From contig NZ_FOAP01000009.1 of the NCBI RefSeq assembly GCF_900109545.1, positions 62,001-126,000 on the forward strand: 64,000 bases of DNA, written 5' to 3'. Position numbers and translations under genes: made by a program. Source of the stretch: Stigmatella aurantiaca (GTDB taxonomy: Bacteria > Myxococcota > Myxococcia > Myxococcales > Myxococcaceae). Positions within the stretch are counted from its first letter, which is position 1; each line of letters starts with the position of its first letter. The notes below the pieces were generated by a model. It did no database searches. It saw only the letters and a list, made by a program, of their open reading frames with translations, and had not been told where the DNA came from. Shown piece after piece: positions 1 to 64,000 of this stretch.

Positions 1-2664
1 GTGCGGATGCAGGCGCGGGCCGAGCCGGGCACCATCCTGGTCAGCGACGCCACCTCCAAGCTGCTGCGCGGGCACTTCACGCTCGACGAGCAGGGCCGCC
101 GGGAGGAGGGGGCCTTCCGGTTGCTGCACGAGAACCGCACCTCCCCCACCAGCCTCGATGGGGTCATCACCCTGCCGCTGTACGGCCGCGCCGAGGAGCT
201 GGATCTGCTGCGGCAGCGCTGGGCGCAGACGGTGCAGGGGACCGGCCAGAGCATCCTGCTGTCCGGCGAGCCGGGCATCGGCAAGTCCCGGCTGGTGCAT
301 GAGCTGGTCCGCAAGGTGCGCGGCACGCCGCACGCCTTCCTGGAGTGCCGCTGCGCGCCGGAGGGCCGCAACAATGCCCTGTCCCCGGTGGTGGATCTGC
401 TGGAGGTGCTGCTGGGCGTCGGCCGCCACTCGGAGCCCGGGCAGGCCCTGGCGGCGATCGAGGCGCTGCTGACCCAGCACGGCTTCGTGCTCGCCGAGGC
501 GATGCCGCTGTTCGCGGGCCTGCTGGCGGTGCGGGGCAGCTCGGGCCAGTACCCGGTCCCGGAGGTGTCTCCCCAGCGCGCCAAGGAGCTGACGCTGGAG
601 CTGCTGGTATCGCTCTTCTTCGAGATGGCCCATCAGCAGCCCCTGTTGCTGCTCGTCGAGGATCTGCACTGGGCGGATCCAACGACGCTGGAGCTGCTCG
701 CGCAGCTCGTGGCGGACTGCTCCACCACGCGGCTGTGCCTGGTGCTCACCGCGCGCTCGGAGTTCGTCCCCCAGGGGGCCATGGCGCGGGTGCTCCAGGT
801 GCAGCTGAGCCGGCTGGACCGGCAGCGCGCGGAGGAGATGGTGAAGGGGCTCACCCAGCAGGTTTCGCTGCCGAGCGAGCTGTTGGAGCAGCTGGTGAGC
901 CGCACGGACGGGGTGCCGCTCTTCCTGGAAGAGCTGACGCGCATGGTGATGGACGCGCTGCCCGCGCGCGCCGGCGACCGGACCTGGACGCCCACGCGGC
1001 TGGCCATTCCCAGCACCCTGCGCGACTCCCTGATGGCGCGGCTGGACCGGCTGGGGGCCGCGCGGGAGACGGCGCAGCTGGCCGCCGCGCTGGGCCGGGA
1101 GTTCAGCTACGAGGTGCTCAAGGCCGTCTCCTCCCGTCCGGACGCGGAGCTGCAGCGGGACTTGCGGGCGCTGGCGGACGCGGACCTCGTTCACCGCCGG
1201 CGGGGCGTGCGCAGCCCCACCTATCTCTTCAAGCACGCGCTCATCCGGGACACGGCCTATGAGTCCATGCTCCGGCCCCTGCGCCGGGAGGTGCATGCGC
1301 GCATCGCGGCCACGCTGGAGCAGCACTTTCCGGAGATGGTGGCCACGCGCGCGGACCTGCTTGCCCTGCACCATGCCGCGGCGGACCAGAAGCGCCAGGC
1401 GCTGGACTATGCCCAGAAGGCGGCGCTCGGGGCGCTGATGCGCTCGGCCAACGCCGAGGCCGTGGCCCATGTCACCGAGGCGCTGGAGTGGCTGGAGGTG
1501 GTGGAGGACGCACGGGAGCGCGCGCAGCTCGAGCTGGGGCTCAACGGCATCCTCATTCCGGCCCGCATGAGCACCCATGGCTGGGCGGACGAGCACATCA
1601 AGCTGCGCACCGACCGGTCCCAGCAGCTCATCGATGAGCTGGGAGACAGCCCCCAGGTGGCCCCCAGCCTGTGGGCGCTGGGGCTCTACCACCACAACCG
1701 GGGCCACCGCCCGGCGGCCCGGGCCGTGATGGAGCGGTTGCTGGCCATGGGCGAGCACTCCGGAAATGACTCGCTGGTGGTCATGGCGCTGTGCGGGCTG
1801 GGCCATTGCCTCACGGTCGATGGGCACATGCCCGAGGCCCGGGCGTGCTTCGAGCGGGGGCTCTCGCTCTATGACGCCTCACGCCACGCGACGCTGGGCG
1901 TCTACCTCGGGTTGGATCCGCGCGCCTATGCCCAGATGGCGATGGGCTTCCTGGGGTGGATGATGGGCTACGCGGACCTGGCGGCCACCTATGCCCACTC
2001 CGCCCTGGCCTGGGCCGAGGAGACGAAGCACCCCGGCAGCCTCGCGCTGGCGTATTTCTTCCACCTCACCTTCCTGCAAGCCCAAGGGGACCGGGCCCAG
2101 GTCATCACCCTGGCGGACAAGGCACTGGACATCACCCAGCGCTATGGCCTGCCCGCCAATGCGGTGTATTGCCGCATGGTGCGCAACTGGGCCGTGAGGG
2201 ACCGCCAGGGTTTGAAACATGAAATCAACGAGCTCCAGGAGAAACTGGGAGTGGGGCTCGCGATGACCTATTACAACTATCTGCTGGCGGAGCTGGAGTT
2301 CGACGCACAGCAGTATGAGGCGGCGCTGACCCTGATCGATACCTTCCTGAGCGGCGAGAAAAGCCCGGGAGAGCGCTATTACGTGGCAGACTTGCTCTGT
2401 CTTAAAGGCCGTTGTCTCCGGGCCCAGGGAGACATTGCGGCGGCAGAGCGGTGTTTCCGGGAGGCCATGGCGGTGGCCCAGCAGCAAGCCGCGAAAATGC
2501 TGGAATTGAAGGCAGCCCATGCGCTGTGTGAGCTGTTGCAGGAGCGCGGGCAGGCCCCTCAGGCCCATGCCCTGCTCGCGCCGCTGCTGGGATGGTTCAC
2601 CGAGGGTTTCCAGTCCCCTGATGTCATGCGCGCCCGGGTCCTTTTGGACCAACTTGCCACGTAA
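1..2664 (+). CDS. Cyclase/AAA-ATPase/TPR signalling protein (3' part, 5' end outside window)
   Basis: The reading frame is open at the window edge. Its first residues (RMQARAEPGTILVS) match the end of a class III nucleotide cyclase domain, so base 1 is inside the gene and not a start. An AAA/STAND-type ATPase follows, with Walker A GEPGIGKS near residues 89-96 and a Walker B-like LLLLVEDLHWAD near 216. From about residue 470 the chain is helical with TPR-like repeats running to the C-terminus. Proteins of this build (kinase or cyclase, then AAA, then TPR) are common one-component signalling proteins in myxobacteria. Whether an N-terminal kinase is present cannot be seen. The stop precedes the RiPP precursor by about 110 bp on the same strand, but a separate promoter for the precursor is likely. 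Confidence 0.85.
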   Translation: MRMQARAEPGTILVSDATSKLLRGHFTLDEQGRREEGAFRLLHENRTSPTSLDGVITLPLYGRAEELDLLRQRWAQTVQGTGQSILLSGEPGIGKSRLVHELVRKVRGTPHAFLECRCAPEGRNNALSPVVDLLEVLLGVGRHSEPGQALAAIEALLTQHGFVLAEAMPLFAGLLAVRGSSGQYPVPEVSPQRAKELTLELLVSLFFEMAHQQPLLLLVEDLHWADPTTLELLAQLVADCSTTRLCLVLTARSEFVPQGAMARVLQVQLSRLDRQRAEEMVKGLTQQVSLPSELLEQLVSRTDGVPLFLEELTRMVMDALPARAGDRTWTPTRLAIPSTLRDSLMARLDRLGAARETAQLAAALGREFSYEVLKAVSSRPDAELQRDLRALADADLVHRRRGVRSPTYLFKHALIRDTAYESMLRPLRREVHARIAATLEQHFPEMVATRADLLALHHAAADQKRQALDYAQKAALGALMRSANAEAVAHVTEALEWLEVVEDARERAQLELGLNGILIPARMSTHGWADEHIKLRTDRSQQLIDELGDSPQVAPSLWALGLYHHNRGHRPAARAVMERLLAMGEHSGNDSLVVMALCGLGHCLTVDGHMPEARACFERGLSLYDASRHATLGVYLGLDPRAYAQMAMGFLGWMMGYADLAATYAHSALAWAEETKHPGSLALAYFFHLTFLQAQGDRAQVITLADKALDITQRYGLPANAVYCRMVRNWAVRDRQGLKHEINELQEKLGVGLAMTYYNYLLAELEFDAQQYEAALTLIDTFLSGEKSPGERYYVADLLCLKGRCLRAQGDIAAAERCFREAMAVAQQQAAKMLELKAAHALCELLQERGQAPQAHALLAPLLGWFTEGFQSPDVMRARVLLDQLAT

Positions 2665-2767
2665 TCTTTTTCAAAAGCAGGCAAGCAAGCAGGAAAGCGT
2701 TTTGTTAAACTGAGAATGCGGATGTGAGGCATTCAAGGCTCACCCGCATCGCCACTGCATTCCCAGG

Positions 2768-2777
2768 GAGACACTCC
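2768..2777 (+). promoter_or_regulatory. Ribosome binding site of the NHLP precursor gene
   Basis: AGGGAG lies about 8 bases before the ATG at 2778. This supports that start over the upstream in-frame ATG at 2724, which has no purine-rich site. The 113-bp gap from 2665 is relatively AT-rich for this genome and could hold the precursor promoter, but no -35/-10 pair is certain. Confidence 0.6.
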
Positions 2778-3110
2778 ATGAATAATGCCAACGCTTCTGA
2801 CATTCAGCAGTTTGGATCGGTGTGGCCGCAGTGCGTGGCGCGTGCTTGGCAAGATGCACAATTCCGCGCGGCCTTGAAGCAGGACCCGGCGGCCACCCTG
2901 CTCGAGTCGTATCAGTTCACCCTGCCGGCCGGCGTGGAGCTGCAGGTCATCGAGAGCGATGACGCCCCGCGCGAGATGAAGGCGCAGACCCTGCGCATGG
3001 TCATCCCCCCCGTGCCGGCCCTGGACATGCGCGAAGTGGCGCTGGTGGGTGCCGAGGCGCACGCGGGCTCCGAGGAGCCCCGGACGCTGCCCATGGCGTG
3101 TTTCTGCTGA
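2778..3110 (+). CDS. NHLP-type (nitrile hydratase-like leader) RiPP precursor peptide
   Basis: A 110-residue protein. Its N-terminal 75 residues look like the nitrile hydratase alpha-like leader used by many TOMM/RiPP systems: a helical start, an LKQDPAATLLES segment, then LPAGVELQVIESDD, the usual P-x-G-V-x-x-x-V-x-E pattern. The tail after AEAHAG is short and ends LPMACFC, with two Cys, one Ser and one Thr available for heterocyclisation. Processing at a Gly/Ala site such as HAG is plausible but not proven. The YcaO cyclodehydratase gene lies 1.2 kb away in the convergent direction, which supports the call. A free-standing NHLP domain without enzyme motifs is the signature of a precursor and not of a nitrile hydratase: there is no metal-binding C-x-x-C-S-C motif. 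Confidence 0.8.
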   Translation: MNNANASDIQQFGSVWPQCVARAWQDAQFRAALKQDPAATLLESYQFTLPAGVELQVIESDDAPREMKAQTLRMVIPPVPALDMREVALVGAEAHAGSEEPRTLPMACFC

Positions 3111-3123
3111 CGCGCCCCGCCGT

Positions 3124-4281
3124 TCACGTCATGCCGTAGAAGCGGGCGGCGTTGTCCCACAGAAGCTTGTGTATGGCTTCCTCGGACAACACCGCCCGTA
3201 GCTTCATGAGGTGGTCCACGATGTCCTCGCCGTGGTCCGCGTGAGGGTAATCGCTGCCAAACATGAGGTTGTCCGTGCCCAGGAACCGGACCACCTCCGC
3301 GATGCCAGGCTCCTCCGGTTCAATGGACGCGAAACACTGGCGCCGGAAGTACTCCGAGGGCTTCATCCGGACATTCTCCGCCACCTCCCCGGCCATGTAT
3401 TGCCATGTGGCATCCATGCGCCAGAGCCAGTAAGGCAGCCACCCGCAGCCCGCCTCCAGGATGCCCACGCGCAGGCGCGGGTGCCGCTCCAGCACGCCGC
3501 CCTCGATGAGGGTCAGCAGGGCGAGCATCTGCTCCAGCGGGTGCGAGGAGGCATTGAGCGCGAAGCGGGTGTGGAAGCGGTCCGCGCCGGCCGTGGGCAG
3601 CCGGGCATGGCTTCCCTCGTGGAGGGTGACCGCCATGGAGAGGCGCTCGCAGGCGGACCAGAACGGCTCGTAGTCCGGATGGGACAGCGTCCGGTTTCCC
3701 ACCGGATTGGGCGGAAGCACCACGGCCTTCCAGCCGAAGCCCGCCACGCGCTCCAGCTCGGCCACCATCCCCGAGGGCTCGTGCAGGCTGAGCACGCCCA
3801 CGCCGCGCAGGCGCGCGGGGTCCGGCTGGCAGAAGTCGCGCAGCCAGCTGTTGTAGGCGTGAGCGAACGCCGCGGCCCGCGCGGGCGCCATGCCATCGAT
3901 GCGCAGCAGGAACGAGGCGGAGGTGGGGTAGAGGAAGGCCAGGTCCACGCCCGAGCCGTCCATGGAGCGCAGGTGGTTGGCGGCGGTGGCCCCCATGGCG
4001 GCGCCCCCGGGGCGCTGGGAGAGGCTCCAGGCCACCTCCACCATGGCCCGCTCCGAGAGCTTGTTCCACACGGGCTGGCCGTCGAGCATCAGCGTCTGCA
4101 TGGGCGGCAGCAGCCCCTTGGGGCCCAGCCGTGCCACGCGCTGCTCCAGGGACTCCTGGGGGGCGAGGACCTGGTAGTACGGCGCGCCCTCCCGGTACTC
4201 GGGGGGCAGGTAATCCCGCCACAGCCCAGGGGGCTCCAGGACATGTCGGTCCGCATCCATCAGCCGGAGTCCTTCGCGCAT
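3124..4281 (-). CDS. Amidohydrolase family 2 (ACMSD-like) metal-dependent hydrolase
   Basis: 385 residues. It begins with LMDADRHVLEPPGLW, the modified metal-binding start (D-x-H-x-x-E) seen in a branch of Amidohydro_2 proteins, and ends with the family's MFGSDYPHADH motif, which carries the catalytic Asp. The fold is a metal-dependent TIM barrel. Its stop is only 13 bp from the stop of the convergent precursor gene, and its start is 11 bp below the stop of the cyclodehydratase gene on the same strand, so the two enzymes are probably cotranscribed. A role in trimming or modifying the peptide is inferred from position only; free-standing members of this family usually act on small carboxylic acids. 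Confidence 0.75.
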   Translation of the reverse strand: MREGLRLMDADRHVLEPPGLWRDYLPPEYREGAPYYQVLAPQESLEQRVARLGPKGLLPPMQTLMLDGQPVWNKLSERAMVEVAWSLSQRPGGAAMGATAANHLRSMDGSGVDLAFLYPTSASFLLRIDGMAPARAAAFAHAYNSWLRDFCQPDPARLRGVGVLSLHEPSGMVAELERVAGFGWKAVVLPPNPVGNRTLSHPDYEPFWSACERLSMAVTLHEGSHARLPTAGADRFHTRFALNASSHPLEQMLALLTLIEGGVLERHPRLRVGILEAGCGWLPYWLWRMDATWQYMAGEVAENVRMKPSEYFRRQCFASIEPEEPGIAEVVRFLGTDNLMFGSDYPHADHGEDIVDHLMKLRAVLSEEAIHKLLWDNAARFYGMT

Positions 4282-4292
4282 GGGGTGCTCCT

Positions 4293-6503
4293 TTAGACGA
4301 AGAGGGGAACCGGGTTGAGCTGGGTTTCGTCCAGCGGGTGCTCCCGCCAGCCCAGGCGCACCGGCACGTCATAGAGGCGGCCCGCGGCGAAGCGCGGCCA
4401 GAAGTGACGCAGGCCGGGCACCACCACCTTCACCACGTTCAGGCCCACATCGGGCCGCGTCAGATCCAGGACCAGGGTCTCCAGGCCCGCGCGGGCCGCG
4501 CGCGAGACACACGTGCGCACGTCCTCGCGGATGTCCTCCTGGGACGGGACGGGATAGTCGCCGGGCGTCCTCAGGGGCTGGGTCTCATCCGGGAAGAGGA
4601 AGGAGGGGTCCTCCAGCCCGGCCACGTTCCAGGGCGGGGGGAGCTTCTCCTGGGGATCGAAGATCTGGTTGAACTCCGTGAGCGCGCGCTGGAGCGCGAT
4701 GCGCGCGTCGAGGTGGGCCCCGAACCCCACGCAGTGCCGGTCCCCCCGCGCGTTGTGCCCCAGCGCGACGAAGGTGGGGATGCCCAGATCGTGCGTGAGA
4801 TCCAACGCCCAGAGCCGCCAGCCCTGGGCGCGGTGGTGCTCCCGCAGCGCGTCGAAGTAGGGCTCCTGGAAGCTGGAGAGATCCACGCCGGGGCGGCGCA
4901 GGCGGTTGTACCACCAGATGGCCGTGGCATCGCGCTCGGCCAGCTCCAGGAAGCCCTGGAGGATGGCCTCTTCCACGCAATTGCCCGCCGCGTGGCCGTT
5001 GGAGTCCGCGGGGCTGAAGCGGGCCTCCGGCGGGGCCGGGTAGCGGGTGTAGCAATAGGAAGTGGGAAGGTAGCGGCGGCGCTCGTGCGTGAGCGACCAG
5101 ACGGGCGTCCAGTCCACCTCCAGCGCCTCGTTGAACGGCACCGGTACCTCGCCCCGGGGAAAGGCGTACTTCGCGTTGAGCGCGGCCCGCTCGCGGTACT
5201 GGGTGTCGCTGAACAGCAAGAGCTCCTTGGGGTGAAAGGCCTCGGCGCTCATGGCGGCCCAGGGCGCGCGGTGGCGGGGCTCGTCGCCCTGGAAGAGCGC
5301 GCTCCAGCGCTCGATGCCCTCGCCAAGCGCGCTGGCGCGGGATTGGAGCGGGGTGCGGCCCTTGCCGAGGCTCAGCGCGTGGAACTCGCTGAAGTCGGGC
5401 GACTCGCTCCTCACGGGCGTGAAGTACGAGGCCGCGAAGGTGGGCCGCAGCGGGTGGTTGCGCGATTCGAGGGGCCCCAGGTTGCTGAGCACCCCGGTGA
5501 GGGGGCTGATCTGGTGCCGGAGGCGCGCGAAGGTCTCCTCGGGCGAGACGCTGCGGAACCCGTTGTCCTCGGTGAACCCCCGGGGCCGGGCCTCCAGCAC
5601 CACGGGCTGGGCGCCCCGGGTCTTCAGCAGCTCGGGGTCGCCGCACGCCGGACACTGGGGCCTGCGCACCACCGTGTGCTCGGTGAACTGGAACTGGGGA
5701 TACTCCAGCGCCAGCAGCGACTGGCCCAGGGGGCCCTTCTTGCCGGTGACGATCCACCGGGCCAGGGCCGTCGCCGCCAGGTGGAGGCCCGCCTGGAGGC
5801 TCGTGGGCAGCTCCGCGCGCGGTGGCAGCCGGGGGCCCGTGTGGCCCGTGCGCCCATTCAGATAAGCCTCCACGGGGCGGTTCCACCGCAGCCGGTGGGC
5901 TAGGCAGACCCAGCACGGCCCTTCCCCGGGCCGGACCACGGGGCCCACCCAGGGCGAGGCGCCCGTGGGCTTCACCAGGAGCCAGGGCGTGCGCTGCGTC
6001 AGCGCCTGCTGATTGAACGCCTCCAGCCCGGGCGAGAGGTAGTCACGGACCAGGACGGCCTGGAGCGCGCCCTCGTCCTGAACGGTCAGGCCCATGCCCT
6101 TCAAGGCCTCGATGAAGGGGGCCGTCTCCAGGCCATCCAGGGCGCGCACGGACACGGGCGAGGCGCCGAGCCGTGTGGCCGCATCGGCCGGGGCCACGCC
6201 CAGGGACTGCCAGAAGGCCGCCATCTCCGGGGCCAGCCCGGGCGCCGCGTCCACGGCATGGCCCCGCTTCTCCAGCAGGGAGAGGGTGTAGAGGACCTCG
6301 GGCGCTGAGGCTTGCCCGTCGAGCGCGGAGACGATGTCGCCCACGGCGCGGCGTCCATCGAGCAGCGACGCCACGAGCACCTGGACCTTGCCGGTCAGCA
6401 TGAATTGCTCGCGCTCGCCGATCAGGAAGAACCGGTCCGTGTCGAGCCATTCCGCGCGCAGGTGCGGTTTGAATTGAAGAACGCGGCGGAGAAAGTCGCT
6501 CAT
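4293..6503 (-). CDS. TOMM leader-binding / YcaO cyclodehydratase fusion
   Basis: 736 residues. The N-terminal third is the E1/ThiF-like 'TOMM precursor leader peptide-binding' part, starting with a wHTH-like RRE-type segment (residues 5-80). It has two C-x-x-C pairs, CWVC and CPAC, spaced as in the structural zinc site of these proteins. From about residue 330 the YcaO domain follows. Its ATP-binding features are visible: an A-x-GEGIERWS helix, SNGHAAGN, then EEAILQGFLELAERDA. The C-terminus reads NPVPLFV, close to the Pro-rich tail that matters for azoline formation in this family. It should install azolines on Cys/Ser/Thr of the NHLP precursor. No flavin dehydrogenase for oxidation to azoles is seen in the window. 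Confidence 0.88.
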   Translation of the reverse strand: MSDFLRRVLQFKPHLRAEWLDTDRFFLIGEREQFMLTGKVQVLVASLLDGRRAVGDIVSALDGQASAPEVLYTLSLLEKRGHAVDAAPGLAPEMAAFWQSLGVAPADAATRLGASPVSVRALDGLETAPFIEALKGMGLTVQDEGALQAVLVRDYLSPGLEAFNQQALTQRTPWLLVKPTGASPWVGPVVRPGEGPCWVCLAHRLRWNRPVEAYLNGRTGHTGPRLPPRAELPTSLQAGLHLAATALARWIVTGKKGPLGQSLLALEYPQFQFTEHTVVRRPQCPACGDPELLKTRGAQPVVLEARPRGFTEDNGFRSVSPEETFARLRHQISPLTGVLSNLGPLESRNHPLRPTFAASYFTPVRSESPDFSEFHALSLGKGRTPLQSRASALGEGIERWSALFQGDEPRHRAPWAAMSAEAFHPKELLLFSDTQYRERAALNAKYAFPRGEVPVPFNEALEVDWTPVWSLTHERRRYLPTSYCYTRYPAPPEARFSPADSNGHAAGNCVEEAILQGFLELAERDATAIWWYNRLRRPGVDLSSFQEPYFDALREHHRAQGWRLWALDLTHDLGIPTFVALGHNARGDRHCVGFGAHLDARIALQRALTEFNQIFDPQEKLPPPWNVAGLEDPSFLFPDETQPLRTPGDYPVPSQEDIREDVRTCVSRAARAGLETLVLDLTRPDVGLNVVKVVVPGLRHFWPRFAAGRLYDVPVRLGWREHPLDETQLNPVPLFV

Positions 6504-6544
6504 GGTGGCCCCATGAGCTTAAACCCTTTCCCGCCGCCGGTGAA

Positions 6545-7264
6545 TCAGCCAAACAATTCCCGGAAGAAGTCTTGCATGGCTTGCCAGGATCTCCGGTCTG
6601 CATCGGGGTGGTAAGCAAGACCCAGGCTGGGATCATTGAGACCCGGCACCGTGAAGGCATGCTTCGTATGTCCATACGCATGGAGCTGCCAGTCCACCTG
6701 GGAGCGCGTCAGCTCCTGGGTCAGCGCCATCACGTGTTCGGGTTTGGCGAACCAATCTTCCCAGCCGTGACAGACGAGGACCTTGGCGGGGATGCGCTCC
6801 GCGTTCGGATAGGGCGGTGGGTCGAAAACGCCGTGAAAGCTGACAACGCCTGAAACATCCGCGCCCATGCGCGCGAGATCCAGCACACATTTGCCGCCCA
6901 GACAGAAACCGATGGCGCCCGTCCGGGCCGGGTCCACCGTGTCGAACGTGCGCAGCAAGGCCAACGCCGAGGCCATGCGTGCCTGGAGCACCTTCCGGTC
7001 GCGGTCGAGCTCCAGCATGAGCGCCCGGGCCCGCTCGGTGGTGTCGCCGCGCCGGCCCTGGCCATAGATGTCAATCGCGAACCCGACGTAGCCCAGCTCC
7101 GCCAGTGCCACCGCCTTCTGCGCCTCGTACTCGGATTGGCCGTGCCACGAGGGCGCCACCAGGATGCCCGGACGCCGCTGGGCGCTGGCCGTATCCCAGG
7201 CCACGACGCCCTCGAAGGGCCCCCCGGGGCCGTCATAGACGAGCTTGCGAGATTCAATGGTCAT
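6545..7264 (-). CDS. Dienelactone hydrolase family protein (alpha/beta hydrolase)
   Basis: 239 residues. The nucleophile elbow reads GFCLGGKC, giving the Cys nucleophile typical of dienelactone hydrolases. A DWFAKPEH segment supplies the likely Asp, and HTKHAF near the end the His. The usual DLH length is about 240. It lies 41 bp upstream of the cyclodehydratase gene on the same strand, so it may be transcribed with the RiPP genes, but related hydrolases are also common as lone housekeeping genes. The start at 7264 follows a short AT-rich divergent promoter gap shared with the lipoprotein gene. Confidence 0.8.
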   Translation of the reverse strand: MTIESRKLVYDGPGGPFEGVVAWDTASAQRRPGILVAPSWHGQSEYEAQKAVALAELGYVGFAIDIYGQGRRGDTTERARALMLELDRDRKVLQARMASALALLRTFDTVDPARTGAIGFCLGGKCVLDLARMGADVSGVVSFHGVFDPPPYPNAERIPAKVLVCHGWEDWFAKPEHVMALTQELTRSQVDWQLHAYGHTKHAFTVPGLNDPSLGLAYHPDADRRSWQAMQDFFRELFG

Positions 7265-7318
7265 GGAAACGGTTTTAACCGAATAATGGTGAAAAACCAG
7301 GTAATGGGAGCGAAACCA

Positions 7319-9130
7319 ATGCGAAGGAAGACACGCCGTTCATGGGCCCTGGCGGGCCTGGCCACCACGCTGGCCGCCTGTGGTGGGGATGTCGAGGAGC
7401 CGCAGGAGCGGTGGGGCGAGGCGCCCCGGGCACTCTCCGTCCTGAGTGCCTCGGAAGATTCCTACGCGCACGAGGGCAATGCCTCTTCCAACTACGGCTC
7501 CAGCACGTCGATTTATGTGAAGAATGAATCGGGGGTGAGCCGGTATGCCTATTTGAAGTTCAATGTCGGCGGCCTGTCCGGGGTCACGAGCGCCAGGCTG
7601 CGGGTGTATGGCAGTGCGTCATCGAACACCACCCTGATGGCCTACCAGACAGGGGATGCCTGGTCGGAGTCATCCCTCACCTGGAGCAACAAGCCCGCCG
7701 TGGGGAGCCTGGCCGGCAGCGTGCCCATCAACACCACGGCGAAGTACAACGACATCGATGTGACGGCCTATGTGAGCGCTCAGGCGGCCGGGGATGGCAC
7801 GGTCTCGTTCGTGCTGCAGGAGAGCGTCGGCAAGTACACCACGCTGAACAGCAGCGAGAACGCCTCCAACCCGCCGCAACTGGAAGTCACCGCGAGCGGC
7901 TCCGGGGGCGGGGACACCCAGGCCCCGTCGGTGCCCACGAACCTCACGGCCACCGCGGCGTCCAGCAGTCAGATCAACCTGAGCTGGAGCGCCTCGTCCG
8001 ACAACGTCGGGGTCACGGGCTACGACGTCTACCGGAATGGCGCCTTCCTGAAGAGCGTCACCGGCACGTCGGCGAGCGATACGGGGCTGGCGGCCGCGAC
8101 GGCCTATGCGTACTTCGTGAAGGCCAAGGACGCGGCGGGCAATGCCTCCACGGGCAGCAGCACGGTCAGCGCCACCACCTCCGGGGGCGGCACGGGCTCC
8201 TGCTCGGGCGCGCTGGCGACCACCACCGCCATCCAGAACGCCCTGAAGAGCGCCGCCCCGGGCGCCACCCTGCTCCTCGCGCCCGGCACCTATACGGGGA
8301 GCCGCTCCACCAGCGGAGACCCGGGTGGCCAGGGACTGTTCTACGCGGGCGCCAGTGGCACCGCGTCCAATCCCATCGTCCTGAAGAGTTGCGATCCCAG
8401 CAACCCGGCGACCCTGCGCGGAACGGCGGTCAACGACGGCTCGTATGGGCTCCACCTCACCGGGGATTACTGGCAGGTGCGCGACCTCATCGTCACCACC
8501 GCGCAGAAGGGCATCATCCTCGACCATGGCAACCGCAACGTGCTGAGCAACGTCACGGTGCACAACGTGGGCGATGAAGGGGTGCACTTCCGGGACGGCA
8601 GCTCCTACAACACGCTGGAGCACTCGAAGATCTACAACACGGGCAAGTATCAGCCGGGGTACGGGGAAGGCGCTTACGTCGGCTCCGATGCCAGCTCGCC
8701 CTATGAGCATGTCGTGATTGGCAACGTGATTCGCTACACGAACTTCGACGGGGGCATCACCGCCGAGCACCTCGACATCAAGGAAGGCGCGGACGGGACC
8801 CTCGTGGAGTACTGCACCTTCAACGGCACGGGCATCTCGGGACAGAACAGCGCCGACAGCTTCGTGGACGTCAAGGGCGTCAACACCACCGTCCGCTACA
8901 ACCAGGGGTTCCGGAACGGCAATGCCCTCGTCCTCGATGCCTTCCAGGTGCGCACCCACGGCACCGGGTACGCGACGGGCGTGAACAACACCTTCTACGG
9001 CAACACCGTGAACCTGGATGCCTCCACGGGGTATGTGGTGTTCGCCACCAGCGCGACCCAGGGGACCACGGCTTACGACGATGTCCGTGTGGGCGGCGGC
9101 AAGCTCTACAGCAGCAACGTCAACGACTGA
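7319..9130 (+). CDS. Secreted lipoprotein with DNRLRE, fibronectin III and right-handed beta-helix domains
   Basis: 603 residues from the ATG at 7319, chosen because GGGAG sits 8 bases before it; ATGs at 7286 and 7304 are also in frame. The first residues form a signal peptide with lipobox LAAC. A DNRLRE domain follows (SEDSYAHEG ... AYLKFNVGGL), then one FN3 domain (PTNLTATAASSSQINLSWSAS), then a C-terminal parallel beta-helix of about 300 residues with repeated short strands, as in pectate lyase/chondroitinase-like folds. It is probably a cell-surface or secreted polysaccharide-binding or degrading protein. The catalytic residues and the substrate cannot be assigned by eye. The last 11 bp overlap the convergent kdsB. 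Confidence 0.82.
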   Translation: MRRKTRRSWALAGLATTLAACGGDVEEPQERWGEAPRALSVLSASEDSYAHEGNASSNYGSSTSIYVKNESGVSRYAYLKFNVGGLSGVTSARLRVYGSASSNTTLMAYQTGDAWSESSLTWSNKPAVGSLAGSVPINTTAKYNDIDVTAYVSAQAAGDGTVSFVLQESVGKYTTLNSSENASNPPQLEVTASGSGGGDTQAPSVPTNLTATAASSSQINLSWSASSDNVGVTGYDVYRNGAFLKSVTGTSASDTGLAAATAYAYFVKAKDAAGNASTGSSTVSATTSGGGTGSCSGALATTTAIQNALKSAAPGATLLLAPGTYTGSRSTSGDPGGQGLFYAGASGTASNPIVLKSCDPSNPATLRGTAVNDGSYGLHLTGDYWQVRDLIVTTAQKGIILDHGNRNVLSNVTVHNVGDEGVHFRDGSSYNTLEHSKIYNTGKYQPGYGEGAYVGSDASSPYEHVVIGNVIRYTNFDGGITAEHLDIKEGADGTLVEYCTFNGTGISGQNSADSFVDVKGVNTTVRYNQGFRNGNALVLDAFQVRTHGTGYATGVNNTFYGNTVNLDASTGYVVFATSATQGTTAYDDVRVGGGKLYSSNVND

Positions 9131-9872
9131 GGCCCCGGGCGCGCAGCACCTCTTCCACCCGGGCCACGTCCTCGGGCACGTCCACCGCCACCGTCCTGCC
9201 CTTCACCTGGCCGCAGCGGATGCGCAGGCCGTGCTCCAGCGCCCGGAGCTGCTCCAGCTTCTCGGCCTCTTCCAGCGGCGTGGGCGGCAGCGTGGCCAGC
9301 TCCAGCAGCGTCTCGTGCCGGTAGCCGTACAGGCCGATGTGGGCCCAGCGCTGCACGCTGCCCTCGTGGCCCGCCTCCCGGATGAAGGGCAGGGCGGCCC
9401 GGCTGAAGTAGAGCGCATCCCCGTTGCGCGCCAGCACCGCCTTCACCACGTGGGGGCTGGGCACCTCCGCCGCCTCCAGCGGGCGCACCAGCGTCCCCAT
9501 CCGCACCGACGGGTCCTCGAACAGCCCCGCCAGCACCTTCAGCGCTTCCGGGTCCAGCAGCGGCTCGTCCCCCTGGACGTTCACCCACACCTCCACACCT
9601 GAGCGGCCCCGTGCCACCTCGGCCACCCGGTCCGTGCCGGTGGGGCAGGTGGGGCTGGTCATCACCGCGGAGCCCCCGAAGCGGGCCACTTCCTCCTGGA
9701 TGCGGACGTCCTCGGTGGCCACCAGCACCTCGGAGAAGACCTGGGCCTCCTGACAGCGGCGCCACACGTGCTCCACCATGGTCTTGCCTGCGATCCGGGC
9801 AAGCGGTTTTCCGGGAAAGCGGGTGCTGGCGTAGCGGGCGGGGATGACGGCGGCGGTGCGGGGCAAGGGCAT
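9120..9872 (-). CDS. kdsB: 3-deoxy-manno-octulosonate cytidylyltransferase
   Basis: About 250 residues from MPLPRTAAVIPARY, matching the usual KdsB length. Family motifs are clear: VIPARYASTRFPGKPL (nucleotide binding), ATEDVRI, SGTDR-like PTGTDRVAEV, NVQGDEPLL (metal/CTP site) and HIGLYGYR. It activates Kdo with CTP for lipid A-core assembly in the cytoplasm. An upstream ATG at 9896 would add eight residues without family match, so the start at 9872 is preferred. The stop overlaps the end of the convergent lipoprotein gene by 11 bp, so the two 3' ends are complementary. Confidence 0.93.
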   Translation of the reverse strand: MPLPRTAAVIPARYASTRFPGKPLARIAGKTMVEHVWRRCQEAQVFSEVLVATEDVRIQEEVARFGGSAVMTSPTCPTGTDRVAEVARGRSGVEVWVNVQGDEPLLDPEALKVLAGLFEDPSVRMGTLVRPLEAAEVPSPHVVKAVLARNGDALYFSRAALPFIREAGHEGSVQRWAHIGLYGYRHETLLELATLPPTPLEEAEKLEQLRALEHGLRIRCGQVKGRTVAVDVPEDVARVEEVLRARGLSR

Positions 9873-9965
9873 GGCGTGCCCGTCTATCAGATTCACAACG
9901 CCTCCTGGGCGCGCCCGGGCCGCTTCCCCTGGCCATGGGACGAAGCGTGCCTAGCTTGCCGAGCC

Positions 9966-11093
9966 ATGAAGAAGGTTCTCCATATTGTCGGCGCGCGCCC
10001 CAACTTCATGAAGGTGGCGCCCATTCACAAGGCCATCGCCGCCCGTGGTCAGCTCTCGCAGGTGCTCGTCCACACCGGCCAGCACTACGACGTGAAGATG
10101 AGTGATGTGTTCTTCACGGACCTGGGCATGCCCGCTCCGGACATCCACCTGGGCATCGGCTCGGGCAGCCACGCGGAGCAGACCGCCCGCGTCATGCTGG
10201 AGCTGGAGAAGGTCTTCCTGAGCGAGAAGCCGGACCTCGTCTCCGTGGTGGGCGACGTGAACAGCACGCTGGCCGCCGCGCTGGTGGCCTCGAAGATGGG
10301 CATCCTCATCTCCCACGTCGAGGCGGGCCTGCGCAGCTTCGACAACCGCATGCCGGAGGAGATCAACCGCATCGTCACCGACCGGATCGCCGACCTGCTG
10401 CTCACGCCCTCGCCCGACGCGGACGTCAACCTCCAGAAGGAGGGCGCCGCCGCCTCGCGCATCCACTTCGTGGGCAACGTGATGATCGACTCGCTGCTGG
10501 CCTCCAAGGCCCGCGCCGACACGCTCCCCACGCTCAAGGACCTGGGGCTCACCCCGCAGGGCTACGCGGTGTGCACGCTGCACCGCGCCTCCAACGTGGA
10601 TGACGCGAAGATACTGGGCGGGCTGATCTCCGCGCTGGCCCATGTCTCCACGCGCCTGCCCATCATCTTCCCGGTGCACCCGCGCACGCGGAAGATGCTC
10701 GCGGACAAGGGGCTGGGCGGCCTGCTGGAGAAGGCCCCGGGGCTGCGCCTCGTGGAGCCCATGGGCTACCTGGAGTTCCTGGCGCTCACGTCCCAGGCGA
10801 AGCTCATCCTCACCGACTCGGGCGGCCTCCAGGAGGAGTCCACCGCCCTGGGCGTGCCGTGCCTCACCCTGCGCGAGAACACCGAGCGTCCCATCACCGT
10901 GGAGCAGGGCACCAACCTCGTGGTGGGCGTAGATCCGGAGCGCATCCGCGAGGCCGCCACGGCCATCCTCAACGGCCAGGGCAAGAAGGGCCGGGTGCCG
11001 GAGCTGTGGGACGGGCGCTCCGCCGAGCGCATCGCGGACCTGTACGCCCGGGTGCTCGGCGTGGACACGGGCGCCCTGCGCGCCTCCGCCTGA
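9966..11093 (+). CDS. wecB: UDP-N-acetylglucosamine 2-epimerase (non-hydrolysing)
   Basis: 375 residues starting MKKVLHIVGARPNFMKVAP, the conserved N-terminus of the WecB/MnaA family. Other motifs are VHTGQHYD, GDVNSTLA (family GDxxS), HVEAGLRSFD, MPEEINR, TLHRASNVDD and TDSGGLQEES. It interconverts UDP-GlcNAc and UDP-ManNAc for surface polysaccharide or O-antigen precursors. It diverges from kdsB across a 93-bp gap, and both serve envelope sugar synthesis. Confidence 0.93.
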   Translation: MKKVLHIVGARPNFMKVAPIHKAIAARGQLSQVLVHTGQHYDVKMSDVFFTDLGMPAPDIHLGIGSGSHAEQTARVMLELEKVFLSEKPDLVSVVGDVNSTLAAALVASKMGILISHVEAGLRSFDNRMPEEINRIVTDRIADLLLTPSPDADVNLQKEGAAASRIHFVGNVMIDSLLASKARADTLPTLKDLGLTPQGYAVCTLHRASNVDDAKILGGLISALAHVSTRLPIIFPVHPRTRKMLADKGLGGLLEKAPGLRLVEPMGYLEFLALTSQAKLILTDSGGLQEESTALGVPCLTLRENTERPITVEQGTNLVVGVDPERIREAATAILNGQGKKGRVPELWDGRSAERIADLYARVLGVDTGALRASA

Positions 11094-11115
11094 GGCGGAG
11101 GGGCTCCGGGAGGCC

Positions 11116-13167
11116 TCACGGGGGCGAGATGGGCAGGTGGATGGTGAACGTGGTGCCCTGGTTCACCGCGCTCTTCACGTCGATGCGCCCCTCGTGGCGG
11201 CTGATGATGTCGTAGCTGATGGACAGCCCCAGGCCGGTGCCCTGGCCGCGGGGCTTGGTGGTGAAGAAGGGCGTGAAGATGCGCGCGAGCGTGTCGGCCG
11301 ACATGCCCCGGCCCGTGTCGGAGATCTGCACCACCACCTCGTCCCCCTCCTGCCAGGTCCGCACACGGATTTCTCCCCGCGTCTCGATGGCGTGGGCGGC
11401 GTTGACCAGCAGGTTGGTGAAGACCTGGTTGAGCTGGGTGGGGTAGCAGGTGACCGGGGGCAGGGGCGCGAAGTCACGCTTCACCTCGCACTTGTACTTG
11501 AGCTCGCTCCACACCATGCGCAGGCTGGACTCGAGTTCCTCGTTGAGGTCCGCCCGCTGGGGCTTCGCGTCATCCGCGCGGGAGAAGGTGCGCAGGGACT
11601 GGATGATCTCCTTGATGCGCTGGGCCCCCACCAGGGACTCCTCGATCATCTCGGGCATGTCCTGGAGGAGGTACTCCAGGTCCTCGTGGCTCCACAGCTC
11701 GCGCAGGCGCGCGAACTGGCTGGAGAGCAGGGCCGCATCCGGCGCGTGCTCCCGGGAGAGCTCTTCCTGGAGCCGCAGCACCGGCATGAGGGTCGAGACG
11801 TACTGGCTCAGGGTGGAGAGGTTGCTGATGACGTAGCTGACGGGGTTGGTGACTTCGTGCGCCACGCCCGCGGCGAGCTGCCCCAGGGAGGCCAGCTTCT
11901 CGGCGCGGATGAGCTGGGTCTGGCGGTGCTCGGCGAGCTTGCGCTCGGTGACGTTGCGCACGATGGCCACGGCCTCGTCCGGGCCGCTGCGCACGAGGCG
12001 CGTCTCGTAGCTCTGCCGGCCCCGGGGCATGTCCATCTCGTACTCGTAGATGTCCAGCCCGCCCTCCCGGATGGCGTGCTCCAGGTGCGCCATCGTCAGG
12101 TCCATGATTTCCCGGGGCATCTGCAGGTCCCGGATGTTCCGGCCGAGGAAGTACTCCGCCGGGACGAGGGTCTCCTCCGGGGTGCTGCAGGAGAAGTCGA
12201 GGTAGGTGCCGTCGCTGCGCATGCGGAAGATGAGGTCCGGGAGCGCCCGGAGCAGCGCGCTCATGCGCTCCTCGCCCCGCTTGGTGGTGGTGATGTCCAC
12301 GTCGATGCCCATCACCCGCGTGGGCCGGCCGCGCTCGTCCGGGGAGCCCGCCCGGGCCCGGTTGAGGATGTGCGCCCAGGAGCCGTCCTTGCGCCGCGCG
12401 CGGTACTCGAACTCGATGAGCGGGGTGGCGGGGTTCACGGAGATCTCCGCGAAGAGCCGCTGGAGCCGGGACCGGTCGTCGGGATGGCACATCGACCACC
12501 AGGCGTTGGCCGTCGGCTCCACCTCGCTCTCGGCATAGCCGAGGATCTCCAGCAGGCGGCGGCTCATGTGCAGCTCGCGCGAGGGGATGTGCAGGCTCCA
12601 GACGCTCTGCTCCACGCCCAGCAGCATCCGCCGCAGTTCCGGATCCTCGGGCAGGGCCTGGTTCTTCCGGCGCGTGTCCCGCTCGCCCATCAGGAAGCTC
12701 TCGAGGGCGGCCCGCACGGGTTGCAGGAAGCAGGCAAGCCCGGCGTCGTAGCCCCCGGGGCGGTTGGCGATGCCCACCATGCCCACGGTGTCCGGCCCCA
12801 CGCGCAGGGGCAGCGCCAGGAACGTCTGGACGGGGGGAACCGCGTCGAGGACCGCGCCCGGGGTGCTCTGGCCCACGGTGGGCTCCCCCGTCACGAGCGC
12901 CGAGTCCAGCAGCTCCCTCACGGGAAGGGCTTCCTTCCAGGTGGGAGGATGGCTGACGAGGACCTGCACCCGCTGGGGCGCGGGCGCCGCGGGAAACACC
13001 TCGCCAATGAAGCCGTACTCACTGCCCGTCTGAGCCAGCAGGAGGCCCAGCAGCCCTTGGAGAAGCCGCTGTGAGTCGCGGCTCCGGGTGAAGTCCAGGT
13101 GGACGTCGAGGAGTGCTTGGATCAAGGACGGATGGGCCGGGGACTTCTCGTTCTCCTGAACACTCAC
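11116..13167 (-). CDS. GAF/PAS sensor histidine kinase
   Basis: About 683 residues if the GTG at 13167 is used (VSVQENEK). Longer frames run into the divergent pseudouridine synthase gene. The order is an N-terminal GAF domain ([10 protein letters not shown], residues 40-170), two PAS domains with PAC tails (about 190-440), then a dimerisation domain with H-box [14 protein letters not shown] and a HATPase domain with [24 protein letters not shown] and [11 protein letters not shown]. No membrane segments or receiver domain are seen, so it is a cytoplasmic sensor. The cognate regulator is not adjacent, as is usual in myxobacteria. The start is uncertain because GGGAG directly abuts the GTG. Confidence 0.85.
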
Positions 13168-13297
13168 CTCCCTATCAAGCCACTCCTCGCCCGGCAGGGC
13201 CAGTTGCCCGAGAGGGCATCCCTGAGTGAGATTCAGGGTGGGGCAGTACCTCACGGAATTCCGAAATCCCCTGAATGAAACACGCCCCGCGGGACGC

Positions 13298-14332
13298 ATG
13301 AACGAGAAGAGCGCCGAAAGCCCCCTGGATTCTCCTCCCGCCTCCGGGCTCCCCGAGAGGTATGTCGAGATCGAATACACCGTCGAACCCAACTATGCAG
13401 GTTGGAGGCTGGACCGCTACCTGGGAGAGAAGCTCCGCCGCCTGTCGCACGCCCGGATCCAGCGCATCATCCAGCGGGGGCTCTTCTGTGAGCACCGGCT
13501 CAAGCCCTCCACGCTGGTGTATCCGGGGCTGACCTTCCGCATCCGCCGCAACATGAGCGCCGAGCCGGAGACCCCGACGGAGCTGCCCACCGTCTTCCAG
13601 GATGACTGGCTGCTGGTGCTCGACAAGCCCGCGGGGCTGCCCATCCACCCCACGGCGCGCTACCAGAAAGGCACCCTCGTCTCGTTGCTGCGGGAGCGCT
13701 TCGGAGAGCGCTTCGCCGAGCCGGCCCACCGGCTGGACCGGGAGACCAGTGGCCTGGTGGTCTGCGGGCGCACCACGGAGGCCTGCCGCGTGCTGGGCCG
13801 GCTCTTCCTCTCCCGCGATGTGCACAAGGAGTACCTCGCCGTGTGCGAGGGGCACCCGCCCGAGGACACCTTCACCGTGGATGCGCCCATCGCCGAGGGC
13901 ACGGAGCTCATCCGGATCGCCGTGCGCATCGACCGGACCGAGGGCAAGGAGAGCCGCACCCGGTTCCAGGTGCTCCAGCGCTTCGTCCGGGACGGGGCCC
14001 CGTTCGCCCTGCTGCGCTGCTACCCGGAGACGGGCCGCCAGCACCAGATCCGCATCCACCTGCACGAGGCGGGCTTTCCCCTGGTGGGCGACAAGATGTA
14101 CGGCCCGGATCCCGGCTACTTCGACCGCTTCAGCAAGCACGCGCTGGAGCCCGAGGCCTGGGCGCGCTTGCGGTTGCCCCGCCACGCGCTCCATGCCGCC
14201 CACATCGCCTTTCCGCACCCGGGAACCCGGCAGCCGGTGTCGTTCGACTCACCGCTGCCGGCGGACCTCGTGGACTTCATGGCCGGCAAGCCGCTGGCGC
14301 CGGGCCCGGAGGACGCCGCGAGCGCGGCGTGA
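13298..14332 (+). CDS. RluA-family 23S rRNA/tRNA pseudouridine synthase
   Basis: 344 residues. The N-terminus has an S4-like RNA-binding domain (WRLDRYLGEKLRRLSHARIQ). The catalytic domain carries AHRLDRETSGLVV with the catalytic Asp, and the TGRQHQIRIHL motif typical of the RluA family. It isomerises uridine to pseudouridine in structured RNA; the target (RluA, C or D type) cannot be told from this sequence. The ATG at 13298 was preferred over an earlier in-frame start at 13226 because homology begins near residue 20. Confidence 0.9.
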   Translation: MNEKSAESPLDSPPASGLPERYVEIEYTVEPNYAGWRLDRYLGEKLRRLSHARIQRIIQRGLFCEHRLKPSTLVYPGLTFRIRRNMSAEPETPTELPTVFQDDWLLVLDKPAGLPIHPTARYQKGTLVSLLRERFGERFAEPAHRLDRETSGLVVCGRTTEACRVLGRLFLSRDVHKEYLAVCEGHPPEDTFTVDAPIAEGTELIRIAVRIDRTEGKESRTRFQVLQRFVRDGAPFALLRCYPETGRQHQIRIHLHEAGFPLVGDKMYGPDPGYFDRFSKHALEPEAWARLRLPRHALHAAHIAFPHPGTRQPVSFDSPLPADLVDFMAGKPLAPGPEDAASAA

Positions 14333-14337
14333 GGGGC

Positions 14338-15786
14338 TCAGGCCAGGAGCTGCTTGCCCGGCAGCTCTTCCGGTGTGGAGAGCAGGGTGATGCCGGGGTT
14401 GGTGTGCTGCGCGGAGGCCTCGGCCGCGGCCACCTGGGCGGTCAGGTCTCCGGTGAGGTACTTGCCCGAGAAGCACGCGGTGCAGAAGGTGTTGCGCTCC
14501 CGGTCCCCGACCGCCGCCCCCAGCCCTTCCTGGGAGAGGTAGCCCAGCGAGTCCGCCGTCACGTAGCGGGCGATCTCCTCCGTGGTGTGGCTGGAGGCGA
14601 TGAGCTCCTGCCGGCTCGGCGTGTCGATGCCGTAGTAGCAGGGCCACGCCGTCGGCGGAGACGAGATGCGCAGGTGGACCTCCACCGCGCCGGCCGCCTT
14701 CAGCATCTTGACGATCTTCCGGCTCGTGGTGCCGCGCACGATGGAGTCATCCACCACCACCACGCGCTTGCCCTTGAGCACCTGGCGCACCGCGGACAGC
14801 TTCAGCTTCACGCCGAAGTGGCGGATGGACTGCTGGGGCTCGATGAACGTGCGCCCCACGTAGTGGCTGCGGATGAGCCCCACGTCATAGGGAATCCCGC
14901 TCACCTGCGAGAAGCCGATCGCCGCCGGCACGCCGGAGTCCGGCACCGCGATGACCAGGTCCGCCCCCGCCGCGGGCTGCTCGCGCGCCAGTTGCCGTCC
15001 CAGCTCCTTGCGCGCCTCGTACACGCTCATGCCGAACAGCACCGAGTCCGGCTTGGCGAAGTACACCTGCTCGAAGATGCAGCGGCCCAGCCGCGTGGGC
15101 GCGAAGGGCTGGCTGGTGCGCAGGCCCTGCTCGTCGATGACGACCATCTCCCCGGCCTCGATCTCCCGGATGAACTCCGCCTCGATGAGATCCAACGCCG
15201 TCGTCTCGCTGGCCAGCACGTAGCTGTTGCGCAGCCGCCCCAGCACCAGGGGCCGGAAGCCGTACGGATCCCTCACCGCCACGAGCTGGTTCTGGGTGAG
15301 GAACAGCAGGCTGAAGGCCCCCTTCACCTTGCTCAGCGCCTCCGTCACCTTCTTCTCGAAGGTGGGCTGCCGCGAGCGGGCGATGAGGTGGATGACAATC
15401 TCCGTGTCCGCGTCCGACTGGAAGATGGCGCCCTCGGCCACGAGCTGCTGGCGAAGCTCGTGCGCGTTCACCAGGTTGCCGTTGTGGGCGACAGACATCT
15501 GCCCGTCCGCGTACTCCACGCACAGGGGCTGCGCGTTCTTCAGCTGGCTGCCGCCCGCGGTGGAGTAGCGCACGTGGCCGATGGCCGCGCTGCCCACGAG
15601 CTTCTCCAGGGTGGGCGCGGTGAAGATGTCCGCCACCAGCCCCATCTCGCGGTGGAAGCGCAGCTTGTCCCCGTCCGAGGAGACGATGCCCGCCGACTCC
15701 TGCCCGCGGTGCTGCAGCGCATGCAGGCCCAAGTAGGCCAGGTTGGAGGCCTCAGGATGACCGATGATTCCGAAGATGCCGCACAT
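14338..15786 (-). CDS. purF: Amidophosphoribosyltransferase
   Basis: 482 residues, beginning [10 protein letters not shown], where Cys2 is the nucleophile of the N-terminal glutaminase after Met removal. HRGQESAG and the AHNGNLVN motif belong to the same domain. The PRPP-binding loop reads [14 protein letters not shown] in the C-terminal phosphoribosyltransferase domain. The [13 protein letters not shown] region near the end fits the Fe-S-type PurF. It catalyses the first step of de novo purine synthesis. The next gene downstream on the other strand ends only 5 bp from its stop, so the two are convergent. Confidence 0.95.
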
Positions 15787-15968
15787 GGAACGGGCCTTAC
15801 CCCTTTTTGAGCACTCAGAGGAATCACGAACGCACGCCACGTTTCCAGGTATTCCACCCGGCGCCAAAGCCGGCCTCTGTGGGCAGGCGGTCAGACAGCC
15901 GGGCCCGTGTCGATTCCCGTGACGGGCGGCCCCCGTTGGGGTGGGGGAGGGGTTAGTCTGGCCTGCCC

Positions 15969-17279
15969 ATGGCGACGCGACGCCAGCTTTTACGCTCCTT
16001 TCTTCCCTTCATTGTTTTGACCGTGGGCGCGGCCTACGCCCTGGCCTCCTGGAATTGGTGCGGGCGCTGGGAGGAGCGCGCCCCGGTGTTGCGGGAGCAG
16101 TTCCAGGGCGAGGGCCCCCTGCGGGCAGGGGCCGCGAAGGTGCCCCTCCATCCCCCCTTCCCCGTGGTGGTGGCCGGCTATCCACCGCCCCGCCCGGAGG
16201 CGGCGCAGGCCAACCCGCCGGTTCATGCCCGCGCGCTCGTGCTGCAGGCGGGCGAGGCCCGGGTGGGGCTCGTCTCGCTGGAGCTGATGTCGGTGACGGA
16301 GCCCCTGGTGCGGCAGATTCGCGAGCGCGCCGCGGACCTGGGCCTGGGCGCCGTGCTGGTGTTCGCCACCCACACCCATTCGTCCTTTGGCGGGTATGAC
16401 ACGCGCATGGTGGCCCAGCTCGTGGGGACCGGGCGCTACCGGGAGGCCGCCGTGAACGCGGTGGTCTCCGCCGCCAGCGATGCGCTGCACAAGGCCGCCG
16501 GCTCCCTGGCGGAGGTGACGCTGGCGCTGGGAGAGGCGCGCGAGCCGGACTTCGTCTACTCGCGCTCGGCGGGCGAGCCCCCGGACGGGGCGTTGACCCG
16601 CGTGGTGCTCCAGGGGGCGGTGGGCCCCGTCGCCGAGCTGCTCATCTTCGCCGCGCACCCCACGATGGTGGGCCGGCAGCGCGCCTATGTGGATCCGGAC
16701 TACCCCGGCCGGTTGAGCGAGCTGCGGGAGGCACAGGGCGGGGTGACGCTCTTCCTCCAGGGCGCCGGGGGCAATGCCTCGGTGGCGTTCAAGGCGGGCA
16801 AGGGCGAGGAGCGGGCCGCGGCCTTTGCCCAGGCCCTGTCCGGGTTGGTGGACCGGGCCTCGCCCGTGGCCGTTCCCGGCACGGTGCGGCTGGCGCTGGC
16901 GCGCACGGAGGTGGCGCTGCCGCGGCCGGATGCCTCGCGGCTGGTGCCCCGGCTGACCCGGGCCGCCGGGGACAACTTCCTGTGCCAGTCGGCCGCGCAC
17001 GTGGCCGAGGTGAGCGCGCTCGCGCTGGGGCCGCTGCAGCTGCTCACCCTTCCCGGAGAGCCCTCGGTGGGCGCGGGCCAGGTGCTGCGCCAGCGAACGG
17101 GGGCCTCCCGCGTGCTGGGGCTGTCAGCGGACTACCTGGGCTACGTGGAGATTCCGTCGCTGGTGGCGCAGCCCGCGGGGGAGGCGCGGCGCCAGTACTA
17201 TGGCCCCACGTTGCTCGACCGGCTGGGGGCCGCGGCGCAGGTGGCCGCCGAGTCCGCGGGGTTCACCCGCGGGCCCTGA
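15969..17279 (+). CDS. Neutral/alkaline ceramidase-like protein, membrane-anchored
   Basis: 436 residues. Residues 9-28 form one hydrophobic segment that could be a signal anchor. The rest resembles the N-terminal domain of neutral non-lysosomal ceramidases: [13 protein letters not shown] carries the His pair used for zinc, and [11 protein letters not shown] matches the conserved Gly/Asn-rich loop. At about 410 mature residues it is shorter than full-length bacterial ceramidases (about 640), because the C-terminal Ig-like domain is absent. It may hydrolyse ceramide or another N-acylated lipid in the periplasm. A DES1-like sphingolipid desaturase is encoded at 54.2 kb. Confidence 0.75.
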
Positions 17280-17285
17280 CGCGCC

Positions 17286-17576
17286 TCACAGCTTCTCGTA
17301 CTTCGAGTCCTCTTTGCGCTTCTTGAAGAGCAGCACGGTGCGCCCCAGGAGCTGGACGAGCTCGGAGCCGGTGCCCTCCGCCAGGCTCGTGGCGGCCTCC
17401 TGGCGCGTGCCCGGGCCCTCGTTGATCTTGACCTTGATGAGCTCGTGGTCGTTCAGCGCCTCGGTGATGGCGCCCAGGATGCCCTCGGTGACGCCGGATT
17501 GTCCCACGATGACCACCGGCTCCAGGTGGTGTCCTTCGGCGCGCAGGGCGCGGCGTTGCTTCCCAGTGAGCGGCAC
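17286..17576 (-). CDS. yhbY: YhbY-type CRS1/CRM RNA-binding protein
   Basis: 96 residues, the normal size for YhbY. MPLTGKQRRALRAEGHHLEP and VVIVGQSGVTEG match the family start and the GxxG-like RNA-binding loop; LIKVKINEGPG and LLGRTVLLFKK follow. The family binds the pre-50S ribosome. It lies 57 bp downstream of the J-domain gene on the same strand and may share its transcript. Its stop faces the ceramidase-like gene with a 6-bp gap. Confidence 0.92.
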   Translation of the reverse strand: MPLTGKQRRALRAEGHHLEPVVIVGQSGVTEGILGAITEALNDHELIKVKINEGPGTRQEAATSLAEGTGSELVQLLGRTVLLFKKRKEDSKYEKL

Positions 17577-17633
17577 GGTTTCTCCTCGAAATAGCAGGGG
17601 GGCCTTCAGGGCTCCCCGGGCGGGAGGCGCACC

Positions 17634-20225
17634 CTACTTCTTCTGGGCCGCCATGCGGACCTCTCGCTGCGCGTCGATGTGGTCTGGCTGAAGCTCCACG
17701 GTCCGTTTGAAGTGCTTCAGGGCCCCGGAGGCATCTCCCAGGGTCTTCGCCACGACGCCCAGGAAGTAGTGCGCCGGGGCGCAGCGCTCGTTCTGTTTGA
17801 TGGCCCCCTGAAGTTCCCGGAATATCTCGGGTTGGATGGCCTTCTTGTCCGGGGCGGCGCAGAAGCGGGCATAGGCGCGCCAGGCGTGGAACTCGGCTTC
17901 CGCCGCGTTGAGCTGGATGGCCTCGTCGAAGATGGCCACCGCCTCGGCGTACTTGCGGGACTTCACGAAGATGCACCCTTTGCGGAAGCGCTCCTCGGCC
18001 TGGAGGATGGCCACCACGTCCACCTCCTCCTTCCCGGCGTCCCCGGCCTTGAGCTCCTCCAGATACTGCTGGCGGGCCTTGTCATCCGTGAGCGTGCGGT
18101 AGGCGTCCCCGATGTAGCCGAACACCTCGGCCTTGAGCTTCTCCAGCTCCGGAGGCGCCCCGGGCGGCAGCGTGTCCGGGTGGTACAGCCGGGCGAGCTT
18201 GATGTAGGCGATCTTCGCCGCGCCGGCGTCGGCTTGCTCGGTGAGGCCCAGCCGCTCGAAGAAGTTTTGCGCCTTCATGGCCGGGGCCAGCTGCCGGAGC
18301 TGGGCGAGCTCATCGGTCCCTGAGGGATTTGCCGCGGGGGCGGCGGACGCGCTCGGCGGTGCTGTGGCGGCCGGGGCGGCGGGGGCCATCGGGGCGGCAG
18401 GAGCGGCGGGTTTGAGCACTGGCGCGGCGGGCTTTCCAGGCACGGCAGGCCCTGGGGCGGCGGGAGCGGCGGGCCTCGGGGCGGCGGCAGCCGGGCTGGG
18501 CGCGGCGGGCCGAGGGGCGGTGGCGGCAGGAGCGGCTGTAGGGTGGGAGCCCGTGGGTCGGGCCGCAGCGGCAGGAGCTGCGGCCGGGGCGGGAGCCGCC
18601 GGATGGGAGCCCGTGGGCCGGGCCGCAGTGGCCGGGGCAGGAGCCGCCGGATGGGAGCCCGTGGGCCGGGGTGCGGCGGCCGAAGCTGCGGGCGCCGCCG
18701 CCGGTGCAGGCGCGGCCGGGTGGGAGCCCGTAGGCCTCGGCGCCGCAGCCGAGGCGGGAGCGGCCGCCGGGTGGGAGCCCGTGGGTCGGGCCGCCGCCGC
18801 CGGTGCAGGTGCGGCCGGGTGAGAGCCCGTGGGCCGGGCCGCAGCGGCCGGTGCAGGGGCCGCCGGGTGGGAGCCCGTGGGCCGGGCCGCAGCCGCAGGG
18901 GCCGCAGCGGCCGGGGGCGGTCCAGCGGGCCGGGGGGCAGCGGCTGGGGCGGCAGCGGCGGGGTGGGAACCCGTGGGCCGGGGCGCCGCGGCCGGAGCCG
19001 GGTTCGCGGCGGCGGGCGAGGCCGGGGCCGCAGCGGCCGGGGCCGCAGCGGCCGGGGCCGCCGTGGCTCCCGGCCGAGGGGCCGTGGCGGAGGGCGGCAC
19101 GCGCGGCGCGGGGGCCGCGAAGGAGACCGCGTCCAGCCCCTTCAGGAGGAACGCGAGCCGAAGGATGTGGTCCGCGTCCTGCGGAAAGTCCGTGAGCAGC
19201 TGCGCGAGCGAGCGGACCCCATCAATGGTGGCGAGGACGCGCACCTCGTGCGGCGTGAGGCGAAGGTCGCCAGCGGCCACCATCCCCACGGACTTCATGA
19301 TGGGCAGGTTCAAGGCCGGCTGAAGCCGCCGCTTGAGCTCCACCGAGGGGATGCGGCGGACCTGGTCGCTCAGCACCGCCCAGCGGTTCCCCAGCGGCAT
19401 GGCCTGGGAGGCGGGCAGGTCCTTGGTCACATAGGTGAAGGTGCCCGACTCCGTGCTCAATCCCTTGTGGAGGATGGACAGGGCGCGCTGGGACAGCTGG
19501 GTGAAGGCGGTCGCGGGCTGGAGCAGGCCCAGGCTGAAGAGGGCGACGAGCAGGTCTCCCCCGAAGCGGGGGCGGGCGGCCTCGGCCTGTTGAATCTGCT
19601 CGGCGGACAGCAGCCGGGCCTGGACGAGCACCGTGCCCAGCGCATCCTCGGCGTGCGAGGAGTCCACGAACTCGGGGTTGCCCTTGCGGAAGTGGATCTG
19701 CAGGGTGCGATCGGCGAGCCCCAGCGTGAGCAGTCCCGTGAGTCCCCCGGCGGCGATCCGGCCGTAGAGGGAGATGGGGGACAGCTGCTCCAGCGTGCCC
19801 TGCGCGGGAGGCGCCTCGGGTACGGACAGGGGCGTCAGGGGAACGCCGCCCACCGCGGGAATCCCCGTGCTGGAGGCGGCACCGGGCGTGGCCACCGGAG
19901 CCGCGGGGGCACCGGGGGGACCCGCGGGCGTCAGCACGGGAGCGCTCGAGGCCCGGGCCGGAGCCGGGGCCGCGCTGGGGGCCGGAGCCGCCGGTGCGGC
20001 CGTGGCCGGGGTCACCACGTCCCCCCACAGCTCGCGGGGGAAGGCGTCCCGGATGTGCGGAAAGCGTCCCGGGAAGGCGAAGTGAATCCCATCCTCGGAC
20101 ACTTGCAGCCGTCCCTGGATGGCGCCGTTGTCGATGAGCAACTCGATCGTCGGCAGGGCCAGGGGGCCCCAGATCATGCCCTTGTCGTTGCGGACGAAGT
20201 ACTGCCGGACTTCTCCCTCCGCCAT
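17634..20225 (-). CDS. DUF4388 / J-domain / TPR protein with a long Pro-Ala repeat linker
   Basis: 863 residues from the ATG at 20225, preceded by GGAGAG. The N-terminus ([20 protein letters not shown]) resembles a GYF_2-type motif. Residues about 150-370 form a DUF4388 (PATAN-like) region beginning [20 protein letters not shown]. Residues about 390-640 are a low-complexity linker with eight copies of [13 protein letters not shown] units. A J domain follows ([11 protein letters not shown] ... LYHPDT) with the HPD motif intact, then TPR repeats to the end. DUF4388 proteins take part in protein scaffolding and signalling in myxobacteria; a J domain implies recruitment of a DnaK-type chaperone. 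The exact role is unknown. Confidence 0.8.
18540..18990 (-). repeat. In-frame degenerate tandem repeat encoding [15 protein letters not shown] units
   Basis: Eight copies of a 48-69 bp unit within the J-domain/DUF4388 gene; GTGGGAGCCCGT recurs on the plus strand at each unit. Each unit encodes RPTGSHP followed by an Ala/Pro run of variable length. Such repeats expand and contract easily, so linker length may differ between strains. Confidence 0.85.
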
Positions 20226-20297
20226 GCGCGTGCTCTCTCCTTGAGAGAACACCCTACCGCCAACCCCGGGATGCGCCAAACAAGGTGACGGCCCAGC

Positions 20298-21101
20298 TCA
20301 GGGCCGGGCCCCTTCGAGTGCGGCCAGGCCCAGCAGGGACAGACAGGCCGTCTCGGCCTCCAGGGTGGTGGGTGGGTCGAAGCAATACACCTGGCTGTCA
20401 AAGACTTTGCAGATTCCCTTGGGGGTCGAAGCACAGGCGGACCGGGAGAAGGCCGTCGCGCACGCATAGCCGCAGACGGCGGAGCCCTCGTTGCTGCGGC
20501 ACTGGGCGGCGGGCAGGGCGCGGCCGTAGGCGCACATGGCCCCGGGCGACGGATCGAAGCACGTCACCCGGCCGCTCTCCGTCTTGCAGATGCCCATGGG
20601 CGTGGAGGCGCACTTCACCCCTTCGGAGCTGGCCTGGCAGCGGTAGCCGCACGCGAAGTCCATGCCCTGGGTCCGGCACTCGGCCTTGGGGGTGTCCTTG
20701 CCGAGCACGGCGAACACCGAGGCGGGCGGATCAAAGCACTCCACCTCCCCGCCGCGGCCCCGGCAGACCCCGGCGGGCGTCTTGGCGCACTGCACCTTCC
20801 CGAAGTAGGTGGCGCAGTTGTAGCCGCAGGCCGATTCCCCTTCGAGCGTCTTGCACTCGGACTCCGGGGGGGAGCCGCCATAGGCCCGGACGACGTAGGC
20901 GGGCGGGTCGAAGCACATGGCCCGGCCGTCCACCAGCTGGCAGCGCCCCTGGGGCGTCTGCGCGCACTTCACCGTGCGTCCATCGGACTTGCAGGCGTAG
21001 CCGCAGGCCACGTGGGTGTCGACGGAGCGGCAGGTGGGCCCCGCGGTGCCAGGCTCCTGGGTCAACAACACGAGCATCAGGGGAACGAGCGGAGCGAGCA
21101 C
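20298..21101 (-). CDS. Secreted Cys-rich protein with four tandem repeats, unknown function
   Basis: About 267 residues from a GTG at 21101, with GAGG five bases upstream. The first 25 residues are a signal-peptide-like hydrophobic stretch (LAPLVPLMLVLLT). The rest is about four repeats of roughly 60 residues, each with the pattern C-x(n)-ACGYxC-x(n)-KCAxTPxGxC-x(n)-CFDP, that is six Cys per unit. The regular spacing implies disulfide-bonded modules outside the cytoplasm. No enzyme motif is visible and I do not recognise a named family. An alternative ATG in the signal segment would leave too short a signal peptide. Confidence 0.72.
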   Translation of the reverse strand: MLAPLVPLMLVLLTQEPGTAGPTCRSVDTHVACGYACKSDGRTVKCAQTPQGRCQLVDGRAMCFDPPAYVVRAYGGSPPESECKTLEGESACGYNCATYFGKVQCAKTPAGVCRGRGGEVECFDPPASVFAVLGKDTPKAECRTQGMDFACGYRCQASSEGVKCASTPMGICKTESGRVTCFDPSPGAMCAYGRALPAAQCRSNEGSAVCGYACATAFSRSACASTPKGICKVFDSQVYCFDPPTTLEAETACLSLLGLAALEGARP

Positions 21102-21219
21102 GGAGGACCTCGGCGGAAACGTCCCGGGATTGACGCTCAGGAGCGGGCGGGGCGCAAGTCCAGCGCCGGCCAGGCAGGCGTGGTAGGGGAGGGGCGCCCG
21201 CGTGGAAGGGGGATCTGGC

Positions 21220-21987
21220 ATGGAGATGAGCGGCTTCGATATCGCGTTGCTGTGCCTCGTGGCCCTGTGTGCGGGAGGCGTGGACGCCATCGCGGGGGGC
21301 GGAGGGCTGCTCACGTTGCCCGCCTTGCTGGCCACCGGCATGCCGCCGCACGTGGCGCTGGGGACCAACAAGGGCCAGTCCATGTTTGGCTCGGGCGCGG
21401 CGCTCTTCCGCTTCTCCCGGGCGGGGCTGGTGAAGGGGCACCTGGCGGTGGTGACGTTTCCGCTCGGGCTGCTGGGCGCGCTGGCGGGGACGCGGCTGGT
21501 GTTGTGGCTGAAGCCCGAGGTGCTCAAGCCGATGGTGCTCGTGCTGCTGGTGGCGGTGGCCGTCTTCCTGGCCTTCCGCCGGGGGCCGCCCCCGGGGGAC
21601 CGGCCCGAGCCGCCCCTGGCCCGGCTGCGGCTCCTGGGCGGCCTCGCCGCCTTCTTCATCGGCGCCTATGACGGGTTCTTCGGCCCAGGCACGGGCACCT
21701 TCCTCATCGTGGCCTTCTCCAGCCTGCTGGGGCATGGCCTGCTGCGCGCGTCCGCGGATGCCAAGGTGGTCAACTTCGCCTCCAACCTGGCCGCGGTGGC
21801 GCTCTTCGCCTCGCGCGGCGCGGTGATGTGGCAGGTGGTGCTGCCCATGGCCGTGGCCCAGTTCGCCGGCGGGTGGGTGGGCGTCCACCTCACGGTGAAG
21901 GGCGGGGACCGGCTCGTGCGCAAGGTGGTGCTCGCCGTGGTGGTGGCGCTCGTGCTGAAGCTCGCGTGGGACTTGTTGCGGCGGTAG
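21220..21987 (+). CDS. TSUP (TauE/SafE) family membrane permease
   Basis: 255 residues, largely hydrophobic with about eight membrane helices. The family motif is clear at the start: AGGVDAIAGGGGLLTLPALL followed by GTNKGQ, and the second half repeats it as GAYDGFFGPGTGTF. TSUP proteins move sulfite, sulfonates or other organic anions across the inner membrane; the substrate cannot be told here. The ATG at 21220 was chosen for its G-rich Shine-Dalgarno sequence. Confidence 0.9.
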   Translation: MEMSGFDIALLCLVALCAGGVDAIAGGGGLLTLPALLATGMPPHVALGTNKGQSMFGSGAALFRFSRAGLVKGHLAVVTFPLGLLGALAGTRLVLWLKPEVLKPMVLVLLVAVAVFLAFRRGPPPGDRPEPPLARLRLLGGLAAFFIGAYDGFFGPGTGTFLIVAFSSLLGHGLLRASADAKVVNFASNLAAVALFASRGAVMWQVVLPMAVAQFAGGWVGVHLTVKGGDRLVRKVVLAVVVALVLKLAWDLLRR

Positions 21988-21999
21988 GCCGGGGCGCGC

Positions 22000-22515
22000 T
22001 CAGCCGATGTGGACGAGCAGGGCGTGGCCGCGCTTGGCCACCTGCCGCACGAACTTGCGCAGCTCCTCGAAGTAGCTCAGCAGCTCGCCCAGGGGGTCCA
22101 CGTCGTCTGGCGGCTCGTCCCACAGGCCCGGGTAGATGTCGAGCTGCTGCATGGCCGCGGCATCGAAGCGGTTCCGGGGCGTGTCCGGGCTCAGCGCCTG
22201 CAAGGCCTCCGCGAGCTGCTTCACCTGGGCGGGCGTGAAGATGCGCGCGGTGCCCTCATCGGACGGGATGTGGCCCACGTCCTCGCCGCCCCGCACCAGG
22301 AAGTCCAGGGGCGCCTGGCCTTCCCAGGCCGAGCCCGTCAGCAGGTACTGGAGCCCGTGCCAGGTCTCGCCGATGTCCAGCTCCTGGAACCGGGTGCCGT
22401 CCGTATCCCCAAAGTCCTCCTCGTCATCCAGGAAGTCCTCCAGGCGCTCCGGGGCGCTCAGCAGGGCCTTCCGCTGGGCTTCCGTCGCGCTGCGCAGGGT
22501 ACAGAGCATCTCCAT
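22000..22515 (-). CDS. DUF1877 (YfbM-like) protein
   Basis: 171 residues from MEMLCTLRSATEAQR. The pattern of an N-terminal helix, then DIGETWHGLQYLLTGS, GHIPSDEGTARIFTPAQVKQLAEAL and a C-terminal LLSYFEELRKFVRQVAKRGHALLVHIG matches DUF1877/YfbM, a small cytosolic family of unknown function. It is convergent with the TSUP gene. A strong hairpin lies between it and the upstream MYXO-CTERM gene, so it has its own promoter. Confidence 0.8.
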   Translation of the reverse strand: MEMLCTLRSATEAQRKALLSAPERLEDFLDDEEDFGDTDGTRFQELDIGETWHGLQYLLTGSAWEGQAPLDFLVRGGEDVGHIPSDEGTARIFTPAQVKQLAEALQALSPDTPRNRFDAAAMQQLDIYPGLWDEPPDDVDPLGELLSYFEELRKFVRQVAKRGHALLVHIG

Positions 22516-22555
22516 GGTGTCGACCTCGAACGGGCTCCTGGAGCGGAGCGTCACA

Positions 22556-22582
22556 GCCCTCCCCGCTCACCGCGGGGAGGGC
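22556..22582 (-). terminator. Hairpin terminator after the MYXO-CTERM gene
   Basis: A perfect 11-bp stem (GCCCTCCCCGC at 22556-22566 with its complement at 22572-22582) and a 5-base loop, 12 bp after the stop of the MYXO-CTERM gene on the minus strand. There is no U run, as is common in high-GC genomes. Confidence 0.75.
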
Positions 22583-22593
22583 CGTTGGAAGGC

Positions 22594-23283
22594 TTAGCGG
22601 CGGCGGCGGCGCGACAGGAGCAGGCCCGCGGCGGTCACCGCGAAGGACAGCACTGCCGTGCCACCACCGGCGGAGCAGCCCCCCTTGTCATCCTCATCGT
22701 CTCCGGGCTCATCCCCATTGCCCGCGTCAGGGGTGCCCGCGTCCGGCGTGCCCGCGTCGGGAGTTCCCGCGTCCGGCGTGCCCGTGCCCCCGGCGACGGT
22801 CACCGTGAACGTGGAGGCCACGGCCCGGTCCAGCGTGGAGTTCTTGTCGCCGTTGGCGGAGTTGCCTGCGCCGTAGATCGTCAGGGTGGAGGGCGCCGGG
22901 GGGGCCACCAGCGAGAAGTCGAAGCTGACCTCACTGGCCACGAAGGCCTTGGGGGCCGAGTGGGTGAGCTCGTCGCCGATCTTCCGCGAGCCCTCGCTGG
23001 GCTGGAGCATCGCCGAAGTGTTGTTGACGGCGACGTTGTAGCCACCGACCACCGCGGGGCCGCCGCGGATGATGAGCTTGTACTGGCCGGTCTCCCCCGC
23101 GGCGAGCGAGGCCGGGCCGGAGATCTCCACGGTCGCGCCCGCCGTGCCATCCATGTGGCACGAGACGCACGTGGTGTTCTGTTTGCCCGACTGTCCGCTG
23201 ATGCCCGTGCTGTTGGCGAGCACAGGCGTCGACAGAAGGAACAACGACCCCATTCCTACGGCACGCAACGACGAGAAGCTCAT
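22594..23283 (-). CDS. MYXO-CTERM surface protein with a single CxxCH motif
   Basis: 229 residues. A signal peptide (MSFSSLRAVGMGSLFLLSTPVLA) is followed shortly by CVSCH, a possible c-type haem site. A middle beta-rich domain (SGPASLAAGETGQYKLIIRGG) resembles a domain found in myxobacterial Reelin/choice-of-anchor proteins. Four TPDAG repeats make a linker, and the C-terminus has the MYXO-CTERM signal: GGCSAGG, a hydrophobic helix and RRRRR. This signal directs proteins to the outer membrane or surface, where the Cys is processed. Whether haem is bound is unproven. Confidence 0.85.
   Translation of the reverse strand: MSFSSLRAVGMGSLFLLSTPVLANSTGISGQSGKQNTTCVSCHMDGTAGATVEISGPASLAAGETGQYKLIIRGGPAVVGGYNVAVNNTSAMLQPSEGSRKIGDELTHSAPKAFVASEVSFDFSLVAPPAPSTLTIYGAGNSANGDKNSTLDRAVASTFTVTVAGGTGTPDAGTPDAGTPDAGTPDAGNGDEPGDDEDDKGGCSAGGGTAVLSFAVTAAGLLLSRRRRR
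22722..22785 (-). repeat. Short tandem repeat encoding TPDAG x4
   Basis: Four consecutive 15-bp units (GCCCGCGTCCGGCGT-like on the plus strand) inside the MYXO-CTERM gene, encoding a flexible linker before the acidic stretch and the membrane helix. Confidence 0.9.
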
Positions 23284-23375
23284 GCACCCCTCCCAAAATG
23301 AATCACCGGATGACCGGCGATAACAAAGGCTCATGACATGCTTCAGCGGTTCCCGCCAAGGGTTTGTGCGGTGCG

Positions 23376-25037
<1,662 letters not shown>

Positions 25038-25049
25038 GGGCGTGCCTCC

Positions 25050-25559
25050 CTATTCCACCACCACCAGCTTGGCGTTGTTCTCCACGGCCGTGCCCTCCTT
25101 GGCGAGCAGCTCTGTCACCTTGCCGGCCTTGGGGCTCTTCAGCTCGTTCTCCATCTTCATCGCCTCCACCACCACGAGGCCCTGGCCCTCCTTCACCTCC
25201 TCGCCCACCTTCACCAGCACCTTCACCACCTTGCCGGGCATGGGGGCGGTGATGACCTGCTTGCCCTCCACCGAGAAGCCGGCCGTGCCCACCCGCAGGC
25301 GCAGCCGCCGCTCGTCCGCCACGTCCACCCGGCTCACCTGGCCGCGCACCATCACGCCCACCTCGTCGCCGTTCTCCTCGAACTCGACGTGGTACGAGTC
25401 GCCGTCCACCAGCAGGGACACCGCCCCGTGGTCCAGCGTCAGCGCGTCCACCGTGTGCGTCTGCCCGTTGAGCGTCAGCCGGTAGCGCGAGCCCTCCAGC
25501 GGCTCGATGTCCACCGGCACTGCTTCCTTCTGCCCTTGCAGCTTCGCGAAGTAACGCAT
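25050..25559 (-). CDS. Biotin carboxyl carrier protein of an acyl-CoA carboxylase
   Basis: 169 residues. The C-terminal biotinyl domain has VEAMKMENEL with the biotinylated Lys at residue 135 and APMPGKVVKV at its start. The N-terminal 90 residues resemble the linker/BT-like domain of propionyl-CoA carboxylase alpha chains, so this looks like a split version of such an alpha chain. It sits between biotin carboxylase and methylmalonyl-CoA mutase. Confidence 0.9.
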   Translation of the reverse strand: MRYFAKLQGQKEAVPVDIEPLEGSRYRLTLNGQTHTVDALTLDHGAVSLLVDGDSYHVEFEENGDEVGVMVRGQVSRVDVADERRLRLRVGTAGFSVEGKQVITAPMPGKVVKVLVKVGEEVKEGQGLVVVEAMKMENELKSPKAGKVTELLAKEGTAVENNAKLVVVE

Positions 25560-25599
25560 GGGTCCCTTTTGAATTCTTGAGAGGTGCAGTGGCCGCTGC

Positions 25600-27105
25600 T
25601 TACCGGGTGCGCAGGCCCAACCGCCAGGCCGACACGCCCCCCGTGCCCGGGCCCGCCTGCTGCGGCAGCGCCTTGGCCCGCTTCTGGTCCCGCTGGTGCG
25701 CGAACACCGCGCTCGCCAGCAGCGCCACCTCCTGCAGCTTCGGGTCCTCCCCGCCCAGCAGCGCCGTGTGCTCGCGGGTGAGGAAGCTCGTGTCGTAGTC
25801 GCCGCCGGTGAACTCCGGGTGCGCCAGGATGGCCTTCAGGTAGCGCGTGTTCGTCGTGATGCCCTTCACCACGTACTCGCTCAGCGCCCGCTGCGCCCGC
25901 GCGATGGCCTCCGCCCGCGTGGGGGCCCACACCGACAGCTTGGAAATCATGGGGTCGTAGAAGTTGGGCACCGTGTAGCCCGCGAACACGCCCGAGTCGT
26001 CCCGGACGCTGGGGCCGCCCGGCACGCGCAGGTACTGAATCTTGCCGGGGCTGGGCATGAAGTTGCGCGCCGGGTCCTCCGCGTAGATGCGCACCTCGAT
26101 GGCGTGGCCCCGCGGGGGCACCGTGTCCGTGAAGGGCAGCTTCTCGCCCTCGGCGACCTTGATCTGCAGCGCCACCAGGTCCAGCCCCGTCACCCACTCG
26201 GTCACCGGGTGCTCCACCTGCAGGCGCGTGTTCATCTCCAGGAAGTAGAAGTTGCGGTGCGCGTCCACCAGGAACTCCACCGTCCCGGCGCCCACGTAGT
26301 TCACCGCCTTGGCCGCCTTCACCGCCACCTCGCCCATCTGCGCGCGCAGCTCCGGGGTGAGGATGGGGCTGGGCGTCTCCTCCACCACCTTCTGGTGCCG
26401 CCGCTGCGCCGAGCACTCGCGCTCGCCCAGGTGCACCGTCGTGCCGTGCTGGTCGGCGAACACCTGGATCTCCACGTGGTGGGGCTTCTCCAGGTACTTC
26501 TCGATGTAGACGGCGTCATTGCCGAAGGCGTTGAGCGCCTCGCTCTTGGCCGAGCGCCACGCGGAGTCGAACTCGGCGCCCTGCTCCACCTTGCGCATGC
26601 CCTTGCCGCCGCCGCCGCCGGCCGCCTTGAGCATGACGGGGAAGCCGATCTTCTCCGCGTACGCCCGGGCCTCCTCCTGGGTGGCGATGGGCTCGGTGGA
26701 GCCGGGCACCACGGGCACCCCGGCCTTGATCATGTTCTGCCGGGCCCGCGTCTTCTCGCCCATGGCGTCCATGGCCGAGGCGGGCGGGCCGATGAAGGTG
26801 ATGCCCGCCTTCTCGCACGCGCGCACGAAGGAGGCGTTCTCCGACAGGAAGCCATAGCCCGGGTGGATGGCGTCCGCGCCTGACTGCTTGGCGGCCTCCA
26901 GGATGCGCTCCTGGACGAGGTAGCTCTCACGCGAGGGGGGCGGGCCCACGAAGTAGGCCTGGTCCGCCATGCGCACGTGCAGCGCGGAGCGGTCCGCCTC
27001 CGAGTAGACGGCCACCGTGGCGATGCCGAGCTCCTTGCAGGTACGCATCACCCGGATGGCGATCTCTCCCCGGTTGGCAATAAGGATCTTGCGGATCTTG
27101 GGCAT
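25600..27105 (-). CDS. accC: Biotin carboxylase subunit of acyl-CoA carboxylase
   Basis: 501 residues. MPKIRKILIANRGEIAIRVMRT is the standard start. The ATP-grasp Gly loop AAGGGGGKGMR, ECSAQRRHQK, and FLEMNTRLQVEHPVTE (catalytic and bicarbonate residues) are present. It carboxylates biotin on BCCP with ATP. The C-terminus extends beyond the last conserved motif by an Ala/Gln-rich tail. It is the first gene of a three-gene operon with BCCP and mutase, which points to propionyl-CoA rather than acetyl-CoA as substrate, together with the carboxyltransferase at 45.2 kb. Confidence 0.93.
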   Translation of the reverse strand: MPKIRKILIANRGEIAIRVMRTCKELGIATVAVYSEADRSALHVRMADQAYFVGPPPSRESYLVQERILEAAKQSGADAIHPGYGFLSENASFVRACEKAGITFIGPPASAMDAMGEKTRARQNMIKAGVPVVPGSTEPIATQEEARAYAEKIGFPVMLKAAGGGGGKGMRKVEQGAEFDSAWRSAKSEALNAFGNDAVYIEKYLEKPHHVEIQVFADQHGTTVHLGERECSAQRRHQKVVEETPSPILTPELRAQMGEVAVKAAKAVNYVGAGTVEFLVDAHRNFYFLEMNTRLQVEHPVTEWVTGLDLVALQIKVAEGEKLPFTDTVPPRGHAIEVRIYAEDPARNFMPSPGKIQYLRVPGGPSVRDDSGVFAGYTVPNFYDPMISKLSVWAPTRAEAIARAQRALSEYVVKGITTNTRYLKAILAHPEFTGGDYDTSFLTREHTALLGGEDPKLQEVALLASAVFAHQRDQKRAKALPQQAGPGTGGVSAWRLGLRTR

Positions 27106-27230
27106 GCGCGCCCTTTAGCACAGGCGGGCGGTGCTCCGGTGAATGCCCTTTCCACGAGGAGAGTGACTCTTCCCCGCTCATGAGAGGATAGTCCGCACCT
27201 GTTCTCACCTGGACACCCGAGCGCTCCCCC

Positions 27231-28382
27231 ATGCCCTTGCGTCGCTGGAACCGTGCGTTGCTTGCCCTCCTGGCCCTGACCGCCTGCAAGAAGGAAGAAC
27301 CCGCCGCGGCGCCCCCCAGCCCCGCGGCGCCCCCCGCCGGCCAGGCCCGCCCCGCGCCGCCCACCCCGGCCCCGGCGCCCCCGGAGGCCCCCGCGGCCGC
27401 GGCGCCCGGGACGATGGTGGCGTACCTCCTGCCGCAGGACCCCGAGCGCTGTGACTGGGTGCGTCGTACGCTGCCCGCGGGCGAGCCCACCGCGCTCTTC
27501 ACCTTCAACGCCCCGTGTGACCGGTCCATGGTGTCCTGGGGCCCCGGGGCGAAGGAAGGGCTCGTCTTCACCTGGCCCTCGGGCGAGGGAGAGGTGCCCC
27601 GGGCGTGGCGGGTGGACTTCGTGGCGCACAGCGGCAAGCCGCTGGACCTGAAGGGGCTGCCGGGGGGCACGGGCGCGGGCGCTCCGGACAAGCCCTCCAT
27701 CGAGGCGATTGGCTTCGATGCGCAGGGCCGCCCGGTGGCGATCATTTCCGATGTCTATGTCTCGCGGACGCCGAAGAAGGGGGCGGACGGCAAGGCGTTC
27801 CTCCCCTTCGAGAAGGACCGGTACCCCGTGGCGGAAGGGGAGGGGGTGCCCGGGCTCGCCCTGGCCTACCGGCTGGAGGACGGGGGCTGGAAGCGCATCG
27901 AGACGAAGGCCAGCACCTTCGACACGGACATCTCCCAGGGCACGGATGCCCTGGACGCCGTGCGGACGCTGTCGTCCCTCGTCAAGGCCTCTCCGTCGCA
28001 CGAGATGCCCGGAGACAACGCCCCGGAGGGCCAAGTGGCGAAGCTGAACGCCGCCTTCCCGGGCCTGGACGATTCGGGCGAGTGGCGGGCGATGCCCACG
28101 CCGGGGGGCCCGTTCTACTACCGGGGGGAGCAGGGGGGGGAGTTCCTCTATCCCTCGCCGCCGGTGGGCTTCGAGCAGGACGGGAAGCTGGTGGACCTGG
28201 AGGGTCTGCTGGCCAAGAACGGGGACTTCCTGGACCTGCGGCTCCAGGACGGCTTCCTGCTGGTGGGCATCCACGCGAACGCCCGCGCGGCCCAGATCTG
28301 GGACACGCGGACGAAGGAGCGCCTGCTGACCCTCGAGGACGCCGTGGCCGCCGCCTTCTGGCCCAAGGCCCGTACTCCCTGA
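27231..28382 (+). CDS. Lipoprotein of unknown function
   Basis: 383 residues. A signal peptide ends in lipobox LTAC, giving a lipid-modified Cys, then comes an Ala/Pro-rich tether of about 40 residues and a globular domain with no motif I recognise. The next gene starts 1 base after its stop, so it is probably cotranscribed with the dicarboxylate symporter. It diverges from accC. Confidence 0.7.
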
Positions 28383-28383
28383 C

Positions 28384-29700
28384 ATGGCCGCCCCCATCGA
28401 CACGGGAGCGCCCCCGGCCAAGCCCGGCCTGCACCGCCTCCTCTATGTGCAGGTGCTGGTGGCCATTGCCGCCGGGGCCCTGCTCGGCCACTTCTTTCCC
28501 AGCCTGGGCGAGTCCATGAAGCCCCTGGGCGATGCCTTCATCAAGCTCGTCAAGATGATCATCGCGCCGGTCATCTTCCTCACCGTGGTGACGGGCCTCG
28601 CGGGCTCGAAGGAGCTCGACAAGGTGGGCCGCATCGCCCTCAAGGCGTTCGCCTACTTCCTCACGTTCTCGACGGCCGCGCTCATCATCGGGCTCATCGT
28701 CGCCAACGTGGTGCGGCCGGGTGACGGCATGCACATCGATCCGAAGACGCTCGATGCGGGCACCGTCTCCATCTACGCCTCCAAGGCGCACGACCAGAGC
28801 CTCGTGGGCTTCCTGCTGGGCATCATCCCCATGACGGTGGTGAGCGCCTTCGCCGACGGCGAGATTCTGCAGGTGCTGTTCGTCTCCATCCTGTTCGGCA
28901 TCGCCCTGGTGCTCGTGGGCGAGCGGGGCCGGCCGGTGCTGGAGCTGCTCCACTCGCTCAGCGCCGCCTTCTTCCGCCTGGTGGGCATCCTGATGAAGGC
29001 CGCCCCCATCGGCGCCTTCGGGGCGTTCGCCTTCACCATCGGCCGGTACGGCGTGGGCTCCATCATCAACCTGGCGGAGCTCGTCGCTACCTTCTATGTG
29101 ACGTCGTTGCTCTTCGTGCTCGTGGTGCTGGGGGCGGTGGCCCGCTTGAACGGCTTCTCCATCCTGCGCCTGCTGCGCTACCTGAAGGCGGAGCTGTTCC
29201 TCGTGCTGGGTACCAGCTCGTCCGAGGCCGCGCTGCCCAGCCTCATGGAGAAGCTGGAGCGCGCAGGCTGCGCGAAGCAGATCGTCGGCCTGGTGGTGCC
29301 CACCGGCTACTCCTTCAACCTGGATGGCACCAACATCTATATGACGCTGGCGGCGCTGTTCATCGCCCAGGCCACCGACACGCACGTGTCCGTGGGCAAT
29401 CAGATCCTCCTGTTGCTCGTGGCCATGCTCAGCTCCAAGGGGGCGGCGGGGGTAACGGGGGCCGGGTTCATCACCCTGGCGGCCACGCTGTCCGTCGTTC
29501 CCACCGTGCCCGTGGCCGGCATCGCGTTGATTCTCGGCGTGGACCGCTTCATGTCGGAGTGCCGCGCCCTCACCAACGTCATCGGCAACGCCGTGGCGAC
29601 CATCGTCGTCGCCAACTGGGAGGGGGGCATCGACCGTGTGCGGTTCGCCGAGGCCCTGCAGGGCCCGTCCCCGGCGCCGCTCTCCACCGAGAAGTCCTGA
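28384..29700 (+). CDS. Dicarboxylate/amino acid:cation symporter (DAACS family)
   Basis: 438 residues with about eight membrane helices and two re-entrant loops. Conserved motifs are [11 protein letters not shown] (the Ser-rich hairpin), [19 protein letters not shown] and [10 protein letters not shown]; the late [21 protein letters not shown] is the substrate-binding helix. The Arg in MSECRALTN favours dicarboxylate or acidic amino acid substrates, as in DctA/GltP. It imports C4-dicarboxylates or glutamate/aspartate with protons or sodium across the inner membrane. Confidence 0.92.
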
Positions 29701-29836
29701 GCCGGGCCGGTGTCACCGGGCCGGCCCGGGAGGGGTACACGGGTGGACACATCCACCGCCCTCCGGGCGGGTCCCCCCCCGCGCCACTGGAAAGCGCTTG
29801 GGCAGGAGGCAAGTATCTCTGGGAGGGAGGTTCGCG

Positions 29837-30262
29837 ATGGACACGAAGACGAAGGCCGCCGGAGAGGGCCGTGCCGTGGTGCTCTTCGACGGGGTCTGCA
29901 ACCTCTGCAACAGCACCGTCAATTTCATCATCGACCGGGACCCCAGCGCCCACTTCCGCTTCGCCGCCCTGCAGTCCCCCCAGGCCGCGGAGCTGCTGGC
30001 CCCCCTGGGCCGCGTACCCCAGGGCGAGCCCCAGAGCATCTTCCTGCTCGAGGACGGGAAGCTCTACGAGCGGTCCACGGCGGCGCTGAAGATTGCCCGG
30101 CGCATGGGCGGGGCCTGGAAGGGGCTCTATGCCTTCATCGTGGTGCCGGCGCCAGTGCGCGATGCCGTCTACCGCTTCATCGCGAGCCACCGGTACCGCT
30201 GGTTCGGCAAGTCGGACGCCTGCCGCATGCCCACCCCGGAGCTGCGGGAGCGGTTTCTCTAG
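29837..30262 (+). CDS. DCC family (DUF393) thiol-disulfide oxidoreductase-like protein
   Basis: 141 residues. The N-terminus has VVLFDGVCNLCNSTVNF, the D-G-x-C-x-x-C motif of the DCC family, and YRWFGKSDACRMPTPELRERF closes it. A strong GGGAGGG precedes the ATG at 29837. Members look thioredoxin-like, but their substrates are mostly unknown. It is convergent with the acyl-AMP ligase gene, whose stop is 7 bp away. Confidence 0.88.
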   Translation: MDTKTKAAGEGRAVVLFDGVCNLCNSTVNFIIDRDPSAHFRFAALQSPQAAELLAPLGRVPQGEPQSIFLLEDGKLYERSTAALKIARRMGGAWKGLYAFIVVPAPVRDAVYRFIASHRYRWFGKSDACRMPTPELRERFL

Positions 30263-30268
30263 CTCCCG

Positions 30269-31870
30269 TCAGTTCACGCGGCGCTCCCGCCCCTTCCAGT
30301 ACGGCTCGCGCAGCACGCCCTTGAGCAGCTTGCCGGCGGCGTTGCGCGGGAGCCCCTCGGTGAACTCCACGGACTTGGGGACCTTGAACTCCGCCAGGGC
30401 CCCGCGGGTGTGGCGCAGGATGTCCCCGGCCCGCAGCGTGGAGCCGGGCTGCTTCACCACCAGCGCCTTGACGGCCTCGCCCCACAGCTCGTCCGGCACC
30501 CCGATGACGGCCACGTCCGCCACCTCGGGGTGGCTGCGGATGACGTTTTCGATCTCCGCCGGGTAGATGTTCTCCCCCGCGGAGATGATCATGTCCTTCA
30601 CCCGGTCGCAGATGTAGACGAATCCCTCCGCATCCACGTACCCGGCGTCTCCGGTCATCACCCACTCGCCCACGAGCGTCTTCTGGGTCTCCTCCGGCTG
30701 GTGCCAGTAGCCGGCCATCCGCGCAGGGGAGTTCAGGCAGATCTGCCCGATGGTTCCCGGGGGCACCTCGTGCCCCTGCTCGTCCAGGACGCGCACCTGC
30801 ACCCCGGGAAAGGGGCGGCCCGCGGCGCGCAGCCGGGAGGCCGGGGCGTTCTGGTGGTCCTCGGGCCGCAGACAGACGGCGCAGTTGCCCGTCTCGGTCA
30901 TGCCGTAGATCTGCGCGAAGTCGCAGCCCAGCAGGCGCCGCCCCTTCTCCAGCAGTGCCGTGGAGATGGGCGCGCCCCCGTACACGACGGCCTTCAGGGA
31001 CGACAGGTCCGCCTGGTGGATGCCCGGCTCGCCCAGGAGGATCTGCATCATCGCGGGCACCATGCACGTGTGGGTGACCCGGTAGCGGGCAAGGCTGGAG
31101 AGAATCGTGGCGGGCTCGAAGCTCCGCAGGACGACTTGCGTGCTGCCCAGGGCGAGCCCCCGCACCAGCCACCACAGGCCTCCGATGTGGAAGGTGGGCA
31201 CGAAGAGCATGCTGACGCTGGCCTCCGTCCAGCCAATCCAGCACTCGCCGTGGGCCTCCAGCGCGTGGGAGATGGCCAGGAAGCTGCGGTGGGGCAGCAG
31301 CACCCCCTTGGGCCTGCCCGTGGTGCCGCTGGTGTAGAGCTGCACCACGACCTCCTCCGGGTCATAGGCCATGTCCAGGGGCGTGGGGGCCGCCCCTTCG
31401 CACCAGTGGGCGAACGCTCCCGGGGCGCTCAGGGGCGCGCCCACCCGGACCACGGGCAGCGGGCCTCGCATCTTCTCGAACACCCGCGGCACCAGGGCCG
31501 CGGACTCCTCGTCCACGAAGAGCAGCTGGGCCCCCGAATCCTCGAGGATGTAGGCCAGCTCCTCCGGGGCGAGCCGCCAGTTCAGGCCCACGTAGACGGC
31601 GCGGGCCTTGGCCACCCCGAACAGCAGCACGAGCGAGTCGAGCGACTCCCTTCCGAGCACCGCCACCCGCGCTCCCGGGTGGATGCCCTCCCGGCGCAGG
31701 GCATGCGCCGCCTGGTTGGAGCGGCGCTCCAGCGCGTCGTAGCTCAAGGGCTCGTCCCTCACGATGAGGGCGGCCTTCGGCCCCAGGCGCTGGCTGCGGA
31801 GGGCCGGCAGTGTGGCGAGCGTGGTGACTTCGCGAATCCCGCTCATGGCGTTCATCTCCTGGCCGCTCAT
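30269..31870 (-). CDS. Acyl-AMP ligase (FadD10/ScoC-like) of the isonitrile-PKS operon
   Basis: 533 residues of the ANL superfamily. The P-loop reads YTSGTTGRPKGVLLPH, the adenine motif YGMTETG, the hinge GDAGYVDAEGFVYICDRVKD, and the C-terminal catalytic Lys lies in NAAGKLLKG. Its ATG overlaps the PKS stop in an ATGA, so translation is coupled. In isonitrile lipopeptide clusters the homologous enzyme (ScoC, FadD10) activates fatty acids and loads them on a free ACP. The free ACP, FcoT and TauD-like genes in the same operon make that role likely here. Sequence alone cannot separate ACP loading from CoA ligation. Confidence 0.88.
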   Translation of the reverse strand: MSGQEMNAMSGIREVTTLATLPALRSQRLGPKAALIVRDEPLSYDALERRSNQAAHALRREGIHPGARVAVLGRESLDSLVLLFGVAKARAVYVGLNWRLAPEELAYILEDSGAQLLFVDEESAALVPRVFEKMRGPLPVVRVGAPLSAPGAFAHWCEGAAPTPLDMAYDPEEVVVQLYTSGTTGRPKGVLLPHRSFLAISHALEAHGECWIGWTEASVSMLFVPTFHIGGLWWLVRGLALGSTQVVLRSFEPATILSSLARYRVTHTCMVPAMMQILLGEPGIHQADLSSLKAVVYGGAPISTALLEKGRRLLGCDFAQIYGMTETGNCAVCLRPEDHQNAPASRLRAAGRPFPGVQVRVLDEQGHEVPPGTIGQICLNSPARMAGYWHQPEETQKTLVGEWVMTGDAGYVDAEGFVYICDRVKDMIISAGENIYPAEIENVIRSHPEVADVAVIGVPDELWGEAVKALVVKQPGSTLRAGDILRHTRGALAEFKVPKSVEFTEGLPRNAAGKLLKGVLREPYWKGRERRVN

Positions 31871-34800
31871 CCCGTGGCCTTCGTGGGCCCCACGTCCGCC
31901 CGCCCGTAGCCCAGCACCTCGTCGTGCAGGTGCTGGGTGAGGGCGTCCAGGGTGGGGAAGTCGAACAGCAGCGCTGCGGGCAGGGAGCAGCCGAGGGTGA
32001 TCTCCAGGTGGTTTTTCAGCTCGACGGACGAGAGCGAGTCGATGCCCAGCTCCACCAGCCGGTGGTGGGGATCGATCTTCTCAGGCGAGGAGAAGCCCAG
32101 CATGCGTGCCAGCAGGCCACGCGAGAAGCCCAGCAGCAGCTCCCGGCGCTGGAGGGGAGATGCCTCGCGCAGCCGGGCCCGGAAGAGTTCGGGGGGCTCG
32201 GCGGGGGTGGTGCTCTTCCCACGTGCGGCGCCGGTCATCAGGGACTCGACGAGCTTCAGGGGCGTGCCCAGGCGCACCTGGCGGATGAACCGCTCCCAGT
32301 CGATGGCCGCCACGCCCGCCTGGGGCAGGTCCCCGCGCAGCAGGAGGCCCAGGGCCGCCAGCGCCAGCGGGGTGGGCAGCGTGTGGATGCCACGCGCCGC
32401 GGCCTGCTTGCGCTGCTGCGGATCCAGGGTGGCCGCCATGCCCACCGAGGCCCAGGAGCCCCAGTTGATGCTCAGGCCCGGCAGGCCCTGGGCCCTGCGC
32501 TGGTGCATGAGCGCATCCATGAAGGCGTTGGCCGCCGCGTAGTTGGCTTGGCCCAGCGAGCCGAGCGCGGAGGACATGGAGGAGAAGCAGACGAAGAAGT
32601 CCAGGGGCAGGTCCTTCGTCACGAGGTGCAGGTTCCACGTCCCCTGCACCTTGGGCTTCATCACCTTCCGGAAGCGCTCCTCGGTCAGCTCCTGCAGGGT
32701 TCCGTCATCCAGCAGTCCCGCGGCGTGGATGACGCCCGCGAGCGGGGCGAAGCCCGCGGTGCGGAGGTGCTCCATCACCTGGGTGAGGTGCGCCAGCTCG
32801 GTGACATCCGCCTGGAGCACCTCCACGCGTACCCCCGTGGCGCGCAGGCGCTCCAGGAGGGCCTGGGCCTCGGCGCCCGGGCCCCGGCGGCCCAGCAGGA
32901 GCAGCGAGCGCGCGCCCTGCCTCACGAGCCACTGTGTGACTTCCAGACCGAGCGCGCCCAGTCCGCCCGTGAGCAGGTAGGTGCCCTCGGGGCGAATCAC
33001 CGGCCGTTCGTCCGCCGCCTCCCGGCGCGGCAGCTCGATGACGACCTTGCCGATGTTCTTCGCCTGCGAGAGGTGCCGGAACGCGGTCTGCACATTGCTC
33101 AGCGGGTAGCGCTCGACGGGCAGGGGCTCCACGCTCCCCAGGGCCATCCACCCAAGCACCTCGGCCAGCGACTTCCTCAGCCCACTGCGGACCTCGGCGG
33201 AGGCCTCGCTCAGGTCGAACGCGTGGTAGGTGATGTCCGGCCGCACGGCGGCGACCTGCTCGGGCGACCAGATGCCCAGCTTGCCAATCTCGATGAAGCG
33301 CCCCCCCTGGGCGAGGACCTTCAGGTTCGCGGGGATGAAGTCACCGTTGAGCGAGTTGAGCACCACGTCGACGCCGCGCCCTCCGGTGGCTTCCAGCACC
33401 TGCTCCTGGAAGTGCAGCGAGCGCGAGTTCATGACGTGGCGCACGCCCTGGGCCTGGAGGAAGGACCACTTGGGAGGACTGGCGGTGGCCAGCACCTCGG
33501 CGCCCAGGCGCTGGCAGAGCCGCAGCGCCGCCTGGCCCACGCCCCCCGCCGCCGCGTGGATCAGCACCCGGTCTCCCGGGCGGATTCGCGCCAGCGAGAT
33601 GAGCGAGTGCCACGCGGTCATGAACACCGAGGGCGCCGCCGAGGCGTCCAGGAAGCTCAGCCCTTCCGGCATCGGGATGAGATCCTCGACGGGAAGCGTG
33701 ACGTGGCTGGCCAGGCACGCGTCGCCGATGGCCACCACGCGCTCGCCGACACGCGATGCCGGGACGCCCGGGCCCACGCGGGTGATGGTGCCCGCGCACT
33801 CCAGGCCCAGCGTCCGCGAGCCGTCGGGTTTCTTCAGCATGGCCAGGGCGAAGAGCACGTCCTTGAAGTTGAGGGCGGAGGCGCGCACCTCCACCTCGGC
33901 CTCTCCGGGCCCGGGCGGGCGGCGCTCCACCGGGGCTTGGCTCAGGCGCTCCAGGGCCCCGGAGGGATCCAGGGTCAACTGGAAGGACGGGGCCTGGGAG
34001 GGCTCGCCAGAAGGCAGCGCGTCCTTCATCCGCTCCCAGCGGGCGATGAACCGCAGGCCCCGCCGGAAGGCGACCTGCTCCTCGGCCTCGTGGGCGAGCA
34101 CCTCTTGCGTGAGCTGCCGCACCTCCAGCTCCGGCGGAGCGCGCCGGGCGCCGGGCTCCAGATCCATGTGGAGGCAGCGGAAGGCGGGGCGCTCCATCCG
34201 GAACGTGTTGAACAGGCCCAGCAGGGCGGACTGCTCGACGTGGACGGGGGCGGGGCGCTCACCGGGCGAGAAGGCGCCCCGGGTGACGAGGTGCACCGTC
34301 AGCTCCCGGAACGGGCCCAGGGCCTGGATGAGGCGCAGCAGGGGGCCGCAGCCGAGCGCTTGCGCGGACTCCAACGCCTGGGCGGGCTCGGGGGTGGCCC
34401 CCACGAGATCCAATCCCCAGAAGTAGAGCACCCCGGGCGGGTCGCGGCGTGCCGCGCTGGGGGCGGCCGGGGCGCACACCGCTTCCATCAAGGCGGTGAA
34501 GTGCTCGGGATGGGCGGGGTCCAGATGGTAGTGCCCGCCGTCCTGGCGCAGCGCCTGGCTGCCCGGAGCGGGATGCACGAGGATGCACGAGGCCTGGGCC
34601 TCTTCCAGGGCGCGCGCCACCGCGAGCCCCACGCCCGATTGGTCCGCGAAGATGAGCCACCGGTTCGGGGCGGTGGAGGCGTTGGAGACGGCGGCGCCTC
34701 CCGTCCCGAGGGCCCGCTGGGGCCACAGGAAGGAATAGAGGAACTCCGCCGGGTCGCCTTCGAGGATGCGCCGCAGGGAGGCTTCATGGGTTTGCAGCAC

Positions 34801-37800
34801 CTGCAAGCCCATGACGAGCGCGATGCGCTGGCCGGTGCCGTCCAGCAGGTGGACATCGGCCCGGGCGACCCGGGAGTCCTCGCCCTCGGAGGGACGCCGG
34901 ACGATATAGGCCTGGCAGCGGCCCTCGGGCTTCTTCCACCAGTGCAGTGCCTCGATGCCCGTGGGCAGGTAGGTGGTGTTGCCGTCGAGGAAGGCGAGCG
35001 CCATCGCCTGGAAGGCCGAGTCCAGGAGCGCGGGGTGCAGGCAATACGGGGCGCTCGCGTCGCGGAGGGCCTCGGTCAGCTCCACGCGGCCGAGCACCTG
35101 CCCGTCACGGGCCCGGAGTTCCTTCAGCCCCTGGAAGGTGGGCCCATAGGCCAGCCCGCGCTGGCGCATGCGCTCATAGAACGCCTGGGGCTCCAGACCC
35201 GGGGGCAGCTCCTGCGAGAAGGACTCGGGGAGCGGCGGCACCGGGGCGTCCAGCGGCTCCCCGGCGATCAGTCCCTGCACGTGGAGCTTCCAGGGGACCG
35301 AGTCGCCTTCGCTCTCGGCGCTCTGGCTGGTGATCTGAAACGCGAACCCGCCGGAGGTGTGCGGCTTGAGGGTGGTGCGGACGCGCGTCTTCGTGTCCGC
35401 GGACAAGGCCAGGGCGGCGCGGATGGCCACGTTCTTCACGGTGGGCCGGGCGTTCGGCAGGGCAATCGTCCCCGCGGCGAGGGCCAGCTCCAGGAAGCCC
35501 GCGGCCGGCACGAGGGCGTGGCCAAACACCCGGTGATCCGTGAGGTAGCCGGGGTGGGCCTCATCCAGCTCGGCCTCGAAGACATAGGCCTCATCCCGGG
35601 AGCTTCGGGCCGCCACGCGGCGCCCGAGCAGCGGGTGAACGGGGGCCGTCGAGGGCTGCGCGCCCGGTTGCGCGACGGCGTAGGCCGGGAACCAGTAGTG
35701 CTCCCGCTGGAAGGGATAGGTGGGCAGCACGTCCAGCTTGCGCCCGGGGTAATCCCGGTCCACCGCCACCCAGTCCACGGGGGCTCCCGCGGTGTACAGC
35801 CCGCCCAGGCTGGCCAGGAGCTGCTCCCAGTCGCGCGGCACCGCGGTGAGGCTGGGCAACCACTTCAGCTCGGGATCCGAAAGGCCGTGGCGGCCCAGGG
35901 CCACCAGCGTGGGCCGGGGGCCGATCTCCAGGAAGTGGCGGCAACCCAGGCGGTGCATCGCTTCGAGGCCAGCGTGGAAGCGCACCGGCTCGCTCACGTG
36001 GCGGACCCAATAGTCCGCCTGGGCCACCTCCTCCGAGAGCGAGGTGCCGGTGAGGTTGGAGATGAACTCCAGCTTCGGCGGGGCGTAGTGCACCCGCTGG
36101 GCCACCTGGGCAAAGGCCTCCAGCATCGGCCGCATCAGGGGCGAGTGGAAGGCGTGGGAGACCTCCAGCGCCTTCGGGGCGGGGCCGTTCTGGGCGAACG
36201 CCGCAGCCAGCGCCTGCAGCCGCTGCCGGGAGCCCGAGAGAATCACCTGCCGGGGACCGTTGACGGCGGCCAGGGAGACCTCGTCCGGGAAGGGGGCGAT
36301 GAGCTGCCGGACGGTCTCCTCATCGGCCGCGAAGGCCATCATGGCCCCGCCTTCCGGGAGGGCGCCCATCAACCGGCCCCGCGCCGCGACGAGCTTCAGC
36401 CCATCCTCCAGGCTGAAGACACCGGCGACACACGCCGCGACATACTCGCCCAGGCTGTGGCCCATCACGGCCGCGGGCTGCACGCCCCAGGACTGCCATA
36501 GCATGGCCAGCGCGTACTCGAGCGCGAAGAGCAAGGGCTGCGCGTACTCCGTCCGGTGGATCCGCGCGGCCTCGGCCTCCGGGCCATACAGCACCTCCTT
36601 CAAAGACCAGCCCACCTCGGCGGCGAGGAGGGCGTCGCACGCGTCCATGGTCTTCTGGAAAGTGGGTTGGGTGGCGTACAGCTCTCGCCCCATGCCCAGG
36701 AGCTGGGAGCCCTGGCCGGTGAAGAGGAAGCCCACGCTGGGGGGACGGTTGCGCACCAGCCCCCGCGAGCTTCCAGGCGGCGTCTGGCCCTGGCGCGCGG
36801 CCTTCAGCCGCGCGAGCAGCTCCTGCGGCGAGCCCGCCTGAAGGGCCAACCGGTGCGAGAAGTGCGAGCGCCCCGCGTTCGCCGAATGGCACACGTCCGC
36901 CAGCGGCAGCTCCGGGTGCTTCTCCAGCAGCGCCACATAGGCTTCCACCAGCGCCTCCAGCGCGCCTTCGGTCTTCGCCGAGAGCGCGAGCAGGTGCCGG
37001 GGCCGCTCCACCGGCTGGGAAGACGGCTCCTGCCGGGGCGGCTCCTCCACCACCAGGTGCGAGTTGGTCCCGCTGAAGCCGAAGGAGCTGACGCCGGCCA
37101 CGCGCTTGCGCTCGGACGCCGGCCACGGCGTGAGGCGCGTGGGCACCCGGAAGGGCAGCTTGTTCCAGGGGATGCGGGAGCTGGGCTTCTGCAGGTGCAG
37201 GTTTGGCGCGATGGCGCCGTGGTTGAGCTGCAGGATGACCTTGATGAGCCCGCCGATGCCGGCCGCGGACTCCATGTGCCCGATGTTCGTCTTGGCCGAG
37301 CCCACCCACAGCGGCCGGTCCGCGCCGTGGTTGCCGGCGAAGACTTCGCCCAGGGCGTTCATCTCGATGGGGTCTCCCAGGGCGGTCCCGGTGCCGTGCG
37401 CCTCGATGTAGTCCACGGCGGAGGGCTCCAGGCCGGCGTTCTCCAGGGCCTTGCGGATGACCTGGCGCTGGGCGGGCCCGCTGGGCGCGGTCAGCCCGCC
37501 GCTCGGCCCGTCCTGGTTGACGGCGCTGCCGCGGATGACCGCGAGGATGGGGTCCTTGTCCCGCTTCGCGTCGGCCAGGCGCTTGAGGACGACCATGCCC
37601 ACGCCCTCGCTGCGCACGTACCCATTGGCGGAATCATCGAAGGTCTTGCAGCGGCCCTCGGGCGAGAGCATGTGCGCACGCGACAGCAGCACGTGGCCCA
37701 GTGGCGCGAGCATGAGGTTGACGCCGCCGGCCAGCGCCGCGTCCGTCTCCCGCCGCCGCAAGCTCTCACAGGCCAGGTGCACGGCGACGAGCGCGGACGA

Positions 37801-38436
37801 GCACGCCGTGTCGAGCGTCATGCTGGGGCCATGCAGGCCCAGCACATAGGACAGCCGCCCCGAGGCGGGGCTGTGGGCGCTGCCCGTGCTGGCGGTGGGG
37901 TCGGCCTCCTCTTCCGGCACGCACTGGGCCATGAGCGCCGCGTAGTCCGTGCAGGTGAGCCCCACGTAGACGCCCGTCTCGCTGCCGTACAGCGAGCTGG
38001 GCGGAATGCAGGCCCGCTCCAGCGCCTCCCACGCCACTTCCAGAATCAGCCGCTGCTGCGGGTCCATGTACATGGCCTCGCGCGGCGAGATGCGGAAGAA
38101 CTGCGCGTCGAAGACCGTGTGCCCGCTCATGAAGCCACCCTCGCGGGTGCAGATCTTCCCGGGCGCGTCGGGATCCGGATCATAGTACTTGTCCGAATCC
38201 CAGCGGTCCCCGGGGATGGGGGAGATGGCGTCGCGGCCGGACTCCAGCAGCGCCCAGAACTCCTCCGGCGTCTGGATGCCTCCGGGCAAGCGGCACGCCA
38301 TGCCCACCACGGCGATGGGCTCGCCGTTCGCCGTCTTCGCGGCCTCCGCCGCCTCCAGTTTGAGGCGCATGGCCTTGAGGGCGAGGAGCGCCTCGTTGAG
38401 CAGTTTGGGATAGTTGGGCGGGGAGGGGGGGGGCAT
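31867..38436 (-). CDS. Type I polyketide synthase, one fully reducing module (KS-AT-DH-ER-KR-ACP)
   Basis: 2189 residues. KS (about 38-460) has DTACSSA with Cys212, EAHGTG and the GHMESAAG His. AT (about 565-880) has GHSLGEY, and HAFH near 762, the malonyl-CoA signature. DH (about 935-1200) keeps the HxxxGxxxxP motif in DHRVFGHALVP and LLDSAFQ. A region of about 300 residues with no clear motif precedes the ER (about 1500-1800; IHAAAGGVGQAAL). KR (about 1820-2010) has TGGLGALGLE, an LDD motif (B-type) and the Ser/Tyr/Asn triad. The ACP carries LGIDSLSS near 2133. There is no thioesterase, reductase or methyltransferase. A short N-terminal helix could dock to the free ACP encoded just upstream. 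One round would add a saturated C2 unit; iterative use is possible. Confidence 0.95.
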   Translation of the reverse strand: MPPPSPPNYPKLLNEALLALKAMRLKLEAAEAAKTANGEPIAVVGMACRLPGGIQTPEEFWALLESGRDAISPIPGDRWDSDKYYDPDPDAPGKICTREGGFMSGHTVFDAQFFRISPREAMYMDPQQRLILEVAWEALERACIPPSSLYGSETGVYVGLTCTDYAALMAQCVPEEEADPTASTGSAHSPASGRLSYVLGLHGPSMTLDTACSSALVAVHLACESLRRRETDAALAGGVNLMLAPLGHVLLSRAHMLSPEGRCKTFDDSANGYVRSEGVGMVVLKRLADAKRDKDPILAVIRGSAVNQDGPSGGLTAPSGPAQRQVIRKALENAGLEPSAVDYIEAHGTGTALGDPIEMNALGEVFAGNHGADRPLWVGSAKTNIGHMESAAGIGGLIKVILQLNHGAIAPNLHLQKPSSRIPWNKLPFRVPTRLTPWPASERKRVAGVSSFGFSGTNSHLVVEEPPRQEPSSQPVERPRHLLALSAKTEGALEALVEAYVALLEKHPELPLADVCHSANAGRSHFSHRLALQAGSPQELLARLKAARQGQTPPGSSRGLVRNRPPSVGFLFTGQGSQLLGMGRELYATQPTFQKTMDACDALLAAEVGWSLKEVLYGPEAEAARIHRTEYAQPLLFALEYALAMLWQSWGVQPAAVMGHSLGEYVAACVAGVFSLEDGLKLVAARGRLMGALPEGGAMMAFAADEETVRQLIAPFPDEVSLAAVNGPRQVILSGSRQRLQALAAAFAQNGPAPKALEVSHAFHSPLMRPMLEAFAQVAQRVHYAPPKLEFISNLTGTSLSEEVAQADYWVRHVSEPVRFHAGLEAMHRLGCRHFLEIGPRPTLVALGRHGLSDPELKWLPSLTAVPRDWEQLLASLGGLYTAGAPVDWVAVDRDYPGRKLDVLPTYPFQREHYWFPAYAVAQPGAQPSTAPVHPLLGRRVAARSSRDEAYVFEAELDEAHPGYLTDHRVFGHALVPAAGFLELALAAGTIALPNARPTVKNVAIRAALALSADTKTRVRTTLKPHTSGGFAFQITSQSAESEGDSVPWKLHVQGLIAGEPLDAPVPPLPESFSQELPPGLEPQAFYERMRQRGLAYGPTFQGLKELRARDGQVLGRVELTEALRDASAPYCLHPALLDSAFQAMALAFLDGNTTYLPTGIEALHWWKKPEGRCQAYIVRRPSEGEDSRVARADVHLLDGTGQRIALVMGLQVLQTHEASLRRILEGDPAEFLYSFLWPQRALGTGGAAVSNASTAPNRWLIFADQSGVGLAVARALEEAQASCILVHPAPGSQALRQDGGHYHLDPAHPEHFTALMEAVCAPAAPSAARRDPPGVLYFWGLDLVGATPEPAQALESAQALGCGPLLRLIQALGPFRELTVHLVTRGAFSPGERPAPVHVEQSALLGLFNTFRMERPAFRCLHMDLEPGARRAPPELEVRQLTQEVLAHEAEEQVAFRRGLRFIARWERMKDALPSGEPSQAPSFQLTLDPSGALERLSQAPVERRPPGPGEAEVEVRASALNFKDVLFALAMLKKPDGSRTLGLECAGTITRVGPGVPASRVGERVVAIGDACLASHVTLPVEDLIPMPEGLSFLDASAAPSVFMTAWHSLISLARIRPGDRVLIHAAAGGVGQAALRLCQRLGAEVLATASPPKWSFLQAQGVRHVMNSRSLHFQEQVLEATGGRGVDVVLNSLNGDFIPANLKVLAQGGRFIEIGKLGIWSPEQVAAVRPDITYHAFDLSEASAEVRSGLRKSLAEVLGWMALGSVEPLPVERYPLSNVQTAFRHLSQAKNIGKVVIELPRREAADERPVIRPEGTYLLTGGLGALGLEVTQWLVRQGARSLLLLGRRGPGAEAQALLERLRATGVRVEVLQADVTELAHLTQVMEHLRTAGFAPLAGVIHAAGLLDDGTLQELTEERFRKVMKPKVQGTWNLHLVTKDLPLDFFVCFSSMSSALGSLGQANYAAANAFMDALMHQRRAQGLPGLSINWGSWASVGMAATLDPQQRKQAAARGIHTLPTPLALAALGLLLRGDLPQAGVAAIDWERFIRQVRLGTPLKLVESLMTGAARGKSTTPAEPPELFRARLREASPLQRRELLLGFSRGLLARMLGFSSPEKIDPHHRLVELGIDSLSSVELKNHLEITLGCSLPAALLFDFPTLDALTQHLHDEVLGYGRADVGPTKATG

Positions 38437-38451
38437 GGCCGGTTCTCGGGA

Positions 38452-38907
38452 TTAAGGGTTTTTCAGCGCCTGCAGCTCCGCCGCGAGCAGCTCCGCGAGC
38501 TGCTCCTCGGACAGGGCTGGCTCTTCGCCGGCGGGGGGAGGGGGAGGGTGGGGCGCCGCGGGCGGGGGCGCCGCGGGCCCAGGGGCCTTGAGCCGCGCGG
38601 CTTCCAGCAGGAAGCCCGTCAGGGCCTCCAGGTTGGGCTGATCAAAGGCGAGGGAGCTGTTGAGCTCCAGCTCCAGCTCCTGCTCCAGCAGGCCCTTGAG
38701 TTCGACGGCCTTGAGCGAGTCCACGCCCAGCTCCATGAGGTTGTCGCGCGGGCCAATCTCCGCGGGCTCCATGCCCAGCCGGGGACCGAGCTGCTCCTGG
38801 AGGAAGTCCATGAGCAGCCGGGCCCGGCGCTGGGGGGAGGCGGCCCGCAGCGAGGCAATGAGACGTTCCTTGCCTGCCCCGGGGGGCAGGCCTTGTGGGT
38901 GTGTCAC
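38452..38907 (-). CDS. Stand-alone acyl carrier protein (ScoB-like position)
   Basis: 151 residues from a GTG at 38907, chosen because AAGGAGA lies five bases before it and the preceding gene ends 31 bp upstream. The carrier domain has LMELGVDSLKAVELKG with the phosphopantetheine Ser. The N-terminal half is a helical extension, and a Pro/Ala-rich linker leads to an acidic helix at the C-terminus (LSEEQLAELLAAELQAL) that resembles a docking helix. The PKS starts 15 bp downstream with its own N-terminal helix. This gene corresponds by order to Rv0100/ScoB, the carrier on which the isonitrile acyl chain is built. Confidence 0.88.
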   Translation of the reverse strand: MTHPQGLPPGAGKERLIASLRAASPQRRARLLMDFLQEQLGPRLGMEPAEIGPRDNLMELGVDSLKAVELKGLLEQELELELNSSLAFDQPNLEALTGFLLEAARLKAPGPAAPPPAAPHPPPPPAGEEPALSEEQLAELLAAELQALKNP

Positions 38908-38938
38908 GGGATTCTCCTTGAAGGGGAACGGCGGGCGC

Positions 38939-39514
38939 TCAGGCCCCGGGGGAAGCGGCGGGCGGGGCGTCGGACTCACCCGTGATGGCAATCAGCGGCT
39001 CGCCTTCGCTCATGCCCCCGTGGTCATCCTCGAAGCGGCAGTACGTCTTGAGGAACATGGACTTGCCCCGGCTCATCACCTTGCTGATCTCCACCCGCCC
39101 GGTGAAGTGCGCGGACTTCATCTGCCGGCGGAACGAGCTGGAGAACTGGACGATGAGGAAGTCCGAGAGCTGCCGGCGGCGGTACTCCTCGATGCTCCAG
39201 GAGGCCAGGGGCTCCAGCTGGCGGTGCGCGCAGGTGGCCAGCAGGTAGTAGGCGAGCTGGTTGTAACAAATGTTGAATTCAACGGCGTTGAAGTGCCCCG
39301 TGTCCGCGATGTAGCAGGACTCCGGAATGGAGAACTCTCCCACGGCCGCTGCCCGGACGGCCCGGGAGCGGCTCTCCGGCGGCAGCACGCCTTCGTGCTC
39401 CAGGTGCGCGCGCAGCAGGTAGCGGCAGTGTGTTTTGTAGGGGATCAGCACCTGCTGGAGCAGGGCCGGATCTTCCACGATGAGGGGGGAGGCCTTGGGC
39501 TCGATGGCGCTCAT
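38939..39514 (-). CDS. FcoT-family thioesterase (ScoD-like, glycine adduct formation)
   Basis: 191 residues, the usual FcoT size (about 180). GHFNAVEFNICYNQLAYYLL is the conserved core of this hot-dog-fold family (Rv0098 type), and FSSSFRRQMKSAHFTG matches the second conserved strand region. In isonitrile lipopeptide pathways this protein adds glycine to an enoyl-ACP and releases a 3-(carboxymethylamino) fatty acid. The stop of the TauD-like gene lies 2 bp upstream, so the two are tightly coupled. This pairing is the strongest marker for the isonitrile pathway. Confidence 0.88.
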   Translation of the reverse strand: MSAIEPKASPLIVEDPALLQQVLIPYKTHCRYLLRAHLEHEGVLPPESRSRAVRAAAVGEFSIPESCYIADTGHFNAVEFNICYNQLAYYLLATCAHRQLEPLASWSIEEYRRRQLSDFLIVQFSSSFRRQMKSAHFTGRVEISKVMSRGKSMFLKTYCRFEDDHGGMSEGEPLIAITGESDAPPAASPGA

Positions 39515-39516
39515 GG

Positions 39517-40374
39517 TTAGCTCTTGTAGAAGGGCAGCTCGTCGTAGATGCCGATGCGGTAGCTCTTGCTCGGCTCCCCCAGCGGGTTGTCGGAGGCCTT
39601 GTGCAACAAGGCCCGGTTCTCCCAGAGCAGGACGTCACCGGGCTGGTAGGAATAACTCTGCACGTGGGCATCCTGCTCGATGAAGGCAAACAGTTTCGCC
39701 ATCAGCGCGCGGTTCTCCTCGTGAGACAATCCTTCGAGGCCCGTGGTGAAACCACTGCTCACATAGAGGCTCTTGCGGCCCGTCAGCGGGTGCTCGATGA
39801 CCGCCGGGTGGGTGATAGCGGGCACCTGCTTCTCCACCGCGGCGACGATGTCGACGAGCGCCTTGTCGATGTCCTCGGGCGTGATTTTGTAGCGCCACTT
39901 GCCCTCCTGGATGGCGCGGCGGCCCTCCACCAGGTTTCTCAGTTCGGCGGGCAGCGCCTCGTACACGCGCTGCATGTCGATGAAGTAGGTCTCCCGCTTC
40001 GCCTTGGGCAGGATCTGCGGATAGACCATGACGAGCGGCAGCGGCTCCTGGAAGAACTGGTAGTCCGTGTGCCAGTACCGGCCCGTTCCCGAGACGCCCA
40101 CCTTCTTGCCATCCTCGAGCACGTTGGAGGAGACGAAGAGCTCGGGGTACTTGGGGTGGTGGTAGTTCTGCTGAAAATAGACCTGGGGCCTGCCGATCTT
40201 CCGGGAGAACTCGATGTATTCCTCGGGCGAGGGGCTCTGCCCATGGAAGATGACGAGCTTGTGTTCGTAGACCGCCTGGCGGATGCGCTTGGCATCCTCG
40301 GCGGTCGTGGCCCGGAGATCCAATTGAGAGATCTCCGCGCCAATCTGACCCGGTGAGAGGGGTTGGATTTTCAT
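39517..40374 (-). CDS. TauD-like Fe(II)/2-oxoglutarate enzyme, probable isonitrile-forming decarboxylase (ScoE/Rv0097-like)
   Basis: 285 residues. The facial triad is visible as His102 and Asp104 in WHTDYQF and His258 in LLHKA; Arg273 in SYRIGIYD lies 15 residues after the second His, as needed for 2-oxoglutarate. Tyr105 follows the Asp directly, and Lys163 (KWRYKI) is placed where, from memory, ScoE uses a Lys to hold the substrate carboxylate. In ScoE-type enzymes two oxidation rounds turn the glycine-derived N-CH2-COOH group into an isonitrile. It is the first gene of the operon, 2 bp before the FcoT gene. A plain taurine-type dioxygenase is the alternative; gene context argues against it. 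Confidence 0.85.
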   Translation of the reverse strand: MKIQPLSPGQIGAEISQLDLRATTAEDAKRIRQAVYEHKLVIFHGQSPSPEEYIEFSRKIGRPQVYFQQNYHHPKYPELFVSSNVLEDGKKVGVSGTGRYWHTDYQFFQEPLPLVMVYPQILPKAKRETYFIDMQRVYEALPAELRNLVEGRRAIQEGKWRYKITPEDIDKALVDIVAAVEKQVPAITHPAVIEHPLTGRKSLYVSSGFTTGLEGLSHEENRALMAKLFAFIEQDAHVQSYSYQPGDVLLWENRALLHKASDNPLGEPSKSYRIGIYDELPFYKS

Positions 40375-40450
40375 GGGGCAAGCCTCGCGCGGGAGGCAAT
40401 GCCCCCCGGGAATGGTGTCTGTGTTGTGATTTGAGCACTGTGAGGGAGGG

Positions 40451-40497
40451 GTCTGACATGCTCGAAAAACCAGACAGGCGGCACAGGTCTGTCAGAC
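40451..40497. promoter_or_regulatory. Cluster of GTCTG/CAGAC half-sites in the divergent TauD-Rieske promoter
   Basis: The 145-bp gap between the divergent starts holds GTCTGAC at 40451-40457, CAGAC at 40471-40475, and a perfect palindrome GTCTG-T-CAGAC at 40487-40497. Four half-sites in 47 bp suggest a shared operator for the biosynthetic operon and the oxygenase. No regulator gene is adjacent. Confidence 0.5.
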
Positions 40498-40519
40498 GTC
40501 CGCGCTATGTCTTGATGAC

Positions 40520-41668
40520 ATGAGCAATCGAAACGGCTGGGAGAAGGATGTCGTCGAGCGGCTCGTGACCCTGGTGGAGACCCGCGCTCAGCCCCTGGCC
40601 GCGCGCATGGCGCCCATCCCGGTGGAGCACTACCGCTCGCGCGAACGATTGGAATTGGAGCGGCGCCACGTGTTCGAGCGCTTCCCCCTGGTGGCCGGTT
40701 TCAGCACCCAGGTCCGTGAGCCCGGGAGCTTCTTCACCCACGACGCCTCGGGTGTCCCCATCGTGGTGACGCGCGATACCTCGGGGGTCCTCCGGGCCTT
40801 CCTCAACGTGTGCAGGCACCGGGGCGCGAAGCTGGCCGGGGAGGCGTGTGGCTCGGGCCGCACCGTGCTCGCGTGCCGGTATCACGGCTGGCGCTACGGG
40901 CTGGATGGCAAGCTGCGCGCCGTGCCGGGCCTGAAGAGCTTCCCGGAGCTCAACCGGGAGGAGCGGGGGCTCGTGCCGCTTCCGGTGGCCGAGCGGCATG
41001 GCCTCGTCTTCGTCCGGCCCACGCCCGGGGAGCCGCTGGAGCTGGAGGCGTTCCTGGGGCCGGTGTTCGAGGAGCTGGAGTCGTATGGCTTCTCGCGCCG
41101 CGTGGTCTTCGAGTCCTCGGTGCGGACCGTGGCCTGCAACTGGAAGCTGATGGTGGAGACGGTGCTCGAGGCGTACCACATCTCGGTGTTGCACCGGAAA
41201 ACCGGGGGGCTCGCCTTCGAGGAGAACCTGGTGCTGTTCGATGAGTCCACGCCCCCCCACGGCCGCTTCGTGCTGCCGCTGCGAGGCCTCCAGCGGCCGG
41301 AGGAGGTGGCGCCGGGCAGCCTCCTTCAGTACGCGAGCCCGCTCTACTGGATGTTCCCCAACAGCGTGATTCTCTTCTCGGGCGCGTTCGCCCACTTCCT
41401 GTCGATGTTCCCCCTGGACGAGGGCCACTGCCGGGTCCAGGGCGCCTCGCTCCGGTTGGACGGCCCCCTCGATGCGCCGGCGCAGGCGGCGCTCCAGCAG
41501 GAGTACGGCCAGTACTGGGCCACCATCCTGGAGGACATCTCGGTCACCGAGAGCATCCAGGCGGGATTCGGTTCGGGCGCCAACCGGGAACTGCTCCTGG
41601 GAGGATTCGAGTCCGTGGCGGACACGCACTTCCACGCGGTGCTGGAGCGCCTGCTGCGCCAGGGGTGA
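40520..41668 (+). CDS. Rieske non-haem iron oxygenase alpha subunit
   Basis: 382 residues. The Rieske site is C98-x-H100 and C119-x-x-H122 (CRHRG ... CRYHGW). The mononuclear iron ligands are probably His220 and His225 in EAYHISVLH, and Asp339 in ILEDISV. The bridging acid before the first His is Glu217, as in choline- or carnitine-type monooxygenases, rather than the Asp of aromatic dioxygenases. No reductase or beta subunit is encoded nearby. The gene diverges from the isonitrile-PKS operon across a gap with shared half-sites, so it is a candidate tailoring enzyme. Its substrate is unknown. Confidence 0.88.
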   Translation: MSNRNGWEKDVVERLVTLVETRAQPLAARMAPIPVEHYRSRERLELERRHVFERFPLVAGFSTQVREPGSFFTHDASGVPIVVTRDTSGVLRAFLNVCRHRGAKLAGEACGSGRTVLACRYHGWRYGLDGKLRAVPGLKSFPELNREERGLVPLPVAERHGLVFVRPTPGEPLELEAFLGPVFEELESYGFSRRVVFESSVRTVACNWKLMVETVLEAYHISVLHRKTGGLAFEENLVLFDESTPPHGRFVLPLRGLQRPEEVAPGSLLQYASPLYWMFPNSVILFSGAFAHFLSMFPLDEGHCRVQGASLRLDGPLDAPAQAALQQEYGQYWATILEDISVTESIQAGFGSGANRELLLGGFESVADTHFHAVLERLLRQG

Positions 41669-41829
41669 TGACAACTGTTGTCACCCTGGTGACTGCGGTC
41701 ACCACCCCTCGTCGCCGGAGATGAAGGGCACTGAAGGTTCGAGGGGGAGATAAACTCCTGAAAACCGAGGGGCACGCACGTTTCTTGATTTCTGCGTACA
41801 TGGCACGGCCATCGCAGGAAGGGGCTTTC

Positions 41830-44415
41830 ATGGCCCTTGCCCCCATCTCGTCCCGGAAGCCGGTTGTCCCTCAGCCCCCCGTTGATCGCGCGAGCGCTGT
41901 CGAGAAGAGCGAGAAGAAGCCGGAGCAGGGGGTTCCCCCTCCCGAGCCGAAGCAGGCTCAGGCCCCGCTGAGTCCGGCGGGGGACGCGTTCGAGCCGGCG
42001 GGGGAAGTGGCGGCGAAGGCGCACAGCATGATCGTCCTTCCCAAGGACACCCCCACGGCGGACGTCGAGCGCATCCAGGGGACGATGGCCGCCGGGGCGG
42101 AGCTGCTGGAGGCCACCCGCGCCAACCCTCCTCCTCAGCCGGTCCAGCCGCAGAGCGTCTCCGGGGAGGAGCTCGCGAAGCAGGAAGTGGACGTGAAGAC
42201 GGTGGGAGACCGCCGCAAGGACATCGAGGACACGCAGCGCAAGCTGCACGAGGAGACCACGAAGAAGACGGAGGAGCTCTTCGCCCAGGCGGACGGCACG
42301 GCGCCGGTGGACCTGAACACCGAGGTGAACAAGCTCTCGGACTCCGAGGCGGAGCTGGTGCGCCGCGATGACAACGGCGACATGGTGGAGCGCACCGTGG
42401 CGAGCCGGGGCGCGGATGGGGCGGTGGCCCTGGACACGTCCTCTTATGAGGATGGCGTCAACCGGCGGGACCGGGTGGCCACCAAGCCCGATGGCAGCTC
42501 GCGCGTGCAGCGAGCCGAGTGGGCGTCCGAGACGAACGAGGTGGCCCAGCCCAAGTCCTTCGAGGACATCGAGAAGGCGCGCGACCGCAACCTCACCTAC
42601 ACGAGCAATGACGTGCGCTACGAGGACGGCCGGCTCAAGGTGGACGAGTACGCCCAGGCCGATGGCGGGATTACCGGCAGCCGCACGAGCTTCTACGAGC
42701 AGAAGGGCGACAAGGGCATCGACAACAAGCTGGACAAGCCCTTCGACTACGACAAGCCGGTGGAGCGGACCGATACCTATACGTACAAGATTCCGCCCCC
42801 GGGCGAGGATGGCTCCCAGGGCCACCCCCAGTACAACCGCACGCAGACGTTCTCCCAGGACGGCGTGCAGGCCACCTCCTACGTCGACTGTGAGCTGGAC
42901 GGGCACACGCAGTACGCGGGCGAGGGGCCCCACAACCGCGAGGACGCGGACCGCGTGCGGGATGAGTACGGCAAGCACGGCGGCGAGGACTACGACGCCA
43001 ACGAGGGCAAGCCGCCCAAGCGCTGGTTGATGGAGATCCAAAAGGGCCCGGATCAGATGCAGTCGCAGACCTTCATCGAGGGCACGCCTGCGGCCACCCT
43101 CAAGACGACGAAGTCGCGCGAGGGCAGCACCGTGCGCGAGAGCTACGAGGGGAAGACCTTCAAGCCCGGCGAGTCGGGGAAGCTGGCGGATGTGAAGGGC
43201 GAGTCCGCCCGCACGTACGCGCAGGATGGCTCCCTGGAGAAGATGGACGCCACGAGCACCGAGGCGGACGGCTCCACGACGGAGCAGCACTACAACAGCA
43301 GCCGCCGGGCCACCGACGCGGGGCTGGAGCTGAGCGAGTCCCTGGAGACCCAGCGCACCGTGGACGGCAAGACGAGCGCGTCGCTGCGCGAGGACACCTC
43401 GCTGCTGTCCGGCCAGGGCGCGCAGCTCGTCAACTCCCGCAACACCGTGACCGATGCCGACGGGCGCCAGGCCGTCCACGAGCTGGGCCAGGGCGGCGAG
43501 CGGATGTCGCTCTCCGGGCCCGGGGGCGCGGACCCGCGCGACATCGCCGATCCGGAGTCGCTCGGCGATGACCCCACCGGCAAGGAGCTGCTGCTCCAGG
43601 CGGGCATCTCCACCTCCAGCACCGTCAGCTCCTACCTGAACAACGGCGGGGCCCGCTCGCTGGAGATGCTGAGCAACCTGGGCCAGGACGCGCACCGGCT
43701 GCCGGCGCTGGCCTCGAAGGTGCTCGGCGGCGACACGATGCTGAAGGGGCTGGAGGGCGCGCGCGGGGGCATGGCCGCGCTCGGAGGCGTGGCGGGCGCG
43801 GTGGCCGGGGGGATGGAGCTGGCCGAGGGCATCCGCAAGAAGAACGTGCCGGACATCTTCAAGGGCCTGTTCGACACCGGCATGGGCCTCACCAACATGT
43901 ACCAGGGCGGCAAGGCCTTCTTCGATGCCATCAAGGGCGTCACGGACACGGCCGCGGACGCGTCGGGCACGGTGGCCAAGGGCATGGGCAACTGGGCCAG
44001 CGTGCTGGGCAACGCGAAGGTGGCCGGCGCGGTGAGCTCCACCGTGCTCAACTCCGTGAAGGGCATGGGCGGCCTGGGCAAGGTGGCCGGCGCCGCGGCG
44101 GAGCTGGGCGCCAAGGGGCTGAGCGCGCTCAAGAGCATGGGCGGCTTCATGAACGTGGCCGGCGCGGCGGTGGGCACGGGCCTGGGCATCATGGACATCG
44201 TCGGCGGCGCCCAGAGCAAGGACGGCGCGCAGATCGCCAAGGGCGCCGTGGGGGTCGCGGGCAGCCTCGGCGGCGCCATCGCGGCGGGCGCCATTGGCGG
44301 CCCCCTGGGCATGGCGGTAGGGCTCGGGGTGGGGCTGTTGACCTTCGGCTTCGGCAAGCTGATGGACCTCATCAGCGACAAGAAGCACAAGATCGCCGAG
44401 CTGCAGATCGGCTGA
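41830..44415 (+). CDS. Large protein with beta-repeat middle and Gly/Ala-rich amphipathic C-terminus, unknown
   Basis: 861 residues from MALAPISSRK; GAAGGGG-like purines precede the ATG at 41830. There is no signal peptide. Residues 1-60 are Pro/Lys-rich, and 60-150 are helical. About 170-600 is very polar with recurring D-G-x-Y/T motifs (YEDGRLKVDEY, RTYAQDGSLEK, VTDADGRQA) like beta-hairpin repeats. About 640-850 is Gly/Ala-rich with several weakly hydrophobic helices (GGVAGAVAGGMELAEG, GAVGVAGSLGGAIAAGAIGG). The plan recalls secreted toxins or membrane-inserting effectors, but I recognise no family. A hairpin terminator follows. Confidence 0.65.
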   Translation: MALAPISSRKPVVPQPPVDRASAVEKSEKKPEQGVPPPEPKQAQAPLSPAGDAFEPAGEVAAKAHSMIVLPKDTPTADVERIQGTMAAGAELLEATRANPPPQPVQPQSVSGEELAKQEVDVKTVGDRRKDIEDTQRKLHEETTKKTEELFAQADGTAPVDLNTEVNKLSDSEAELVRRDDNGDMVERTVASRGADGAVALDTSSYEDGVNRRDRVATKPDGSSRVQRAEWASETNEVAQPKSFEDIEKARDRNLTYTSNDVRYEDGRLKVDEYAQADGGITGSRTSFYEQKGDKGIDNKLDKPFDYDKPVERTDTYTYKIPPPGEDGSQGHPQYNRTQTFSQDGVQATSYVDCELDGHTQYAGEGPHNREDADRVRDEYGKHGGEDYDANEGKPPKRWLMEIQKGPDQMQSQTFIEGTPAATLKTTKSREGSTVRESYEGKTFKPGESGKLADVKGESARTYAQDGSLEKMDATSTEADGSTTEQHYNSSRRATDAGLELSESLETQRTVDGKTSASLREDTSLLSGQGAQLVNSRNTVTDADGRQAVHELGQGGERMSLSGPGGADPRDIADPESLGDDPTGKELLLQAGISTSSTVSSYLNNGGARSLEMLSNLGQDAHRLPALASKVLGGDTMLKGLEGARGGMAALGGVAGAVAGGMELAEGIRKKNVPDIFKGLFDTGMGLTNMYQGGKAFFDAIKGVTDTAADASGTVAKGMGNWASVLGNAKVAGAVSSTVLNSVKGMGGLGKVAGAAAELGAKGLSALKSMGGFMNVAGAAVGTGLGIMDIVGGAQSKDGAQIAKGAVGVAGSLGGAIAAGAIGGPLGMAVGLGVGLLTFGFGKLMDLISDKKHKIAELQIG

Positions 44416-44441
44416 GCCCCGGGGCCCGCATGCCCGGGAAG

Positions 44442-44461
44442 GAGGCCCCGCTTGGGGCCTC
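44442..44461. terminator. Bidirectional hairpin terminator between convergent genes
   Basis: GAGGCCCC-GCTT-GGGGCCTC, a perfect 8-bp stem with a 4-base loop, lies in the 60-bp gap between two convergent genes. Confidence 0.75.
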
Positions 44462-44475
44462 GGCCTTCGGGGGGC

Positions 44476-45087
44476 CTACTTGCGCTGGAGGCTGAGGTAC
44501 TGCTGCATCAGCGCGCGCGCCTCGCTGAGCTTGGCCTCGACGAAGCGGTCATCCTCGTCCGGCTCCGGCGGGGGGGCGGGCTTCTCGGTGCCCTTGCCCA
44601 CCTCGTCACCGAAGTCCACCGCGGCGGCCAGCAGGTTGCGCGCGGGGTTGTTGCCCAGCAGGCGGGCCAGCACCGTGGTCTCCACCTCGAGCCACTTCGC
44701 CGACTGGCGCAGCACATCGAGGAACTCACCCTCCAGCGCCTTGGGGGGGCGGCCCGGGCCGCTGAAGCAGACGCGGGCATAGCTGTTGTCCCGGTCCGCG
44801 AAGAGGCCCAGCACGCGGTCCCGGAAGTCCTGCGCGAGCGCCTGCACCACCTTGTCCAGGTGCTCCTCCAGCAGGCCCTCCTTGCCCTTGCGGCCCGCGG
44901 AGGGCTGCATTCCCTGCACCTCGGCGACATGCCAGCCCGCGTCGGTCAGCGCGCTGGCGGACTGCGACCACTTCACTTCTGGCGTGGGCTGACCTACCTC
45001 CTCACAGACGCGACGCAGCGTCTGGCGCAGTGCGGTGAGGTTTCCTTCGACGTCGGAGAGGAAGAGGATGAGGCGCGGGTGGGACAA
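44476..45087 (-). CDS. Conserved-looking hypothetical protein
   Basis: 203 residues, mainly helical, with no signal peptide or membrane segment. The N-terminus (MSHPRLILFLSDVEGNLTALRQTL) looks like a short beta-alpha unit; the C-terminus is a helix after a Pro/Glu linker. I do not recognise the family. Codon usage is typical of the genome and the frame has clean ends, so it is probably real. It is convergent with the 861-residue protein and 99 bp upstream of the carboxyltransferase stop. Confidence 0.65.
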   Translation of the reverse strand: MSHPRLILFLSDVEGNLTALRQTLRRVCEEVGQPTPEVKWSQSASALTDAGWHVAEVQGMQPSAGRKGKEGLLEEHLDKVVQALAQDFRDRVLGLFADRDNSYARVCFSGPGRPPKALEGEFLDVLRQSAKWLEVETTVLARLLGNNPARNLLAAAVDFGDEVGKGTEKPAPPPEPDEDDRFVEAKLSEARALMQQYLSLQRK

Positions 45088-45121
45088 GCAGGTCTCCTAA
45101 ATGTGAGCCTCTTTCAAAGGC

Positions 45122-45156
45122 CGCGCGGCGATCCATAATTTCCGTTTCGCCGCGCG
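45122..45156 (-). terminator. Possible hairpin after the carboxyltransferase gene
   Basis: CGCGCGGCG (45122-45130) pairs with CGCCGCGCG (45148-45156), a 9-bp stem with a 17-base loop, 31 bp after the stop of the minus-strand carboxyltransferase gene. The large loop lowers confidence. Confidence 0.4.
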
Positions 45157-45186
45157 CCTGCCTGTCCTGCTGGAGAGCAGCCGGCC

Positions 45187-46755
<1,569 letters not shown>

Positions 46756-46862
46756 GGGGCCGCCCTCTAGCACGATCGAGGGCGGGACGGGGGGCCGCGG
46801 TGCGGGGGCGGGCATCCGGCGTCCAGCGGTGGACGCCCGCCTTCAGGCGGGGGGAAGCGGGG

Positions 46863-48668
46863 CTACTTGCCCACGCCCACCGCCGCCCAGCTCTCGGCGA
46901 CCTTCTTGGCCTCGGTGGAGCCTGCGCCGTACAGGTCCGTGGCCGCCTTCACCGTGGCCTCGCGGGCCTGGGCGAAGGTGGTGCTCGGCGTCATGTAGTG
47001 GGCCAGGGCGCGGTAGTAGATCTTCAGGCCCTTCTCCATGCCGATGCCGTCCTGCACCGTGGCCTTGGAGGTGCGGTTGGTGCCGCCGTTGGCCAGCAGG
47101 TAGAAGGCGTTGTTGGCGATGCCGCTGGAGCCGTGCACCTCGGTCTGCTTCGGGTAGTTCTTGTAGTGGTCGACCGAGTAGCCGTCCTTCGTCGGGTCGT
47201 CCATGTAGCGCAGCGCGTCAGTGGCGTCGCCGTTGGTGGGGGTCCAGGCGTCCTCGCCCACGGCCCAGTCGAACTGCACCGCCTGGTTCTTCTGCGAGGC
47301 GTACCACTCCACGCCGGTGCCGATGATGTCGCTGAAGGCCTCGTTCAGGCCGCCGGACTCGTTGCGGTAGAGCAGGCCCGCGGTGCGCTCGGTGAGGCCG
47401 TGGGCGATTTCATGGCCGGCGATGTCCAGCGTGGTGAGGGGGCCTGCGTCCTTGCCGTTTCCGTCGCCGTAGTTCATCTGGGTGCCGTCCCAGTACGCGT
47501 TCACGAAGTCCTTGCCGATGTGGATGTTGGAGATGAGCTTCTCGCCCTTGCCGTCCAGCGAGTCGCGGCCGAGGACGTTCTTGAGCATGTCGTAGGTCAT
47601 CTGCGCGCCGTAGTGCGCGTCCACCGCGGCCTTGTTGCGCGACGGGTCCGTGGCCTCGCCCCAGACGTTGTTGTCGTCCTGGATGGCCACGGGGTTCTGC
47701 GCCTCCTCCTTGCCCTGGGCGTCCAGCGTCACCACGCCCTTGCCGCGCGTGCTGTCCTCCAGGCTGTAGGTGCCGTCCGCGTTCTTCTTCGTGGCGAGGT
47801 CCACCTTGCCGCTGTAGAGCGTGGTGTCATCCACCGTGCCGTTCGTGGGCGGGGCGGGAGGCTGGGGCTTCCCGGCCTTGGGCGTGGAGGTGCCGGGCTG
47901 GGCGTGGGGGCGCTCGATGCCGCCGAGCTGGTTGAAGGACTCGAAGAGCTTGCCGCTGTTCGCGTCGAGCAGGTAGTTCATCCGGCGCGGCTGCGCGTCG
48001 CCGCCGAGGTTGGCCAGCTCCACGCGGTACGCGGACTGGTACTCGCCCTTGGCATCCTGGTACAGCACGCGCTCCACCTGGGGGGCGCGGTCCGCCGGTC
48101 CGCCGAACTGCTTCTGGGCAATGGCCAGCGCGTCCTTCCCGGTGAGCTTCGGCTGGGTGGTGCCGAGCCCCGTGGGCAGGGAAGACGTCTCACCGGTGAG
48201 GCCCGCGAACTGCCCGTCCGCGTCCAGGTGGCCAATCACCTGCTCGCCGAAGACCTTCACGCCCTCGTGGACGCGGTCCATGCGCACGTGCGTCATGCCC
48301 AGCTCGTCGCGCTCGATGGCGCGGGGGGTGAAGGCCTTGGAGGCGTCGAACCGGGGGCCGATGAGGCTCGCGCCCGGGGGGCTCTTCTGCTGGGAGATGA
48401 AGCTCAGCGTGGACTGGACGGCGGCCTGGCCCTCGCGGCTGTTCACGGCGACCGGGCCGGGGATGGGCGTCTCGCGCGCGGAGGCTCCCGTCAGCTCCGT
48501 GGGGGCGCGGCGGGCCGGGGTGAAGGAGGACTGTTCCGAGGCCCCCGTGCGCGCGGGCGCGACGGGCGTCTTCAGCGTGTTGGAGGCCGCAGGGGCGGCA
48601 GCCGGGGTGGGGGCGGTGCGGGACGCGGAAGCAGCGGGGGGCTGGCCATCCAGGCGGCGAATGCTCAC
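46863..48668 (-). CDS. M4 family (thermolysin-like) metalloprotease with FTP/PepSY pro-region, no signal peptide
   Basis: 601 residues. The zinc motif GHEIAHG is near residue 420 and the third ligand Glu is in GLNEAFSDIIG near 441; VHGSSGIANNAFYLL matches the C-terminal active-site His region. Residues about 80-250 are an FTP/PepSY-type inhibitory propeptide. The first 80 residues are Ala/Pro/Thr-rich and polar (MSIRRLDGQPPAASA) with no hydrophobic segment. M4 enzymes normally have a Sec signal, so export must use another route or the start is mis-set; no upstream in-frame signal sequence is apparent. Confidence 0.9.
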   Translation of the reverse strand: MSIRRLDGQPPAASASRTAPTPAAAPAASNTLKTPVAPARTGASEQSSFTPARRAPTELTGASARETPIPGPVAVNSREGQAAVQSTLSFISQQKSPPGASLIGPRFDASKAFTPRAIERDELGMTHVRMDRVHEGVKVFGEQVIGHLDADGQFAGLTGETSSLPTGLGTTQPKLTGKDALAIAQKQFGGPADRAPQVERVLYQDAKGEYQSAYRVELANLGGDAQPRRMNYLLDANSGKLFESFNQLGGIERPHAQPGTSTPKAGKPQPPAPPTNGTVDDTTLYSGKVDLATKKNADGTYSLEDSTRGKGVVTLDAQGKEEAQNPVAIQDDNNVWGEATDPSRNKAAVDAHYGAQMTYDMLKNVLGRDSLDGKGEKLISNIHIGKDFVNAYWDGTQMNYGDGNGKDAGPLTTLDIAGHEIAHGLTERTAGLLYRNESGGLNEAFSDIIGTGVEWYASQKNQAVQFDWAVGEDAWTPTNGDATDALRYMDDPTKDGYSVDHYKNYPKQTEVHGSSGIANNAFYLLANGGTNRTSKATVQDGIGMEKGLKIYYRALAHYMTPSTTFAQAREATVKAATDLYGAGSTEAKKVAESWAAVGVGK

Positions 48669-48698
48669 GGGGTGCCTCGGTGATTAATGGGGGATGAG

Positions 48699-48708
48699 AT
48701 ACATGTAT
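48699..48708. promoter_or_regulatory. ATACATGTAT palindrome upstream of the M4 protease
   Basis: A perfect 10-bp palindrome, 31-40 bp before the protease start, in a locally AT-rich part of a 240-bp gap. It could be part of a promoter or operator; this is weak evidence alone. Confidence 0.3.
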
Positions 48709-48885
48709 TATCGACGTGAGGGTGGAGGTGTTGCTTCGTGGGATTAAATAGGTGGAGGTGGGTGCAGCACTCCTGTTGTCTCACTCCATGGGAAAGGGAG
48801 AACGCGGCGTTGCCCGGTCCTGGAGGGTCAAAGTGTTGAAGGGATTTTGGAAAATTACAATAGGAAAGCCAGTGGCCGCGCGAGG

Positions 48886-48903
48886 CTGAAACATGTGTTT
48901 CAG
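48886..48903 (-). terminator. Palindrome CTGAAACA-TG-TGTTTCAG after the secreted-protein gene
   Basis: Eight-base arms with a 2-base centre (or a 7-bp stem with a 4-base loop), 6 bp after the stop of the minus-strand gene ending at 48910. No T run follows, so an operator cannot be excluded. Confidence 0.5.
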
Positions 48904-48909
48904 ACGGGC

Positions 48910-50301
48910 TTACGGGGTCAGGGGGCTCTCGGCCATGGCGGGGAGCTCCCAGGAGAGCGCGAAGCGGTGGGTGCCTCCCGCGGCGCTGTCGAGCCACCCC
49001 GTGAGGCGCTCGCTGCCCGCGAGCAGGGGGCCCAGCTCCGTGCTCACGGCGAAGAGGGCGGCGAGCTGCTGATCCGACACGATGTCCATCAGTGAGACCT
49101 GGGAGAGCGCCGCCGCCATCCGCTTCGGATCCGCCGTGAAGTCCACCGCGCGCGGCAGCTTCGCGCCCTGCGAGGGCAGCGCGGCGAGCAGGTGCTGCAC
49201 CACCGCCTCGTCATTGCCCACCACGAGCTGCGAGCCCTTCTGGCGGAGGAAGACACGGCCGCCCTTGAGCGTCAGCGCGTGGCCATCCGGCAGCACCTGG
49301 GCGCCGGGGAACTGGGCCAGGGGGGCGAGCGCGGCCTTCACCGCCGCCGCATCCTTCACCTCCGCGGCGAGCGCCTGGCGGGGCGCGAAGAAGCGCCCCT
49401 CGGGCGTGCGCAGGGAGCCCGTCACCTTCACGCTGTCCACCTGGAGCACCACCTGGCCGGTGAGCTGCGGTGTGAGGGCCCGGGTCACCGCCTCCACCTG
49501 CGCGGGCGGACAGCCGGTGCACAGCTGCTGGAGGCTGCCCCGCACGGAGTTCACGGCCTGGTACAGGCCCGCGGGCGCCACCTGGGCCCGGGAGAAGAGG
49601 AGCCCCTCGGGCTTCATCGCGCCATAGGGGCTGGTGCCCGCAGCCTTGAAGGGGGGCAGGGGCAACTTCGCGGCGGTGCCCTCGGCCTGGAGCCCGTTGT
49701 GCGTGCCCTGCAGGCCCACCACGTTGCCGCCCTGGAGGATGAAGACCACTCCGGGCAGCTTGCCCAGCCGCGCATCCGGCGTGGGGGCCTTGGCCATCAG
49801 CTTCACCATGGCCTTGAGCAGGTCGTCATCGTCATAGAGCGAGGCGAAGGCACACGCCTCGGAGCCCTTGAGGACATAGCCCGCCCGGCCGGGGCCGCGA
49901 GGGGCCATCACCGTCGTCATGCCCTGTGTGGTGGCGGTCTTCAGCTCTCCCTCGGTCTTCAGGGCCTCGTCGGCCCGGGCCTGGAAGGCCTTGGGCTCGG
50001 CGAGCCGGGTGCAGGACACCTTGCCCCGCCGGACGAAGGAGACGGTGGCGGCGCCCGCCGGGTCCATGCCCACGGAGGTGAGCGTCTCGGGCCGTGAGGG
50101 GTCCACGGTGAGAAAGGGGTGCAGCTCGGCGTTCCAGTTGGCGGGCCGCATCATGACGGACTGCATGCCCGCGCGGGCCATGAAGCCGTACAGGCCCTTG
50201 AGGGCATCCAGGCGGGGGATGTGGACAACGGTGTCCGCGCTGGGCGCGGCACGGGGGGCGGGGGCCGCGGCGAGCGCGGTGGCCAGAAGGAACGGGAGCA
50301 T
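48910..50301 (-). CDS. Secreted or periplasmic protein of unknown function
   Basis: 463 residues. The N-terminus is a signal peptide (MLPFLLATALAAAPAPRAA) with an AxA-like cleavage region. The rest is a soluble alpha/beta protein with three Cys (CTRLA, EACAFAS) and a CTGC pair near residue 250. I see no membrane segment or known enzyme motif. It is similar in style to DUF3352-like myxobacterial proteins (paired ADAL and KGGRVFLRQKGSQLVVGNDE strands), but this is not certain. It diverges from the ROK kinase gene. Confidence 0.7.
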   Translation of the reverse strand: MLPFLLATALAAAPAPRAAPSADTVVHIPRLDALKGLYGFMARAGMQSVMMRPANWNAELHPFLTVDPSRPETLTSVGMDPAGAATVSFVRRGKVSCTRLAEPKAFQARADEALKTEGELKTATTQGMTTVMAPRGPGRAGYVLKGSEACAFASLYDDDDLLKAMVKLMAKAPTPDARLGKLPGVVFILQGGNVVGLQGTHNGLQAEGTAAKLPLPPFKAAGTSPYGAMKPEGLLFSRAQVAPAGLYQAVNSVRGSLQQLCTGCPPAQVEAVTRALTPQLTGQVVLQVDSVKVTGSLRTPEGRFFAPRQALAAEVKDAAAVKAALAPLAQFPGAQVLPDGHALTLKGGRVFLRQKGSQLVVGNDEAVVQHLLAALPSQGAKLPRAVDFTADPKRMAAALSQVSLMDIVSDQQLAALFAVSTELGPLLAGSERLTGWLDSAAGGTHRFALSWELPAMAESPLTP

Positions 50302-50385
50302 GAGGCACCAGACAGCAGCCCGTCTCCTATACCCTGTCAAGCCGGACCGCTTCCGCTTTGGGGCGGGTTCGGGCAGGAAGACGCG

Positions 50386-51294
50386 ATGACGACACGGGTG
50401 GGCGGTATCGAGGCTGGAGGAACCAAGTTTGTCTGCGTGGTGGGCACCGGGCCGGAGGACATCCACGCCCAGGTGCGCATCCCCACCACGACGCCGGAGG
50501 CCACGCTGGGCGCGGCCCTGGCGTTCTTCCAGGAGCAGGGCCTCCAGGGCGGGCGGCTCGGGGCGCTGGGCATCGCGTCCTTCGGTCCCCTGGATCTGCA
50601 CCCGGGCTCGCCCACGTATGGCTTCATCACCTCCACCGCCAAGCCGGGCTGGAAGAACGTGGATGTGGTGGGCGCGTTCCGGCGGGCGCTGGACATCCCC
50701 GTGGGCTTCGACACGGACGTGAACGGGGCGGCCCTGGGCGAGGGGCGCTGGGGCGCGGCCCGGGGGCTGGACACGTTCGTCTACCTCACGGTGGGCACGG
50801 GCATCGGCGGGGGCGGCGTCATCAACCACCAGCGGATGCACGGCCTGATTCACCCGGAGATGGGCCACATCTGGCTGCCGCGCAGTCCGGACGAGGTGCC
50901 CTCGTTCCAGGGCGTGTGCCCCTACCACGGCGGGTGTTTCGAGGGCCTGGCCTCGGGGCCCGCGCTCCACCGCCGTTGGGGGGGACAGGCCGAGACCCTG
51001 CCCGAGCACCACCCGGCCTGGGCGCTGGAGGCGCACTACATCTCGCTGGCGATCTCCAACTTCATCGCCACGCTGTCACCCCAGCGGATCATCCTGGGCG
51101 GCGGGGTGATGGAACAAAAGCACCTCTACCCGTTGGTTCGTGACGAGGTGCGTCGCCTGCTCAATGGCTACATCCAGGCGCCCTCCATCCTGGAGCGGAT
51201 GGACGCGTACATCGTTCCGCCGGCGCTGGGAGGATTGTCCGGGGCCGCGGGCGCGCTGGCCCTGGCGCAGCGCGCGCTGGAAGGGGGCGGGTGA
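50386..51294 (+). CDS. ROK family sugar kinase (fructokinase-like)
   Basis: 302 residues. VGGIEAGGTKFVCVVG is the phosphate-1 ATP loop, NGAALGEGRWGAARG and LTVGTGIGGGGVINHQ form the sugar/phosphate region, and HPEMGHIW with CPYHGGCFEGLASGPAL carries the zinc-binding His-Cys cluster of ROK proteins. The ExGGTK start and the GCxEG pattern fit fructokinases. It phosphorylates a hexose in the cytoplasm with ATP. Confidence 0.92.
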   Translation: MTTRVGGIEAGGTKFVCVVGTGPEDIHAQVRIPTTTPEATLGAALAFFQEQGLQGGRLGALGIASFGPLDLHPGSPTYGFITSTAKPGWKNVDVVGAFRRALDIPVGFDTDVNGAALGEGRWGAARGLDTFVYLTVGTGIGGGGVINHQRMHGLIHPEMGHIWLPRSPDEVPSFQGVCPYHGGCFEGLASGPALHRRWGGQAETLPEHHPAWALEAHYISLAISNFIATLSPQRIILGGGVMEQKHLYPLVRDEVRRLLNGYIQAPSILERMDAYIVPPALGGLSGAAGALALAQRALEGGG

Positions 51295-51325
51295 AAACAG
51301 ACCTGAAGGGTGAAAACAGACCTGA
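51290..51325. repeat. Tandem 17-bp direct repeat with 19-bp period at the ROK stop codon
   Basis: GGTGAAAACAGACCTGA occurs at 51290-51306 and 51309-51325; the first copy contains the kinase stop codon. A run of seven T follows the second copy. The arrangement could be a binding site for a regulator of the downstream FAD oxidase, or a replication-slippage duplication. Confidence 0.7.
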
Positions 51326-51423
51326 TCTTTTTTTGATGCAAGGGCATCGACAAGGACGACGGCGCTGGCCGAGAGTTCTGAAAACAAGTGAACAGATGTC
51401 TCATCCGTTCACGCGAAAGCGAG

Positions 51424-52884
51424 ATGCCCATGTCGAGTCCGGTTCACCCCCGCCGAAAGATGCTCCAGGGAGCGTTGGCGGTGGCCGCGGTGGCGTTCAA
51501 TCCCCTGAGCCGAAGCTGGGCCGCCACCGCCGAGCCGGGGACGTTGCACGTTCCGGACTTCGATGGCCAGTTGCTGCTGGATACTGGGACGCGGGCCTCG
51601 GCGGCGGATGACTTCGGCCACATCGTCCACCACGCCCCCTGGGCGGTGCTCGTCCCGGGCTCGGTGGAGGACATCGTGAAAGTGGTCCGCTTCGCGCGGG
51701 CGCACGGCCTGAAGGTGGCGGGGACGCGCGGAATCGGCGAGAGCCACAGCACCCACGGCCAGGCCCAGGTGGAGGGCGGCATCGTCATCGACATGTCCGC
51801 CCTGTCCACCATTCACGAGATTGGCGCCGCGAGCGTCTGGGTGGATGCGGGCGTGCGGTGGAATGCCTTGCTGCAAGCCACGGTGCCGCTGGGCAAGAGC
51901 CCGCCGACGCTCACCGACTACATTGATTTGAGCGTGGGCGGCACGCTGTCGGTGGGGGGCATTGGCGGCCAGGTGTTCCGCCATGGCTTGCAGGTGGACA
52001 ATGTCCTGGAGATGGATGTCGTCACCGGACGGGGCGAGCTCGTGCGGTGCTCCCGCCTGATTCACCGGCCGCTGTTCGATGCCGTCCGGGGCGGGCTGGG
52101 CCAGTTCGGCATCATCGTGCGCGCGCGGATCCGCCTCGTGGCGGTGCTGCCCCAGGCCCGGACCTATACGGCCGTGTACACGGATCTGCCCCGCTTCCTG
52201 GCGGATCAGGTCCTGCTCATCGAGAGTGGCCGGTTCGATTACGTCGAGGGCTCGGTCTCCATCGCCAATGGGGGCCGGAGCTTCCAGCTCGAGGCGGTGA
52301 AATATTTCAAGCCCGGCGCGGAGCCCGACGATGCGGCCCTGCTTGCGGGGCTGTCGTATCAGCCCGGAACGCTGCAGGTGGCGGACAGCAGCTACTACGA
52401 CTTCACCAACCGGCTGGCCCCGCTGATCGCGTTCCTGCAGAGCAGTGGGCTCTGGGAATACCCGCACCCGTGGCTGGACATGTTCGTGCCGGGCACCGTG
52501 GCGGCCTCGTTCGTGAAGCAGGTGCTGGACCAGACGCCCGAGGCCGAGATGGGCGGCGGGCCCATCCTCTTGTACCCCTTCCGGCTCGACAAGCTCACGG
52601 CCCCGTTCGTGCGCGTGCCCCCCGGCAGGCATGCGTTCCTGTTCTCGCTGCTGCGCACCGCCGTGCCGCCCACCGAGGAGAACGTGGCGGCGCTGGTGGC
52701 CAAGAACCAGCTCTTCGTGGAGCAGCTCATGCAGGTGGGCGGGCGGCGGTATGCCATCGGCTCCGCGCCCCCGGGTCCCGGGGGCTGGCGCGAGCACTTC
52801 GAGCCGCTGTGGCCCTCGTTCCAAGCGGCCAAGGCGCTCTTCGACCCGGACAACGTCCTCACGCCGGGCCAGCGCATCTTCTGA
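51424..52884 (+). CDS. FAD-linked oxidase related to cytokinin dehydrogenases, Tat-type leader
   Basis: About 486 residues from the ATG at 51424 (51430 is also possible). The leader PRRKMLQGALAVAAVAF has twin Arg, suggesting Tat export. The PCMH FAD domain has LKVAGTRGIGESHSTHGQAQ, where the second His aligns with the covalent FAD His of plant cytokinin dehydrogenases, and GGIVIDMSAL. The end reads FDPDNVLTPGQRIF, the family's C-terminal signature. The usual GHS is changed to SHS. The substrate may be a cytokinin-like amine or another alcohol; this is not shown by the sequence. Confidence 0.85.
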   Translation: MPMSSPVHPRRKMLQGALAVAAVAFNPLSRSWAATAEPGTLHVPDFDGQLLLDTGTRASAADDFGHIVHHAPWAVLVPGSVEDIVKVVRFARAHGLKVAGTRGIGESHSTHGQAQVEGGIVIDMSALSTIHEIGAASVWVDAGVRWNALLQATVPLGKSPPTLTDYIDLSVGGTLSVGGIGGQVFRHGLQVDNVLEMDVVTGRGELVRCSRLIHRPLFDAVRGGLGQFGIIVRARIRLVAVLPQARTYTAVYTDLPRFLADQVLLIESGRFDYVEGSVSIANGGRSFQLEAVKYFKPGAEPDDAALLAGLSYQPGTLQVADSSYYDFTNRLAPLIAFLQSSGLWEYPHPWLDMFVPGTVAASFVKQVLDQTPEAEMGGGPILLYPFRLDKLTAPFVRVPPGRHAFLFSLLRTAVPPTEENVAALVAKNQLFVEQLMQVGGRRYAIGSAPPGPGGWREHFEPLWPSFQAAKALFDPDNVLTPGQRIF

Positions 52885-52890
52885 GCGGCT

Positions 52891-53199
52891 TCAGTGCCTC
52901 GGGGTGACGCCGCGCACGGTGTGCACCGCGGCGTCCACCTCGGCGAGGATGCGCCGGGCATGGGCCAGGAAGGCCTCGCCCGCAGGCAGCAGGCGCATGC
53001 CCCGCGCCGTCCGCTCGAAGAGCGGCGTGCCGAGCTCATCCTCCAGCGCGAGGATGTGGCGGCTCAGGGGCGGTTGGGTGAGGTGCAGCCGGCGGGCGGC
53101 CCGGCCCACGTGGCCTTCCTCGGCCACCGCGACGAAGGATTGGATGTGCGTGAGACTCACGGTGCGTGAGTCTACCGCATCCCGTGCGGTGGGCGTCAT
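52891..53199 (-). CDS. HTH-only LysR-type protein (truncated regulator)
   Basis: 102 residues from MTPTARDAVDSR. The LysR winged-HTH is complete: LTHIQSFVAVAEEGHVGRAARRLHLTQPPLSRHILALEDELG, followed by RLLPAGEAFLAHARRIL and the start of the linker helix. The effector-binding domain of about 200 residues is missing; the stop lies 7 bp from the FAD oxidase stop. Either the gene lost its 3' part or it works as a small DNA-binding protein. It diverges from the methionine aminopeptidase gene. Confidence 0.7.
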   Translation of the reverse strand: MTPTARDAVDSRTVSLTHIQSFVAVAEEGHVGRAARRLHLTQPPLSRHILALEDELGTPLFERTARGMRLLPAGEAFLAHARRILAEVDAAVHTVRGVTPRH

Positions 53200-53249
53200 G
53201 CCAAGACAGCATTGGACGCTCCGCGAGCCCGGGTGCCACCTTGCCCGCC

Positions 53250-54017
53250 ATGGGCATTCCATTGTTGAAGGGCACCGAAATCGATCGCCTCCGCCTGGCG
53301 GGGCAAGCGGCGGCGGGCACGTTGGCACACATCGCCTCGCGCCTGGTGCCGGGCATCTCCACGGCGGACATTGATGCGTGGGTGAGGGAGGACACGGCGC
53401 GGCGCGGCGGCACGCCCAGCCAGCTGGGCTACAAGGGCTTTCCCGCCACGGTGTGCACCAGCCGCAATCAGGTGGTCTGCCACGGCATTCCCCGCCCGGA
53501 CGAGCGCCTGGCGCCCGGGGACATCGTCAACGTGGACGTGACGACGTGTCTGAATGGGTTCCATGGGGACACCTCCGCCACGTTCTTCATTGGCGAGGTG
53601 TCGCCAGAGGCCCGGCACGTGGTGGACGTGGCGCGGCGGTGCCGGGACGCGGGCATCGCGGTGGTGCGGCATGGCGCGAAGCTGGGGGACATTGGCGCCG
53701 CCATCCAGGAGCTGGCCCACGCGGAGGGGTGCAGCGTGGTGGAGGAGTTCGGCGGCCATGGCATCGGCCGCAGCATGCACGGGCCGCCGCATGTGCCCCA
53801 CGTGGGGCGCAAGGGCACGGGCATCACCCTGCGCTCGGGCATGGTGCTCACCATCGAGCCCATGGTGAACCTGGGGCGTCCCGAGATCCGCCTCCTGCCG
53901 GATGGGTGGACGGTGGTGACGGCGGACGGCAGCCTCTCGGCCCAGTTCGAGCACACGGTGCTCGTCACGCGCGAGGGCTGCGAGGTGCTTACCCCCGTGT
54001 GTCCGCCCGTCGTCTAG
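53250..54017 (+). CDS. map: Methionine aminopeptidase, type I
   Basis: 255 residues. Metal ligands are visible: NVDVTTCLNGFHGDTSATF (Asp pair), GGHGIGRSMHGPPHVPH (His), TIEPMVNLG (Glu) and QFEHTVLV (Glu). It removes the N-terminal Met from nascent proteins. The ATG at 53250 gives the usual start, before KGTEIDRLRLAGQAA. Upstream frames have no homology. It may be one of several map copies, as it is not next to ribosomal genes. Confidence 0.93.
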   Translation: MGIPLLKGTEIDRLRLAGQAAAGTLAHIASRLVPGISTADIDAWVREDTARRGGTPSQLGYKGFPATVCTSRNQVVCHGIPRPDERLAPGDIVNVDVTTCLNGFHGDTSATFFIGEVSPEARHVVDVARRCRDAGIAVVRHGAKLGDIGAAIQELAHAEGCSVVEEFGGHGIGRSMHGPPHVPHVGRKGTGITLRSGMVLTIEPMVNLGRPEIRLLPDGWTVVTADGSLSAQFEHTVLVTREGCEVLTPVCPPVV

Positions 54018-54238
54018 ACGGACGAGCTTCTCGTCGCCTTCTCACTACGACGCGCTGTCCTTCACCCTGGTCACGGAGGTGCATGCCCAGTAGGCAGGGT
54101 TCCTCTGGCGCTGGGTTCACCCGCTCCACCACGGCCCCTGGCGACCTTGTACCCCCAAGGGGGGCGGCGGTAGCGCACCCGGGCGCACATCGCGGTATGT
54201 GTGCCCATCCCCCTTGGTGCTGAGGTACCGTTGGCGCC

Positions 54239-55183
54239 ATGTCCAATGGCTTCATCTGGTCCAGCGCGGACGAACCGCATGCCGCGCGGCGGCGCGAGCT
54301 GCTTCGCACGCATCCCGAGATCAAGGAACTCTACGGCCCGTGCTCGCGCACGAAGTACGTCTGTACGCTGCTCGTCGGGCTGCAGCTCTCGCTCGCCTTT
54401 CTGCTGCGTGACGCGCCCTGGTGGCTGATTGTTCTGGTCGCCTATGCGGTGGGCGGAGTGATCAACCAGGCGCTCCTCCTGGCCATTCACGAGATCTCTC
54501 ACAATCTCGCGTTCCGCAAGCCCTGGCACAATCGCGTGTTCGGCGTCTTCATCAATCTGCCCGTGGGTGTGCCGGTCTCAGAAACGTTTCGCTACTACCA
54601 CCTGCGCCATCACACCCATCAGGGTGACGAGCGGCTCGACACGGATATCCCGACGGAGTTCGAGGCGCGCTTGTTGCGCCATCGCGCAAGCAAACTGCTC
54701 TGGCTCTCTTGCCAAGGCTTTGCCTACGCGCTCCGCCCGCTGTTCGTGGATCCAAAGAAGCCGGCGGCTTCCGAGATCGCCAACCTCCTCGTGCAGGTCG
54801 CGTTCAGCGTGGCCGTGTTCCATTTTTGGGGCGGCAAAGCGCTTGCCTATCTGCCGATCAGTTCACTGATCGTCATGGGGCTCCATCCGATTGCCGGACA
54901 CTACATCTCGGAGCACTACGTCTTCCGCGAAGGGCAGGAGACTTACTCGTACTACGGGCCGCTCAACGTGCTCGCGTTCAATGTCGGCTACCACAACGAG
55001 CACCACGACTTCCCCTACGTTCCTGGCTCGCGCCTGCCGAAGCTACGGGCGATGGCGCCGGAGTTTTACGACGGTCTCCTGTCGCACAAATCGTGGACGG
55101 CGACGCTTTGGAACTTCGTCATGCGCCCCAGCCTGGGGGGGTACAGCCGCATCAAGCGGCGCGTGGAGCGGCGGCGAGGCTAG
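54239..55183 (+). CDS. DES1-like sphingolipid delta-4 desaturase / fatty acid desaturase
   Basis: 314 residues. The N-terminus (NGFIWSSADEPHAARRRELLRTHPEIKELYG) matches the Lipid_DES domain found before the desaturase core in eukaryotic DES1. The three His boxes are HEISH, HLRHHTH and NEHHDFPYVPG, and four membrane helices are apparent. YGPLNVLAFNVGYHNEHH is nearly the eukaryotic DES1 signature. It would introduce a double bond into a sphingoid or acyl chain in the membrane. Its GC looks lower than in neighbouring genes, suggesting transfer. A ceramidase-like gene lies at 16 kb. Confidence 0.88.
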   Translation: MSNGFIWSSADEPHAARRRELLRTHPEIKELYGPCSRTKYVCTLLVGLQLSLAFLLRDAPWWLIVLVAYAVGGVINQALLLAIHEISHNLAFRKPWHNRVFGVFINLPVGVPVSETFRYYHLRHHTHQGDERLDTDIPTEFEARLLRHRASKLLWLSCQGFAYALRPLFVDPKKPAASEIANLLVQVAFSVAVFHFWGGKALAYLPISSLIVMGLHPIAGHYISEHYVFREGQETYSYYGPLNVLAFNVGYHNEHHDFPYVPGSRLPKLRAMAPEFYDGLLSHKSWTATLWNFVMRPSLGGYSRIKRRVERRRG

Positions 55184-55790
55184 CGCCCAGACTCCTGCCG
55201 CGCACCTGATGGGAGCGCGGCCTGGCTAGCATGGAGCCTCCTCGCCCTGGCGCCCTCGCGCTGGGAGCTCGACGGGCTGTCAGATACGCCAGCACCCTCC
55301 GCCTGCCTCCACACCTGCCGCAGGCGAACACGTCGAGCGCGAAGCTCCTGCGCAGCAGCCCGGCCCCATCCAGCCGAGGCGTGCACTCCTGGGTCGGCTC
55401 CCATCTCGTCGCTGAGCGATTGTGAATCCCCTGGGGTTACCCTGGCCCCTGCGCGAGGGCAGCCCCAGAGCGCGGGGGGTTGGAGCTCAAGCCGCCCCAG
55501 CCCGACAAGAGAGCCAGGCACTTGCCGCACCCCTCCTGGGAAAGCGGCTGCGCTGGGCAGGCGTGTCTGCTGGAGATGAAAGGCTTCCGCGCCGGCTCGG
55601 CGTGCGGCTCAAGGGCTCCCCGTCAGCGTCCCTCACCTCCCGCGGTGCTCCCGCCCGTTACGCCCAAGAGGGCTCCTGTCCTTCCTATGCTCCGGAAAGA
55701 TCGTCGAACACTGGGATGTATTACAGACAATTCCTTCCAAAGCGGAGAACCTCAACGGAATGTTCTGAATCGATCCGCACAGGTTAGGCG
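55184..55790. other. Gene-free stretch
   Basis: About 600 bp without a convincing gene. Short frames on both strands lack homology, codon bias and ribosome binding sites. The last 110 bp (from about 55680) are clearly lower in GC than the rest, marking the edge of the transferred LysR/isochorismatase pair. Confidence 0.6.
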
Positions 55791-56684
55791 TCAGCGGTCG
55801 ACGCCCACCGGGTTCGGGGCCTTTCCAAAACACGCGATCAGCATGTCGGTGAGCACCCTCACCTTTCGCGCCGGATGCGGACTTGGCGGCCGAACGACAT
55901 AGATGCCTGCCAGCGGCGGCGGATAACGTGTCATGACCGCGACGAGCGCACCGGAAGCGACATGGTCTTGGGTGATGACCTCCGGAAGCCAGGCGATGCC
56001 GAGCCCTGCCAAAGCCGCTGCCATCAGCGCCGTACCGTTATCGGCTTTGAAGCGTCCCAGCGGACGGATCGTGATGATCTTGTCACCATCTGTGAATTGC
56101 CAGGGTTCGGTGCCCTGCATCAGCGCCTGATGGACGACGAGTTCATCTGGCGTCTCCGGAGACCCATGCGCCTTGATGTAATCGGGGCTCGCCACAAGTC
56201 TCCCATAGATGGGTCCAACATGCCGCGCGATCAGGGTTGAATCCTTCAGATAGCCAATCCGGATCGCGCAGTCGAACCCCTCCGCGACGAGATCCACGAA
56301 GCGATCGCTATAGGAGGCGTGGATGTGGAGCTGCGGATGGCGTCGCGCCATGTCCGCGAGCACCGGAGCCAGGTGCGTTGGCCCGAAGGTCAGCGGCACG
56401 GCAATGCGCAGCCGCCCGCGAAGCTCACCGTCGGGCTGGATCGATTCTCGGGCTGCGTCGATCTCGGCGCAGGCGCGCGCCGCATGATCGCGAAACGTGA
56501 CGCCGGCTTCCGTGAGTGCAGCGCCGCGCGTGGTGCGCGCGAGCAACTGCACGCCGAGTTCCGCTTCGAGCCGGGCAAGCTGACGGCTGACGATTGACTT
56601 GGAGACGCCAAGCCGTCGAGCGGCGGACGACACGCCTCCTGCATCGGCCACTTCCACGAAGGTCCTGAGCTCTTCGATATCCAA
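55791..56684 (-). CDS. LysR-type transcriptional regulator
   Basis: About 297 residues if a TTG at 56684 is used (LDIEELRTF); an ATG-type frame extends to 56729 (MPLPAKLCRG). The HTH is LRTFVEVADAGGVSSAARRLGVSKSIVSRQLARLEAELGVQL, and the effector domain (LRGRLRIAVPLTFGPTHLAPVL ... GLGIAWLPEVI) is complete, of the CrgA-like (PBP2) class. It diverges from the isochorismatase-family gene, which it probably controls. GC is lower than in the chromosome around it. Confidence 0.9.
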   Translation of the reverse strand: MDIEELRTFVEVADAGGVSSAARRLGVSKSIVSRQLARLEAELGVQLLARTTRGAALTEAGVTFRDHAARACAEIDAARESIQPDGELRGRLRIAVPLTFGPTHLAPVLADMARRHPQLHIHASYSDRFVDLVAEGFDCAIRIGYLKDSTLIARHVGPIYGRLVASPDYIKAHGSPETPDELVVHQALMQGTEPWQFTDGDKIITIRPLGRFKADNGTALMAAALAGLGIAWLPEVITQDHVASGALVAVMTRYPPPLAGIYVVRPPSPHPARKVRVLTDMLIACFGKAPNPVGVDR

Positions 56685-56832
56685 TTCGGCGTTCCCCGTT
56701 CCGCGACACAGCTTAGCAGGAAGGGGCACTATCGCATCACGGATAGGAACGGCAATACCTCCTCAGGCAACGCCGCCGTTGGCGCATGTCCCTCGACCCA
56801 CCTCACTTACAACGGCAGCAGAGGATGTAATC

Positions 56833-57480
56833 ATGACCTTTCGTAATGGCCTTGCGTCGCTTCTTCGTCCCGAAGATTCGGTCCTCGTTCTGATCGACCA
56901 CCAGCCTTTCCAGCTCACGAACCTGAACAGCCACGACCCGCACATGGCGGTCAATAATGCGGCAGCGTTGGCAAAGGCCGCCAAGGTCTTCGGCGTCCCG
57001 ACCATTCTGACCAGCGTCATCGCCGAACGCGGCGGTCTCATCTTCCCGCAGATCACCAGCGTCTTCCCGGGTCAGGAGGTGATCGACAGGACCTTGATCA
57101 ACACCTGGGAGGACAAGAAGGTGGTTGATGCGGTGAAGGCGACGGGCCGCAAGCAACTGATCATCGCAGGCCTGTATACGGAGATCTGTGTCGCAATGCC
57201 GGTGATCCATGCCCTCGGCGAAGGCTGGGATGTGACTGTCATCACCGATGCGTGCGGAGCGGTTTCGGTAGAGGCTCATCAGGTGGCCATCCAGCGCATG
57301 ATCGCGGCCGGCGCGAACGTGATGACCTGGCTGGCACTTGCGTCTGAATGGCACCGCGACCACGCGCGGACAGAGCACGCTGCCGGCTTCGTCGAAGTGC
57401 TCAAGGACCATATGGCTGGTAGCGGCATCGCATTCCTGTGGGAGCAGCAGCTGCTCAATACGCCCGTGCCGAAAAGCTAA
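56833..57480 (+). CDS. Isochorismatase-family cysteine hydrolase (YcaC-like)
   Basis: 215 residues. Catalytic residues fit the family: the first Asp in VLVLIDHQPFQ, the Lys in DKKVVDAVKATGRKQL, and the Cys nucleophile in GLYTEICVAMPV. The length and the WEQQLLN tail fit YcaC/hydrolase sub-branches of unknown substrate. It is divergent from the LysR gene across about 100 bp and followed by a hairpin. Codon usage is more AT-rich than in the host, in line with recent transfer from another proteobacterium. Confidence 0.9.
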   Translation: MTFRNGLASLLRPEDSVLVLIDHQPFQLTNLNSHDPHMAVNNAAALAKAAKVFGVPTILTSVIAERGGLIFPQITSVFPGQEVIDRTLINTWEDKKVVDAVKATGRKQLIIAGLYTEICVAMPVIHALGEGWDVTVITDACGAVSVEAHQVAIQRMIAAGANVMTWLALASEWHRDHARTEHAAGFVEVLKDHMAGSGIAFLWEQQLLNTPVPKS

Positions 57481-57492
57481 CGGATACCAGGG

Positions 57493-57540
57493 GACGGCGC
57501 GATCGCGAGAATGCCGACTGCTCATCGCAGTCTCGCCGTC
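57493..57540 (+). terminator. Nested hairpin after the isochorismatase-family gene
   Basis: An inner stem GACTGC-TCATC-GCAGTC (57516-57532) sits inside an outer pair GACGGCG (57493-57499) / CGCCGTC (57534-57540), starting 12 bp after the stop codon. The remaining sequence up to 57779 holds no recognisable gene. Confidence 0.6.
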
Positions 57541-57779
57541 CACCCTGGGGGCAAAAGCGATGGTCCAAGCTCGACGCAACGACGTTCACGAACGTGGTTG
57601 CGCCAGCGCGGGAGCGAGCTGTCCTGTTCCCTCAAGCAGGGGCGGAGCCGGGTCTTACGGAGGAGAGCCCCGCCTTTGCCGCGACTGCTGCGACCGGGAA
57701 GCCATTGCTTTCCAGGTCGCCGCCCAGCCTCCCACCTCGCTCACCCTGCGCCTGTGCAGCGCACGGACCCTGGCGCGGT

Positions 57780-58646
57780 CTACTGGGTGCACTTCGGGCA
57801 GGTGCGGGTCATCTTCAGGTTGCCGCTCCAGGACGGGCTGTCCGGAGAGCTGAAGCTGACCGTCGCCCCGCTGGCTTGGACGCTGACCGTCAGGCCGCAG
57901 GAGCAGAAGGCACAGGACTTCATGATGCACCCGAAGCCCACACTGCACGTCGCTGCAGTGACGTGGCCGTCCCCCTGGATCTGCGTGTCCGCATCGTACG
58001 CAGAAGCCATCTTGTGGCAGGCGGTGGTGGTCAAGCCGCCTCCATCCGCGCACTCTAAGGAGGAGCCGGTGGCATCACACCGCGACTGGCACGTGTTGGT
58101 GCACGAACACACCGCCTGGAAGTCCGGATCGCTGTAGTGCGGCCCCCCTGAGATGTGCTCGTTGTAGCTCTCCACGTGGGGAGAGTCGTACTGGGTATCC
58201 GACCAGGTGCGGCACGTCGCGAGGGGGATCGGCTCGGGCTCCGCGAAGGGCTTCTTGATGTACTCCTCAAAAGTCGCCAGGTTCTCGCGCGCGGCCTCCG
58301 CGACGCCCTGGGTGATGTGGTCGAGCGCCAGGAATTGCGAGGTCTCCTTGCGGGCCTCGCCCGTCCAGAGAAACGCCGCCTGGTAGCTGCGCTTCTTGCC
58401 CGCGAGCGCCGCGGTCACGGAGTAAGTGGTGAGGGACTTCGCGCCCGCCAGCGCGGCCTGCTGAGGGCTGGCCACGCGAATCATCTCCCCTACCGTCACC
58501 TTGCCATGCTGCTGGCCCTCGGCCGTCGCCAGCCAGCTCTCGCCCTTCCTCCAGTCCATGTCGTACTGCGCATACGCGAGCTGGCCATTCATGCGCTGCG
58601 TCTTACTTCGAGTTTCGCACTTTTTGGACGGCTTCATGGGAGGCAA
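57780..58646 (-). CDS. Cys-rich hypothetical protein, probably 5'-truncated
   Basis: 288 residues by the longest frame; ATG 58592 would give 270. The N-terminal half is helical (KGESWLATAEG ... LALDHITQGVAEAARENL). The C-terminal half has more than a dozen Cys (VCSCTNTCQSRCD, TCSVGFGCIMKSCAFCSCG, TCPKCTQ), suggesting disulfides or metal sites, yet no signal peptide is present. The first residues are encoded within one arm of a 19-bp inverted repeat (58607-58625), so the original 5' end, perhaps with a signal peptide, may be lost. I do not recognise the family. Confidence 0.55.
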   Translation of the reverse strand: MPPMKPSKKCETRSKTQRMNGQLAYAQYDMDWRKGESWLATAEGQQHGKVTVGEMIRVASPQQAALAGAKSLTTYSVTAALAGKKRSYQAAFLWTGEARKETSQFLALDHITQGVAEAARENLATFEEYIKKPFAEPEPIPLATCRTWSDTQYDSPHVESYNEHISGGPHYSDPDFQAVCSCTNTCQSRCDATGSSLECADGGGLTTTACHKMASAYDADTQIQGDGHVTAATCSVGFGCIMKSCAFCSCGLTVSVQASGATVSFSSPDSPSWSGNLKMTRTCPKCTQ

Positions 58647-58929
58647 GCATGGGACGTGGCCTTGAGGGCTTGCTCACCCAGGGGTAATGCTCGTGCAAGG
58701 GGGGCTTCCCTCTGGAGAGCCCGCAGATGCGAACGCGTTACGCCACCGCGTGAGCGGCCCCATGCCAGCGCGGAAGCCACATCGGGATCAGGCGAGGGCC
58801 CTGCGGAGGAGTTTCTGCGAACCTTGGTGATCCATAGGTCCTCCGAAATCCTCCTGGTATCCCCTCGGGAGCCACGCTCCCCCTCGGAGTGCCGTCCATT
58901 TGGCTTCTCTAAAAAGTGCGAAACTCGAA
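58607..58929. mobile_element. 323-bp segment bounded by perfect 19-bp inverted repeats
   Basis: TTCGAGTTTCGCACTTTTT at 58607-58625 is the exact reverse complement of 58911-58929. The 285 bp between hold no gene. No target duplication is evident. The left arm lies at the 5' end of the Cys-rich ORF. It could be a MITE-like element, or the two arms may come from one sequence duplicated in inversion. Confidence 0.55.
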
Positions 58930-59046
58930 CTAGGAGTCTGTTGCGGTAATCCGATGACCTACTACCTGATGGGCTTCGACTCCTGAGCCGGTACTACAGC
59001 TCGTAGGTCGAAGCTCATTTTTCCCGTTACTGCAACACACTCCTAG
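58930..59046. mobile_element. 117-bp MITE-like element with 20-bp imperfect inverted repeats and CTAG ends
   Basis: CTAGGAGTCTGTTGCGGTAA at 58930-58949 pairs with 59027-59046 (18 of 20 bases). An internal hairpin (CTTCGAC/GTCGAAG) adds more symmetry. The outer CTAG at both ends would fit a 4-bp target duplication of the YTAR type used by IS5-family elements. It directly abuts the 323-bp segment. There is no coding capacity. Confidence 0.6.
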
Positions 59047-59185
59047 CGGAGGGGCCCTGCGGGGACTGCCCATTTGAGCCTCCTCTCTCTTGGGCAAGAG
59101 ATCCACATGAGGAGGGTGGCGTAAACTCCCGGGAGGGGCCGGTCCCCAGCGGGCCATCTCCCGCTGGCGCGGCCTTGAGGGCTTC

Positions 59186-60496
59186 ATGCAGACCCCTGCT
59201 CCTTCCGTGGGGCCACTCAAGAGATACTCCGGGCCCCACGTGGTGCTCGCGGTGATCTTTGTCGCGCTCTACGCGGTGGAGGTCGCCATCGTGGGCCGCG
59301 CGGATCTGCACACGCTGGCGCTCCGGTGCACCTGGGCACTCTCCCTTCTGCTCTATGGCCTCTATGCCCACCGCGTCGCCGCGCGCTGGCACCGCCCGTG
59401 GAGCCTGCTCAGTGGCGTGGCGGACACGCTCTTCTTCCTGGGGCTCCTTCAGCTCACGGGGGCCTCCGAGAGCCCCTACTTCCCCGTGCTGGTCAGCGCC
59501 CCCATCCTCGTGGCGCAGGTCTACCCCACCTATCTGGAGATGAACCTCCTGGGAGGCGCCGTGGCGGGAGGGGGGGCCCTGCTCATGATGCGGAGGGCGG
59601 GCCGCTCCTGGGACGACGCGTTTCTCTGGTGCTTTCTGTGCGTCGCCTCCGCGCTCTTCGGGCTGTACGTCTCGGTACAAGCCCGGCGCATCATCGCGGC
59701 GGAGGAGCGCGCCCGCTCCGAGCAGGCCCGGCGCGAGGCCATCGAGCAGGTGGCGATGAAGGAGTACACCCGGGCCCACGCCGAGAAGCTGGCCACGCTC
59801 GGGAGGCTGGCGGCCAACGTGCTGCACGAGCTCAACAACCCGCTGGCCTTCGTGCGCTCCAACCTGGAGTTCCTCCGGCAGGAACTGCGCGCCCGTTCCC
59901 TGGAGGAGGCCCAGCCCCTGCTGGAGGCCCTCGACGAGACGCACACGGGCGTCGAGCGCATCCGGCAGATCGCCGAGGACCTGAGAGATTTCTCCCGCAT
60001 GGACGAGCAGGGCTCGGACCGCTGCTCGCTGGCGGACGTCATTCCGAGCACCCTGCGCATCGCCTCGCTGCGGCTCAAGCACGTGGGCCAGGTGCGGGTG
60101 GACCTGCCCGAGCACCTGCCCGAGGTGTACTCCAACCCCCGGCGCCTGGCCCAGGTGCTGCTCAACCTGCTGGTGAACGCGGGGGACGCACTCGCGGAGA
60201 AGCAGGAGGGCGCCGAGGTGCGGCTCACCGCGAGGCAGGAGCAGGATCGCATCGTCCTGTTGGTGGAGGACAACGGTCCGGGCATTCCGCCGCACGTCCT
60301 GTCCCGCCTCTTCGAGCCCTTCTTCACCACGAAGGGGCCGGAGCTGGGAACCGGCCTGGGCCTGGCCCTGTCGCGTGAGATGATCGAGAAGTTCAACGGC
60401 TCGCTGACCGCGGAGAACCGGCCCGAGGGCGGCGCGCGCATGCGCCTGGTGCTTCAGGTCTGGTCTCCCTCCTTGGAAAACGCCCTCTCCGTCTGA
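59186..60496 (+). CDS. Membrane sensor histidine kinase
   Basis: 436 residues. Residues about 15-165 contain five or six membrane helices without a large periplasmic loop. A coiled coil follows (AEERARSEQARREAIEQV), then the DHp domain with H-box LAANVLHELNNPLAFV and the HATPase with LAQVLLNLLVNAGDAL, VEDNGPGIPP, LFEPFFTTKG and GTGLGLALSREM. It senses a membrane or small hydrophobic signal and phosphorylates an unknown regulator encoded elsewhere. Codon usage is native, so it is host sequence between the mobile remnants. Confidence 0.9.
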   Translation: MQTPAPSVGPLKRYSGPHVVLAVIFVALYAVEVAIVGRADLHTLALRCTWALSLLLYGLYAHRVAARWHRPWSLLSGVADTLFFLGLLQLTGASESPYFPVLVSAPILVAQVYPTYLEMNLLGGAVAGGGALLMMRRAGRSWDDAFLWCFLCVASALFGLYVSVQARRIIAAEERARSEQARREAIEQVAMKEYTRAHAEKLATLGRLAANVLHELNNPLAFVRSNLEFLRQELRARSLEEAQPLLEALDETHTGVERIRQIAEDLRDFSRMDEQGSDRCSLADVIPSTLRIASLRLKHVGQVRVDLPEHLPEVYSNPRRLAQVLLNLLVNAGDALAEKQEGAEVRLTARQEQDRIVLLVEDNGPGIPPHVLSRLFEPFFTTKGPELGTGLGLALSREMIEKFNGSLTAENRPEGGARMRLVLQVWSPSLENALSV

Positions 60497-60799
60497 GTCC
60501 CTCGAAGCCTCCCGTCGAGCCCGACGCGCTGGAAGTCCGGACGACACGTCGACGACATCCCCCGTCGCGTCCACATGAGCGCGCGGTGGACCTTGTCGAG
60601 CTGAAGCCTGCCATCGCCGCTCAGGATGCACGCTTGCGGCCCTCGTCTCGCGACCGATGACCCGTTCGAGCTACTCGTGCCGTTGCCGCCTCCAGGTTGG
60701 TCCTTTTTTGGTCCCAAACAACCGGATTTGGTCCTGAAATGCATGTCCTGCCCCTTTTTCCGAAGGAGCTCGCTTGAGAGCGGCGGGTTGCTCTGTGTG
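60497..60799. other. Gene-free stretch with repeated TTTGGTCC motifs
   Basis: No gene is supported. TTGGTCC occurs three times within about 40 bp near 60695-60735, possibly a protein-binding site near the boundary of the transferred region. Confidence 0.45.
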
Positions 60800-60823
60800 G
60801 GGGCGGCGGGAATCGAACCCGCG
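60800..60823 (-). other. tRNA/tmRNA 3'-end fragment (candidate attachment site)
   Basis: On the minus strand the sequence gives a perfect 5-bp T stem GCGGG/CCCGC around the loop TTCGATT, followed by the acceptor strand CGCCCCC. No 5' acceptor, D arm or anticodon arm can be placed at tRNA distances, so only the 3' end is present. Integrating elements commonly leave such fragments. The intact RNA gene would lie outside the window. Confidence 0.55.
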
Positions 60824-60899
60824 ACAAGGCGAGAGCAAAACCCTAAGCAGGTCGCGCTGTTACCGGCTAACGCCTTGACCTCACTTCGGATCGTTCCCC

Positions 60900-61145
60900 C
60901 GCTCCGTCCCGTCTCGTCCCATCTCGTCCCACCTGATTCCGCGCTGGAGGGGCACACTGGGGGCACATGCGGCCCAACAGGGTCAATCTGCTTGGACGCG
61001 AGCGGACCGAGTTGCCCGATCTCCCAGGGCTCACGAGAAACCCGTGGGATGCGGACGGTAGCATGTGCCCTGGCGAGGTGGAGCTGGGGAGGAGCAGGTG
61101 TAGGAGCGTGGGCGGGCGTACCGGGGGAGGCAGCCAGAGGGAACG
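60900..61145. other. Gene-free stretch before the IS91 relic
   Basis: No supported gene. The repeated CGTCCCGTCTCGTCCCATCTCG run near 60900-60930 is a short degenerate direct repeat next to the tRNA-like fragment. Confidence 0.4.
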
Positions 61146-61850
61146 GTGCTGTACGTCGCCACGCTGCTAGCGGAGTCGAGCGAGGTGGGGCGCGACTTGC
61201 CCCGGTACGTGGAGCGGGATTTCGCCCGCTACCTGGAATGTGGGGTGCTGGCGCACGGGTTCGCGCGGGTGCGATGAGAGAGTTGCAAGGACGAACTGCT
61301 CGTCGCCTTTTCTTGCAAGGGCGAGGGGTGTACCCCTCCTGTAACGCGAAGCGAGCGCAGGTAACGGCGGCGCACCTAGTACGACCTAGTCACTTCGGGC
61401 GCTCCCCGAGGGAGATTCCCTCGGAGGCTCGCTCCGGTTCCGAGGGAAGTGACCAAGTAGTACTAGTGGAGCGGGTGCTGTCGCACGTGCCCTACCGGCA
61501 GTGAGCACTGTCCTTTCCGCACCGGGTGGGGTGGGTGCTGCTCAAGAACGTGGGACTGCTCTCGGAGGTTCGGGGGTTCTCACCGTCTTTCTGCGCGCAC
61601 TGTTTGCCCTGCAGCGTCGGCGAGCACGGCGGCAGGGTCTGAGTGGTGGGCAGGTCGGGCCGTGTCATTCATCCCGTTCTTCGGCTCGGCCCTGCAGGTG
61701 ACGCCGCACTTCCGCTCGCTGGTGCCGGAGGGCGTCTTCGTACCGGGGGAGGGCGGTGTGCGCTTCGAGGCGTTGCCGTCGTCCACGCAAGGTGAGGTGG
61801 AGCGACTGCTGAGGGTGGTGCCTTCCTATACGTCGATTTCGCTGTCGATC
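61146..61850 (+). pseudogene. Decayed IS91-family transposase
   Basis: Translation in shifting frames recovers the order of an IS91-type (HUH, Y2) transposase: [22 protein letters not shown], the zinc-finger part ELLVAFSCKG then RGVYPSCNAKRAQVTAAHLV, VLSHVPYRQ, LSFPHRVRWVLLKN, FLRALFALQRRRARRQG and SFIPFFGSALQVTPHF RSLVPEGVFV. At least three frameshifts and two nonsense codons (in the zinc finger and after PYRQ) interrupt it, and a palindromic element is inserted at 61376-61466. The catalytic C-terminal part with the Tyr pair is missing, so it cannot function. Confidence 0.8.
61376..61466. mobile_element. 91-bp palindromic element inserted in the IS91 relic
   Basis: CTAGTACGACCTAGTCACTTC at the left pairs with GAAGTGACCAAGTAGTACTAG at the right (about 18 of 21 positions), with an inner palindrome CCGAGGGA-GAT-TCCCTCGG. 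CTAG lies at both ends. It separates two blocks of transposase homology that are adjacent in intact relatives, which shows it is an insertion. Confidence 0.7.
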
Positions 61851-61953
61851 TACAACCAGGGATGGTGATCTATGACGACTGGGCGCCAACGCCCGCTGTG
61901 CTCCCGTGCGGCACGGACAGCCCTGTAACCCCTTGATTTTGTGGCCCTCGCCC

Positions 61954-63735
61954 ATGCCCCGCCCCCGCCCCCGCCCTCGCCCAGACAGCCGCCGCAGTGA
62001 AGTTTACGTCTTGGAAGGCGCCGACCCGGTAATCCGGGCGACACTGGCGGAGGCACTCGCCCACCTCCTACGGCAGCGAGGAAGGCACTGCGTCTACCAC
62101 GCATATCGGAGGCCAGCGGAGCAGCCAACCTGGCGGCAAGAGAGCGTGCCGACGCAGGAGGTAAGTGAATCACGTACAGGTCCCAGGGTACTCCCGGCGG
62201 TTCAGCAACTCTTGGACGTGGCAGCTCACATCGAGACTCTTGAATCGAGGCTGCGCCCGGAAGCTGACCACGATGGAGTTCTGATCGTCGACGGCCTCTG
62301 GTGGTCGACGCTGCTGGATGGCCAAGCCCGAGGCGTGCCGCCTGAGCCCTTGGAGAAGATGGTCGAGATCGAACGACACTATTGGCAGCGCTGCCAACCC
62401 TCGGCCGTCGTTCTTCTCCGCGATTTTCCGCCCGAGGACGCCACGCTGGCGGACCAGCGTAAAGGCCGCGCGCTCGCCTACGAAGACCTGGCTGCTCGCG
62501 CGGATCCTCTGCTCTGCCCAGTACATGAGGTCGCGGTTCGCGCTTCTGTCGAGGAGACTCTCGCAGCCATTCTCGCGACTGTTCCAGGCCTGGGGGTGTA
62601 TGAGCTGCCAGCCCCGATGCCTCCGAAGGCCGACTTGCAGAGCGCCGTCCAGTTGGACCTCGCCTTGGCTGCGCCCTTGGAGCGGAAGCACACCCACTGG
62701 GTCTTCACGCGTCACTCGGCCGTACGAGCGTCGAAGGTCTTTACCACCTACTGGCGCTTCGCGGCCGAGCGGCAAGAGATCTTCTTCAAGCGGCTGACGG
62801 GAGCGCCACCTCCCTGGACGGATGATCCCATCCTGGGGAGGTTCAAATTCACCAATGCCTACCGCGCGGCTGACCGCGTTAGCCAGTTCCTCATCCGGAG
62901 TGTCATCTACGAGGGAAGCCAGAGCTTAGAGGAGGTCTTTTTCCGGACCCTCCTGTTCAAGCTCTTCAACAAGATCGACACCTGGAAGCTGCTCGAACGC
63001 GAGCTAGGCGTGATTACCTATGCTGAGTATGACTTCACTCGGTACGAGCGGGTGCTCACCCAGGCCCTCGCCCGGGGCGAGCGCATCTACTCGGCGGCCT
63101 ACGTCATGCCAGCGGCTTCCCGCTTCGAGCATCAGCGCAAACATGGGACGCACCTACACCTGCTGGACCACCTGATAAAAGAGCAGGTCCCGCAGAAGAT
63201 TGCGCAGGCCCGTGGCATGCGTGAGGCCTTCCACATCCTGCGCTCCTTCCCCATGATGGGTGATTTCCTTGCATACCAGTACCTCACGGACCTGAACTAC
63301 AGCGAGCCCTTCGACTTCAAGGAAGATTTTATCGTTCCGGGTCCTGGCGCACGCGATGGCATCAGAAAGTGCTTCGAAGACCTTGGAGGTCTGACCGAGT
63401 CCCAGATCATCGAACTCGTCACGGATATGCAGGACCAAGCCTTCGAGGAGTTGGGGATTCGTTTCCGCAGGCTTTGGGGTCGCAGGCTCCAGCTCATCGA
63501 CTGCCAGAACCTGTTTTGTGAAGTAGACAAGTATGCCCGGCTCGCCCATCCTGATGTTCAGGGCATCAGCGGCCGTACCCGCATCAAGCAGCACTATCGG
63601 TATGATGCTGAGCCCATCAACTACTGGTTTCCTCGCAAGTGGGGGCTGAATGAGGAGGTCTCCTCCTATATCGATGCACTGAGGCGTGGCGACTCACTGA
63701 GAGATGCCCAGCTCCTGGTGACAGGGAGGGGATGA
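61954..63735 (+). CDS. Degenerate thymidylate-kinase-like domain fused to an HMUDK_hel-type helical domain
   Basis: 593 residues from the ATG at 61954; a GTG at 61906 is possible, and neither has a clear ribosome binding site. Residues about 20-220 resemble a P-loop nucleotide kinase (VYVLEGADPVIRATLAEAL), but the Walker A Gly-Lys-Ser/Thr is gone and the DR motif reads VDGLWW. Residues about 270-560 match the helical domain of 5-hmdU DNA kinase/alpha-glutamyl-putrescinyl-thymine pyrophosphorylase-type proteins: FFRTLLFKLFNKIDTW, MMGDFLAYQYLTDLNYSEP, LQLIDCQNLFCEVDKYARLAHP and SGRTRIKQHY. The next gene overlaps its stop by 4 bp. A role in modified-thymine DNA metabolism or anti-phage defence is inferred. 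GC is lower than host. Confidence 0.75.
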   Translation: MPRPRPRPRPDSRRSEVYVLEGADPVIRATLAEALAHLLRQRGRHCVYHAYRRPAEQPTWRQESVPTQEVSESRTGPRVLPAVQQLLDVAAHIETLESRLRPEADHDGVLIVDGLWWSTLLDGQARGVPPEPLEKMVEIERHYWQRCQPSAVVLLRDFPPEDATLADQRKGRALAYEDLAARADPLLCPVHEVAVRASVEETLAAILATVPGLGVYELPAPMPPKADLQSAVQLDLALAAPLERKHTHWVFTRHSAVRASKVFTTYWRFAAERQEIFFKRLTGAPPPWTDDPILGRFKFTNAYRAADRVSQFLIRSVIYEGSQSLEEVFFRTLLFKLFNKIDTWKLLERELGVITYAEYDFTRYERVLTQALARGERIYSAAYVMPAASRFEHQRKHGTHLHLLDHLIKEQVPQKIAQARGMREAFHILRSFPMMGDFLAYQYLTDLNYSEPFDFKEDFIVPGPGARDGIRKCFEDLGGLTESQIIELVTDMQDQAFEELGIRFRRLWGRRLQLIDCQNLFCEVDKYARLAHPDVQGISGRTRIKQHYRYDAEPINYWFPRKWGLNEEVSSYIDALRRGDSLRDAQLLVTGRG

Positions 63736-64000
63736 TGGATTTCCGGGAGTACCAGCGGCGCGCGCGGGAGACCGACCAGACTCCTGATACGGACGGTGAT
63801 GGACTGATCGTCCCACTGCTCGGAATGGCCGGAGAAGTGGGCACCCTTCTCGCTGATTACAAGAAGAGGCTTCGCGACCGGGACACCTACCGGCTGTTCA
63901 AGGAGAGCATTGCTGAAGAGCTGGGCGATATCCTCTGGTACGTGGCCAACCTGGCCACGAAGCTCGACTTGGACTTGGATGACATAGCAGCCTTCAACCT
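63732..64000 (+). CDS. MazG-like nucleotide pyrophosphohydrolase (3' end outside window)
   Basis: At least 89 residues to the window end. The ATG at 63732 overlaps the stop of the preceding gene (ATGA), and GGGAGGGG provides a strong ribosome binding site. The metal-binding motif of all-alpha NTP pyrophosphohydrolases is present: GMAGEVGTLL, and about 40 residues later EELGDILWYVANLATKLDL (E-E-x-x-D). It would hydrolyse (d)NTPs to (d)NMPs. Coupling to the kinase-like/HMUDK_hel gene suggests they act together on nucleotides. The remaining genes of the operon are not visible. Confidence 0.82.
   Translation, partial: MMDFREYQRRARETDQTPDTDGDGLIVPLLGMAGEVGTLLADYKKRLRDRDTYRLFKESIAEELGDILWYVANLATKLDLDLDDIAAFN

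What the first reader, a model, noticed from the sequence alone, without database searches (positions are those of the whole stretch)
30269..41668. Isonitrile pathway genes joined to a fully reducing PKS instead of an NRPS
One operon holds TauD-like Fe/2OG enzyme, FcoT thioesterase, free ACP, KS-AT-DH-ER-KR-ACP PKS and acyl-AMP ligase. Apart from the PKS this is the exact ScoE-D-B-C (Rv0097-Rv0100) set that makes 3-isocyano fatty acids for isonitrile lipopeptides in actinobacteria, where an NRPS completes the product. Here the NRPS position is taken by a malonyl-specific, fully reducing PKS module. The inference is a polyketide-extended isonitrile lipid, possibly a metal-binding or antibiotic molecule, from a myxobacterium. 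I know of no described pathway with this build.
Basis: partly seen in the sequence, partly recalled or inferred. Interest (0 to 1): 0.93.

Follow-up and report, generated by a model that had tools for sequence, protein, structure and literature searches.

The report
Myxobacterial isonitrile–polyketide lipid gene island
This myxobacterium carries a six-gene island, missing from a same-genus relative, that is predicted to make a fatty acid with a reactive isonitrile group and to lengthen it on a polyketide synthase rather than a peptide synthetase; the product, likely a cousin of known isonitrile antibiotics, is untested.

Summary
An empty site in a same-genus genome bounds these six genes.

The oxygenase belongs to a sister clade of ScoE, below the curated cut-off (287 of 400 bits). 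ScoE's iron and substrate-binding residues are kept, but His299, which ScoE needs, is absent in 57 of 57 clade rows.

At 41 related loci FcoT is always present; 30 have NRPS-type genes and 11 a PKS, so PKS versions are a minority, not unique. Docking-type sequences on the ACP and PKS, and an ACP-PKS fusion in a relative, make ACP-to-PKS hand-over likely. This predicts a 5-isocyano fatty acid that the Rieske enzyme may oxidise.

"No described pathway" does not hold: amycomicin is an isonitrile antibiotic whose cluster a held paper places among type I PKS clusters, and I recall a 2024 paper with this logic. No metal-transport gene lies in the island, so an antibiotic is likelier than a metallophore. 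New variant of a known kind; no chemistry is shown.

The parts
39517..40374 (-). ScoE-like Fe(II)/2-oxoglutarate oxygenase, predicted isonitrile-forming
   Evidence: PF02668 165 bits; ScoE chain 232 bits versus 106 for taurine dioxygenase; residue table
38939..39514 (-). FcoT protein, predicted glycine-adding thioesterase
   Evidence: PF10862 173 bits; 5wsx/5wsy 118 bits, Rv0098 84 bits; NF049938 148 bits, below cut-off 250
38452..38907 (-). Free acyl carrier protein with Pro-rich linker and C-terminal docking-type tail
   Evidence: PF00550 53.5 bits; GVDS site; start read; tail compared
38455..38517 (-). C-terminal tail of the ACP (ALSEEQLAELLAAELQALKNP), docking type
   Evidence: likeness to other junctions judged by eye
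31867..38436 (-). Type I PKS, KS-AT-DH-ER-KR-ACP, no thioesterase and no C-terminal docking tail
30269..31870 (-). AMP-forming acyl ligase
   Evidence: PF00501 284 bits; NF004837 552 bits, over cut-off 476
40520..41668 (+). Rieske oxygenase, predicted tailoring enzyme
   Evidence: PF00355 and PF00848; inside the present/absent unit; 97% and 81% identical copies in G097 and G096
40375..40519 (.). Shared divergent promoter region with inverted TCTGACA/TGTCAGA pair kept in 3 of 3 genomes
   Evidence: function not tested
30264..41773 (.). Stretch without DNA similarity to the empty site in G095, that is, the island
   Evidence: BLASTN; flank matches

Best explanation
A six-gene island carries a ScoE-like oxygenase, an FcoT protein, a free ACP, a ligase, a fully reducing PKS module and a Rieske oxygenase, and it would likely make a 3-isocyano fatty acyl unit, lengthen it by one reduced two-carbon step to a predicted 5-isocyano fatty acid, and possibly oxidise that. 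Proposed order, all inferred from family chemistry: the ligase loads an unsaturated fatty acid on the free ACP; FcoT adds glycine to the beta-carbon and cuts the N-carboxymethyl-3-amino acid free; the Fe/2OG oxygenase turns the glycine nitrogen into an isonitrile; the ligase reloads the isocyano acid on the ACP; the ACP docks to the PKS, which adds malonyl and reduces it fully. The PKS has no thioesterase and no onward docking tail, so it is likely the last module; release is unassigned (FcoT or a thioesterase elsewhere). The Rieske enzyme would take the tailoring role that P450s are reported to have in amycomicin. Shown: gene content, motifs, island boundaries, conserved residues, docking-type sequences, and the ACP-PKS fusion in a relative. 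Not shown: any chemistry, chain length, product or activity.
For: Oxygenase nearest to ScoE among solved structures with the ScoE iron and substrate contacts kept. FcoT at 41 of 41 related loci. Six genes, no others, form the present/absent unit. ACP tail and PKS N-terminus resemble other PKS subunit junctions of this genome; the Hyalangium ACP, whose set lacks a PKS, has no tail; planctomycete PKSs carry the ACP in front; relative P0250 has the ACP fused to the PKS. The same ACP position feeds NRPSs in the commoner clusters. Amycomicin gives a precedent (the rest recalled).
Against: His299, needed by ScoE (PMC7949033), is Asp here and not His in any of 57 clade rows. Both curated isonitrile models are missed, while Streptomyces controls pass. 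ACP-to-PKS docking shows hand-over but not that the isonitrile is already there. No enzyme in the island makes the needed enoyl group, and none is an obvious release enzyme for the PKS. The Aquimarina Rieske neighbour is weak support: the 120 best-listed Rieske relatives all score 234 bits or more against its 240.
Confidence: 0.55

Rival explanations
1. The PKS acts first: the ligase and free ACP supply a starter, the PKS lengthens it, and FcoT then adds glycine and releases the chain for isonitrile formation, giving a 3-isocyano acid as end product.
For: In cremimycin a PKS without thioesterase makes 2-nonenoyl and CmiS1 adds glycine and releases it (PMC11284099, passages). The window PKS also lacks a thioesterase. 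Docking of ACP to PKS fits a starter hand-over too.
Against: The PKS has an ER with its NADPH motif, so its product should be saturated and unfit for glycine addition. The oxygenase-FcoT-ACP-ligase set stands without a PKS in Hyalangium, and the PKS takes the place of the NRPS in the commoner clusters.
Confidence: 0.15
2. The oxygenase removes the glycine carbons oxidatively and leaves a 3-amino acyl starter, so the product is an amino or lactam polyketide with no isonitrile.
For: His299 is missing and the curated ScoE cut-off is missed. FcoT-type chemistry leads to beta-amino starters in cremimycin.
Against: The residues that hold both carboxylates and the amine of the ScoE substrate are kept. 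The cremimycin step uses an FAD enzyme, and no such gene is among the six.
Confidence: 0.12
3. The island only makes a precursor that an NRPS elsewhere in the genome takes up, giving an ordinary isonitrile lipopeptide.
For: The genome has 57 condensation-domain matches (the listing was cut, and the listed rows show none on the window's contig). Planctomycete relatives place an NRPS after the PKS.
Against: The PKS C-terminus lacks the docking-type tail of the planctomycete PKSs. The only condensation-motif match in the window lies on the strand opposite the ligase gene.
Confidence: 0.06
4. The clade is not an isonitrile maker at all: an unknown Fe/2OG reaction on an FcoT product.
For: No member of this clade was found among solved structures, and I saw no report of a characterised one in the papers listed.
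Against: Residue conservation and the constant FcoT partner.
Confidence: 0.1

Closest known systems
Aerocyanidin and amycomicin pathways (Zheng, Clardy and Liu 2024, not held, content recalled; PMC13273461 passages seen)
   Same: Isonitrile from a bifunctional thioesterase and an Fe/2OG enzyme, ligase and ACP, then PKS extension (recalled); amycomicin cluster lies in a type I PKS network
   Different: P450s are reported as the oxidants of amycomicin; here a Rieske oxygenase and no P450 among the six genes. Their sequences could not be reached for comparison
Isonitrile lipopeptide clusters (sco, Rv0096-Rv0101 type; Streptomyces plasmid examples L094, L095)
   Same: Oxygenase, FcoT, ligase and carrier protein
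   Different: NRPS completes the product and metal-transport genes lie near; neither holds here. Oxygenase 39% identical and below the ScoE cut-off
Planctomycetota ACP-PKS-NRPS isonitrile-type loci (L017, L027, L037, L039)
   Same: Fully reducing PKS with the ACP in front, next to oxygenase and FcoT
   Different: PKS followed by an NRPS; KS from a different clade
Symploca and Okeania loci (L043/L088, L014/L087)
   Same: Oxygenase, FcoT and ligase with PKS and no NRPS seen
   Different: Multimodular PKS on the opposite strand; Symploca contig ends inside the cluster
Cremimycin 3-aminononanoate pathway (PMC11284099, passages)
   Same: FcoT-type glycine addition beside a PKS without thioesterase
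   Different: FAD enzyme instead of Fe/2OG oxygenase; PKS acts upstream

Membership tests
ScoE-type isonitrile-forming oxygenase | Fe-binding His, Asp, His | tested here: met
   H102, D104, H258 kept in 57 of 57 clade rows
ScoE-type isonitrile-forming oxygenase | Substrate contacts Tyr96, Lys193, Arg310 and nearby Tyr101 | tested here: met
   Y66, K163, R273, Y71 kept; Tyr97 is Phe67
ScoE-type isonitrile-forming oxygenase | Mobile 2OG site Arg157 and His299 | tested here: not met
   Arg kept (R127), His299 is Asp262; 0 of 57 clade rows have His
ScoE-type isonitrile-forming oxygenase | NCBIfam NF049937 cut-off of 400 bits | tested here: not met
   287 bits; control 521
ScoE-type isonitrile-forming oxygenase | Isonitrile formed in vitro | not testable with these tools
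   Bench assay needed
ScoD (glycine-adding FcoT) | NCBIfam NF049938 cut-off of 250 bits | tested here: not met
   148 bits; controls 293 for Streptomyces and 219 for Halotia; Pfam FcoT is met
Isonitrile lipopeptide cluster | NRPS next to the set | tested here: not met
   No NRPS in the window; island of six genes
Isonitrile metallophore | Metal-transport genes in the cluster | tested here: not met
   None among the six genes; present near L094, L095, L096; rest of the genome not searched
PKS-extended isonitrile acid pathway (definition recalled) | Thioesterase, Fe/2OG enzyme, ligase, ACP and PKS together | tested here: met
   gene content only
PKS-extended isonitrile acid pathway (definition recalled) | P450 oxidants as in amycomicin | tested here: not met
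   No P450 among the six genes; Rieske instead
PKS-extended isonitrile acid pathway (definition recalled) | Common descent with aerocyanidin or amycomicin proteins | not tested
   Those sequences were not reached
Cremimycin-type beta-amino starter pathway | FAD-dependent CmiS2-type enzyme | tested here: not met
   None among the six island genes

The most novel reading that the evidence does not exclude
A ScoE sister clade spread over at least five phyla makes isonitriles without His299, holding 2-oxoglutarate in a different way, and this myxobacterial island uses it with one PKS module and a Rieske oxygenase to make the first myxobacterial isonitrile antibiotic: a 5-isocyano lipid oxidised by Rieske rather than P450 chemistry.
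Probability: 0.3. Interest if true: 0.75.

Novelty: new variant of a known kind. Interest (0 to 1): 0.55.

Why it matters
If right, it adds an uncharacterised family of isonitrile-forming oxygenases outside Actinobacteria and suggests that PKS extension of isonitrile acids arose more than once: myxobacterial and planctomycete KS domains fall in different clades. An 11.4-kb self-contained island is small enough for heterologous expression. The missing His299 gives a direct test of how ScoE-type enzymes bind 2-oxoglutarate. A Rieske oxygenase acting on an isonitrile lipid would be a new tailoring step to look for.

Tried and rejected
Considered and rejected: taurine or sulfonate catabolism (106 bits against 232 for ScoE); an unrelated PKS with chance neighbours (synteny, empty site); a common origin of the myxobacterial and planctomycete isonitrile PKSs (KS tree: the planctomycete clade, 98/95, leaves out the window type; the window type's own group, 94/94, is below the starred threshold; no constraint test was run).

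Led nowhere: searches for isonitrile with myxobacteria or Stigmatella gave no relevant cluster (listings; passages of PMC13311259). A class-wide search from a Pseudomonas centre, meant to reach Chromobacterium, had hits in 1 of 369 genomes, the centre itself. Aerocyanidin occurs in 2 held papers (listing); one was read in passages, the other not. The Aquimarina Rieske match looked telling until one search showed how common that score is.

Corrected: the first TauD tree used a wrong-frame outgroup; one search replaced it, but its outgroups are still too distant to root the clade. Both used the quick method. My first attempt to file this report was badly formed and was returned once for checking.
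Full report
WHAT IS THERE. Five minus-strand genes run almost without gaps: oxygenase 39517-40374, FcoT 38939-39514, ACP about 38452-38907, PKS 31867-38436, ligase 30269-31870. Pfam gives TauD, FcoT, PP-binding, the KS-AT-DH-ER-KR-ACP set and AMP-binding. The PKS domains carry their expected motifs, and the AT has HAFH (motif meanings recalled). A sixth gene, 40520-41668 (+), 145 bp upstream of the oxygenase, encodes a Rieske oxygenase.

THE UNIT HAS SHARP EDGES. Of 195 genomes searched in the phylum, 5 including this one have an oxygenase match at E <= 1e-40. Three of the other four are in the same genus. G096's contig length of 10,260,756 equals that given for a Stigmatella aurantiaca protein, P0128, so the genus is that of S. 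aurantiaca (now listed as Allostigmatella). G096 and G097 have all six genes in the same order with the same neighbours. In G095, same genus, the matches to the two flanking genes (89% and 86% identical) lie about 0.8 kb apart, against about 12.1 kb here. DNA similarity stops at window 30263 and resumes at 41774. The unit is therefore the operon plus the Rieske gene. Whether G095 lost it or the others gained it is open. G095 has only a 35% identical Rieske protein elsewhere. The divergent promoter keeps an inverted TCTGACA/TGTCAGA pair in 3 of 3 genomes.

IS IT ISONITRILE CHEMISTRY? For: the oxygenase matches ScoE and chain 6l86 at 232-240 bits, taurine dioxygenase at 106. PMC7949033 (passages) gives substrate contacts Tyr96, Lys193 and Arg310, a water network with Tyr97 and Tyr101, and a mobile 2OG site of Arg157 and His299. 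In 57 rows of the window's clade, the window and its same-genus orthologues included, the iron triad and the R157, K193 and R310 equivalents are kept in 57 of 57, and Y96 and Y101 in 56 of 56 with one fragment; Y97 is Phe in 37, Pro in 13, Leu in 6. Against: the His299 position is Asp here and His in 0 of 57, while it is His in the 3 solved chains compared (6dch, 6l86, 9p9p) and in two Streptomyces plasmid enzymes, and Tyr in a Halotia one. PMC7949033 reports that H299Q removed activity. The curated ScoE and ScoD models give 287 and 148 bits, below 400 and 250. Seven relatives scanned give 265-302 bits for ScoE. Controls: Streptomyces 521 and 293; Halotia 437 and 219. So this is a sister clade whose activity is inferred. 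The ligase scores as a general long-chain acyl-CoA ligase (552 bits, cut-off 476), and FadD10 is not among its nearest solved relatives (196 bits against 295 for the best).

THE COMPANY IT KEEPS. A scan of genome contigs gave 41 loci in Cyanobacteriota, Planctomycetota, Bacteroidota, Pseudomonadota and one myxobacterium. A scripted count (six-frame ORFs, phmmer with window domains, condensation motif HHxxxDG) gives FcoT in 41 of 41, a stand-alone ligase in 29, NRPS-type ORFs in 30, PKS ORFs (KS plus AT) in 11, both in 5, neither in 5. Of the five with neither, L010 and L036 reach contig ends, L022 is the four-gene Hyalangium set, and L032 and L048 are Pseudomonas. Of the six with PKS and no motif, L016 and L021 reach contig ends, L035 has an adenylation-type ORF cut at the locus end, and L014, L028 and L043 showed no condensation motif when more was read; the L043 contig ends inside a third PKS. 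The oxygenase-FcoT pair is the constant, the NRPS the usual partner, the PKS an alternative. The count depends on the peptide patterns used and is not a census. In a more distant myxobacterium, G093, the oxygenase (48% identical) and FcoT stand without the other partners in the 30 kb read.

WHICH WAY DOES THE CHAIN FLOW? In the three Stigmatella-type sets the ACP ends in a Pro-rich linker and a tail (ALSEEQLAELLAAELQAL in the window), and the PKS starts with a helix-like stretch (NYPKLLNEALLALKAMRLKLEAAE in the window). Similar tails and starts meet at other PKS junctions in this genome (L058, L062, L063, L064). A fifth junction, L074, has a tail of this kind but a different start. Likeness was judged by eye. 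The Hyalangium ACP, whose set lacks a PKS, has no tail. In P0250, 66% identical to the PKS, an ACP most like the free ACP is fused before the KS. Planctomycete PKSs also have the ACP in front, and five complete ones end in docking-type tails. The window PKS has no such tail. I read this as ACP to PKS, with the PKS last. That the isonitrile is already in place is inferred from the ACP's role in the NRPS clusters and in the four-gene set, and from the ER, which should give a saturated chain that FcoT cannot use. The cremimycin order (PMC11284099, passages) is the main rival.

RELATIVES ON METAGENOME CONTIGS. The protein listings give contig length 15975 for TauD P0008 (80%), PKS P0248 (67%) and Rieske P0131 (65%); 69340 for TauD P0009 (78%) and PKS P0250 (66%); 117842 for TauD P0024 (64%) and a two-module PKS P0298. 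That equal lengths mean one contig is inferred. One search listed 120 of 543 hits, and searches scored capped candidate sets.

ORIGIN OF THE PKS. In a KS tree of 45 rows, seven planctomycete KSs and one Aquimarina KS form a clade (98/95) without the Stigmatella type, whose neighbours are a Symploca isonitrile-locus KS, an own-genome KS and a second Aquimarina KS (94/94, not starred). Separate recruitment is likely, not proven.

WHAT IS KNOWN. PMC13273461 (passages) places the amycomicin cluster in a type I PKS network and says its pathway forms isonitrile, epoxy and keto groups with AmcQ, AmcB and P450s, citing Zheng, Clardy and Liu 2024. That paper is not held. I recall that it describes a bifunctional thioesterase, an Fe/2OG enzyme, ligase loading on an ACP, PKS extension and later oxidation, and that aerocyanidin has its isonitrile at C5; none of this was checked. 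So the build is, as far as I can tell, not new. The Rieske enzyme in place of P450s, the myxobacterial host, the minimal island and the clade without His299 are the differences. I found no isonitrile cluster reported for Stigmatella or myxobacteria, which cover open-licence papers only.

METAL OR ANTIBIOTIC? Two Streptomyces plasmid clusters have a heavy-metal P-type ATPase, a copper chaperone and an ABC transporter beside the NRPS set, and a Halotia plasmid cluster has TonB receptors nearby. The six island genes include no transporter. A metallophore is therefore less likely than a toxic or signalling lipid, though transporters elsewhere in the genome were not searched for.

Noticed in passing
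L032 7772-11035; L048 8321-11470: Two Pseudomonas loci pair FcoT with the ScoE-like oxygenase, a second TauD protein (identified by Pfam in L032) and an FMN-binding protein, with no ligase, NRPS or PKS found within about 10 kb.
   Followed up: partly
L029 11564-17602 and similar Methylobacter, Methylomonas and Bacteroidota loci: Single proteins with carrier domains, a KS of divergent type, condensation, adenylation and thioesterase domains next to the oxygenase-FcoT pair; only L029 was scanned with Pfam.
   Followed up: partly
L023 2410-4275; L024 8350-10207: Methylomonas loci carry two ScoE-like oxygenases in tandem.
   Followed up: no
L088 4601-19939; L087 9342-19998: Symploca and Okeania have multimodular PKSs beside the oxygenase, FcoT and ligase, with no condensation motif in the stretch read.
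   Followed up: partly
L089 12912-19998 with L028: An Aquimarina locus follows the PKS with a Rieske oxygenase, a KS-DH protein, an ACP-aminotransferase fusion and an FAD-binding protein.
   Followed up: partly
L094, L095: Two Streptomyces linear plasmids carry isonitrile NRPS-type clusters with a stand-alone KASIII gene and copper genes.
   Followed up: no
   Followed up: partly
window 29812-30263 (+): A small gene at the left edge of the island is shared with the empty site (85% DNA identity), so it lies outside the island.
   Followed up: no
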